Below are positions 1 through 44,175 of a stretch of DNA of 44,175 nt, in pieces. The first letter of the stretch is position 1, and the number at the start of each line of letters is the position of its first letter. The position numbers and the translations under genes were made by a program. The notes under the pieces are model-generated. The model did not search any database and was not told where the DNA came from. It saw nothing but the letters and a program-made list of their open reading frames with translations. Source of the stretch: Caldilineaceae bacterium. Its GTDB lineage: Bacteria; Chloroflexota; Anaerolineae; Caldilineales; Caldilineaceae. The stretch covers positions 1-44,175 of the forward strand of contig JAGRCP010000088.1 in assembly GCA_020433455.1 (NCBI GenBank), given 5' to 3'.

Positions 1-253
1 CCTACCTTTTCGCAGTGAAGTCATACATAACCCCTAAATTTCCCAAAACTATGCCTTCACTCCAGCGGTCGTCATTCTTTCGACTGATGGCCAATTCCTG
101 TTCATAATCGCCGATGGTTTTCTCCACTATTCCTCCCCTTTTGTCTTTATTAAACTGGTTTAAGCATCATCGAGCATATGAACTCCCCATGGGCGATTGC
201 GCGCCACGGAGAGATGAAAATGATCCTATTTTCAGGGCAGGTAATGGGACTTG
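1..253. other. Left-edge stretch without a recognised gene
   Basis: No convincing coding frame, RNA gene or promoter is visible. A short inverted repeat (7-bp arms, 215-221 and 228-234) lies just past the ligA stop on the ligA-transcribed strand, but no run of T follows it, so it is only a weak terminator candidate. Confidence 0.5.
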
Positions 254-2362
<2,109 letters not shown>

Positions 2363-2809
2363 TTACCGCGCGGCGGCAATCACGTCGGCCGGTAGCCAGC
2401 CCACCAGGCCGTCGGCCGCGCGCACGCGATACCATTCCTGTCCGCCGTTTACAACGGGGTAGCCTGCATACTCGCCGCTGGGTTCCACAATCACCATGCG
2501 CTCGCCCGGCGCGTAGGACTGGAAAACCAGGGCATCCGCCGCGGCATCGGCGCGCAGGGGCGCATCGCTCGGCGCGATGAGCACGATCGCCACGCCGGGC
2601 GCAAGGACGACGGGCGTGGCAGCCAGCGCCGGCTGGGAATCAGAGGGCGCACTCGTTGCCCCCCCGACCGCGGCTATGTCTTCCGCCGGGGCGGCCATGC
2701 CGCCGGCTACGGGCGTCATCTCCAGATCAGCCGCACGGCGACCGCAGCCGGTCGTCAGCAGCAGGAGCAACGCGGCGGCAAAAAATAGAGGAAGCAAATG
2801 ATTTCTCAT
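2363..2809 (-). CDS. Lipoprotein with C-terminal SH3-like domain
   Basis: A 148-aa predicted exported lipoprotein. MRNHLLPLFFAAALLLLLTT is a signal peptide leading into a lipobox LTTGC, with Cys20-21 as the expected lipidation site. A low-complexity Ala/Pro linker follows, then about 70 residues resembling a bacterial SH3 (SH3b) domain: APLRADAAADALVF, a YAPGERMVIV strand pair, and ending EWYRVRAADGLVGWLPADVI. Such domains usually bind peptidoglycan or peptides. The frame stays open upstream to 2932, but that part only translates the heptamer repeats, so the ATG at 2809 with its signal peptide is the start. The stop is 24 bp before the preferred ligA start. The specific role is unknown. Confidence 0.8.
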   Translation of the reverse strand: MRNHLLPLFFAAALLLLLTTGCGRRAADLEMTPVAGGMAAPAEDIAAVGGATSAPSDSQPALAATPVVLAPGVAIVLIAPSDAPLRADAAADALVFQSYAPGERMVIVEPSGEYAGYPVVNGGQEWYRVRAADGLVGWLPADVIAAAR

Positions 2810-2844
2810 GATGTACGGTCCGAAAGCGTCAGGAAGAGGGAGGG

Positions 2845-3016
2845 AATGAGTAATGAGTAATGAGTAATGAGTAATGAGTAATGAGAAATACGTAATGCGT
2901 AATGCGTGTCGAGTCCTGAAATATGTTGACACAAACAGTACGCAGTACGTATTACGCAGTACGTATTACGCAGTACGTATTACGCAGTACGTATTACGCA
3001 GTACGTATTACGCAGT
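2845..3016. repeat. Two convergent arrays of 7-bp repeats behind polX
   Basis: Nine 7-bp units (aatgagt drifting to aatgaga, aatacgt, aatgcgt) fill 2845-2907. After a 28-bp centre, five exact copies of the 14-mer cagtacgtattacg (2943-3012, plus partial units at 2936-2942 and 3013-3015) run in the opposite orientation: each is two heptamers, whose complement cgtaata matches the cgtaatg phase of the first array. The pair can therefore fold into a long imperfect hairpin. The array begins about 4 bp past the polX stop codon. Confidence 0.9.
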
Positions 3017-3019
3017 AGC

Positions 3020-4792
3020 TCATCGTTTCAGCAGCGCCAGCATATCGTCAACCGGACGGGTGTTGATGACGTCGTCGGGCGTGAGCCAGGCCCGGCGCGC
3101 GACGCCGATGCCGTAGCGAAGCAGCGCCAGATCAGCGGGGCTATGTGCGTCGCAGTTGATGGCCAGTTTGCAGCCCAATTCCACCGCGCGGCGGGCATAG
3201 ATATCGTTGAGGTCCAGGCGCATGGGATTGGCGTTAATTTCTACCACCGTCCCCGTCTCAGCGCAAGCGCGTAAGACGGCCTCCATGTCCAGGTCCGCGG
3301 GCGCCCGCCGGCCGATAAGCCGCCCCGTGGGATGACCCAGGATGTCCACATGGGGATTATGCACCACTTGCAGACAGCGCGTGGTGATGGCGTCCCGATC
3401 CTGACGCAAGCCGCTGTGGATACTGGCGACCACCACATCCAGCGTGGCCAGGACCTCATCGGGCAACCCCATTGTCCCGTCGGCCAGCACTTCCGCTTCC
3501 GTACCGTGGAGAAGGCGGAAGTCGAGGCCCTCGGCGGCAAACCGGGCGTTGAGGCGCGCGATCTCTTCAGCCTGCCGGACGATCTGCTCTGCATCCACGC
3601 CCTGGACCACGCCCAGCCCCACGCTGTGATCGCTCACGTTCCAGTAGCCATAACCCCGGGCCATGGCGGCGCGGGCCATCTCTTCAATGGTGTTCTTGCC
3701 GTCGCTGTAGGTGGTATGGCCGTGAAGCTCGCCCCGAACGTCATCCAGGGTGATGAGTTGGGGCAGGCGTCCGTTTTGCGCGGCCTGGATTTCACCCCGA
3801 TTTTCCCGCAATTCAGGCGGCGGACACGCCATGCCCAAAAAGGCGTACAGCGCCGCCTCCTCGCTGAAGAAGCGCGCTTCCCCCTCGGGTGCGTCCCCCG
3901 AACCGGTCGCGGTGAGGCCATATTCGTTGAGGCTCCATCCCCGCTTCAAAGCCAGCTCGCGCAGGGGCACGTTGTGGGCCTTGCTGCCGGTAAAATATTG
4001 GAGCGCCGCGCCCCAATTTCGGGCTTCAACCACGCGCAGATCGACCTGCAAGCCGGTGGTCAGAATGACGCTCTGCTTGGTTTCGCCCGCGGCGATTACC
4101 TCTGCCACCTGGGGCAGCGCGCCGAATGCCTGCATCACGGCCGCGGGATTCTCGCTCACCGCAAGGATGTCCACATCGCCGATGGTCTCCTGCCAGCGGC
4201 GCAGGCTGCCCGCAATCTCTATGCGAATAATATCCCCATCCGCCAGGGCCGCGCGCAAGTCCCCGACCAGCTTCTCGGCCGGCGGACGCGCGTCGCCGGC
4301 CGGGGTGCGCTCATCCTGCCGCGCGGCCAACAGCTCAATACCCTTGAGGATTTTCTCCTCGCTCTTTTTGCCGAAGCCCTTGAGCTGCGCCAATTCGCCG
4401 GCAGCGGCCGCGGCGCGCAGCTGCTCGATGCTGGTGATATCCAACTCCTCCCAGAGGCGGCGGGCCTTCTTGGGGCCCATGTCGGGCACCTGCATCATGG
4501 CGATGACGCCGTCGGGCACGTTCTCGGCCAGCTCGTCAAACTCCTGCACATGACCGGTTTCCAGCAGCTCGCGCAGGGCGTCGGCAATGCCTTTGCCCAC
4601 GCCGGGAATCTTCTCCAGGCCGTCCTCCGCCTGGATGGAAGCCAGGGTGCGGCCCAGGTTGCGGATGCTTTCCGCTGCGTTGCGGAAGGCAATCACGCGG
4701 AAACGGTTGGCGTCCAGGATTTGCAGGCGATCCGCTACCTGGTCAAGGAGATCGGCGGCCTGTTGATTGGTGACGGTAACGGAGTCGCTCAT
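3020..4792 (-). CDS. polX: PolX-type DNA polymerase / PHP-domain exonuclease
   Basis: Family X DNA polymerase fused to a PHP phosphoesterase, the standard bacterial PolX layout, used in gap-filling base excision repair and often with 3'-5' exonuclease activity. Visible features: N-terminal 8-kDa-like region with helix-hairpin-helix ([13 protein letters not shown], 61-73), a second HhH ([12 protein letters not shown]), the nucleotidyltransferase motif GSLRRW..GDVDIL with Asp206 and Asp208 plus Asp251 in DLRVV, and the PHP domain from about 356 with [20 protein letters not shown] and NCDAHS metal-ligand motifs. At 590 aa it has the usual length. The start has AGGAG seven bases upstream. It begins 12 bp after the pta stop, so the two are likely co-transcribed. 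Confidence 0.96.
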
Positions 4793-4804
4793 AGATTTTC
4801 TCCT

Positions 4805-6898
4805 CTACTCCTGCTGAGCCTGAACCGCGGTAATGGCCACCGTGTTGATGATGTCGTCCACGGTACAGCCGCGGCTGAGGTCGTTGACAGGTTTTCGCAG
4901 CCCTTGCAGCACCGGGCCGATGGCGATGGCCCCCGTTTCGCGCTGGACGGCTTTATAGGTGTTATTGCCCGTATTGAGATCGGGAAAGATGAAAACTGTC
5001 GCCTGGCCCGCAACCCGGGAACCGGGCATCTTTTTGGCCGCCACGCCCGGATCCACGGCCGCGTCGTACTGAATCGGCCCTTCAATCAGAAGATCCGGTC
5101 TCCGCTCCTGGGCCAGCTTGGTGGCGGTGCGCACCCGCTCCACGTCCTCCCCTTCGCCCGATGCGCCTGAGCTGTAGGAGAGCATGGCAATCCTGGGCTC
5201 CACGCCGAAGGTCATGGCCGTATCCGCTGACGCAACCGCGATCTCGGCCAACTCTTCGGCGTTGGGATTGGGATTGACCGCACAGTCGCCATAGACCAGC
5301 ACCCGATCTTCCAGCGCCATGAAAAAGACCGACGAGATCACGGAAAAGCCGGGCTTGGTCTTCACGAACTGAAGCGCCGGGCGGATGGTGTGCATGGTGG
5401 TGTGGGCCGCGCCGGAGACCATGCCGTCGGCGTCGCCTTGAAAGACCATCATGGTGCCGAAGTAGGAGACGTCGCTCATGAGGTCCCGGGCCTGATCCAG
5501 GGTCATATTCTTATGTCGCCGCAGCTCATACAGCTTCTCGGCATAGGCATCGAAGCGCTCAGCCTGGACCGGGTTGATAATGCGCGTGCGCGTAAAGTCG
5601 ATGCTCACGCCCTGGCGATGGGCCAGCTTCTGCACGTCATCAGGATTGCCCAGCAGCGTAATATCGACGACGCCCCGATTGAGCAGGACTTCCGCGGCGC
5701 GCAGGATGCGGGGATCGTTGCCTTCGGGCAGGACGATGTGCTGCTTTTGGCTGCGCGCCTGCTGGAGCAGATTGTAGATGAACATCTTGGGCGTCATCGC
5801 ACGGGGGCGGGCCATGGAAATTTGCCCCTCCAGCGCGTCCAGGTCCACATAATCTTCAAAAAGCTTAAGGCTGAGGTCGATCTTGGCCCGATTATCGCCG
5901 GTCAGGTACGAGCGGACGCGGCCGATGCGGGTTGCGGTGTCATACGTATCCAGGTCCACGGCAATGATGGGCAAAACGTCATTCAGGCCGTCCAGCAGCT
6001 TGGTCACCGCCTGGGGCGGGCGCTGTTCGGTCGTCAGCAGGATGCCCGTCAGCTGAGGGTAATTGTTGGACATATGGGCCTGGAGCGCGCTGAGCAGCAC
6101 ATCACAGCGGTCGCCGGGCGTGATCAGGAGCGCATTTTCGAAAAGGTGGCTCAGGAAATTGGGCAACTGCATGGCCACAACCAGGTAGTCCTTGGCCAGG
6201 CGGTCCAGATGATTGTGGCCGTAGAGCACCTCTGCATCCAGAAATTCGACGATTTCGGCCACGGTGGGGCTGCGCAGAATCTGGTTGGCGGGGATCACAA
6301 AGACGAAGGGGCTCTTGTCGCCCAGCTCCGCCTGCAGGGCCGCGCGCAGGCGGGAGACATCCTCTTCGGCGGCGCGGTTGATGATGACGCCGACGATCTG
6401 ACAGCCCCGGTCCCGGAAGTGGTCCACGGACAGGCCGGCCGTGTTGACGGTCTCCGCAACGCCCCGGTCGGCCGCCGTGCCCACCAACATGACGGGCGTA
6501 CCCAGGTTACGCGCGATGTCAGCGTTGATGTCATACTCGAAGAGCGCGCCCACTCCCTCCAAATCGGAACCGATGACCAGGATAAAGTCATAGCGCTCTT
6601 CCAGCGCCTTGTAGCTCTGAAAAACCTTGTCCAACGCATCGTCATACCGGCCGTGAGAGAGGAGTTGGGCCGCCTCGGCGCGGGTGAATGCGTAGGTCTC
6701 GTCATAGGCCTGATCCAGCTGAAAATGCTGGAGCAGCAGGTCGATATTCTTGTCGCGCTCATCGCGCGAGCCGCTGATGACGGGGCGGAAGATGGCGACC
6801 CGGGCAGTCTTGCGCAGGATCATCTCCACAAGCCCGAGAGAGACCAGGGACTTACCGGTGTAAGCCTCCATGGTGGCCAGATACATAGCGTTTGTCAT
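4805..6898 (-). CDS. pta: Phosphate acetyltransferase (long form)
   Basis: Converts acetyl-CoA and phosphate to acetyl phosphate and CoA. The N-terminal part (about 1-215) is a P-loop, cobyrinate-synthase-like domain starting YTGKSLVSLGL; the middle (about 215-330) looks like a DRTGG domain; the C-terminal part (about 370-697) is the PTA/PTB catalytic domain with LPEGNDPRILRAAEVL, GDADGMVSGAAHTT and LSYSSGASGEGEDVERV. At 697 aa it is the long, three-domain Pta type. An AGGA lies close to the ATG. No acetate kinase gene lies in the window. polX follows 12 bp downstream. Confidence 0.96.
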   Translation of the reverse strand: MTNAMYLATMEAYTGKSLVSLGLVEMILRKTARVAIFRPVISGSRDERDKNIDLLLQHFQLDQAYDETYAFTRAEAAQLLSHGRYDDALDKVFQSYKALEERYDFILVIGSDLEGVGALFEYDINADIARNLGTPVMLVGTAADRGVAETVNTAGLSVDHFRDRGCQIVGVIINRAAEEDVSRLRAALQAELGDKSPFVFVIPANQILRSPTVAEIVEFLDAEVLYGHNHLDRLAKDYLVVAMQLPNFLSHLFENALLITPGDRCDVLLSALQAHMSNNYPQLTGILLTTEQRPPQAVTKLLDGLNDVLPIIAVDLDTYDTATRIGRVRSYLTGDNRAKIDLSLKLFEDYVDLDALEGQISMARPRAMTPKMFIYNLLQQARSQKQHIVLPEGNDPRILRAAEVLLNRGVVDITLLGNPDDVQKLAHRQGVSIDFTRTRIINPVQAERFDAYAEKLYELRRHKNMTLDQARDLMSDVSYFGTMMVFQGDADGMVSGAAHTTMHTIRPALQFVKTKPGFSVISSVFFMALEDRVLVYGDCAVNPNPNAEELAEIAVASADTAMTFGVEPRIAMLSYSSGASGEGEDVERVRTATKLAQERRPDLLIEGPIQYDAAVDPGVAAKKMPGSRVAGQATVFIFPDLNTGNNTYKAVQRETGAIAIGPVLQGLRKPVNDLSRGCTVDDIINTVAITAVQAQQE

Positions 6899-7048
6899 GA
6901 AATCCTATCACCTTTATGGATGGATTGGCTCTCCTGCAAAAAGGCGATCCGGCTCGACAGAACCGGCTCTCTTGCCGACAAGGCCGCTTCAACGTCCGAT
7001 CCGAACTTCAGTCTTGCAGCAGAGTCATGAATTTAAGTTGCACCCGCT

Positions 7049-9172
7049 TTACCAGCGCGAAAAGGACGATCGCGCCTGGGCAATGAAGAGCGCCACCGAA
7101 CGCGGCTTGACGCGATAACGCGCTCCCCGAATCAGGGGCGCGTCCTGTAGCTCCCGGAAATCATCGGGGCTGGGCAGCGCCGTGTCCACTACGCAACGCC
7201 AGCCTTCCGAGCCGGCCGGCTTGGGCGGCAGGGCAAAGCGCTGCTCTTCCCACCAGGCGTTGAGAATGGCGTGGAAGTAGCGACGGCCGCCAATGCCCCG
7301 CACCGTGAACGCAATGCTGCGCGCGTCATTGCTCCAATCCGGACGATACAGCTCTACGCCATGCCACTGGATGCGCGCGTTCTGGAGCATTTCGTTGAGC
7401 GAAAGGTCAAAATCTCCCTGAAAAATATCCAACTCCCGCCGCAAGCCGATGAGCAGCTTCGTGAAGCGATGGATATCGGAATGGCGCTCAAGCAGGGACC
7501 AGTCCAGCCAGCTAATCTCATTGTCCTGACCGTAGGCGTTATTGTTGCCCCACTGGGTGCGCCGCATCTCGTCGCCCATGAGCAGCATGGGCACGCCGAG
7601 AGACATGAGCAGCATGGTCAGAAAATTTTTCACCTGGCGATTGCGCAGCGCTTCAATTGCCGGATCGTCGGTAGGACCTTCGACGCCGCAGTTCCAGCTC
7701 AAATTATGGTTATGGCCGTCCCGGTTATCCTCGCCGTTGGCTTCGTTATGCTTCTCATTGTACGAAACCAGATCATTGAGGGTGAAGCCGTCATGGCAGG
7801 TGACAAAGTTGATGCTCTGCTCCGGCCCCGCCATGTCATGGCCATAGAGGTCGGGGCTGGCCAAAAAGCGGGAGGCGATTGCCCCGGTCAGCCCTTCATC
7901 CCCCTTGATAAAAGCCCGCACATCATCGCGATAGCGACCGTTCCACTCTTTCCAGTGATCGCCGCCAAACTGGCCCACCTGGTAGAGGCCGGCTGCATCC
8001 CAGGCCTCGGCGATGAGCTTAACCCCGGCCAATACGGGATCGGTGTCAATGTCCAGCACAATGGGCGGATTGGGCCAGGGATCGCCGCCCAGCCCCCGGG
8101 ACAGAATGGAGGCGAGGTCAAAGCGGAAGCCGTCTACATGCATCTCCTCCACCCAAAAGCGCAGGCTGTCCAGAATCATGCGGCGCACAATGGGGTGATT
8201 GGTGTTGAGGGTGTTGCCCGTGCCGCTATAATTAGCGTAGCGGGTGCGGTCCCCCTCGAGAATATAGTACATTTCGTTGTCGATGCCCCGCCAGCAAAAC
8301 GTGGGACCGTCTTTATTTCCTTCGGCGGTATGATTATAGACCACGTCCAGAATGACTTCGATGTCGGCCCGGTGGAGCGCCTTCACCATGTCCCGAAATT
8401 CGTCTACGACGCCCAGCAGATTTTCACTGGCCGCATAGTCGGTATGGGGTGCAAAAAAGGAGACGGGGCTATAACCCCAGTAGTTGATCTTGCCCTCGGG
8501 CGCATCCTCCCGATCAAAATGAAAAATGGGCATCAACTCGACAGCGGTGATGCCCAACTCTTTCAGGTAGGGGATTTTTTCGATTAACCCGCGGTAGGTT
8601 CCCCGGGCATCCTGCCCAATTCCCGAGGAAGGATGCCTGGTAAAGCCGCGGACATGCAGCTCGTAAATAACGCTGCGATTGAACAAGTGACGCAGGGGCG
8701 CATCGTCTTCCCAGTCATAGGCGGACAGGTCCACAACCACGCTCTTCATGGCCTGGGCGCTGTTGTCGCCGGGATCAATGGCTGCGCTGCGGCTGTAGCG
8801 GCTGGGCGTAGCGATCAGGCGACCGTAAGGATCCAGGAGGACCTTCTCCATGTCAAAGCGCAGCCCCTTCTCGGGCTCCATGGGGCCGTAGCAGCGATAG
8901 CCGTATAGCTGGCCCGCCTCGATGCCTGGCACCATAATGTGCCAGTAGTGAAAGGTGCGGTTGACCTTGCGGTCCAGGCTAACGATCCGGGACGGGACCG
9001 GCGCATCCACGTGATCAAAGAAGAGCAGATCCACGGCCAGGGCCGTCCGGGAATAGAGGACAAAATTGACGCCGCCGGGGACCATGGTTGCGCCCAATGG
9101 ATAACTGGCTCCGGGCAGACAATCCGCGCAGCCCGTTTCCGTATAGCCGGGGCGGGTAGAAAAACGTTGCAT
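7049..9172 (-). CDS. glgX: Glycogen debranching enzyme, isoamylase type
   Basis: GH13 isoamylase/GlgX-type enzyme that hydrolyses alpha-1,6 branch points of glycogen. An N-terminal CBM48-like domain (LGATMVPGGVNFVLYSRTA) is followed by the (beta/alpha)8 barrel with all four GH13 regions: DVVYNHTAEG (about 276-285), DGFRFDLA with nucleophile Asp352, EAWD with acid/base Glu389, and CHD with His460-Asp461. GDEMRRTQWGNNNAYGQDNE is typical of GlgX/TreX. The 707-aa length fits. The aldo/keto reductase ends 14 bp upstream on the same strand. No glycogen synthase or branching enzyme is in view. Confidence 0.95.
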   Translation of the reverse strand: MQRFSTRPGYTETGCADCLPGASYPLGATMVPGGVNFVLYSRTALAVDLLFFDHVDAPVPSRIVSLDRKVNRTFHYWHIMVPGIEAGQLYGYRCYGPMEPEKGLRFDMEKVLLDPYGRLIATPSRYSRSAAIDPGDNSAQAMKSVVVDLSAYDWEDDAPLRHLFNRSVIYELHVRGFTRHPSSGIGQDARGTYRGLIEKIPYLKELGITAVELMPIFHFDREDAPEGKINYWGYSPVSFFAPHTDYAASENLLGVVDEFRDMVKALHRADIEVILDVVYNHTAEGNKDGPTFCWRGIDNEMYYILEGDRTRYANYSGTGNTLNTNHPIVRRMILDSLRFWVEEMHVDGFRFDLASILSRGLGGDPWPNPPIVLDIDTDPVLAGVKLIAEAWDAAGLYQVGQFGGDHWKEWNGRYRDDVRAFIKGDEGLTGAIASRFLASPDLYGHDMAGPEQSINFVTCHDGFTLNDLVSYNEKHNEANGEDNRDGHNHNLSWNCGVEGPTDDPAIEALRNRQVKNFLTMLLMSLGVPMLLMGDEMRRTQWGNNNAYGQDNEISWLDWSLLERHSDIHRFTKLLIGLRRELDIFQGDFDLSLNEMLQNARIQWHGVELYRPDWSNDARSIAFTVRGIGGRRYFHAILNAWWEEQRFALPPKPAGSEGWRCVVDTALPSPDDFRELQDAPLIRGARYRVKPRSVALFIAQARSSFSRW

Positions 9173-9186
9173 AAAAAGCCTAAACT

Positions 9187-10158
9187 TTACCTGTTGTCGC
9201 TGTGGGTTGCCGATGCTTCATCAAGGCGCGCAATCTGCTCTTTTGATAAATTTATGTCAAGCGCAACCAGGCTATCCGCCAACTGCTCAAAGGAATTGGC
9301 CCCGATGATGGGGGCGGTCATGCCGGGCCGGGTAAGGAGCCAGGCCAGGGCGATCGCAGACGGCGGCGCGCCCGCTTCGTCGGCCACGGCTTCCAACGCG
9401 GCCAGGGTTCGCCAGCCTCTCTCGTTGAAATAGCGCTTCTTCACGCCCGCGGCCCGGGCTCCGTCCGGAGCGCTGTCGGCCCGGTACTTGCCCGTCAAGA
9501 ATCCGCCGGCCAGCGGGCTGTAGGGAATAACGCCGATCTCAAATGCCGCGCAGACTTGGGCCAACTCATCCTCAAACTCGGCCCGATGGACCAAGTTATA
9601 GTGGGGCTGGAGCGTGTCATAGCGCACCAGGCCGCGCTTATCGCTGGCCCACAGCGCCTCCATCAGCCGCCATGCCGGATAGTTGCTGCACCCCACATAG
9701 CGCACCTTGCCCTGACGTACGAGCGTGTCCAGTGCGTCCATGGTCTCCTCAATGGGGGTGTCGGCGTCGTACCAGTGGGCCTGATAGAGATCGATGTAGT
9801 CGGTCTGCAAGCGGCGCAGGCTGTCTTCACACGCCTGGATGATGTGGCCGCGGCTCAGCCCTTCGCCATTGGGACCGGCCCACATTTCGCCGCGCACCTT
9901 GGTGGCCAGCACAACCTCATGGCGATTGCCCCGGGCCCGCAGCCAGCGACCAATGATCAATTCGCTGACGCCGCCCTCGTTGCCGTCCGCCCATCGGCTA
10001 TAGACGTCAGCCGTGTCGATAAAATTGCCGCCCGCGGCCGTAAATTCGTCCATCAGCTCAAACGCCGTATCCGTATCCGCGGTCCAGCCCCACTGCATAG
10101 TTCCCAAACAGAGAGGCGATACCTTGAGACCGGTACGACCTAATTTACGATAATCCAT
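9187..10158 (-). CDS. Aldo/keto reductase
   Basis: NADP(H)-dependent oxidoreductase of the aldo/keto reductase superfamily, probably acting on small aldehydes or ketones; the substrate cannot be read from sequence. The catalytic tetrad is intact: Asp48 and Tyr53 in DTADVYS, Lys87 in ATKVR, His128 in QAHWYD. The C-terminal cofactor-binding stretch [15 protein letters not shown] is present. At 323 aa it is full length and resembles the YajO/YghZ-like group. A strong Shine-Dalgarno (AGGAGG, 7-bp spacing) supports the ATG at 10158. It lies 14 bp upstream of glgX, so the two probably share a transcript. Confidence 0.93.
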
Positions 10159-10184
10159 CCGTCATCCTCCTACATGTAAAATGT

Positions 10185-10205
10185 TGCCGCCTGCCGCCTG
10201 CCGCC
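10185..10205. repeat. Three tandem copies of tgccgcc
   Basis: Three exact 7-bp units sit between the selB stop and the aldo/keto reductase start. The period equals that of the larger heptamer arrays at 2.9 kb and 44.1 kb, but the unit sequence differs and there is no opposing arm. Confidence 0.7.
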
Positions 10206-10274
10206 TGCAAGTAAAGATACCATGCCTCCAGGCCCGCGCCCAGTCTGCAAGCCCATAAATCGGCGCTTTCCGCA

Positions 10275-12194
10275 TCACCCTTCCCCCCCGCGCAGGACGC
10301 GCAGATCGCCCTGGCGGCGCGTTACGCGTTGGGCGTCCAGCTCCTCCAGCATGGCCTGGGCGTATTTCCGGCTGGTTGAGAAAAGATCCCGGGTCTCGGC
10401 CAGGGTGATGGAACCCTTGTCACGTAGGTGACGCGTGACAACCGTACGCATGGCAAGAAAATCCTCGGGGCGCAGCAGAATCCCGCCGAAGCGCAGGAGC
10501 AACGACTGCTCCACAAGCATCTCCAACAGCGCTTCGTCATTGCCCAGCAGCTTGAGGGTCTCCGCCTGATTGGGCGGCGTAAAGGGCGCGGCGGCAAATG
10601 CAGCCAGCGTCCGCGTGACGGCCGCCTGCTGGCCGGGCGTGGGTTGGGGCGCAAAGCCCGCCTGCCAGATGAAGGAGTCATCCGCCTGGACGAGTCCTTC
10701 ATGCCCGGCTCGCTCCGCCAGGCCCGCAAAGAGACGCGGCGACAGGGTGCGACCGCCGATCGTCAAACGCGTCCGCGCTTCGCTGTGGGGCAGTCCCCGC
10801 CGCAAGGGCGCCTGGGCGTGAAAATCCGCCAGCAATCCGACCAATTGTCCGGTTATCTCCTGCCACTGCCCCGCGCTGAGAATTGCCGCATCCTGCCCGG
10901 CGCCCAACTCCAGCACCGCATCGGTCGCCATCAAATCAGCATACGCGGCCCGGGCCGTCTCCAGGTCCAATCCGCTGCGCGCCAGCAGGTCAGGAAGCGT
11001 GGTCAGGGGCGTCCGCTCCAGCGTCTGAAGCAGAATCTCCCCAGGCGTACCTTGCGCCAGCGTCTCCAGCCGTTCGATGACCGCGGGATCAAAACGCTTC
11101 CAGCGGCGACGGGGATGGGCGTCCAGAATCACGCCGCCGCCCAGGGTGCTGCTGGGCGACGGGCGGCGCAGAATGTAGCGATCGCCCGGCTCGGCCGCGA
11201 CGGGTCGGGCCAGGCGCAGCTGTAGCCAACCCTGCCCGCCCGGCTCAATCTGCTCCACGCCCAGGACCCGGACCCGAGCGGGCGTCTCCGCCGCACCGGT
11301 AAAGAAATCCACCGCACAATTGTGGGGCAGGGGTTGCTCCACATCCGCCAGAAGACGGAAGGAAACGTCCAAGAGGGTGGTCGCCCGCGCGTCACCCGGC
11401 CGGGCAACGACGTCGCCCCGGTGCAGGTCCTCTACACTGACGCCGGTCAGGTTGATGGCCAGGCGGCTGCCCGGTTCGCCCTCTTCCACGGGCTGCTTAT
11501 GGGTCTGCAAGCCCCGCACCCGGGCCTCCAACCCCGCGGGCAAGATCTCCACCCGGTCGCCTACGCGCAGGCGACCGTCGCTCAGCGTACCGGTCACAAT
11601 GGTGCCAAAGCCGCTGAGGCTGAAGATACGGTCGATGGGCAGGCGCGGACGGGCGCGGTTGCGGCGCGGCGGCAGTTCGGCCAAGGCGTGGGCCAGGGCA
11701 ATGCGTAGCGCATCCAGCCCGACACCGGTATGCGCGCTGACCCGCACCACGGGCGCACCGGCCAGATCGGTTCCTTCCAGCAGTTCGTCGATTTCCAGCT
11801 CTACTAAATCCAGCCACTCTTCATCGTCAATAAGATCGATCTTGGTCATGGCGACCACCGCCTGGGTGACGCCCATGAGATGGAGAATCGCCAAATGCTC
11901 ACGCGTCTGGGGCATGACGCCCTCATCCGCCGCAACGATAAGGAGCGCGGCGTCAATTCCGCCCACGCCGGCCAGCATATTTTTGATGAAGTCGATATGG
12001 CCGGGCACGTCCACGATCCCCACGGCTTCCGGCCGGCCCGATGCGCCGGGCAAATCCAGCCAGGCAAAGCCCAGATCGATGGTCATGCCCCGGGCTTTTT
12101 CTTCCTGGAGGCGGTCCGGATCGATGCCGGAGAGGGCGCGGACAAGCGAGGACTTGCCGTGGTCAACGTGACCTGCGGTACCGATGACGCGCAT
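10275..12194 (-). CDS. selB: Selenocysteine-specific elongation factor SelB
   Basis: GTPase that delivers selenocysteyl-tRNA to UGA codons marked by a SECIS element. GTP-binding motifs are clear: G1 GHVDHGKS (8-15), DVPGH (62-66), TKID (117-120). MRVIGTAGHVDHGKSSLVRAL and GMTIDLGFAWL are typical of SelB rather than EF-Tu. Domains 2 and 3 follow (IDRIFSLSGFGTIVTGTL), and the C-terminal third (about 370-639) fits the winged-helix repeats that bind SECIS RNA. At 639 aa it is full length. No purine-rich Shine-Dalgarno is visible; the coiled-coil gene ends 24 bp upstream, so translation may be coupled. selA, selD, tRNA-Sec and obvious selenoprotein genes are absent from the window. Confidence 0.95.
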   Translation of the reverse strand: MRVIGTAGHVDHGKSSLVRALSGIDPDRLQEEKARGMTIDLGFAWLDLPGASGRPEAVGIVDVPGHIDFIKNMLAGVGGIDAALLIVAADEGVMPQTREHLAILHLMGVTQAVVAMTKIDLIDDEEWLDLVELEIDELLEGTDLAGAPVVRVSAHTGVGLDALRIALAHALAELPPRRNRARPRLPIDRIFSLSGFGTIVTGTLSDGRLRVGDRVEILPAGLEARVRGLQTHKQPVEEGEPGSRLAINLTGVSVEDLHRGDVVARPGDARATTLLDVSFRLLADVEQPLPHNCAVDFFTGAAETPARVRVLGVEQIEPGGQGWLQLRLARPVAAEPGDRYILRRPSPSSTLGGGVILDAHPRRRWKRFDPAVIERLETLAQGTPGEILLQTLERTPLTTLPDLLARSGLDLETARAAYADLMATDAVLELGAGQDAAILSAGQWQEITGQLVGLLADFHAQAPLRRGLPHSEARTRLTIGGRTLSPRLFAGLAERAGHEGLVQADDSFIWQAGFAPQPTPGQQAAVTRTLAAFAAAPFTPPNQAETLKLLGNDEALLEMLVEQSLLLRFGGILLRPEDFLAMRTVVTRHLRDKGSITLAETRDLFSTSRKYAQAMLEELDAQRVTRRQGDLRVLRGGEG

Positions 12195-12218
12195 GAGGAT
12201 GGATAAATGGAGAAAGGG

Positions 12219-13532
12219 TTATTGACGACCGTTGGCCGCGCCGGCTGATTCGCCGGAAGCAATGCCTGCGGTGCGGCGGCGTCCGGCCTGACTGGCATAG
12301 AGTTCGGCATTGCGCTGGCGGCGCTGCCACGTCTCTTCCATGGCCCGCACTTTGTCGTCCCGCTCGCGCACGGACGTTTCCATGCCTTCCAGCCAGGCCT
12401 GGGCCGTCCCCAGGAAATAGTTGCTGTAGCTCTCCTGCAACTTCCAGAGCTGTTGCAGCAGGGCATCGTGGACTTCCATATCGTGGACCAGGGGCGGGAA
12501 TTTTTCCACCAGCTCGGTATTGTATTTCTCTTGCTCAGACCAGAGATGTTCCTGACGCAGTTCCGCCTTGCGCCGCCGCTTTTCGTACTCTTCGCGGAAC
12601 TCATCCATCTCCCGGCGCACCCGCTCCTCGGCCAGACGCTGAAGCTCCTGCACCTGGCTCTGCTCCCGTAGCATGAGGTCCTTAAATTCCTGAATTTCCT
12701 GGACGGAGCGGCGTGCGATATCCACTTGCTGGCCGAAAGACTGGACCCGCTCATGGGCCTGATTGACCAGGGTTTTCTGATTTTCAATCGCCTCTTTCCA
12801 GCGATTGACCACTTGATCCCGCTCCACCAGGGAGCTGCGCACCGACTCCATAAAGTCGAGCTGCTGCTCGCGCAAAGTCTCAATCTGGGAAGGGAGCTTA
12901 CCCGCCTCGGACGTAGACTTGCGCACGGTCTCCTCTAATACCGGAACCCGTCCGGCCAAGGCTTCGATACGCTTAAAAAGCTCGACCGTTTCCTGCTGAA
13001 GCTGGGCGATACGCTTGGTATCGCTGGTGCGCTGCTCGGCCAGGAAGGGAATCTGGCGGGTGCGTTCTTCGATCTCCTTGGCCAGACCGCCTACCTGATT
13101 TCGCACGCCCATGATCAGCTCGGACAGGCGCTCGTCTTCCACAGAACGCAATTCAATGCTTTCTTCCAGGCGCGCAATACGGGGTAAGTCCCGGCGAATC
13201 TCGCTGATCTCCCGACTGAAGAGTTCCCGGTCGTTCATGCGCGCCCGTTCTACATCGCGTTGAATCTGACCGATCTCCTCATCGCGCTGTTCAACCAGAC
13301 CGGTAACTTCCACGCGGGTATTCTGGAGCGCGTTCTCGATCTGCTGGAAACGAGTCAACTGGCCCTGGGTGGCGGCCAGGCGGCTTTCCAATTCCTGGAT
13401 GCGTCGCGTCTGCTCGACGATATCCGACGTCTGGGCTTCCAGGCGCTGCTGCAAACGCGCAATTTCCGCACGATCGCGCCGGTGCTCTTCGTCCAGCCAA
13501 TTCACCATTTGAGCAAGTTGTGCGACATCCAT
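12219..13532 (-). CDS. Long coiled-coil protein of unknown function
   Basis: A 437-aa, highly charged protein with almost continuous heptad pattern from about residue 10 to 400 (for example EIARLQQRLEAQ, IQELESRLAATQGQL). There is no signal peptide, membrane segment or recognised enzyme motif. The C-terminal 40 residues are Arg/Ala/Gly-rich and probably disordered. It is expected to be cytoplasmic and elongated, like SMC-arm or scaffold proteins, but I do not recognise the family. A consensus promoter (13602-13630) and GAGG eight bases before the ATG support expression. It heads a likely two-gene unit with selB. Confidence 0.85.
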   Translation of the reverse strand: MDVAQLAQMVNWLDEEHRRDRAEIARLQQRLEAQTSDIVEQTRRIQELESRLAATQGQLTRFQQIENALQNTRVEVTGLVEQRDEEIGQIQRDVERARMNDRELFSREISEIRRDLPRIARLEESIELRSVEDERLSELIMGVRNQVGGLAKEIEERTRQIPFLAEQRTSDTKRIAQLQQETVELFKRIEALAGRVPVLEETVRKSTSEAGKLPSQIETLREQQLDFMESVRSSLVERDQVVNRWKEAIENQKTLVNQAHERVQSFGQQVDIARRSVQEIQEFKDLMLREQSQVQELQRLAEERVRREMDEFREEYEKRRRKAELRQEHLWSEQEKYNTELVEKFPPLVHDMEVHDALLQQLWKLQESYSNYFLGTAQAWLEGMETSVRERDDKVRAMEETWQRRQRNAELYASQAGRRRTAGIASGESAGAANGRQ

Positions 13533-13601
13533 CAGGGTATCCTCGTTACGGAAGGAAATTGGAAATCACCTTCCAGCAGAAACAATAAACGTATGCGGCA
13601 G

Positions 13602-13630
13602 ATTATAACATCATTCACAGGCCAAACCAA
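13602..13630 (-). promoter_or_regulatory. Sigma-70-like promoter for the coiled-coil gene
   Basis: On the minus strand: -35 TTGGTT (13625-13630), 17-bp spacer, perfect -10 TATAAT (13602-13607). The gene starts about 70 bp downstream. It is back to back with the divergent promoter at 13653. Confidence 0.65.
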
Positions 13631-13652
13631 GCAATCCCGGCATGCCCGAGGT

Positions 13653-13682
13653 TTGACCAAAGATAAAGCCGACTGATAGAAT
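13653..13682 (+). promoter_or_regulatory. Sigma-70-like promoter for the glycosyltransferase genes
   Basis: -35 TTGACC (13653-13658), 18-bp spacer, -10 TAGAAT (13677-13682), one mismatch from consensus in each box. It lies about 60 bp before the first glycosyltransferase start. Confidence 0.65.
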
Positions 13683-13741
13683 CTACGCCGTAACTCCCGC
13701 CTGTTCACGAATTGAAATCCACGGACGGTTGAATTTCACCA

Positions 13742-14935
13742 ATGCACATAGGCGTTGACGCTCGGCTGATGTACCATCAGCCCGCGGGCATTAGTCGCTA
13801 TACATGGCATCTGTTGAACGCCATGGCTGCGATTGAAGCTCCCCACCAATTTACGATTTACCAGCATCGAAAACATCGCTCCCCGCTGATTGAGCGCCCT
13901 AATTTTCGACGCGCGACCCTCTATGCGCCTGTGCATACGCGGCTGGAGCAATACATGATGCCTCTGGAACTGCTGCCCGCCAGGCTGGATTTGCTTCACT
14001 CGCCCGACTTTATCCCACCCTTATACTCGTCTATTCCCACCGTCATCACCGTCCACGATCTGGCTTTTCTGCACTGGCCTCATTTTGTCACAAAAGACAG
14101 CGCAGCCTATTACGGCCAGATCGACCGGGCCGTGGCCCACGCACGCCACATCATCGTGCCCAGCGAGCACACGCGCAGTGATTTGACGGCGCAGATGGGC
14201 GTCCCGCCCGACAAGATTTCGGTCATTTACGAGGCGGCCGATCCCCGCTTTACGCCCCTGCCCCAGGAAGAGACGCGGCGGGAGGTGATGAAGAAATTCG
14301 GCTTGCCCGAGCGTTACGTCTTTTTTGTGGGCACCATCGAGCCGCGCAAGAATCTGACCGGCCTGCTCCAGGCCTTCAAAATCTTGATCGACCGCTACAA
14401 TGTCCAGGACGTCAATCTGGCTGTCGCCGGCAGCCGGGGCTGGCTCTATGAAGAGGTGCTCAACGCTGTGGAGACGCTGGATCTGACCGAACGGGTTCAT
14501 CTTCTGGATCGGGTGAGCGACGACGATCTCCACAAGCTCTACGTGGGCGCGCGCTGCCATATCCATCCGGCCTTTTATGAAGGCTTCGGGCTGCCGCCGC
14601 TGGAAGCCATGGCCTGCGGCACGCCCACAATCGTCAGCAACGTGAGCAGTCTGCCCGAGGTCGTCAACGACGCCGCGTTGCTGGTCGATCCCCGGGATTG
14701 GGAAGAAATTGCCATCGCCCTCTACCGTCTCCTCACCGACGACGGTCTCCACGCCGAGCTGCGCCATATGGGCTTGCAGCGGGCTAAAGACTTCAGCTGG
14801 ACCATGGCCGCGGAGCAGACCCTGGCGGTCTATGAGAATACGGTCAATCGCAAAGAGCCCATATCCCCGGCTGAACAGGCAAATGAGCAGACGCGCACGT
14901 CTTCCCGCGCGCCGACTGTCGCCGGACAGGGTTAG
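13742..14935 (+). CDS. Glycosyltransferase, GT4 family
   Basis: Predicted retaining GT-B glycosyltransferase, 397 aa. It opens with the GT4-type [20 protein letters not shown] and carries [11 protein letters not shown], the linker motif [18 protein letters not shown], and the nucleotide-sugar EX7E motif in [16 protein letters not shown], followed by [17 protein letters not shown]. Closest in type to mannosyl- or rhamnosyl-transferases of surface polysaccharide or glycolipid synthesis; donor and acceptor cannot be told. There is no strong Shine-Dalgarno, but the promoter at 13653 fits. A second GT4 gene follows after 14 bp. Confidence 0.92.
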
Positions 14936-14949
14936 CCGCGTCCGTCCCC

Positions 14950-16206
14950 ATGCGCCTTCTTTTTCTGACGCCTCAGCTGCCCTATCCGCCCCGTCAAGGC
15001 ACAACCCTGCGCAACTTCAACCTCATCAAGCAATTGGCCGCCCGCCACACAATCGATCTCGCCGGCTTTCTGGCGCCGACCGACGATGCAACCTATGCCC
15101 AACGGACCGACAGCCCCCTCATGACGCTATGCCGCCGGGTGGACACGGTTCCCACCCCCCAACGCAGCAGCGCGCAACGCATCCGCGACACCCTCTTTTC
15201 TCTCCAGCCGGATATGGGCTTGCGCCTGGCGGATGAGGAGATGAGGGCGCTGGTTGCCCGCCGCCTGCGCGAGGAAGAGTACGACCTGGTCCAAGCCGAG
15301 GGCATCGAAATGGCCCAATACGGCTGCATGGCGGGCGAACAGAGCATTCCCTGGATTTTTGACGATCATAATTGCGAGTACCTGCTCCAGAAGCGCAATG
15401 CCGTCACCGATCTGCGTCGCATCAGCCGCCTGGCGCCCGGCGTCTACAGCCTCGTCCAATGGCAGAAGCTGGCGCGTTACGAAGCCATGCTCTGCCGAAC
15501 GGCCGACGCCGTCACGGTGGTGAGCGAAGCCGATGGGCGTGCGCTCCGCAGGATTGCGCCTCAATTGACAACGACTGTCGTCTCCAACGGCATCGATCTC
15601 AGCCAATACAAGCATGATGCCGCGTCGCAGCAGGACAATGAAGCAAGGCCCACGCTGGTCTTTACGGGCAAAATGGATTATCGTCCCAACATTGACGCTG
15701 TACTCTGGTTTGGGCGGGACGTACTGCCGCTCATCACCGACATGATGCCGACCGTGCGCTTTCAGATCGTGGGCATGAATCCCCACCCCCGGCTGGACGA
15801 GCTGCGGGAGAACCCCTATATCGAGATCACCGGCGCGGTGGAGGATGTGCGCCCGTATATTGACGGGGCCGCAGTCTATGTCATTCCCATGCGCATCGGC
15901 GGCGGCACCCGCTTCAAGGCGCTGGAGGCCATGGCATCGCGCAAGGCCATCGTCAGCACGTCGCTGGGCGTAGAGGGGATTGGCGTACAGGACGGGCGGG
16001 AGATGCTCATTGCCGATGAGCCGGTGAGCATGGCCTCGGCGATTTTACAACTACTGCGTCAAGGAACGGCCGAGCGCGCTCATCTGGGCGAGGCCGGCTA
16101 TCGCTTCGTCAGCGCGCATTATGCATGGGAAAAAATCGTACCGGCGCTAGAGCAGGTGTATGAGGAGGTTGCAGAGACGCGGCGCGGCGTTACGAAGGCG
16201 CGGTAA
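14950..16206 (+). CDS. Glycosyltransferase, GT4 family (second gene)
   Basis: A 418-aa GT-B glycosyltransferase starting MRLLFLTPQLPYPPRQGTTL, typical of GT4 enzymes that act on surface sugars. Later motifs are FTGKMDYRPNIDAVLWF and the C-terminal donor site PMRIGGGTRFKALEAMAS with SLGVEGIGV. The EX7E motif is replaced by the GGGTRFKxLEAMA form common in this subgroup (similar to enzymes labelled sugar transferase, PEP-CTERM/EpsH1 associated). It starts 14 bp after the first glycosyltransferase and was probably transcribed with it. Substrate unknown. Confidence 0.92.
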   Translation: MRLLFLTPQLPYPPRQGTTLRNFNLIKQLAARHTIDLAGFLAPTDDATYAQRTDSPLMTLCRRVDTVPTPQRSSAQRIRDTLFSLQPDMGLRLADEEMRALVARRLREEEYDLVQAEGIEMAQYGCMAGEQSIPWIFDDHNCEYLLQKRNAVTDLRRISRLAPGVYSLVQWQKLARYEAMLCRTADAVTVVSEADGRALRRIAPQLTTTVVSNGIDLSQYKHDAASQQDNEARPTLVFTGKMDYRPNIDAVLWFGRDVLPLITDMMPTVRFQIVGMNPHPRLDELRENPYIEITGAVEDVRPYIDGAAVYVIPMRIGGGTRFKALEAMASRKAIVSTSLGVEGIGVQDGREMLIADEPVSMASAILQLLRQGTAERAHLGEAGYRFVSAHYAWEKIVPALEQVYEEVAETRRGVTKAR

Positions 16207-16301
16207 AGGCGCGGCCATCCGGGATGTAACCACCCGGTTACGTTGCGTCAATAATACTCAATTTCGATTAAGCATTAATTTCACCTTCCCAGGAGCCAAT
16301 C

Positions 16302-17393
16302 ATGACGAGTAAAGAGGGTCTTCGAGTCGGATTCATCGGGACAGGCTGGACTGAGCGGGTGCAAATCCCCGCTTTCCGTTTGGGCGGGCTGACGGCCCAG
16401 GCCATTGCATCCGGTCGGGAGGAGAATGCCCACAGGGTCGCCCAAGCGCTGGAAATCCCCGACACCCACGCAAGTTGGCGGGAGCTGATTACGTCGGATG
16501 CAGTGGATATTGTAAGTATCGCGACGCCGCCCGCTCTTCACCGGGAGATCGCAGTGGCCGCGCTGGAAGCGGGCAAGCACGTGATCTGTGAAAAGCCTAC
16601 GGCCATGAATGTGGCAGAGGCGGAAGCCATGCTGGCAGCGGCTCAGGCCGCGCCCCAACAGCTTGCCATCATCGATCATGAATTGCGCTTTCATCCCCAA
16701 CGCATGCAAATGCGCCAGATGATCAAAGACGGTTTTGTGGGGACGCCCATCAGCGTGCGCCTGACGCGCCTGGGGCCGGATCGGCTGGACCGGAATCGGG
16801 AATGGAACTGGTGGAGCGATGCGGAGCAAGGCGGCGGCACATTGGGCGCCTTAGGCAGCCACCTGCTGGACCTGTCCCGCTGGATGTTCGGCCGCATCGA
16901 CCTGCTCACGGCGCAATTGACCACGGGCCGCCTCTACCGCATGGATCCCGCTACGGGCGGCGAACGGCGGGTTACCGCGGATGATGAGGCGCGGCTGTTG
17001 CTGCGCTTCGCCAATGACGCGCAGGGCGAAATCACCGTAAGCAGCATCACCGCCGGCGGCTACGGCATGGCCGTAGAAGTCAACGGCACCCGGGGCGCAC
17101 TGTATCTGGACAATCAGGATCGCCTGTGGAGCATGACGGAAGCGGAAATCGCGGCGGGCGAATGGCAGCCCGTACGCGTCATCATGCCCAACTCGGAACT
17201 ATTGCGCCAACTGCCCAACCAAAGCCCCTTCACTATCGGCTCTTTTTATCTGGCCCAAACATTGGCCATGTCCCTGCCCATGGGTGAGACCGTCCTGCCC
17301 GACGCGGCGAGTTTCTTTGACGGCCTGGCCGTCCAGCGCTTATTGGACGCGGCGCGTCGGACGGATGCGGAACGGAGTTGGGCGCGGCTGTAG
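16302..17393 (+). CDS. Gfo/Idh/MocA-family oxidoreductase
   Basis: NAD(P)-dependent sugar or polyol dehydrogenase family, 363 aa. The N-terminal Rossmann fold starts RVGFIGTGW; CEKPTAMN contains the conserved EKP catalytic motif; the C-terminal alpha/beta domain has GGGTLGALGSHLLDLSRWM, with the His expected in the active site. AGGAG six bases before the ATG fixes the start. It lies 95 bp behind the glycosyltransferases and could supply a modified sugar to them, or be unrelated. The actual substrate is not visible. Confidence 0.92.
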   Translation: MTSKEGLRVGFIGTGWTERVQIPAFRLGGLTAQAIASGREENAHRVAQALEIPDTHASWRELITSDAVDIVSIATPPALHREIAVAALEAGKHVICEKPTAMNVAEAEAMLAAAQAAPQQLAIIDHELRFHPQRMQMRQMIKDGFVGTPISVRLTRLGPDRLDRNREWNWWSDAEQGGGTLGALGSHLLDLSRWMFGRIDLLTAQLTTGRLYRMDPATGGERRVTADDEARLLLRFANDAQGEITVSSITAGGYGMAVEVNGTRGALYLDNQDRLWSMTEAEIAAGEWQPVRVIMPNSELLRQLPNQSPFTIGSFYLAQTLAMSLPMGETVLPDAASFFDGLAVQRLLDAARRTDAERSWARL

Positions 17394-17569
17394 TAATACG
17401 TTTCGTAAGAAACCTGCATAATCTTAGAGCCGCCTTCCCCCGAAAAAGCTGTGCGAACAGAATCTTTGCAGTAGCAAGGCAATAACACACCCGATTATTG
17501 CTCACCCAGCGCTACTGACGCTTCGCGCGCGTACCCATTTCTCGTCGCATGAAAACAAAGAGAATCATC

Positions 17570-19879
17570 ATGAAGAAAACGTCGCTGTTCTCTGCGCTTG
17601 CGTTGTTACTTATCTGCCTGTTGATGGCCGGCTCGCTCCTTGCCCAGGAAAGCGGCGGCCAAATATATTTTCCCATCATTAGCGGCCAGTCGGAGGATGC
17701 CGCACAAGTAGAGACCCCGACCCCCCGCATCACGGTGGCCATAGAGCCGGGGATAGGCAATACGTCTACGCCGACAGCCACAATGGAGCCGCCCCAAACG
17801 CCCATCCCCACGTCAACTCTAAGGCCGGGAGAAACGCCCGCTGATACGGCGACGCCGACCTTTACGCCTACGCCGACTTTCACCCCCACGCCCACGTTGA
17901 CGCCTACCTTTACCTTCACGCCTACGCCGACCCAGACGCCTACGCCCACCTCCACCCTGCGGCCGGGCGAAACGCCGGCGGAGACCGCGACGTCTACTTT
18001 TACACCAACGCCCACATTTACCCCCACGCCTACGTTAACGCCTACCTTTACCTTCACGCCCACGCCGACCCAGACGCCTACGGCGATGTCAACTGCAACG
18101 TCAACGCCCACTCTACAGCCGGGCGAGACGCCCGGCGATACGACGACGCCGACCTTTACGCCTACGCCCACGTTGACGCCGACCTTTACCTTTACGCCCA
18201 CGCCGACCCAAACGCCTACGCCCACAGCCACCCTGGGGCCGGAAGAAACGCCTGCGGCAGAGACGGCAACCCCGACCTTTACACCTACGTCTACCTTTAC
18301 ACCAACGCCAACGTTGACGCCGACCTTTACCTTTACGCCCACACCGACCCAAACGCCGACCGCAACGTTCACCCCGGAACCGGGGGAAACGCCTGCGGAT
18401 ACGGCAACGCCGGTCTTTACGCCTACAGAGACGCCAACCCTGGAACCGGCGGAAACGCCCGCCAATACGGCGACGCCGACGTTTACGCCCACCGGGACGC
18501 CGACAGCGGAAGATGCGGCAACAGCGACGCCCACCTTTACGCCTACGGCGACACCTGTAGAGGTAAACACGCCGACACCGACGCCCACCACGGGGTCAAC
18601 CGGCCCCTGCACCCAATATGGCGGAGGGCACGCGCGTTCCAGCCGCTATGGCGTACAAATGTACATCGACACCCAACCCAGCAACCGCTTCTTCAATTCC
18701 ATCGTCGAAAGTAACGCCGGATGGGTGCGCACGGAAATATCCTGGGCGTGGGCCGAGCCGAATGACACGTCACCAGACAACTACCGCTGGGTTGAGGCGG
18801 ATGCGTCCGTATCCGTTGCTGCACACACCAATATCCAGGTGTTAGGCACGATTCTTCATGCCCCGCCCTGGGCTGCGATCCCCTCCAACGGGCCGCTCTA
18901 TCCGGGCAAGCTGGAGGAACTGGCGGAGTTTGTGGCAGAGGTAGTGGAGCGCTATGACGGCGACGGCTATAAGGATGCGCCCTGCTCGCCGGTAATTAAC
19001 CACTGGGAGATGTACAATGAGCCTGATAGCCGCCACCGGTGGGGGAATCATCCAGAGAAATATGCAGAGATGCTGGCAACCATCTATCCGGTCATGAAGG
19101 CGGCCAACCCCAGGGCCAAGCTGGTCTTCGGCGGCGTCGCGCAAGACTGGTTCGTTGATCAAGACGGCCCGTTTGTACGCAACTGGGTGGAAAAAGTTCT
19201 AGATGCCCGTAGCGGGGTATATTTTGACTACATGAACATTCATTCCTTCCCCGCCTACTGGCCCGAATACGGCAGCAGCCATCCGCCGGGAACATTGGCG
19301 AAAGTTCAGTATTTCCGCCGCATTATGACAAGTCGCGGCTTTGTGCGCCCTATCATGATCACTGAAACGTCGAATTATATTCCCAGCCCAACAGAATCTC
19401 TCACCTGGCGACAGGCAGTCTATTTGGTAGAGGTATTCACCGAAGCCCGTGCGGCCGATGTAGCGATGGTCTCCTGGTTCACCATGCACGATCTGGAGGG
19501 GCATCCTCTCACCGGGCTGGTATCAAGAGACAATCCGCCCAGGAAACGGCCTCTCTTTTACGCCTTCAACACCATCACCAAACTGATGGAATCGGCAACC
19601 TACAAGCGAACGCTGAGCCCGGCTGTTGACGGCGGAAGCAGGTACCTGGGGTATGAGTTTGACGACGCGCGCAATAACCGACGCATCATTGTCGCCTGGG
19701 TCCATTTTACTGAAGGCGGCGGCGTATTGACGCAAATATCGGTCAACGCGACCTCGGCCAAACGGTACAATATGCTGGGCGGCGTCACCACATTAACCGA
19801 CGGCAGCGATGGCAGCATAGACGGCAAAATCACGGTACAGTTCGATCGGGAGCCCCTGCTGCTGGAGCTGCCGCGCTAG
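17570..19879 (+). CDS. Secreted glycoside-hydrolase-like protein with Thr-Pro linker
   Basis: A 769-aa exported protein. [20 protein letters not shown] is the signal peptide; an in-frame ATG at 17549 would only add seven residues. IYFPIISG follows, a short motif seen near the ends of many Chloroflexota surface proteins (family knowledge, not tested). Residues about 84-345 are a Thr/Pro-rich linker of six related repeats. The C-terminal catalytic part (about 360-769) resembles a clan-A (GH39/GH5-like) barrel: MYNEPD carries the candidate acid/base Glu484, and MITETS the candidate nucleophile Glu599. It probably acts on an external polysaccharide. It converges on nhaA, with a strong terminator between. 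Confidence 0.85.
17819..18600 (+). repeat. Coding tandem repeat for the Thr-Pro linker
   Basis: Six imperfect units of about 20-52 codons, each opening with an L/E-x-P-x-E-T-P segment followed by TPTFTPTPT-like runs. The DNA is dominated by acg/acc and cct/ccc codons, so it is prone to length change. The opposite strand reads as a long VGVGVKV frame, which is only its complement. Confidence 0.9.
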
Positions 19880-19897
19880 GCCCGGCCGCAGCGCAAA

Positions 19898-19936
19898 AGC
19901 AAAGAATCCTCCGGTCGGGCCGGAGGATTCTTTGCT
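19898..19936. terminator. Bidirectional terminator between the hydrolase gene and nhaA
   Basis: A perfect 17-bp inverted repeat (19898-19914 and 19920-19936) with a 5-nt loop. The arms begin agcaaag and end ctttgct, so each strand has a short T-rich outer arm. It sits between convergent stop codons. Confidence 0.8.
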
Positions 19937-19999
19937 TGCCATATACTCCCCCATGGGCGAGGCGGGAGCAGCTGCCCCGCGCGCAACGGACCAACCGCC

Positions 20000-21817
20000 T
20001 CAACTGCCCGAACGTCCTTGCGCGAGGGTATTCGCCCGCCACAAAATCAGGCTGCCAATCCCGCCGGCCAGAAGCGAAGCAAGCAGAATCCCCAGCTTGA
20101 CGGCCTGGGCCTGATCATGGCCAAGCGCGGCTGACGCAATAAAGATGGACATGGTAAAGCCTATCCCGCAAAGCGTTGCCGCGCCGAATAGCTGTAGCCA
20201 GCTAATGTCAGACGACAGGCGCGCGATGCCGAACTTTGTGGCGAGATAGGCTGTCCCCCAAATACCCAACGGTTTCCCGATGAGCAAGCCCAGCATGGTC
20301 CCGGCAACCTCCGGATGGGAGAGGGAAAAGCCGGAGCCGGCCAGCGCAATCCCCGTGTTGAAGAAGGCAAACAGGGGCAAAATCAGGTAGTTATTCCACC
20401 CTTCCAGCGCATGCTGGAGGTGGAAGCCGGGGTCCCGCAGGCGATCAACAATGCTTTCCAAAATCGAAACAACGCCGTGTCCGGCCGGCGCTTCGCCATT
20501 GCGCAGCTGGTATTGAAAGACCTTCTTGACCTGGGTGGCGGCTAAAACGACATTGGCCGAATTGCGCGACGGGATGGCCGCCGCGGTCAGAACGCCGGCA
20601 AGCGTCGCATGCAGGCCGCTTTCGTAGACAAAGTACCAAAGCAGCACAAAGAGAAGCATGTAGGGCAGACGCTGATAGACTTTGCCCCGATTCAGGGCGA
20701 ACATGGCGGCAAGCACGACGCCCGCCCAAATAAAGGGCTGAACGTGGAAGCCATGACCGTAAAATAAGGCGATAACAACGATCGCGCCCAGGTCGTCCAC
20801 AATGGCCAATGCCGAAACAAACACCTTCAGTGACGTGGGCACGCGTGAACCGAGCAGGGCCAGGATGCCCAGGGTGAAGGCGATATCCGTTGCCATGGGG
20901 ATGCCCCAGCCGTGCGCGGTGGGCCTGCCCCAATTGACCGCGGTATAAATAAGGGCGGGAAGAACCATGCCCCCCACCGCGCCGATGAGCGGCATGGCGG
21001 CCTTCTCCAGCGAGGAGAGTTCGCCGTCAACCAGCTCACGCTTAATCTCGATGCCCACGACCAGAAAAAACAGGGCCATCAGCCCATCGTTGACCCAGAT
21101 CGTAATCGGCAGTTCAAACGTGAAGGAGCCGAAAATAATCCCGGCGATGGTATCGCTCCAACGCTGATAGGTCTCAGCCCAGCCCAAATTGACGAACAGG
21201 AGCGCAGCAACCGTCGCTACAATCAGGACGAGGCCGGCCGACGCCGCCCAGCGGAAGAAAGCCGAGCTGGCAATTTCCAGGCGCACGCCAAAGGGGCGCT
21301 CCATGGCCTCCAGGACCGCGGTATCGTCCCACACGCCGTCGTAAAACTGGCCTTCGACAAAGAGCATGGGCGTATGGGGAACCGGAACCGACTCCCGGGC
21401 CGATTGTCGGTCGCGCGCAATTTTTCCTGCGACTGCATCGGATGCCAAATCAGTTTCAAACTGCTCGATATTCAACCCAATCCGCTCCGCCAATGAAGTG
21501 ATTTTCTCGGGGGTATATTGCTCCTTCTTCAAGTCGTAAAGCGCGGTATGCATGGGAACAAATTTGCCCTGCCGGTCCGCAGCGATTGCCGCAGCGGCTG
21601 CCAGCTTTGCCGCTTCCGAGGCATCTTCGGGCAGATAAAAGCGGATGCCCACGGTCAGATCCAGCGCAGCAACCCGGGCGAGAGAGCGGGACAACACATC
21701 ACGAATGCGACGAGTTGCATCATCCGTATAGTCGATAAATATAACGATGTTCGCCTGTCCGCCGGCCCTCAAAACCAGATCGTCGGCATCGAACTTCGGA
21801 ACCAGTTGATAAGACAT
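20000..21817 (-). CDS. nhaA: NhaA Na+/H+ antiporter with N-terminal thioredoxin-fold domain
   Basis: Residues about 180-605 are a full NhaA antiporter that expels Na+ in exchange for H+ across the inner membrane: FFLVVGIEIKRELVDGEL, ATDIAFTLGIL with Asp311, and ALAIVDDLGAIVV with the Asp341-Asp342 pair that corresponds to the ion-binding aspartates of E. coli NhaA. Residues 1-175 resemble a DsbA/thioredoxin-like domain (IVIFIDY at the strand before the active site, helical insert, then HTPMLFVEGQFYDG with the cis-Pro). The active-site CxxC is replaced by TDDA-like residues, and no Cys occurs anywhere in this domain. AAGGG six bases before the ATG supports the start. The MDR gene lies 51 bp upstream. 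Confidence 0.94.
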   Translation of the reverse strand: MSYQLVPKFDADDLVLRAGGQANIVIFIDYTDDATRRIRDVLSRSLARVAALDLTVGIRFYLPEDASEAAKLAAAAAIAADRQGKFVPMHTALYDLKKEQYTPEKITSLAERIGLNIEQFETDLASDAVAGKIARDRQSARESVPVPHTPMLFVEGQFYDGVWDDTAVLEAMERPFGVRLEIASSAFFRWAASAGLVLIVATVAALLFVNLGWAETYQRWSDTIAGIIFGSFTFELPITIWVNDGLMALFFLVVGIEIKRELVDGELSSLEKAAMPLIGAVGGMVLPALIYTAVNWGRPTAHGWGIPMATDIAFTLGILALLGSRVPTSLKVFVSALAIVDDLGAIVVIALFYGHGFHVQPFIWAGVVLAAMFALNRGKVYQRLPYMLLFVLLWYFVYESGLHATLAGVLTAAAIPSRNSANVVLAATQVKKVFQYQLRNGEAPAGHGVVSILESIVDRLRDPGFHLQHALEGWNNYLILPLFAFFNTGIALAGSGFSLSHPEVAGTMLGLLIGKPLGIWGTAYLATKFGIARLSSDISWLQLFGAATLCGIGFTMSIFIASAALGHDQAQAVKLGILLASLLAGGIGSLILWRANTLAQGRSGS

Positions 21818-21868
21818 AACAGCCCTTCAATATTGGTCGTTGATTGGGATCGATATTGTTTTTCAGCT

Positions 21869-22867
21869 TCAGGTCGTCTGCTCTGATTCGGCAGCGATAA
21901 TCAGAGCAATATTGCCCTTTTTGCGGCCGGCTTCCACATAACGATGGGCGGAAATCGCTTCTTCCAACGGGTAGCAACGGTCCAGCGCCGGTTTGATTTC
22001 CCCTCGCTCGAGCATCTGGGCCAGGGCAACGAGATCCGCCGATTGGCGCGCAGAAACCTTTGTATAGACTCGCCTGCCGCCCCGCTTTATCGCACTGCGC
22101 ATCATATGCGCCGGCGTGGGGTTGGCAATAAGGTAACGCCCATCCTCGGTCAAGCACTCCAGGCTTCGACCATAATGGCTTTTGCCCACCACGTCGAATA
22201 TCACATCATAGCGCCGGCCGCTGCGGGTAAAATCCTGCTGAGTATAGTCAATTACCTCATCCGCGCCCAAACGGCGCAGAAAATCCAACTTCTCGCCGCT
22301 GTCCACAGCGGTAATCACCGCGCCTGCCCGTTTCGCCATCTGCAACGCGTACGTGCCGATACTGCCGCCGGAACCGTTGATCAGCATCCTTTCCCCAGGA
22401 CGAAGCGCCGCCAGACGCAAAAAGTGGATGGCTTCCAGGCCGCCGGTAGCGATGGTCGCAGCCTGGGCAAACGGCAGGTTGGCCGGTTTGGGAGCCAGCG
22501 CCGCACCACTGCCCGCTTCGGACAGGCAGATGTACTCAGCATAAGACCCCATGGTCATGCCTGTTCCGCCCAACACCGAATCGCCTGGCTGAAAGCCCTT
22601 TACATCCGGGCCGACCCGCTCAACCACGCCGGCAAATTCCTGCCCCAATACCGTTATACGAGTCGGTTTACGAATTCCCGCATAGAGGCGGATAGGAAGA
22701 CGGAGCCAAAGCGGAAAGCTCAAGCTGCGCAGTTCACAATCGCCCAACGTCACTCCGGCGGCATAGACCCGGATCAAGAGTTGATCCCCCTTGGGAACAG
22801 GTTGCTCAATTTCGCCCATACAGAGGACGTCGGGCGGGCCATAAGCTGTCCACAAAACGGCTTTCAT
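21869..22867 (-). CDS. MDR-superfamily NAD(P)-dependent alcohol dehydrogenase / quinone oxidoreductase
   Basis: A 332-aa medium-chain dehydrogenase/reductase. The N-terminal GroES-like domain (MKAVLWTAYGPPDVL, GQEFAGVVERVG, FQPGDSVLG) is followed by a Rossmann domain with INGSGGSIGTYALQMAKRAGA and DVIFDVVGKSHY. The structural and catalytic zinc Cys sets of classical alcohol dehydrogenases are missing, so it is more like quinone oxidoreductase or reticulon-4-interacting-protein-type enzymes. The ATG at 22867 has AGGGA six bases upstream and is preferred to a GTG at 22882. Substrate unknown. It probably shares a transcript with nhaA. Confidence 0.9.
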   Translation of the reverse strand: MKAVLWTAYGPPDVLCMGEIEQPVPKGDQLLIRVYAAGVTLGDCELRSLSFPLWLRLPIRLYAGIRKPTRITVLGQEFAGVVERVGPDVKGFQPGDSVLGGTGMTMGSYAEYICLSEAGSGAALAPKPANLPFAQAATIATGGLEAIHFLRLAALRPGERMLINGSGGSIGTYALQMAKRAGAVITAVDSGEKLDFLRRLGADEVIDYTQQDFTRSGRRYDVIFDVVGKSHYGRSLECLTEDGRYLIANPTPAHMMRSAIKRGGRRVYTKVSARQSADLVALAQMLERGEIKPALDRCYPLEEAISAHRYVEAGRKKGNIALIIAAESEQTT

Positions 22868-22907
22868 AGGGATTCCCTGCACCTTTCGTATTTTCTCATA
22901 CTTGCTT

Positions 22908-22936
22908 TTGACAACGCTTTCTGTACCGCCTATACT
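22908..22936 (+). promoter_or_regulatory. Consensus promoter for the tRNA gene
   Basis: -35 TTGACA (22908-22913), exactly 17-bp spacer, -10 TATACT (22931-22936). The tRNA starts 22 bp after the -10 box. Confidence 0.8.
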
Positions 22937-22957
22937 ACGTACTGACGTTCACCGCAT

Positions 22958-23028
22958 GCGGCTATGGTGTAACGGTAACACTGATGCTTCCCAAGCATCC
23001 ATTACGGGTTCGAATCCCGTTAGCCGCT
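22958..23028 (+). tRNA. tRNA-Gly (anticodon CCC)
   Basis: A 71-nt cloverleaf. The acceptor stem gcggcta pairs perfectly with tagccgc (23021-23027), with discriminator T at 23028. The anticodon stem gatgc/gcatc encloses the loop ttcccaa, giving anticodon CCC, which reads GGG. The T arm acggg/cccgt has loop ttcgaat. CCA is not encoded. A consensus promoter lies upstream and a terminator immediately downstream. Confidence 0.95.
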
Positions 23029-23034
23029 TCCCCA

Positions 23035-23072
23035 AGCGTCCCGCCGAGCCATGAGCTGCCGGGGCGCTTTTT
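23035..23072 (+). terminator. Rho-independent terminator of the tRNA gene
   Basis: A 9-bp stem (23035-23043 with 23060-23068, one G-T pair) ends in a T run at 23068-23072. It lies 7 nt after the tRNA. Confidence 0.8.
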
Positions 23073-23116
23073 ATTGTGATTCTTCAGCAACGCAAGGCTA
23101 ATGACAGGAATGCTTT

Positions 23117-23941
23117 ATGCCCGAAGGACCGGAAATTCGCCGCGCGGCCGACGAAGTAGCCGCGGCCATCGCAGGCAAGCGCACCGAAAAAGTCTTCTTC
23201 GCCTTCGACCGCCTCAAGCACTTTGAGCCCATGCTCAGCGGAGAAATGGTCGACGCGGTTGAGACCCGGGGCAAAGCCATGCTCACGCGCTTTGCCAATG
23301 ATTACAACATCTACAGCCATAACCAACTCTATGGCCGCTGGGTTATTCGCGACGCCTACGATTGGCCGCAAACCAATCGCCAACTTCGTCTGGCAATCCA
23401 CAACCCCGAAAAATCCGCCCTCCTCTACAGCGCCTCGGAAATCGAGGTTCTCCACAACAGCGAACTGGCGGATCACCCCTTTCTCAGTAAGCTGGGGCCG
23501 GACCTCATGGACCCCGACGTGACGGAAGCCGAGGTAATCGCCCGCTTTCGCGCAGAAGAGTTCCAGCGCCGCCGCCTCACTACGCTACTGCTGGATCAAG
23601 GCTTTCTGGCGGGGACGGGCAACTACCTGCGCAGCGAAATCCTCTTCACCGCAGGCGTCCATCCCTCCCTGCGCCCCATGGACTGCACGGACGAACAGCT
23701 CGATGCCCTGGGCCGGGCTGCGCTCATGCTGACCCGACGCTCGTACGCGACGCAAGGGATTACCAACGATCCGGATCGCGCGGCCGCGCTGAAGGCCGCG
23801 GGCTGGAAATGGGACGACTATCGCTTTCAGGTCTTCCGGCGCGACGGCCAGGGCTGCTTCATCTGCGGCGAGCTAATCCGCCAGGATCGCATCGGCGGCC
23901 GCGGCCTCTATTACTGCCCCCATTGTCAGGCGGAAAAATAG
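23117..23941 (+). CDS. nei: Endonuclease VIII (Nei), DNA glycosylase/AP lyase
   Basis: Removes oxidised pyrimidines from DNA and cleaves the abasic site. MPEGPEIRRAADEVAAAI has the catalytic Pro and Glu just after Met. VETRGKAMLTRFAND, IYSHNQLYGRW and LLYSASEIE follow E. coli Nei more closely than Fpg. LLDQGFLAGTGNYLRSEIL is the helix-two-turn-helix. The C-terminal zinc finger has CFIC and CPHC. At 274 aa the length is typical. AGGA seven bases before the ATG supports the start. It follows the tRNA gene and converges on the CoxE-like gene with a 16-bp gap. Confidence 0.95.
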   Translation: MPEGPEIRRAADEVAAAIAGKRTEKVFFAFDRLKHFEPMLSGEMVDAVETRGKAMLTRFANDYNIYSHNQLYGRWVIRDAYDWPQTNRQLRLAIHNPEKSALLYSASEIEVLHNSELADHPFLSKLGPDLMDPDVTEAEVIARFRAEEFQRRRLTTLLLDQGFLAGTGNYLRSEILFTAGVHPSLRPMDCTDEQLDALGRAALMLTRRSYATQGITNDPDRAAALKAAGWKWDDYRFQVFRRDGQGCFICGELIRQDRIGGRGLYYCPHCQAEK

Positions 23942-23957
23942 GCTCAAGCCCGACGCC

Positions 23958-25136
23958 CTATAGCTTGCCGATGAGCGCCTCAATGCTTTCCAGGTTGTGA
24001 GCGGCAAGAAAGTCATCGATAAAGGGGCGCGCCGCGGCCATTCCCCGGGTAAGGGGCGCATAGGCGGGATCACCCAATAGCGGATTGAGCCACACAAGGC
24101 GCGTACTGCTGCGGCGCAGCCGGGTCACGGCCCGGCCCAGCAGGGCGGGATCCCCCCGATCCCAGCCGTCGCTGATGATGAGGGTCACCGGTCGCTTGCT
24201 CATGAGGCCGCCGCCCCATTCCCGCTCAAAGGTCATCAACGCCTGGCCCAAACGCGTGCCGCCCGCCCAATCCTCCACCTGATGACTGACCTGAGCCAGC
24301 GCAATATCCGCTTCCCGCGTCTGCAAAATCGTCGTCACCCGGCTGATCCGCGTGGCAAACAGAAAGACTTCCACCCGCCTCCCCGGCCAGCGGGCCAATG
24401 CCCAAAGCCAAGGCAGGAGCGTATCCGTGTAGAGAGCCATGGAGCCGCTGATGTCGGCGAAAATCAGCAGCGGCTGCGGGCGCTCTTTGGTTCGGGAATA
24501 GAGCCACGTCGTCACCTCGCCGCCGGTGCGCCGGCTGAGCGCCATTGTCCGCCCCCAATCCACATCGCCCCGGCGCGCCCTTCGCCGGCGCCGACGCGGA
24601 CGCAGACGGGTTTGACGCTCGCCCAGGCGCTGTAAGAGCCGGGCCACAGCCTCCCGCTCGGCCCGAGTGAGGGCGGAAAAGTCCCGCCGGCGCAGACGTT
24701 CGGCCGGGCTGTATCCCGCCCAGCCGCCGCCCGCGCCGGACGCTTCGTCCGACCGCCCCAGCCGGACGCCCACGACAGCCGACTCGCTTTCACCCTGTCG
24801 GGTCGGGCCGTCCTGATCCAGCCCGGGCATTGCTCCCTGCGCGTCACGCGGCGGCAGGGGATGCGCGGGATGGGGAACGCGCCAAAAATGGTCGAAGAGG
24901 AGCCGGAAAGGATCAAGCTCCTCGCGCCGGGTAACGAATGCGGCGCGCAGGGCAAAATAAAAATCGCACCGGTTATTGATGTCAATAAACTTGAGAGCGT
25001 CTACCCCGGCCAGGAGATCATCGCTGCCCGCGGTAAAGCCCGCCGCGCGCAGAAGACGCGTAAAGAGGGTCAGGTTATGCAGGAGCGCGCCGGCAGCCTC
25101 CCCCGAGTCCGGAACGGAATCCACGTCAACCGCCAC
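23958..25136 (-). CDS. CoxE-like VWA-domain protein
   Basis: A 392-aa protein with a C-terminal von Willebrand A domain: MIDAS motif DISGSM (228-233) and TLIISDGWDRGD. An Arg-rich stretch (about 174-190) precedes it. CoxE-like VWA proteins work with MoxR/CoxD AAA+ ATPases in maturation of metalloenzymes such as molybdenum hydroxylases (family knowledge). The frame is open far upstream but overlaps the MoxR gene; the first start outside it is GTG at 25136, one base after the MoxR stop (TAA, C, GTG). A second GTG lies at 25124. The tight junction implies translational coupling. Confidence 0.88.
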   Translation of the reverse strand: MAVDVDSVPDSGEAAGALLHNLTLFTRLLRAAGFTAGSDDLLAGVDALKFIDINNRCDFYFALRAAFVTRREELDPFRLLFDHFWRVPHPAHPLPPRDAQGAMPGLDQDGPTRQGESESAVVGVRLGRSDEASGAGGGWAGYSPAERLRRRDFSALTRAEREAVARLLQRLGERQTRLRPRRRRRRARRGDVDWGRTMALSRRTGGEVTTWLYSRTKERPQPLLIFADISGSMALYTDTLLPWLWALARWPGRRVEVFLFATRISRVTTILQTREADIALAQVSHQVEDWAGGTRLGQALMTFEREWGGGLMSKRPVTLIISDGWDRGDPALLGRAVTRLRRSSTRLVWLNPLLGDPAYAPLTRGMAAARPFIDDFLAAHNLESIEALIGKL

Positions 25137-25137
25137 G

Positions 25138-26037
25138 TTAACGACTTCGGATCCCCGCCCACAGACCCTGCCAAGCGCCGTCGCTGATGTGCGCCAGGTC
25201 CGCCTGATCCTTGAGCAACACGCCCAGCGTTGCCTGAATCCATTCTTCCTCCAGCGCGGTCTGGTCCAGCGCAACGAGGGCCTGGACCCAGTCCAGCGTC
25301 TCGGCGACGCCCGGCCGCTTGTAGAGTTCCTCGGCGCGCAGAGCCTGGACAAACCCGGTCGCCTGGCGGGCCAACAGTTCAGCGGCCCGGGGCGCCCGCG
25401 CCTGTACGATGGCCAGTTCAGCGTCAAAATCAGGATAGTCGATCCAGCAGTAGAGGCAACGCCGGGTCAGGGCGTCGTGGAGCGCACGGGTGCGGTTAGA
25501 GGTGAGAATGACCAGGGGACGAGTCTGGGCGCGCACGACGCCCAGTTCGGGAATCGTGATTTGGAAATCGGCCAGAATCTCCAAGAGAAACGCCTCGAAC
25601 TCGTCATCACTGCGGTCAATCTCATCGATAAGCAGGACGCGGGGCGTCTCATCCTCGCCTTCCAGCGCCTGAAGCAGCGGGCGCTTCAGGAGAAAGCGGG
25701 ACGCATAGAGTTCGGTCTCGCTGAAGGCCTCGCCCTGGGCTTCCAGGTAGCGCAGATGCATGAGCTGACGCGGATAGTCCCACGCATAGAGCGCCTGGCT
25801 CGCATCAATGCCCTCGTAGCACTGAAGGCGAATCAGCTCGCCGCCCAGCACCGCGGCCATGGCTTTGGCCGCCTCGGTCTTGCCTACGCCCGGCTCGCCT
25901 TCCAAAAGCAGGGGGCGTCCCAGCTTCAGCGCCAGGAAGAGGGAGGTGGCCAGTCCCCGGTCGGCGATATAGGCATGCTGCAGAAGAGCGCGTTGCAGAT
26001 CATCGATGGTGGCGGGAAGAACGGATTCGTTGGGCAT
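25138..26037 (-). CDS. MoxR-family AAA+ ATPase (CoxD-like)
   Basis: A 299-aa AAA+ ATPase with Walker A GEPGVGKT (47-54), Walker B VLLIDEID (134-141), sensor region VILTSNRTRAL and an arginine-rich finger region DALTRRCLYCWIDYP, all typical of MoxR proteins. It likely remodels or activates a partner enzyme together with the adjacent VWA protein. The start is uncertain: ATG at 26037 (MPNESVLPATIDDL) matches the family, but another in-frame ATG exists at 26100 and neither has a clear Shine-Dalgarno. It is divergent from xdhC, 153 bp away. Confidence 0.92.
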   Translation of the reverse strand: MPNESVLPATIDDLQRALLQHAYIADRGLATSLFLALKLGRPLLLEGEPGVGKTEAAKAMAAVLGGELIRLQCYEGIDASQALYAWDYPRQLMHLRYLEAQGEAFSETELYASRFLLKRPLLQALEGEDETPRVLLIDEIDRSDDEFEAFLLEILADFQITIPELGVVRAQTRPLVILTSNRTRALHDALTRRCLYCWIDYPDFDAELAIVQARAPRAAELLARQATGFVQALRAEELYKRPGVAETLDWVQALVALDQTALEEEWIQATLGVLLKDQADLAHISDGAWQGLWAGIRSR

Positions 26038-26190
26038 AAGCCGATGGCGATTCGCAGGATTGAGGAGGCGCGGTGCAGATTGCCCCGCATGGCGCGCCAT
26101 GATAGCATAAACGACAGAAACGCATTATACTCCATTCACCCGACTCACTGAAGCGAAAATTGAGGCCGTCATGCGCAAGGAGCTACCGAC

Positions 26191-27249
26191 ATGAGCGCTG
26201 CCACCGCCCCCCATCAGCTGTGGGAGCAAATTGACGCCTGGCGCAAGGCGGGCGAACGCGTGGCCCTGGCCACGCTGGTCAAAGTCTACGGCTCCGCGCC
26301 CCAGGGATTGGGCGCCAAGATGGCGATCAGCGCAGGCGGCTCCATGGTCGGCTCGGTGAGCGGCGGCTGCGTGGAGGGTGCAGTTGTGCAGAGCGCGCTG
26401 ACGGTGCTGGAAGGCGGACCGCCCCAATTGGTCGCCTACGGCATTGATGACGACTGGGCCCGGGGCGTGGGTCTGGCCTGCGGCGGCGCGATTGAGGTCT
26501 TCATCAACGAGCTGCCCGCGCCCGGGGAAAACGATTACCCGACCCTGCTCCACGCTGCACAGAGAAACAAGCAACCCGCGGTATTGATTACCGCGCTGGC
26601 AGGACCCTATCCGGGCAAAACCCTCCTTCTGACGGACGGCGAACCCGCGGCGGGCGGATTGCTCGAACTGCTGAACGATGATGAGCTTACAGCCGTTATG
26701 CGCCAAAGCATGGTCTTGCAGCCGGCCCGCATGCAGCTCTACGACCACGATCTCTTCTTTGACGTCTACCGGCCGCCCAAACGCCTCTTTATCATCGGTG
26801 CGGTCCACACGGCGATTGCCTTGGTCGGCTTTGCCCGGACGCTGGGCTTCGAGACCTACGTCCTGGACGCGCGAGGGGCGTTTGCCACCCCGGAGCGCTT
26901 TCCCCATGCCCATCATCTGCTGGTCGGCTGGCCCGGGGATACCCTGGCCGGGCTGGACCTGGACGCATCCAGCTACGTGGTGGTCCTTACCCACGACGCC
27001 AAAATCGACAACCCCGCGCTGATCCAGGCGCTTGCCGGCCCTGCCCGCTACATCGGCGCCTTAGGCTCGCGCCGGACCCACGCCGCGCGCAGCGACGATT
27101 TGCGCAGCCTGGGCGCGGCCGATGAGCAGATCGCCCGCATCCACGCGCCCATCGGTCTGGACCTGGGCGGCCGCCGCCCCGAAGAGATTGCGCTGGCCAT
27201 CATGGCCGAAATTGTGGCGGTGGAAAACCAATCGCAACCAATCGAATGA
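26191..27249 (+). CDS. XdhC/CoxI-family molybdenum-hydroxylase maturation protein
   Basis: A 352-aa protein of the XdhC/CoxI family, which binds molybdenum cofactor and promotes its sulfuration and insertion into xanthine dehydrogenase or CO-dehydrogenase-like enzymes. The N-terminal domain has the signature GSVSGGCVEG (54-63) and ACGGAIEVFI. The C-terminal Rossmann-like domain has LFIIGAVHTAIALVGFARTLGF, VVVLTHDAKIDNPAL, YIGALGSRRTH and PIGLDLGGRRPEEIALAI. AAGGAG eight bases before the ATG. With the divergent MoxR/CoxE pair it forms a cox-type accessory set, but no hydroxylase subunit is in the window. Confidence 0.93.
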   Translation: MSAATAPHQLWEQIDAWRKAGERVALATLVKVYGSAPQGLGAKMAISAGGSMVGSVSGGCVEGAVVQSALTVLEGGPPQLVAYGIDDDWARGVGLACGGAIEVFINELPAPGENDYPTLLHAAQRNKQPAVLITALAGPYPGKTLLLTDGEPAAGGLLELLNDDELTAVMRQSMVLQPARMQLYDHDLFFDVYRPPKRLFIIGAVHTAIALVGFARTLGFETYVLDARGAFATPERFPHAHHLLVGWPGDTLAGLDLDASSYVVVLTHDAKIDNPALIQALAGPARYIGALGSRRTHAARSDDLRSLGAADEQIARIHAPIGLDLGGRRPEEIALAIMAEIVAVENQSQPIE

Positions 27250-27281
27250 GACATTGCACGAATCCCTTCAAGGAGGAAGAG

Positions 27282-28562
<1,281 letters not shown>

Positions 28563-28573
28563 GCAGCGCAACC

Positions 28574-29836
28574 ATGTCCAATCTCGCAACAGACATCCTC
28601 ATCATCGGCGGCGGTGTCATCGGCGCATGCGGCGCGCTCTACCTGACCCGCGCCGGCCGCGAGGTCACGCTGGTGGAGCGGGGCGAGCTGTGCGGCGAGG
28701 CGTCCCGGGGCAATGCGTGCTGGGTTGCGGCCGGGCACTCCTTGCCCACGGCCGCGCCGGGCGTGCTGGGCCAGGGAATGCGCTGGCTCCTGGATTCGGG
28801 CAGCCCCTTCCACATCAAGCCCCGGCCGAGCCTGGATCTGGCCCGCTGGCTGTGGCGCTTCCGGGCCGCCTGCGCCCAGGAGCAGATGATGGAAAGCGCC
28901 CGCTCGCTGCTGGAGTTGAACCGCACCAGCCTGGCCCTCTTCCGGGAACTGGCGGCCGAACCCGGCCTGGACTTCGGCTTTACGGAAGACGGTGTGCTCC
29001 ACCTGCATCTCTCGGACAAGTACCGCCAGGCGGGCGAGAAGCAGGCAGCGCTCCTGCGCGGCATAGGCGTAGAGGCCCGGTCGCTGGATCGGGCGGGATT
29101 GGAAAAAGTGGAGCCCAATCTCCGGGCGGGGATCGAGTCAGGCATCTTCTATCCCGAGCACGCCCACCTGGACCCGGTGAAGCTGGTTGAGGCCCTTGCG
29201 GCCCAGGCCGAAGCGGAAGGCGCGACAATTCTGACCCGGACCGCGGTCACAGGCTTTGGGCAGGAGAGCGGCCGCATTCGCACCGTCCGCACAGCGCAGG
29301 GAACGTTTGCGCCTCGGGAAGTCGTGCTGGCCGCGGGCGCGTGGTCCTCGCTTTGGGCCAGGGAGCTGGGCGCGCCCATCCTCATGCAGCCGGCCAAGGG
29401 CTACAGCGTGACCGTCAAGCGGCGCACAGCCCAGCAGGGCCCCACCCGCTGCCTGTCGGTGGACGACTACAAGGTCGCGGTGACGCCCCTGGACGCCGCG
29501 CGCTTCCGCTTCAGCAGCACCCTGGAACTGGCGGGTTTTGACCCGAGCATCAATCCCAAACGCCTGCGCGTGAACCGAGACGCGCTGCAAGCCGTCCTGC
29601 CGGACATGGAGTCCCTGGACGCGGAGGAGCCGTGGTCCGGCTACCGCCCCCTGACGCCCGATAGCCTCCCCTATATCGGCCGCAGCGAGCAGATCGGCAA
29701 CCTCATTTTCGCCACCGGGCACGGGATGCTGGGCATCACCCAGGGGCCGATTACGGGCAAGCTGGTGGCCGAGATCGTGACCGGGGATGCGCCGACGGCG
29801 GACCTGAGCCCACTGCGGCCCGAGCGATATGCGTAA
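28574..29836 (+). CDS. FAD-dependent amino-acid dehydrogenase (DadA/DAO family)
   Basis: A 420-aa DAO-family flavoprotein. The N-terminal ADP-binding motif is DILIIGGGVIGACGALYL with VERGELCGEASRGNACWV. The substrate domain includes LEKVEPNLRAGIESGIFYP, VVLAAGAWSSLWARELG and the C-terminal SGYRPLTPDSLPYIGRS plus FATGHGMLGITQGPITG, all close to D-amino acid dehydrogenase DadA. It probably oxidatively deaminates a D-amino acid or related amine. ATG 28574 is preferred to a GTG at 28559 that overlaps the preceding stop. The last 150 bp recur, 95% identical, at 30921-31069 beyond a toxin-antitoxin insert. Confidence 0.92.
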   Translation: MSNLATDILIIGGGVIGACGALYLTRAGREVTLVERGELCGEASRGNACWVAAGHSLPTAAPGVLGQGMRWLLDSGSPFHIKPRPSLDLARWLWRFRAACAQEQMMESARSLLELNRTSLALFRELAAEPGLDFGFTEDGVLHLHLSDKYRQAGEKQAALLRGIGVEARSLDRAGLEKVEPNLRAGIESGIFYPEHAHLDPVKLVEALAAQAEAEGATILTRTAVTGFGQESGRIRTVRTAQGTFAPREVVLAAGAWSSLWARELGAPILMQPAKGYSVTVKRRTAQQGPTRCLSVDDYKVAVTPLDAARFRFSSTLELAGFDPSINPKRLRVNRDALQAVLPDMESLDAEEPWSGYRPLTPDSLPYIGRSEQIGNLIFATGHGMLGITQGPITGKLVAEIVTGDAPTADLSPLRPERYA

Positions 29837-29919
29837 TAAGGGTCTATTGGTCAAGTGAAAGACTTGGATCGGAATTTGTTCGAGTCTGCATGCGAGAGTT
29901 TAGGCCACTCCCAAGAATT

Positions 29920-29985
29920 ACGTCCCCGGCACTGGCCACAAACTTTGCCGATAGCCAGTGTGGCGTCGGCCAGTGCCGGGGACGT
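29920..29985. repeat. 18-bp perfect inverted repeat
   Basis: Arms 29920-29937 and 29968-29985 are perfect complements, starting acgtccccgg. The 30-nt loop contains a third gccagtg (29954-29960), so the left arm could also pair locally. No T run follows; it looks like a palindromic element rather than a terminator. Confidence 0.8.
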
Positions 29986-30044
29986 TAAGGGATTCGATTT
30001 CCTGGAGCGACCTTACGCCAACTAGGATTCATCTTAGGCCCAAT

Positions 30045-30071
30045 TTGATCCCACTGCGGGATCATGATAAT
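30045..30071 (+). promoter_or_regulatory. Candidate higBA promoter and operator
   Basis: TTGATC (30045-30050) and GATAAT (30066-30071) are separated by 15 bp. The palindrome GATCCC-actgc-GGGATC (30047-30063) lies across the spacer. HigA-type antitoxins often repress their own promoter through such sites; that role here is inferred. Confidence 0.4.
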
Positions 30072-30079
30072 CTATTCTT

Positions 30080-30373
30080 ATGCGTGTTATAGCGAAGAAG
30101 ACATTACGAGAATTTTGGGAGCGGCATACAGATGTAAAGCCCCAGCTTCAAGCATGGCTGGAGGACACCGAACGCGCGAAATGGCAAACGCCGAGAGATA
30201 TCCAAGACATCTATGGTGCTGATACAGTATTGCCGGGCAATCGAGCCGTTTTTAATATCAAAGGCAACAATTATCGCCTGGTCGTGGAAATTCATTACAA
30301 CACAGGCATTGCCTATATTCGGTTCATAGGCACACATGCTGAATATGACCGAATTGATGCGCTAACGATTTGA
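30080..30373 (+). CDS. higB: HigB-type toxin (mRNA interferase)
   Basis: A 97-aa RelE-superfamily toxin of the HigB branch, expected to cleave mRNA on the ribosome. VIAKKTLREFWERH at the start, ADTVLPGNRAVFNIKGNNYRL in the middle and AYIRFIGTHAEYDRID at the end are hallmarks of the family. It is complete in length. The toxin precedes the antitoxin, as usual for higBA, with an 8-bp gap. The DNA is visibly more AT-rich than flanking genes, which suggests acquisition by transfer. Confidence 0.93.
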   Translation: MRVIAKKTLREFWERHTDVKPQLQAWLEDTERAKWQTPRDIQDIYGADTVLPGNRAVFNIKGNNYRLVVEIHYNTGIAYIRFIGTHAEYDRIDALTI

Positions 30374-30381
30374 GGACAAAA

Positions 30382-30777
30382 ATGGATATTCGACCGATAA
30401 AAACAGAAACTGATTATGCTGCGGCGCTGGATGAAATTGAAGCATTGATGGACGCCGAACCAAACACACCCGAATGTGACAAACTGGATGTATTGGCAAC
30501 TTTGGTTGAGGCATACGAAGCAGAGCATTACACGATTCCAGCACCCGACCCAATTGATGCGCTGGAGTATTACCTGGAAAGCCGTGATTTGAGCCGAAAA
30601 GATTTGGAGCCGTATATCGGCACCCGAGCCAGGGTGTCTGAAATTCTGAATCGCAAGCGACCACTGACGTTGCCAATGATTCGGCGGCTAGAAGCGGGAA
30701 CACACATACCTGCATCGATTCTCATTCAACCATATGAAACTGAACAGGGTTTTCCACAGAAAGAGATTGCTGCATAG
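30382..30777 (+). CDS. higA: HigA-type antitoxin with helix-turn-helix
   Basis: A 131-aa antitoxin. The N-terminal half (MDIRPIKTETDYAAALDEIE, then LATLVEAYEAEHY) is the typical HigA toxin-binding part. The C-terminal half is an XRE helix-turn-helix: DALEYYLESRDLSRKDLEPYI followed by SEILNRKRPLTLPMIRRL. GAGG six bases before the ATG at 30382 selects this start over a TTG at 30370. It neutralises HigB and probably represses the operon. AT-rich like higB. Confidence 0.92.
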   Translation: MDIRPIKTETDYAAALDEIEALMDAEPNTPECDKLDVLATLVEAYEAEHYTIPAPDPIDALEYYLESRDLSRKDLEPYIGTRARVSEILNRKRPLTLPMIRRLEAGTHIPASILIQPYETEQGFPQKEIAA

Positions 30778-30833
30778 AACGAACTCCGGCTGCGCCTGAT
30801 CACTGCTGCGCAGCGCGGATAAGCGGCTTGGTT

Positions 30834-30852
30834 TGAGGCGAGACACGCCTCA
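30834..30852 (+). terminator. Weak terminator candidate after higBA
   Basis: A 7-bp stem tgaggcg/cgcctca with a 5-nt loop, followed by ctttcttt. The stem is short and the T run interrupted. Confidence 0.35.
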
Positions 30853-30906
30853 CTTTCTTTGCGCCGCACAATCCTTATTCGATCTGTCGATTGAATGTGG
30901 AATATC

Positions 30907-31087
30907 CCCCCTACATCGGCGCAGCGAGCAGATCGGCAACCTCATTTTCGCCACCGGGCACGGGATGCTGGGCGTCACCCAGGGGCCGATTACAGGCAAG
31001 CTGGTGGCCGAAATTGTGACGGGGGATGCGCCGACGGCGGACCTGAGCCCGCTGCGGCCCGAGCGGTTTACAAGTCGTGGCGTGTGA
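30907..31087 (+). pseudogene. 3' remnant of a second DadA/DAO-like gene
   Basis: From 30921 to about 31069 the DNA matches the end of the upstream flavoprotein gene (29682-29830) with 8 differences in 149 bp. The preceding dozen bases also match, but one C is deleted (after 30920), which breaks the frame. Counting that stretch, seven of nine substitutions are silent (for example gag/gaa, atc/att, acg/aca), so the two sequences diverged while still under coding constraint. No start or N-terminal part exists. The frame ends ERFTSRGV and stop, unlike ERYA of the intact gene. It is the non-functional tail of a paralogue or of an exchanged allele. Confidence 0.85.
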
Positions 31088-31136
31088 AGTAACAATGCAT
31101 CAGGCAACCACAAGAAAAGGAAGGATATATACGCCC

Positions 31137-31508
31137 ATGACCATCATCACCGGCAGCGGCAACTGCGGCAATTCGCCCAAGAATCGGCTGGCAGAGGAGT
31201 TGACCATCGCCCTGGCCCAGGCGGATGAAGCAGAAATTCGGGCCAGGGTGACGGAGGAGGTAGCGTGGCGGCGGGTAGGCGGCGAGACGAACAAGGGCGC
31301 CGATGCGCTCCTGGCCGCGGTGGAAGCCCTGGGTCCGGCGCGGGAACTTATCATCGAGCAGGCGCTCAGCCACGGCCGGGCCGGAGCCGTCAACGGCACG
31401 CTCCGCTACGCCTCAGGGGAGGAGGCTTTTTGCCACGTCTTTCAGTTCAACAATGCCAAAGGCGCGCGCGTGGCGGCCATTACCACCTATGCGATTCCGC
31501 GCCCATAA
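31137..31508 (+). CDS. Small NTF2/SnoaL-like protein
   Basis: A 123-aa protein starting MTIITGSGNCGNSPKNRLAE. The pattern resembles small NTF2-like (SnoaL fold) proteins: an N-terminal helix LTIALAQADEAEIRARVTEEV followed by VAWRRVGG, then beta strands AGAVNGTLRY, AFCHVFQFNNAKGARV and AAITTYAI. Such proteins include stress proteins and small isomerases; no activity can be assigned. AAGGA lies rather far (about 13 bp) from the chosen ATG, so the start is moderately certain. It follows the DadA-like remnant by 49 bp. Confidence 0.7.
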   Translation: MTIITGSGNCGNSPKNRLAEELTIALAQADEAEIRARVTEEVAWRRVGGETNKGADALLAAVEALGPARELIIEQALSHGRAGAVNGTLRYASGEEAFCHVFQFNNAKGARVAAITTYAIPRP

Positions 31509-31588
31509 AGCAACCGGCTCTTCCGGAATCCATGTAGCCCACCGTTTAAAACGTGAGGCGTGACACGTGATGGTTATCGAGCGCAAGA

Positions 31589-31640
31589 TGACTCGTCCTG
31601 AATATAACCCGCGCAATCAATCCCCATTCGGGACGAGTCA
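31589..31640. terminator. Hairpin between convergent genes
   Basis: 15-bp arms (31589-31603 and 31626-31640) pair with one G-T wobble and leave a 22-nt loop. It lies directly after the stop of the BNR protein gene. No T run is present, so termination is inferred from position only. Confidence 0.45.
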
Positions 31641-31642
31641 GA

Positions 31643-32857
31643 TCATTCCCCGTTGATGTTGATCAATTCCCAACTGCCTCCGTCATCGCGTGAGCGGAAG
31701 AGGTAGCAACCCGTCACGCCATCGATCCTCGTCTCGTACACCGCCCAGATTTCCAGCGGGTAGACGTCCAGCCGTACCAAAGGGAGGTAATAGCGGTTTT
31801 CGCCGGGCGATATCGATGCCGGTTCCGGCGGCGAAAAGGGCCCTTGGCGTCGTATCCCCACCGCGTATGTGCGGGGCTTGGGATTCGCCAGACGCGTCAG
31901 CGTTTGGCCGCCGTCCCGCGAAAGATATTTATTGTCGATCAACACCGTCTGGTCGGCTGCATAGTCCGGCGAAAACGCAATCGTGTCCGGCAGAAGGCCT
32001 CTCCCCCACTGAGTGCTCTCATAGAGCAGTTCCCAAGTGACGCCGCCATCGGTACTCTTGATCAAACCGACAATGCTGACCATGAAGATCGTCTGGTCTT
32101 CTCCAAACTGGGGCGAGAGCGCCACGGTATCAGCCTGCAGAGGGGCGGTATCAATGCCGTCCAATCCGGTGGGTTCGTAGCTCCAGGTAGCACCCCAATC
32201 CGTGGTCTTCATCACAAACGGCGCCATTTCGGGAACAGGGCCCGGTGGTAAATACTCACCGACTACGGTTGCCATGGCAATCCCGTCTTCGACAAAGGCC
32301 GGGGAAATGCTGAGCGATTGAACTTCATCTGTATAAGGATAGTTGAGGTACTCCATATCCGCTTCCTGCCAGGTGGCTCCGGCATCTTCAGAGTAGTAGA
32401 TGCCATGTACCGAATAGGTAAAGAGTAGTCTGTCCTGAGCAGGCGTTGCGTAGACACGTCGGGGTCCCGTGTTCACTGTTGCTGGGTCATAGCCGGTGAG
32501 GGTCCAAGTTTCTCCCTTGTCATTTGAGCGATAGATACGCCCTCTCTCCGCATTTGGATCGTCATCCACGATGCTTTGAGATTCGAAGGAGTAAACATAG
32601 AGGTAGATAGCGCCATCAGAGGTAACTTGCACTTGCGGCCATCTTGCATCGCTGGGCCAGCCGTCAGGATAGGGCAACACCTGCCAGCCGTCGTCGTCCA
32701 ATCGATGGAGTGAGTTGTCCCTTATTACCAGGATCATCTCCTGACCAACGTAGAAACCCTCACCATAGCAGTCAATAGGCGTCGCGTTGCTCTGTGCAGA
32801 GACGACATTCGAGCAGAGAGATAGACCCGCCAGAAACAGGATACATAGTCGCAACAC
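31643..32857 (-). CDS. Secreted BNR/Asp-box repeat protein, copy 1
   Basis: A 404-aa predicted exported protein with sialidase-type Asp-box repeats (S-x-D-x-G-x-T-W): SNDKGETW, SEDAGATW, TTDWGATW, STDGGVTW, SRDGGQTL, SRDDGGSW, implying a beta-propeller (BNR/YCF48-like). No catalytic sialidase residues are recognised. LCILFLAGLSLCSNVVSAQ is the signal peptide. YYLPLVRLDVYPLEIWAVY lies near the C-terminus. It is about 90% identical in protein to the gene at 37619. The start is unclear: no in-frame ATG lies near the signal peptide, and GTG at 32857 is the best in-frame choice, while an ATG at 32862 with well-spaced AAGG is out of frame. The start may be damaged. Confidence 0.78.
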   Translation of the reverse strand: MLRLCILFLAGLSLCSNVVSAQSNATPIDCYGEGFYVGQEMILVIRDNSLHRLDDDGWQVLPYPDGWPSDARWPQVQVTSDGAIYLYVYSFESQSIVDDDPNAERGRIYRSNDKGETWTLTGYDPATVNTGPRRVYATPAQDRLLFTYSVHGIYYSEDAGATWQEADMEYLNYPYTDEVQSLSISPAFVEDGIAMATVVGEYLPPGPVPEMAPFVMKTTDWGATWSYEPTGLDGIDTAPLQADTVALSPQFGEDQTIFMVSIVGLIKSTDGGVTWELLYESTQWGRGLLPDTIAFSPDYAADQTVLIDNKYLSRDGGQTLTRLANPKPRTYAVGIRRQGPFSPPEPASISPGENRYYLPLVRLDVYPLEIWAVYETRIDGVTGCYLFRSRDDGGSWELININGE

Positions 32858-32889
32858 AGCATCTATTTTCCTTATCCTCGTAAAGTGCG

Positions 32890-33046
32890 CTAACGACCGA
32901 CAAAGGGAAAGAAATCCCAAAATGTTGGGGGCCGGGTCGTGGAGTCAAAACCATAAACGCTCACCGTACCGCCGTCTGCATTGGCCGTGTAAACGTAGCC
33001 GCGCTCCTCATCTACCAGCATATTCATGGCGCCGAAACCGAAGCTA
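32890..33046 (-). pseudogene. 3' remnant of a second beta-propeller gene
   Basis: Directly behind the stop of the propeller gene, the minus strand encodes about 48 residues, including MLVDEERGYVYTANADGG, FWDFFPFVGR and a TAG stop. They match the last 50 residues of that upstream protein (IAVDEERGYIYMTLAD, FNFFPL). No start or remaining propeller blades exist. It is the tail of a tandem paralogue removed by deletion. Confidence 0.8.
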
Positions 33047-34291
33047 TCAATCTATCTCCTTCCCGGCATGTTTTATCAAGGGAAAGAAGTTGAACCAGGG
33101 TGACGTTTCTGGTTCCTCAAAGCTAAAGACGGCGACTGCGTGTGAATCGGCAAGCGTCATATAGATGTATCCTCGTTCTTCATCCACGGCGATATCCCAT
33201 GCACCCCAGAGGCCTGTAGAAATTGTTGTGATAACTTCCGTGCCCCGAATGACGGTCAAATCACCGCTGTAATAGCCGCCGACATAAACGTATCCGTGGG
33301 TTTCGTCAATGGCCACAGGCTTCGGACTGCCGGGTATGCTGATATCAGTAATAACCTCTGTACCGCTGATGACCATAACGCCGTTTTTAACACCGTCATG
33401 GCTCATATAAAGTAAATTCGTATGTGGGTCGATCTCCATGTCGTCGTCCCCAAAACCGCTGGGGACGATAACCAGGTCGCTCTGACGATTCCAAAACGCC
33501 AACTGAGTATGCCAACCCAGATACATGCTGCCGTCATTGGGATTGACAACGATGTCTCGAACGGAGCCGAACCATATGTCGTCGCCAAGGAAGGTATTGG
33601 TAACCACCTCCAACCCATCGATAATACCCAACATGCCTATGGGTTCTTGGTTTTCATATGGACTGCCCGTAAATTGGCCGACGTAGATGCGTCCATCCAC
33701 CGGGTTGTACTCCAAATGTGTCGGGATGTATCCAGCCACCAGGTCCGTGATGATTTCCGTACCGCTGATGACGGTTACATGGCTGGGCAGTCGTTGATTT
33801 TCCGGCCATTCTCGCTGATGTGCGCTGGCCACATAAACGAGACCTGTTTCCGGATGAGCGGTGATGTCTTGCGGAGTATGTCCAACGTCGGGAATCGATG
33901 CAATCACCTCCGTGCCGCTGATTACGTGGACAATGCCGTCCCATTCTGTCCAGTAGACTGCACCCGAAAGGGGAGATGCCGCCAGAGCGCCTATGGTAAA
34001 ATCCGGCTGCTGGTCCGACCCTGGGCGGGAAACGACCGCCACCGTTTCAGGACCATCAAGGACCAGCATCTCTCCTGTATCGGCTGCTACATAGGCCAAG
34101 CCATTGGGGTGGACCAAGATTTCATCTGGATAACCCCAATGGCGCGGATCAGTGATAAGCGCTTGAAGCCGCGGCAAGCTGTCATCAGCCGCTGTCACAG
34201 GCTGACAAGCAGCAAGCGTGCTCGTCAGAAGCCCGAAGAGGCAAACCGAAATCAACAACGGAATTACGACAGTTTTCCTGATATGGGCCAT
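33047..34291 (-). CDS. YVTN-type beta-propeller lipoprotein
   Basis: A 414-aa predicted surface lipoprotein. The signal peptide PLLISVCLFGLLTSTLAAC ends in a lipobox with Cys29. The rest is a beta-propeller with repeated ISGTEVI strands and blades such as LVYVASAH, RIYVGQFTG, GYVYVGGYYSG and GYIYMTLAD. Proteins of this fold usually mediate binding; no catalytic residues are seen. AGAGGA five bases before the ATG supports the start. It lies between the glycoside-hydrolase-like gene and BNR copy 1; the second unit of the array has no equivalent. Confidence 0.87.
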   Translation of the reverse strand: MAHIRKTVVIPLLISVCLFGLLTSTLAACQPVTAADDSLPRLQALITDPRHWGYPDEILVHPNGLAYVAADTGEMLVLDGPETVAVVSRPGSDQQPDFTIGALAASPLSGAVYWTEWDGIVHVISGTEVIASIPDVGHTPQDITAHPETGLVYVASAHQREWPENQRLPSHVTVISGTEIITDLVAGYIPTHLEYNPVDGRIYVGQFTGSPYENQEPIGMLGIIDGLEVVTNTFLGDDIWFGSVRDIVVNPNDGSMYLGWHTQLAFWNRQSDLVIVPSGFGDDDMEIDPHTNLLYMSHDGVKNGVMVISGTEVITDISIPGSPKPVAIDETHGYVYVGGYYSGDLTVIRGTEVITTISTGLWGAWDIAVDEERGYIYMTLADSHAVAVFSFEEPETSPWFNFFPLIKHAGKEID

Positions 34292-34341
34292 ACGAGTCCT
34301 CTCGTCCAGTCCGCACTTGAATCGTTATCTATCAGAGAACA

Positions 34342-34396
34342 CCGTTCCGGGATGGATGGGTCCATCCTATTTATATCCATCCCGGACCCGGAACGG
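34342..34396 (-). repeat. Strong intergenic hairpin upstream of the propeller gene
   Basis: The left arm 34342-34357 pairs with 34375-34383 and 34390-34396, giving 16 bp with a 6-nt bulge on one side. It lies between the hydrolase-like gene and the propeller gene and may process or partly terminate the transcript. Confidence 0.6.
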
Positions 34397-34420
34397 CGTC
34401 TGCAACATCTGCCCTATCTC

Positions 34421-37177
34421 CTACTGGCTGCTTGCAGCAGCGTCGCTTTCCATGGCGGCAGGCAGATAGACATGCTTGTTCAGGTCGTCGAGGGTCGGCA
34501 GGTCGTTTGGCCACGAACCGGCGCAATTGATGTCCGCATTGGGCCAGTTCGTGAACGCATCCTGCACCGGCTTCTTCTTGGCATCCTCCGGTTCATTGGT
34601 GTGGATGTTGCCTCGATAGAGGCCGAACGACCAGGGGATTCTCACGATATTGGCTCCGCTGGCGCGCACCTGATATTGGCCGAAGTCCGATGCCGTCCAT
34701 GAAGGCGAGGGAACACGTTCCAATGCTGTTGCATTGGCGACATTGCCGCACTCTTCCTCGGAGACCTCGACGCCCGTGTCATGATAGGTGAACCAGAAGA
34801 CTTTGGAGACATTCGGAGACAGATTGTAGAGGCTGTGGAAGCCTCGTTGCAGATAGCAGGCCTGAACATCTTCCGTGGTTACAAGATCCACGTAGTTCTG
34901 GCATTGCATAGATCCTTCTGCGCTGTTCCACCCCACCTCTGTGGCCCAGATCGGTTTGCCCTGTTCGTCAGGCTGGAACGATGCGCTATCGAGAACGATC
35001 CGGAATTTCTTCACAATGGTATCCGGTCGATGCTCGATATCGCCGCGCATGTAGTAGGCCGGATCCAGTTCAGCACGTTTGCCGTTGCGCCCTGGATATT
35101 CTTCCGTGAAGTATGGGTGCAATGCAAAGATGTCGAACGGTTTGGGGTAGTGCAGTGACGCCAGCGAGGCAGCAAAGTACCTCGAAGCTGTACGGTTGGC
35201 GCCTACCAACCCTGTGTACAGCACCTTGTCATTGGCATCGACGGTATTCAACACGGCTGACGATGATGTCAACAGAGAAGCATATTCTTCAGGACGAAGT
35301 CCGCTTTTGTAGTAGTCTGGCTCATTCCAGATCTCCCAGGCGCCGATGCGGTCATCGTAGTAGCGGGCTAGCTGTTCCACAACATCCACAAAGTCCGGAA
35401 GGTATCCATTTGTGGTGACATTGCCCTGTCCGAGGCCGCTGGGATCATACCAATCTTGGCGAACCAGCGAAGCATTATCAATCAAGCCTAGGATGGCAAT
35501 GTCATTGTTGGGATCGTCGTCACTATTGAGCGCACAAATGCTATCCACAAAAAGATCATAGTGGCGCAGATCGATGTGGTTGTCGCCATCAGTATTGAGC
35601 GGGTCGAGCGTGCCCCCTTCACCTGTCGCGAAGTAGCTTGGATTCACCTTGAATTCCATGCGCACCCAGTTGACGCCCGAATCGGTCAGACGGTCGATCA
35701 TCTGGTCGAATTTGGCCAGATCACCGTGTTGAAGGTCCTCGGTATACGGCCCGATATTCAGCCCTTTGCTCAACCCGGACGTATATGTCGGATCGGCGTT
35801 CTGACAATTGGCGCTACTTTGCGGCTTTTCATAGATTGAGACGGCGAGATCGTCCAGCCACGGCCCTCTTGCGGTGTTGTTGCGATTGTCACTGGCGAAT
35901 CTCCACTTGACCCAGATTGCATTGCCATTGTCGACAATATCCGGATAGTAGATATGGTAGGCTCGCCAATCCTGGAAGACGACGCCATCGGTGCTGCCGC
36001 GCCATTCCAGCCCGCCTTGGTAGTCCAGGTTCTCACCGTTTCCGTCGCCTGTACCGCTGAAGAACTGCACGGACAGGCTGTCGCCATTATCGGCCAATTC
36101 GTACCACATCTGAAATTCAGCCAGCACATTCTTGGCGTTGCCCACATCTGACAGACGGCAGATCACGGATGTGATCATATCCGTGGGATAGGTGCTGCCG
36201 GGCGGCAACGGTTGTGTGCCCGGAGACGCGTCGTCATTGACCGCGCCGGCTGGCCACAGCGCCTGTGCTCCGCTGGTTGAGCGGTCGCTTGCCGTCCCCC
36301 AGATGTGACTTTGGCCGCCGCCAGCGCGTTGGGTTAATTGCCAAGCGCAGTCACCTGTCGTGTTGGGGAAGCCGCTCTCGAAGTCTTCCATATCCTCCAC
36401 ATGCCAATTGTCAATCGCTTGCACGGCAGTCTGTGGAACGAGCGCCAGCAGTCCAGGTTTTCTGTAATGCGATGAGGTCGAGACGGCCATACTCTCTACG
36501 ACAACTTCATCACCGACATCGACATTGACCAATGGAACCGGCAAGCCAAGACGCCAACGCTCTTCTTTCTCCGCTTCGCTCATCTCGACTTCGAACATGC
36601 TGGGACTGAGGACATAGACTTCCGTATCCGAAATCGTTTCTATTGGCACAACAGTCGGCGTCGGCGTGGGCAGCGGACTTTCCGGCGTGGCGGTAGGCGT
36701 CGGCGTAGGCGACCAGTCGCAGCCTGACCCGTCAAAGATCACCGTGAAGGTCGTCTTGTTCTTGCCCGCCTTCATCTGCACCTGAATCGGTTCACTCGGG
36801 TCGAAGCTGCTTACCGTCATGACGAAGATATCCTCCGCGCCTTGACTGAAGCCGTCGAACTCGGTCTCATATTTGATGCTTGCAAAGCCGGGATTGCCGT
36901 GCTCATTGGTCCACTCCACATGGTAATCGCCCAGCCCGCCGGGAATGACCCCATCGTCGGCGGGCGCGACGGGCGTCCAGCCGCCTGTGCCGAAGGCAAC
37001 GTAGCTGATGTCCTGCTTATTCGCGTTGGTGACGCGCCAGGTGAGGGCTGTCGTGCCGTCCGGCTGGGTCACATAGCCGAAAAGCGCAAGGGTGAAGCCG
37101 TCCAGGGTTTGATTGAAACAGGCCGTTTCCGGTTCGGGTAAAGGGGATTGAAGACGAAGGGCTGCCTGCAAGCGCAC
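34421..37177 (-). CDS. Large secreted glycoside-hydrolase-like protein, copy A (signal peptide cut off by a stop)
   Basis: The main frame encodes 918 aa. Order: a 130-residue N-terminal module of unknown function bounded by Cys (ETACFNQTLDGFTLALFGY to FDGSGCD), a Thr-Pro linker, a jelly-roll-like region (VEDMEDFESGFP to WLDDLAVSIYEK, about 265-455), then a clan-A hydrolase-like barrel with acid/base candidate in IWNEPD and nucleophile candidate in IWATEVGW, ending VYLPAAMES. The first usable start in this frame is GTG at 37177, which leaves no signal peptide. In frame just upstream lie a TAA and then an intact signal peptide with ATG and Shine-Dalgarno (37178-37255), so the original gene ran to 37255. 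The whole 2.8-kb frame is otherwise open. Confidence 0.82.
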   Translation of the reverse strand: MRLQAALRLQSPLPEPETACFNQTLDGFTLALFGYVTQPDGTTALTWRVTNANKQDISYVAFGTGGWTPVAPADDGVIPGGLGDYHVEWTNEHGNPGFASIKYETEFDGFSQGAEDIFVMTVSSFDPSEPIQVQMKAGKNKTTFTVIFDGSGCDWSPTPTPTATPESPLPTPTPTVVPIETISDTEVYVLSPSMFEVEMSEAEKEERWRLGLPVPLVNVDVGDEVVVESMAVSTSSHYRKPGLLALVPQTAVQAIDNWHVEDMEDFESGFPNTTGDCAWQLTQRAGGGQSHIWGTASDRSTSGAQALWPAGAVNDDASPGTQPLPPGSTYPTDMITSVICRLSDVGNAKNVLAEFQMWYELADNGDSLSVQFFSGTGDGNGENLDYQGGLEWRGSTDGVVFQDWRAYHIYYPDIVDNGNAIWVKWRFASDNRNNTARGPWLDDLAVSIYEKPQSSANCQNADPTYTSGLSKGLNIGPYTEDLQHGDLAKFDQMIDRLTDSGVNWVRMEFKVNPSYFATGEGGTLDPLNTDGDNHIDLRHYDLFVDSICALNSDDDPNNDIAILGLIDNASLVRQDWYDPSGLGQGNVTTNGYLPDFVDVVEQLARYYDDRIGAWEIWNEPDYYKSGLRPEEYASLLTSSSAVLNTVDANDKVLYTGLVGANRTASRYFAASLASLHYPKPFDIFALHPYFTEEYPGRNGKRAELDPAYYMRGDIEHRPDTIVKKFRIVLDSASFQPDEQGKPIWATEVGWNSAEGSMQCQNYVDLVTTEDVQACYLQRGFHSLYNLSPNVSKVFWFTYHDTGVEVSEEECGNVANATALERVPSPSWTASDFGQYQVRASGANIVRIPWSFGLYRGNIHTNEPEDAKKKPVQDAFTNWPNADINCAGSWPNDLPTLDDLNKHVYLPAAMESDAAASSQ

Positions 37178-37255
37178 TTACAGCAGCGCCGCGAGGACAA
37201 ACAGGGCCGTGCCTGCCAGGACCAGGCTTATACGATGCTCGCGCGCAGTTTTCAT
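37178..37255 (-). pseudogene. Detached signal peptide of copy A (in-frame TAA)
   Basis: ATG at 37255, with AGGAG six bases upstream, starts MKTAREHRISLVLAGTALFV and continues to LAALL, then TAA at 37178-37180. Copy B has CAA (Gln) at the same place in an otherwise matching sequence, so one C-to-T change would create this stop. Translation from here gives only 25 residues. Confidence 0.85.
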
Positions 37256-37311
37256 CATTGTCTCCTGATGGGGAAGGGGGAAATCCATTGTCGGGACGGT
37301 GAACCATTCGG

Positions 37312-37348
37312 CCAAAACAAAACACCCGCAGCCTTATGGCAGCGGGTG
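37312..37348 (-). terminator. Hairpin with T run in front of copy A
   Basis: Minus strand: an 11-position stem (37323-37333 with 37338-37348, one A-A mismatch), 4-nt loop, then TTTTGTTTT. It sits 270 bp after BNR copy 2 and about 57 bp before the copy A start. It can terminate BNR copy 2 or act as an attenuator in the copy A leader. Confidence 0.65.
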
Positions 37349-37390
37349 CAGGAAAAGAATGGTGCGGCGTCAGGGGTTGCTGCCATCGTC

Positions 37391-37419
37391 ATATGCTATT
37401 GTCAGGTACAATAGCATAT
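37391..37419. promoter_or_regulatory. 12-bp perfect inverted repeat upstream of copy A
   Basis: atatgctattgt (37391-37402), a 5-nt spacer, then its exact complement (37408-37419). On the minus strand a TTGACA box (37433-37438) lies 13 bp upstream. It could be an operator at the promoter. The equivalent in copy B (41396-41424) has three mismatches. Confidence 0.45.
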
Positions 37420-37618
37420 CGCCGCCCCCCCGTGTCAAGGGCAGCGAGCAATTTATTGCAATTTTGTAAGGAGATTTGTATTGGTCAACGACATATTGGA
37501 ATGAAAAAAGACGGCGAATCGCAACTATATCCAATGGTTGTCGGGTGAGAACCGCTTTTTTCAGATTTCACCATCTCGTTAACCAATACACAATCATCCC
37601 TGTTTAGGGCGGTTCGGA

Positions 37619-38842
37619 TCATTCCCCATTAATATTGATCAATTCCCAACTGTCTCCAGAATCACGCGAGCGGAAGAGATAGCAGCCCGTCACGCCATCG
37701 ATCCTCGTCTCGTACACCGCCCAGATTTCCAGCGGATAGACGTCCAGTCGTACCAAAGGAAGGTAATAGCGGTTCTCGCCGGGCGCTATCGATGCCGGTT
37801 CCGGCGGCGCGAAGGGGCCCTGGCGTCGTATCCCCACCGCGTATGTGCGAGGCTTGGGATTCGCCAGACGCGTCAGCGTTTGGCCGCCGTCCCGTGAAAG
37901 ATATTTATTGTCGATCAATACCGTCTGATCGACTGCATAGTCCGGCGAAAACGCAATCGTTTCCGACAGATAGCTCCGCGCCCACCGAGTGCTTTCATAG
38001 AGCATTTCCCAAGTGACGCCGCCATCGACGCTCTTGATCAAGCCGACAATGCTGACCATAAAGACCGTCTGGTCCTCTCCATACTGGGGCGAGAGCGCCA
38101 CGGTATCAGCCTGCAGAGGGACGGTATCAATGCCGTCCAATCCGGTGGGTTCGTAGCTCCAGGTAGCACCCCAGTCCGTGGTTTTCATTACAAACGGCGC
38201 CATTTCGGGAACAGGGCCCGGTGGTAAATACTCACCAACTACGGTTGCCATGGCAATCCCGTCTTCGACAAAGGCCGGAGAAATGCTGAGCGATTGGACA
38301 ACATTCCTATCATAAGGATAGCCGAGATACTCCATCTCCGCTTTCTGCCAGGTGGCTCCGGCATCTTCAGAATAGTAGATGCCATAACCATCAACGGTAA
38401 AAAGCAACCTATCCTGAACAGGTGTTGCGTAGATACGTCGAGGTCCCGTATTCACTGTTGCCGGGTCATAGCCGGTGAGGGTCCAAGTTTCTCCCTTGTT
38501 ATTTGAGCGATAGATACGTCCTCCCTCCGCATTTGGATCGTCATCCACGACGCTTTGAGATTCGAAGGAGTAAATATAGAGGTAGATAGCGCCATCAGAG
38601 GTAACTTGCACTTGCGGCCATCTTGCATCGCTGGGCCAGTCGTCAGGATAGGGCAACACCTGCCAACCGTTATCGTCAAACCGATAGAGCAAGTTGTCCG
38701 CTATTACCAGGACCATCTCCTGACCAAAGTAGGGATGCGCATAGCAGTCAACAAGCGTATTGCTGCTCTGGGCACGGATTATATTCGGGCAAAGGCATAG
38801 CCCTGCTAGGAACAGGCTGCAAAATATTAAAACAGATCTCAT
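37619..38842 (-). CDS. Secreted BNR/Asp-box repeat protein, copy 2
   Basis: A 407-aa exported protein, about 90% identical to the product of 31643-32857, with the same Asp-box series (SNNKGETW, SEDAGATW, TTDWGATW, SVDGGVTW, SRDGGQTL, SRDSGDSW) and the same C-terminal YYLPLVRLDVYPLEIWAVY. The signal peptide SVLIFCSLFLAGLCLC is intact. AGGAGG lies just before two ATG codons (38845 and 38842); the second has the better spacing. It probably forms a propeller at the cell surface; ligand unknown. It lies between the two hydrolase-like genes and may be co-transcribed with copy B. Confidence 0.87.
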   Translation of the reverse strand: MRSVLIFCSLFLAGLCLCPNIIRAQSSNTLVDCYAHPYFGQEMVLVIADNLLYRFDDNGWQVLPYPDDWPSDARWPQVQVTSDGAIYLYIYSFESQSVVDDDPNAEGGRIYRSNNKGETWTLTGYDPATVNTGPRRIYATPVQDRLLFTVDGYGIYYSEDAGATWQKAEMEYLGYPYDRNVVQSLSISPAFVEDGIAMATVVGEYLPPGPVPEMAPFVMKTTDWGATWSYEPTGLDGIDTVPLQADTVALSPQYGEDQTVFMVSIVGLIKSVDGGVTWEMLYESTRWARSYLSETIAFSPDYAVDQTVLIDNKYLSRDGGQTLTRLANPKPRTYAVGIRRQGPFAPPEPASIAPGENRYYLPLVRLDVYPLEIWAVYETRIDGVTGCYLFRSRDSGDSWELININGE

Positions 38843-38884
38843 CATACCTCCTTTTGCCGTCAAATCTGACAGGCTGACCGGATA

Positions 38885-38929
38885 ACAAGGGGACAAGATG
38901 ACCTATGAATCCTCATCTTGTCCCCTTGT
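38885..38929. repeat. 17-bp perfect inverted repeat between copy B and BNR copy 2
   Basis: The arms 38885-38901 and 38913-38929 are exact complements around an 11-nt loop. There is no T run. It is 75 bp after the copy B stop and 43 bp before the BNR copy 2 start. Confidence 0.75.
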
Positions 38930-39003
38930 CAGTCATGGCGATTCCCTCGTTGGCAGGTCAAGGTTCCTCCCGGCAGACCGCATGACAGGCTATGCCGTAC
39001 TCT

Positions 39004-39585
39004 CTACTGACCGCTGCTCACACTGAACTCGGACCAACGCTCACCGATGGCTGTGGGCCGGCCGTCACTACCCCGTATATCGAGTAGATATTGGCTCCGG
39101 TCCCGACTGAAGGCTCCAAAGATGACATGGGTCGTATACCATGCATAGGCTTCATAGTGCGAATCCACGGGCGAATTACCTTCCCCGCTCAGCGAAAGCA
39201 GCCAGGGATCCATGAAGTTATCCGCGATCCACTCCGGATTGTTCCAGCTCCAGTCAAGCGGAAACGGCATCGACGTGACAGCGACCCTCTCTCCGTTCTC
39301 GTCGAGATATGAAGAGTTTAGCCAATACCAGCCCGTCTCGGAAATCCAGATCGGCTTTGGCTCATGGTTCAAATCCCATATCTCCAAGCCGACATGCATA
39401 TCCTCATACCAACTATTGGCTGCCTCCGCCATGGCATTAATTTCAGTCGCAGCGCAATCTTTCAGCGCGTTGCAAGCGACTGCATCGTAGGCATCAGTGC
39501 CTTCAGCGCAAGGCTTCAGAAGCCTGCAAGCATCTGAACTTGAAGCGGTCTCCTCGTCCATCGCCCTGGAGCAATCCTCGACCCA
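39004..39585 (-). pseudogene. C-terminal part of hydrolase-like copy B, behind an in-frame stop
   Basis: Continues the frame of the next entry after the TAA at 39586-39588. It starts WVEDCSRAMDEETASSSDAC; an internal ATG lies at 39561. It contains the barrel's second catalytic candidate, Glu in KPIWISETGWYWLN, matching IWATEVGW of copy A. Without this part the N-terminal fragment lacks its nucleophile. No frameshift is needed to join the two parts, only replacement of the single stop. Confidence 0.8.
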
Positions 39586-41259
39586 TTAACCATTCACACA
39601 TGTGTTTGAATTCGATGTACTATGAAATGGATAGAGATGAAGGTGCACGCCGTCGATCTTGTCGAGGTAGTTTTCGGTACGCTCCACGCCTCCCTGGTAT
39701 AGAACCCGGGTGCTCTTGAGTGTATTGATGAATATGATCCACCAGGAACGCGTGATCTGTTCATCGGGTTGAGGATCATCGGGATCAGCCGGTGAGCTGA
39801 GGAAGACCGGGCCGCCGATAAAGAGTCTGGCAGAGGGATCGTTTTCCTTGATGGCGTCAATGACATTATTGATGTAATAGGCAGTAATGTCCGGATTCAG
39901 TTGGACAGTCCCCGTATATGTCTCTGTGATAGTCTCCCCAGGATTTTCCGGATCCTCCACTTCTATCGTGCCCTCGACCGGGGCGTCTCCACAGCCGCCA
40001 AGGTCCGGCTCGTTGAGTACGAACCAAACGCGCCCTCGGAGACCGTGTTCATAGTCACGCCGTGCCACATCAGCTACAGTATTGCGGATAGGAGTTTCAC
40101 CGGTGCCAAGATGTTGCGCGTCCAGCGTACACCATATCATACGCACATAGGGCGGCGGGGATGCGGAATCGCCCACATCCAGCTCATCCCACTGCCAATA
40201 GGCCGGCGCATCCACAGGAACCGCCGTCGACGGCGTCGAGTTGACCAATTCGCTCTCATTACCGAAGTAACGCTGGTTATTGGTATACGCGAACGAGTCT
40301 CCGTGAGTGAATAGCCAGTTATAATGCCAATCAAAATCAAGGGAGTCCAGATTCATGCCATATTGGTTATCCAAAACGCCATTCACCTGGTTATATGGAA
40401 CATCTGTCAGATTATTCAACTGTATTATATCCCAATTCTGCCAGGCGTCACCGATGCCGACGGGACCATATGTGATCTGGATGCCGGGAACGAAGATAAT
40501 CGGGAGATAGAGCTGTTGCGCTATTGACGTCATCATCGGCTCTGCCACAGCGGCGCTGGTCACCGCTGCAACCAACGGCGGTGGATCCAGGTAGGTACGA
40601 TCCAGCGGGATTGTCACCTCGGCAGCCGATGCCAGGCCAGAGGACTCCATCAGTTCATAGGTCGTCATTTCGCCGGGCAGTTCCGGCGGGGGCAACGGGC
40701 TCTCCGGTGCAGGCGACCGGTCGCAGCCCGGACCGTCAAACATCACGCTGAAGGTCGTCCGGTTTTGCCCTGCCTTCATCTGCACCTGAATCGGTTCACT
40801 CGGGTCGAAGCTGCTTACCGTCATGGCAAAGATATCCTCCGCGCCTTGACTGAAGCCGTCGAACTCGGCCGCGTACTTGATAGACGCAAAGCCGGGATTG
40901 CCGTGCTCGTTGGTCCACTCCACACGGTAATCGCCCAGCGCGCCGGGAATGACCACATCGTCGGCGGGCGCGACGGGCGTCCAGCCGCCTGTGCCGAAGG
41001 CAACGTAGCTGATGTCCTTCTTGTTCACGTTGGTGACGCGCCAGGTGAGGGTGGTTGTGCCGTCCGGCTGGGTCACATAGCCGAAAAGCGCAAGGGTGAA
41101 GCCGTCCAGGGTTTGATTGAAACAGGCCGTTTCCGGTTCGGGTAAAGGGGATTGAAGACGAAAGGCTGCCTGCAAGCGCACTTGCAGCAGCGCCGCGAGG
41201 ACAAACAGGGCCGTGCCTGCCAAGGCCAGGCTTATACGACGTTCGCGCGAAGGTTTCAT
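39586..41259 (-). CDS. Large secreted glycoside-hydrolase-like protein, copy B (N-terminal part)
   Basis: A 557-aa open part. MKPSRERRISLALAGTALFV is the signal peptide (ATG 41259, AGGAG six bases upstream). The N-terminal module (ETACFNQTLDGFTL to FDGPGCD) is nearly identical to copy A. After a short Pro-rich linker the sequence is unlike copy A: no jelly-roll region, then a hydrolase-like barrel with WFVLNEPDLGG as acid/base candidate and LFIGGPVFLSSP. The frame stops at TAA (39586) after NTCVNG, and the same frame carries on for 194 more codons. The intact gene would encode about 751 residues. Confidence 0.82.
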   Translation of the reverse strand: MKPSRERRISLALAGTALFVLAALLQVRLQAAFRLQSPLPEPETACFNQTLDGFTLALFGYVTQPDGTTTLTWRVTNVNKKDISYVAFGTGGWTPVAPADDVVIPGALGDYRVEWTNEHGNPGFASIKYAAEFDGFSQGAEDIFAMTVSSFDPSEPIQVQMKAGQNRTTFSVMFDGPGCDRSPAPESPLPPPELPGEMTTYELMESSGLASAAEVTIPLDRTYLDPPPLVAAVTSAAVAEPMMTSIAQQLYLPIIFVPGIQITYGPVGIGDAWQNWDIIQLNNLTDVPYNQVNGVLDNQYGMNLDSLDFDWHYNWLFTHGDSFAYTNNQRYFGNESELVNSTPSTAVPVDAPAYWQWDELDVGDSASPPPYVRMIWCTLDAQHLGTGETPIRNTVADVARRDYEHGLRGRVWFVLNEPDLGGCGDAPVEGTIEVEDPENPGETITETYTGTVQLNPDITAYYINNVIDAIKENDPSARLFIGGPVFLSSPADPDDPQPDEQITRSWWIIFINTLKSTRVLYQGGVERTENYLDKIDGVHLHLYPFHSTSNSNTCVNG

Positions 41260-41473
41260 CATTGTCTCCTGATGGTGAAGGGGGAAATCCAATGTCGGGA
41301 CGGTGAACCATTCGGCTAAAACAAAACACCCACAGCCTTATGGCCGCGGGTGCAGGAAAAGAATGGTGCGGCGTCAGGGGTTGCTGCCATCGTCATATTC
41401 TGTTGTCAGGTACAGTAGCATATCCCCCCCGTGTCAAGGGCGGCGAGCAATTTATTGCAATTTTGTAAGGAGA
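40690..41473 (-). repeat. Duplicated cassette, copy B
   Basis: Partner of 36669-37474. The 5' boundary is the same gtaaggaga; downstream it ends in the Pro-rich linker, which in copy B lacks about 15-20 bp. It carries CAA at the codon that is TAA in copy A. Confidence 0.85.
41314..41352 (-). terminator. Decayed leader hairpin with T run in front of copy B
   Basis: Same element as 37312-37348, but the stem has two A-C mismatches. No minus-strand gene is seen upstream of it, so here it can only be a leader element or a duplicated relic. Confidence 0.45.
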
Positions 41474-41651
41474 ATGCAACAAATTTGCGCTGGTATCGGA
41501 AAGATTGTAAGCCGGTCCAAGGCAAAACAACGCAACGCTCCGCCGGGCGGGGCGGTCAGCCCGATCGCCCTGTCAAATCAACACAGTTCTTCCCCACCCC
41601 GCCACTCCGCATCATCGCAACCCCGCCTCCCAAAAAATTCCCGTGCACGAG
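41474..41651. other. Intergenic stretch before the iolB promoter
   Basis: I see no gene or clear signal between the end of the duplicated cassette and the iolB promoter. Confidence 0.5.
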
Positions 41652-41680
41652 TTGACTTTCACCACCAAGCTGCTTATAGT
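41652..41680 (+). promoter_or_regulatory. Sigma-70-like promoter for iolB
   Basis: -35 TTGACT (41652-41657), 17-bp spacer, -10 TATAGT (41675-41680). This leaves a leader of about 100 nt before the iolB start. Confidence 0.65.
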
Positions 41681-41788
41681 TGCAGGGAGGCAAATTACTC
41701 CCAATGCAAACCCAACTGTCCGGCACTCAGCAAGCGGGTTGATCCCACATGCGACAATTACCGGACCCCGCGCGGAAGGACCTGATCG

Positions 41789-42685
41789 ATGCAGCAGTAT
41801 ACGGCCGATAATCTGGTCATCCATCCCGGCAGCCATGCCGACCCCCAGGTCATCGTGGACGTGACGCCCCAGGCGGCCGGCTGGGGGACCATCCACTTCC
41901 AGGCGCGTCGTCTTGCCGCGGACGCGACCTGGCGCTTTGACTGCGGCGAAAACGAACTGGCCCTGGTCATGCTGGGCGGCGTGGTGGACGTGGCCTCGAA
42001 CCGGGGCGACTGGCACGACGTGGGCGGGCGCGCAAACGTCTTCGCCGGGCTGCCCCACGCGCTCTACCTGCCGCCGGGCACGGAATTCACCGTCACCGCA
42101 CGGACCGACTGCGAGTTTGCTGTGGCCTGGGTAGCGTCTAACGCGGCCCATTCACCGGCGCTGGTGACGCCGGCGGACGTACCCGTGGAGATCCGGGGCG
42201 GCGATCACGCCACGCGCCAGATCAACCAAATCATGCCGCCCGGTTTCCCCTGCGAACGGCTGGTGCTGGTGGAGGTCTACACGCCCGGCGGCAACTGGTC
42301 CAGCTATCCGCCCCACAAGCACGATGTCCACCGCACCGACGCGGCCGGCAACATCATAGAAGCCGACCTGGACGAGACCTACTATTACAAAATTGACCGC
42401 GCCGAAGGCTACGCGATTCAACGCGTCTACACCGACGATGATTCGCCCCTCCAGCAGGCAGGCCGGCCTATCGACGCCACGGTCATTGCGCGCAACGACG
42501 ATGTGGTCCTCATCCCCGAAGGCTATCATCCCGTTTCCTGCCCGGTGGGCTACACGGCCTACTATCTCAACGTGCTGGCCGGCAGCGCGCAGAGCCTAGC
42601 CGCGGTGGACGATCCGGCATACGCCTGGATCAAGGATTCGTACGCCGACGTAGATCCGCGCCTGCCCATCTATGCGATCGCATAA
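41789..42685 (+). CDS. iolB: 5-deoxy-glucuronate isomerase IolB
   Basis: Converts 5-deoxy-D-glucuronate to 2-deoxy-5-keto-D-gluconate in myo-inositol catabolism. The 298-aa protein has the IolB bicupin pattern: TIHFQARRL and CGENELALVML in the first half, then SSYPPHKHDV (metal-binding His), LDETYYYKI, GYAIQRVYTDD, VLIPEGYHPVSCPVGYTAYYLNVLAG. AAGGA eight bases before the ATG and the promoter at 41652 support the start. The product is the substrate of IolC, encoded 352 bp downstream. Confidence 0.95.
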   Translation: MQQYTADNLVIHPGSHADPQVIVDVTPQAAGWGTIHFQARRLAADATWRFDCGENELALVMLGGVVDVASNRGDWHDVGGRANVFAGLPHALYLPPGTEFTVTARTDCEFAVAWVASNAAHSPALVTPADVPVEIRGGDHATRQINQIMPPGFPCERLVLVEVYTPGGNWSSYPPHKHDVHRTDAAGNIIEADLDETYYYKIDRAEGYAIQRVYTDDDSPLQQAGRPIDATVIARNDDVVLIPEGYHPVSCPVGYTAYYLNVLAGSAQSLAAVDDPAYAWIKDSYADVDPRLPIYAIA

Positions 42686-42686
42686 C

Positions 42687-42802
42687 GTAGGGACCGGCCT
42701 CCGTGCCGGTCCGCCGCACCGGCAACCGGATCGCCCGGTCTTGTCGCGGGTAAAAAAATCGTCGCGGCACGAAGGCGGGAGGGCACGGAGGCCGGTCCCT
42801 AC
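42687..42802. repeat. 21-bp perfect inverted repeat around a 74-bp core
   Basis: The arms 42687-42707 and 42782-42802 are exact complements, beginning gtagggaccggcc. The inner sequence has further short GC-rich palindromes. The arm sequence is the same ggaccggc/gccggtcc palindrome found in each following 74-bp unit. It resembles dispersed REP-like elements. Confidence 0.8.
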
Positions 42803-42815
42803 TACGGACACGCGC

Positions 42816-43037
42816 ATGACACAACCATTCGACCTGCTCGGCGTAACGGACCGGCACGGGGGCCGGTCCCTACTATTACGGATACGCGCATGACACAATC
42901 ATTCGACCTCCTCGGCGTGACGGACCGGCACGGGGGCCGGTCCCTACTATTACGGATACGCGCACGACACAATCATTCGACCTCCTCGGCGTAACGGACC
43001 GGCACGGGGGCCGGTCCCTACTATTACGGATACGCGC
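42816..43037 (+). repeat. Three 74-bp tandem repeats carrying the iolC start
   Basis: Units begin at 42816, 42890 and 42964, each exactly 74 bp, and the true iolC start at 43038 is the next in phase. Each unit opens with the first eight codons of iolC (M-T-Q-S/P-F-D-L-L) and then holds an 8-bp-stem palindrome ggaccggc/gccggtcc. Unit 1 encodes a 25-residue peptide whose TGA overlaps the next ATG (ATGA). In unit 3 the ATG has become ACG, which also destroys the stop of the unit 2 peptide; that frame then ends at TAA 42992-42994. Confidence 0.92.
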
Positions 43038-44054
43038 ATGACACAATCATTCGACCTGCTCAGCATGGGCCGCTCCAGCATCGATCTCTATGCCAACGAT
43101 GTGGGCGTACCCTTTGTGGACATCAAGAGCTTTGCCGCCTATGTGGGCGGCTGTCCCACCAATGTGGCGGTAGGCGGCCGGCGGCTGGGCTTGCGCACGG
43201 CCCTGCTCACCGCGGTGGGGGAAGACAAAGTCGGCGACTTTATCCTCCATTTTCTGGACGAAGAGGACGTAACGACTGACTTTATCCCCCGCAAGCCGGG
43301 CCGACGCACCAGCGCGGTGGTGCTGGGCATCGAGGGGCCGGAAACCTTTCCCCTCACCTACTACCGGGACAACTGCGCGGACAACGCGCTCGACATGGAC
43401 GATGTTCGGGCCGCGCCCGTGGCCACAAGCCGGGTTCTCCTCATCAGCGGCACCGGCCTGAGCCAGGAGCCCAGCCGCAGCGCCACGCTCTACGCGGCCG
43501 AAACCGCGCAAGCCGCGGGCGCGACCGTGGTCCTGGACCTGGACTTCCGCCCCGACCAGTGGCCCGATCCCCGGGCCTATGCCGTCAACGTGCGTCTGGC
43601 CCTGCGCCTCACGGACGTGGTGCTGGGCACGGATGACGAAATCAACGCGGCCCTGCTCAGCGACGCCGATCAAATCGAACTCACCCACTCCCAAATTTCC
43701 GACGCGCGGGTGGCAGGCGATGTGGAGCAGGCCATCCATGCGCTCATGGAGCTGGGGCCGGGGGTGTTGCTGCGGAAGCGGGGGCCCGACGGAGCAAGCG
43801 TCTATGAACGCGGCCTGGACGAGACCATCCTGCGCACGGACGTGTCCGGCTTCCCGGTAGACGTATACAACATTCTGGGTGCGGGCGACGCCTTTGCCGC
43901 GGGCGCAATCTACGGCTACGTCCAAGGCTGGGATTGGCCCCGGGCCGCCCGCCTGGCCAACGCCTGCGGGGCCATCGTCGTCACCAAGCACGGTTGCGCC
44001 AACTTTACGCCGACCCTGGAAGAGGTAGAGGCGTTTGTGGCCGAGCGGGGTTGA
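43038..44054 (+). CDS. iolC: 5-dehydro-2-deoxygluconokinase IolC
   Basis: PfkB/ribokinase-family kinase that phosphorylates 2-deoxy-5-keto-D-gluconate with ATP, the step after IolB. MTQSFDLLSMGRSSIDLYAN, YVGGCPTNVAVGGRRLGL and the C-terminal ATP/anion-hole motif LGAGDAFAAGAI are all present; DGASVYERG and LDLDFRPDQW also fit IolC. At 338 aa it is full length. The start is the last of four phased copies of the same 5' end; the codons after LL (AGC ATG GGC) diverge from the repeats, which confirms 43038 as the real start. No Shine-Dalgarno is visible in front of it. Confidence 0.95.
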   Translation: MTQSFDLLSMGRSSIDLYANDVGVPFVDIKSFAAYVGGCPTNVAVGGRRLGLRTALLTAVGEDKVGDFILHFLDEEDVTTDFIPRKPGRRTSAVVLGIEGPETFPLTYYRDNCADNALDMDDVRAAPVATSRVLLISGTGLSQEPSRSATLYAAETAQAAGATVVLDLDFRPDQWPDPRAYAVNVRLALRLTDVVLGTDDEINAALLSDADQIELTHSQISDARVAGDVEQAIHALMELGPGVLLRKRGPDGASVYERGLDETILRTDVSGFPVDVYNILGAGDAFAAGAIYGYVQGWDWPRAARLANACGAIVVTKHGCANFTPTLEEVEAFVAERG

Positions 44055-44157
44055 GCGATTGGCGATTAGGCGATTGAGAGATTGATTCGACGTCCAATCT
44101 CCAATCTCCAATCTTTAATCTCCCAATCTCCAATCTTTAATCTTTAATCTTTAATAC
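44055..44157. repeat. Convergent 7-bp repeat arrays behind iolC
   Basis: Directly after the iolC TGA come gcgattg, gcgatta, gcgattg, agagatt units (44055-44083). After a short centre they are followed by about nine units of ccaatct/ttaatct (44094-44157, one unit 8 bp). The second set is the complement of the first type (agattgg), so the arms can pair. Same layout as 2845-3016 with another unit sequence. The rest of the window to 44175 shows nothing. Confidence 0.85.
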
Positions 44158-44175
44158 TACAACGAGACTTTGAAA

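Follow-up and report, generated by a model that had tools for sequence, protein, structure and literature searches.

Most known cases of simple-sequence phase variation come from host-associated bacteria, in which immune escape accounts for it, and a literature search (open library) returned no paper tying it to Anaerolineae or Chloroflexota. In porA, fetA and tp0126, poly-G/C tracts form promoter spacers with an optimum of 17 nt (PMC7864442, PMC5320596). The genes described here resemble these Neisseria (porA/fetA) and Treponema pallidum (tp0126) loci in that a G run stands between TTGACA-like and TATNNT-like hexamers upstream of surface or secreted genes, and in that run length differs among copies; a homopolymer lies between the putative -35 and -10 positions, with both hexamers identified as sequence matches only. 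We consider it probable that they form a dispersed secreted envelope/glycan family on one recombining 5′ cassette with simple-sequence phase variation. The cassette would comprise a promoter with a poly-G spacer, a leader, a signal peptide, an Ig-like module and an SPLP/TP linker.

Self-BLAST of the window, the whole 44,175-nucleotide stretch analysed, disclosed two duplicated blocks and no others in the region: 36701-37474 versus 40705-41473 (775 columns, 92.9% identity, E = 0) and 31614-32840 versus 37591-38816 (1230 columns, 88.9% identity, E = 0). Between these blocks no similarity was found at the DNA or protein level, the full proteins A and B align by BLASTP over their first 154 residues alone, and similarity ends in the Pro-rich linker. 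An earlier sequence-only reading, which had described a near-identical 5′ cassette on two genes with different linkers and downstream domains, is borne out on these points. The shared block is not purely coding; it starts ~210 nt upstream of the ATG (37258 in gene A, 41262 in gene B) and includes a promoter-like element and leader. Behind the two cassettes stand glycosidase-like bodies unrelated to each other, and a BNR gene follows each. The BNR copies, which had been called near-identical, are so only beyond ~residue 80, where 4-fold identity is 88%, against 53% before it (p = 9e-4). The features are as follows.

31643-32920, reverse strand: BNR/Asp-box secreted protein, copy A (duplicate of copy B; self-BLAST, Pfam)
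33047-34291, reverse strand: secreted YncE-like beta-propeller, partner of gene A (weak NCBIfam propeller matches)
34421-37258, reverse strand: gene A, signal peptide, Ig-like module, Pro linker and PslG-like glycoside hydrolase (phmmer to PslG; homologue in G010/L089)
36716-37129, reverse strand: Ig-like module, copy A
37178-37180, reverse strand: in-frame TAA at the signal peptide end of gene A (CAA in B)
37323-37348, reverse strand: terminator-like hairpin in leader A
37413-37439, reverse strand: promoter-like element A, TTGACA - C(G)7CGGCGA - TATGCT, spacer 14, G tract interrupted (pattern search and spacer count; putative promoter)
37453-37469, reverse strand: upstream box TTACAAAATTGCAATAA of cassette A
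37619-38896, reverse strand: BNR/Asp-box secreted protein, copy B (Pfam BNR and Sortilin-Vps10; duplicate of copy A)
39004-41262, reverse strand: gene B, signal peptide, Ig-like module, Pro linker and GH-like domain B (NEP, ETGW motifs), interrupted
39586-39588, reverse strand: in-frame TAA within the GH domain of gene B
40720-41133, reverse strand: Ig-like beta-sandwich module, copy B (AlphaFold pLDDT 94.9, Ig-like fold)
41326-41353, reverse strand: terminator-like hairpin in leader B, 12 bp plus T-run, possible attenuator (z -2.26)
41415-41438, reverse strand: promoter-like element B, TTGACA - C(G)7A - TATGCT, spacer 9 (pattern search and spacer count; putative promoter)
41452-41468, reverse strand: upstream box TTACAAAATTGCAATAA of cassette B

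The body of gene A matches the Pseudomonas aeruginosa GH39-like endoglycosidase PslG (PDB 4zn2/5bx9) in an 86-residue stretch that takes in WEIWNEPD (phmmer E 5e-7; PslG residues 125-213). This partial match, with NEP and E-G-W type motifs, spans part of the barrel only, and gene A adds an N-terminal Ig-like module and a ~300-residue intermediate region, both missing in PslG. The motif PIWATEVGW was seen by eye in this body, which has no Pfam match. The body of gene B carries VLNEPD and PIWISETGW, also seen by eye, with no Pfam or NCBIfam match and no credible one in the PDB; searches of 61 relatives and of 400 phylum genomes returned no homologue. A single-sequence AlphaFold model of this domain was worthless (pLDDT 32) and was set aside. 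For the module, a fold search returned an Ig-like sandwich (top Z 10.9 to 7mek, 3.0 Å over 110 residues, 11% identity), with no Pfam match, and with designed Ig proteins and weak matches only in a PDB profile search. The fold search points to the general Ig-like class, no family standing out except YcnI (DUF1775; Z 10.9); the module shares the Ig-like fold of YcnI and other Ig-like beta-sandwich domains, and the likeness to YcnI, at 11% identity, is one of fold class only. The module may anchor or display the protein, and glycans or cell wall are the presumed targets of the secreted proteins.

The sequence-only reading had named absence of the module elsewhere as part of what would refute it, but the module does recur: eight copies lie in seven genes of the genome, fused to the PslG-like GH, the second GH-like domain (B), PD40 propellers, a small orphan domain and a C92-type peptidase. 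Neighbors of these genes include SpoIID and M23 proteins. Homology of the dispersed cassettes starts ~180-195 nt 5′ of the ATG, and in C108 the leader and signal peptide occur with no module behind them. A TTGMC(A/G)-polyG(7-13 G)-TATGNT element is present in all seven family leaders (A, B, C6, C17, C161, C172 and C108), plus C146; the double-module gene C109 alone lacks it. Alignment of four leaders identified CTTGCCAAAnAnGG(G)nTATGnTACACTGGT as the best-conserved block, with differences chiefly in G-run length. Exact copies of TTACAAAATTGCAATAA in the genome are confined to A, B and the C146 poly-G promoter, and the stem of the leader B hairpin is also found in the A and C6 leaders; an Rfam search of the window returned no element in the leader, a tRNA elsewhere being the sole match. 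The poly-G promoter pattern has eight distinct sites in this genome versus one reversed control, compared with 24 matches versus 29 controls in the order's other 45 genomes (~0.5 per relative). The eight sites are not independent, because most are homologous to each other.

These elements would act as promoters, in which slippage of the G run would alter the -35/-10 distance and so produce stochastic switching of transcription. With a slippery G run inside the putative promoter of the shared front end, random on/off switching of the family is probable, after the manner of Neisseria and Treponema surface proteins. Tract length is expected to vary within a population; the variation observed is among paralogues (7-13 G). 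Several observations count against this reading. As assembled, spacers are 14 nt (A), 9 nt (B) and 20, 15, 15, 14 and 15 nt in the other five leaders, not 17, the length found in C146. TATGCT agrees with TATAAT at 4/6 positions only, the promoter scan does not call the poly-G sites because of their spacing, and the window's G7 tracts do not exceed the length at which slippage usually sets in.

Silent sites were compared between cassettes and downstream parts, as the sequence-only reading had proposed. In C17/C172, 4-fold identity is 64% in the cassette versus 37% in the homologous body (p = 4e-4), with a cassette dS of 0.65 and a saturated body dS; judged by silent sites, this cassette is much more recent than the body behind it, which supports cassette reshuffling. 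This gap is significant in that pair only, which weighs against the recombining-cassette reading: C161/C108 showed no significant difference (p = 0.78), and the ages of the window cassettes (93% 4-fold identity) and BNR bodies (88%) are indistinguishable (p = 0.37). The window result is consistent with a single duplication, after which the middle part was replaced. A single tandem duplication would have given two copies, A retaining the ancestral PslG-like body and B having the unrelated GH-like body. Across the family, recombination inside the cassette would keep copies homogeneous and set the cassette before different catalytic or binding bodies.

Pattern searches of the genome (5.25 Mb) found only 17 tracts of at least nine G. 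All four tracts of at least 11 G, and eight of the ten of at least 10 G, coincide with a promoter-like spacer (C6, C17, C172 and C146) or with the exact frame-break point of a long ORF, namely C51 and C61 (both trypsin-like), C116 (a CBM9 protein) and C115 (a response regulator). The coding tracts of C51 (C13) and C61 (C10) directly follow the ATG and that of C116 (G12) lies at the signal peptide end; these three ORFs, 419 to >900 codons, are open yet out of frame at the tract. The arrangement of translational SSR phase variation, a 5′-near tract at which an open ORF is out of frame, is therefore found in this genome. In C115, a C10 tract lies in the receiver-like part, an assignment that comes from reading the sequence because neither half nor the joined frame has a Pfam match. 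The C-terminus of this regulator appeared HTH-like by eye.

The alternative that survives best, at not quite an even chance, is that both window genes are dead, remnants of a function-losing surface locus with no regulatory meaning left there. Gene B is one reading frame broken by a single in-frame TAA, and with one nonsense codon in each, neither gene encodes an intact secreted protein as assembled. Both look decayed or locked, considering these codons, the short or interrupted G7 tracts and the suboptimal spacers. On the other side, gene A is still open for 918 codons past its stop and keeps 50% identity to its homologue of the same architecture in relative G010 (L089), so that its decay would be recent. 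In G010, a propeller gene 34% identical to the YncE-like one adjoins that homologue, on the opposite side. Reading of TAA as a sense codon was rejected, since no in-frame stops occur in the remaining genes of the family. Death of A and B is compatible with the phase-variable cassette family, as its other members are intact.

It is unlikely that these are ordinary multidomain paralogues, in which signal peptide and Ig-like module are a common N-terminal domain of the genus, one tandem duplication and one fusion account for the window, and poly-G is incidental and inherited with no switching role. Equal silent divergence of the A/B cassette and BNR body is consistent with one event, the poly-G leaders are mutually homologous, and A and B are both broken. 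Module genes of relatives G004, G005, G010 and G012 have no G7 run upstream, which tells for this alternative and against phase variation of the family. It accounts poorly, however, for scarce G runs that recur at one position, for a run whose length varies (7 to 13) while the hexamers flanking it are otherwise conserved, for unrelated genes of the same genome broken exactly at tracts within long open ORFs, and for the same poly-G element preceding a lipoprotein gene in G020, from another genus.

Programmed domain swapping, with a constant export/anchor module and effector domains recombined from silent donor cassettes, is very improbable: although one cassette stands before at least five kinds of body, the C17/C172 cassette is younger than its body and the 775-bp direct repeat could recombine, deleting 4.0 kb, the dispersed copies (dS about 0.5-0.8 between them) are far too old for an active switch, a non-systematic look saw no recombinase or recognition site beside the cassettes, recombination would alter the promoter too because the shared part is the front end only, and no promoterless, start-less donor cassette (pilE/vlsE type) was found among the genome's module matches, every one of which sits in an ORF that has a start of its own, the promoter element being present in nearly all. 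The sequence-only reading, with its effector swapping and its call to look for silent domain cassettes, is partly supported: fusion to varied bodies and the young C17/C172 cassette speak for it, while no silent cassettes were found and nothing points to a programmed swapping machine. The switching signature would instead be the poly-G tracts in the shared promoter, suggesting phase-variable expression, not domain switching.

Beyond the phase-variable cassette family, we put forward tentatively, as possible but short of an even chance, an environmental Chloroflexota phasome: transcriptional and translational poly-G/C contingency loci, plus a transferable cassette giving random on/off expression to any envelope- or glycan-targeted domain behind it. 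That cassette, a slippery promoter with leader, signal peptide and Ig-like display module, would be spread by recombination. If phase variation does act on secreted glycan- and wall-active proteins of an environmental Chloroflexota, random surface switching would be under selection from other pressures (such as phages, predators, and membership of biofilms or flocs), and a cassette combining switch and export/display module would be a simple entry route for new proteins into a phase-variable repertoire. Neisseria opa and T. pallidum tpr offer a parallel: their paralogues are dispersed, share their ends, carry contingency tracts that are independent of one another and show signs of recombination among copies; their members are variants of one antigen, whereas the bodies here are unrelated enzyme or binding domains. 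In contrast to porA, fetA and tp0126, one cassette of promoter, leader, signal peptide and module is repeated here before many bodies, and the organism is an environmental Chloroflexota.

Self-comparison of the window confirmed the duplicated array at the position assigned by the sequence-only reading. The array includes two genes, A and B, that share a 5′ cassette (a promoter-like poly-G element, leader, signal peptide, Ig-like module and Pro-rich linker) ahead of different glycosidase-like bodies, GH_A and GH_B. Only two duplicated blocks were recovered:

36701-37474 and 40705-41473: duplicated block, 92.9% identical over 775 columns
31614-32840 and 37591-38816: duplicated block, 88.9% identical over 1230 columns
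Minus strand, in order: cassette B, GH body B, BNR B, cassette A, GH body A, propeller, BNR A
37178-37180: in-frame TAA at the signal peptide end of gene A; CAA at the same place in B
39586-39588: in-frame TAA midway through the GH-like body of gene B

Likeness between proteins A and B is confined to the first 154 residues, and their bodies have nothing in common. Both stop codons had escaped the earlier reading; as assembled, neither gene encodes a full secreted enzyme. Identity at four-fold sites does not differ between the A/B cassettes (93%) and the BNR bodies (88%; p=0.37), so a single duplication time suffices within the window. Elsewhere in the window, a 159-bp direct repeat (95%; 29668-29826 and 30908-31065) lies on both sides of an HTH_3/HigA-like gene (30370-30777); since its first copy is the end of an FAD oxidoreductase gene, the sequence suggests an insertion with duplicated target.

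The sequence-only reading proposed effector domains swapped behind a constant export module, an idea that a module private to A and B would have undercut. The module instead occurs as 8 copies in 7 genes of the 5.25-Mb source genome and in 5 of 46 genomes of the order. It has no Pfam family; AlphaFold predicts an Ig-like beta-sandwich (15 sequences, pLDDT 94.9). Its settings, with C-numbers for contigs of the source genome and G-numbers for related genomes, are:

Window, A and B: module with GH_A or GH_B
C17, C172: module with PD40 propeller; SpoIID-like gene next downstream
C161, C6: module with small orphan domain, then M23 peptidase
C109: tandem modules with C92-type peptidase, then propeller-like lipoproteins
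G012, G004: module fused to PD40 propellers, SpoIID-like gene downstream; in G004 also fused to two large repeat proteins
G010, G005: module fused to GH_A

A further gene, on C108, has the leader, signal peptide, linker and C161-type domain and lacks the module. Body A resembles PslG (E 5e-7). Its protein has a 50% identical counterpart with the same module in G010 (L089, MAG JAPLGZ010000901.1), adjoined by a 34% identical propeller gene, and a more distant module–GH_A protein occurs in G005, indicating that module, GH_A and propeller form the older association. Body B carries glycosidase-like motifs, but searches of 61 relatives and of 400 genomes from the phylum detected no homologue, which marks it as the more recent arrival. 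Both BNR proteins were matched by the BNR/Asp-box and Sortilin-Vps10 models.

Silent sites supported independent movement of the cassette in one pair. Between C17 and C172, dS is 0.65 across signal peptide and module, whereas the homologous propellers behind them (about 3.3) and the downstream SpoIID-like genes are saturated; four-fold-site identity falls from 64% in the cassette to 37% in the body (p=4e-4), dropping at about codon 250. Exchange or homogenisation has thus affected the cassette of this pair separately from the bodies behind it. The C161 cassette lies at a similar distance, with an unrelated body. No such gap separates cassette from body between C161 and C108 (p=0.78), as in the window pair.

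The block common to the cassettes begins upstream of the ATG, where TTGMC(A/G) and TATGNT hexamers, assigned by eye and pattern as putative -35 and -10 elements, flank a G run in seven leaders. Run lengths, which may be off by one in assemblies, are 7 (A, B, C108), 9 (C161), 10 (C17, C172) and 13 (C6). In the four type-2 leaders, hexamers and run are the best-conserved part, and copies differ chiefly in the run. The element is missing upstream of the C109 gene. The pattern CTTGNC..G7..TAY found 8 distinct sites in the source genome (the seven leaders and one on C146), and the reversed pattern, used as control, found 1; across the remaining 45 genomes of the order, there were 24 hits and 29 control hits. 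Most of the eight sites are homologous to one another, so they amount to a single recurrent cassette rather than eight independent inventions. A generic promoter scan did not report them, their spacing being outside 16-18. The C146 site (L076, C146:27078; TTGACA-polyG11-ATACTG) shares a TTACAAAATTGCAATAA box with A and B and lies 220 bp from the contig end, which cuts off its downstream gene. In a relative from another genus, TTGACA-AAAAAC(G)8A-TATGAT (L136, G020:C67:68772) precedes a lipoprotein with a Pro-rich linker.

Long G/C tracts are scarce in the source genome: 17 runs reach at least 9 G and 26 have exactly 8. Among the 10 runs of at least 10, four are promoter-like spacers (C6, C17, C172, C146), and four fall exactly where an open frame breaks:

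L074 (C51:34604): C13 a few codons downstream of the ATG in the gene of a trypsin-like secreted protein; 443 codons otherwise open, out of frame as assembled
L078 (C61:1109): C10 in the same setting, in a paralogue of the C51 protein; 419 codons otherwise open, out of frame as assembled
L075 (C116:61848): G12 where the signal peptide of a large CBM9 protein ends; the main ORF, longer than 900 codons, is in a different frame from the signal peptide
L079 (C115:47163): C10 dividing one protein into two frames

In genome sequences, contingency genes are usually recognised by long ORFs that stay open beyond an out-of-frame tract. Judged by sequence, the C115 protein reads as a two-part NarL/LuxR-like response regulator and could be phase-variable. 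Of the remaining two runs, one lies in frame within the gene of a secreted FG-GAP-like protein (C143) and the other, on C172, is intergenic. Short repeats also occur in the window. At 2845-3017, directly upstream of a small lipoprotein gene, a 7-bp repeat with the unit AATGAGT and a perfect repeat of the 14-bp unit TACGCAGTACGTAT (5.6 copies) are possible further variable repeats; a 74-bp tandem repeat (42782-43061, 3.8 copies) separates a sugar-catabolism gene from a PfkB-type kinase gene, with the kinase's start-like ATGACACAATCATTCGACCT in each unit.

In porA, fetA and tp0126, a poly-G/C tract lying between -35 and -10 controls transcription through the spacing of these elements, which is optimal near 17 nt (PMC7864442, PMC5320596). 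By analogy, G-run length in the source genome would set hexamer spacing and thereby transcription level. A terminator-like hairpin between element and ATG in leaders A, B and C6 could in addition attenuate transcription. The window copies, with spacers of 14 (A) and 9 (B), a G7 tract that is interrupted in A, and one stop codon per gene, probably represent the family's worn members. They closely parallel gonococcal porA, which retains a tract but lacks an intact coding region (PMC5320596).
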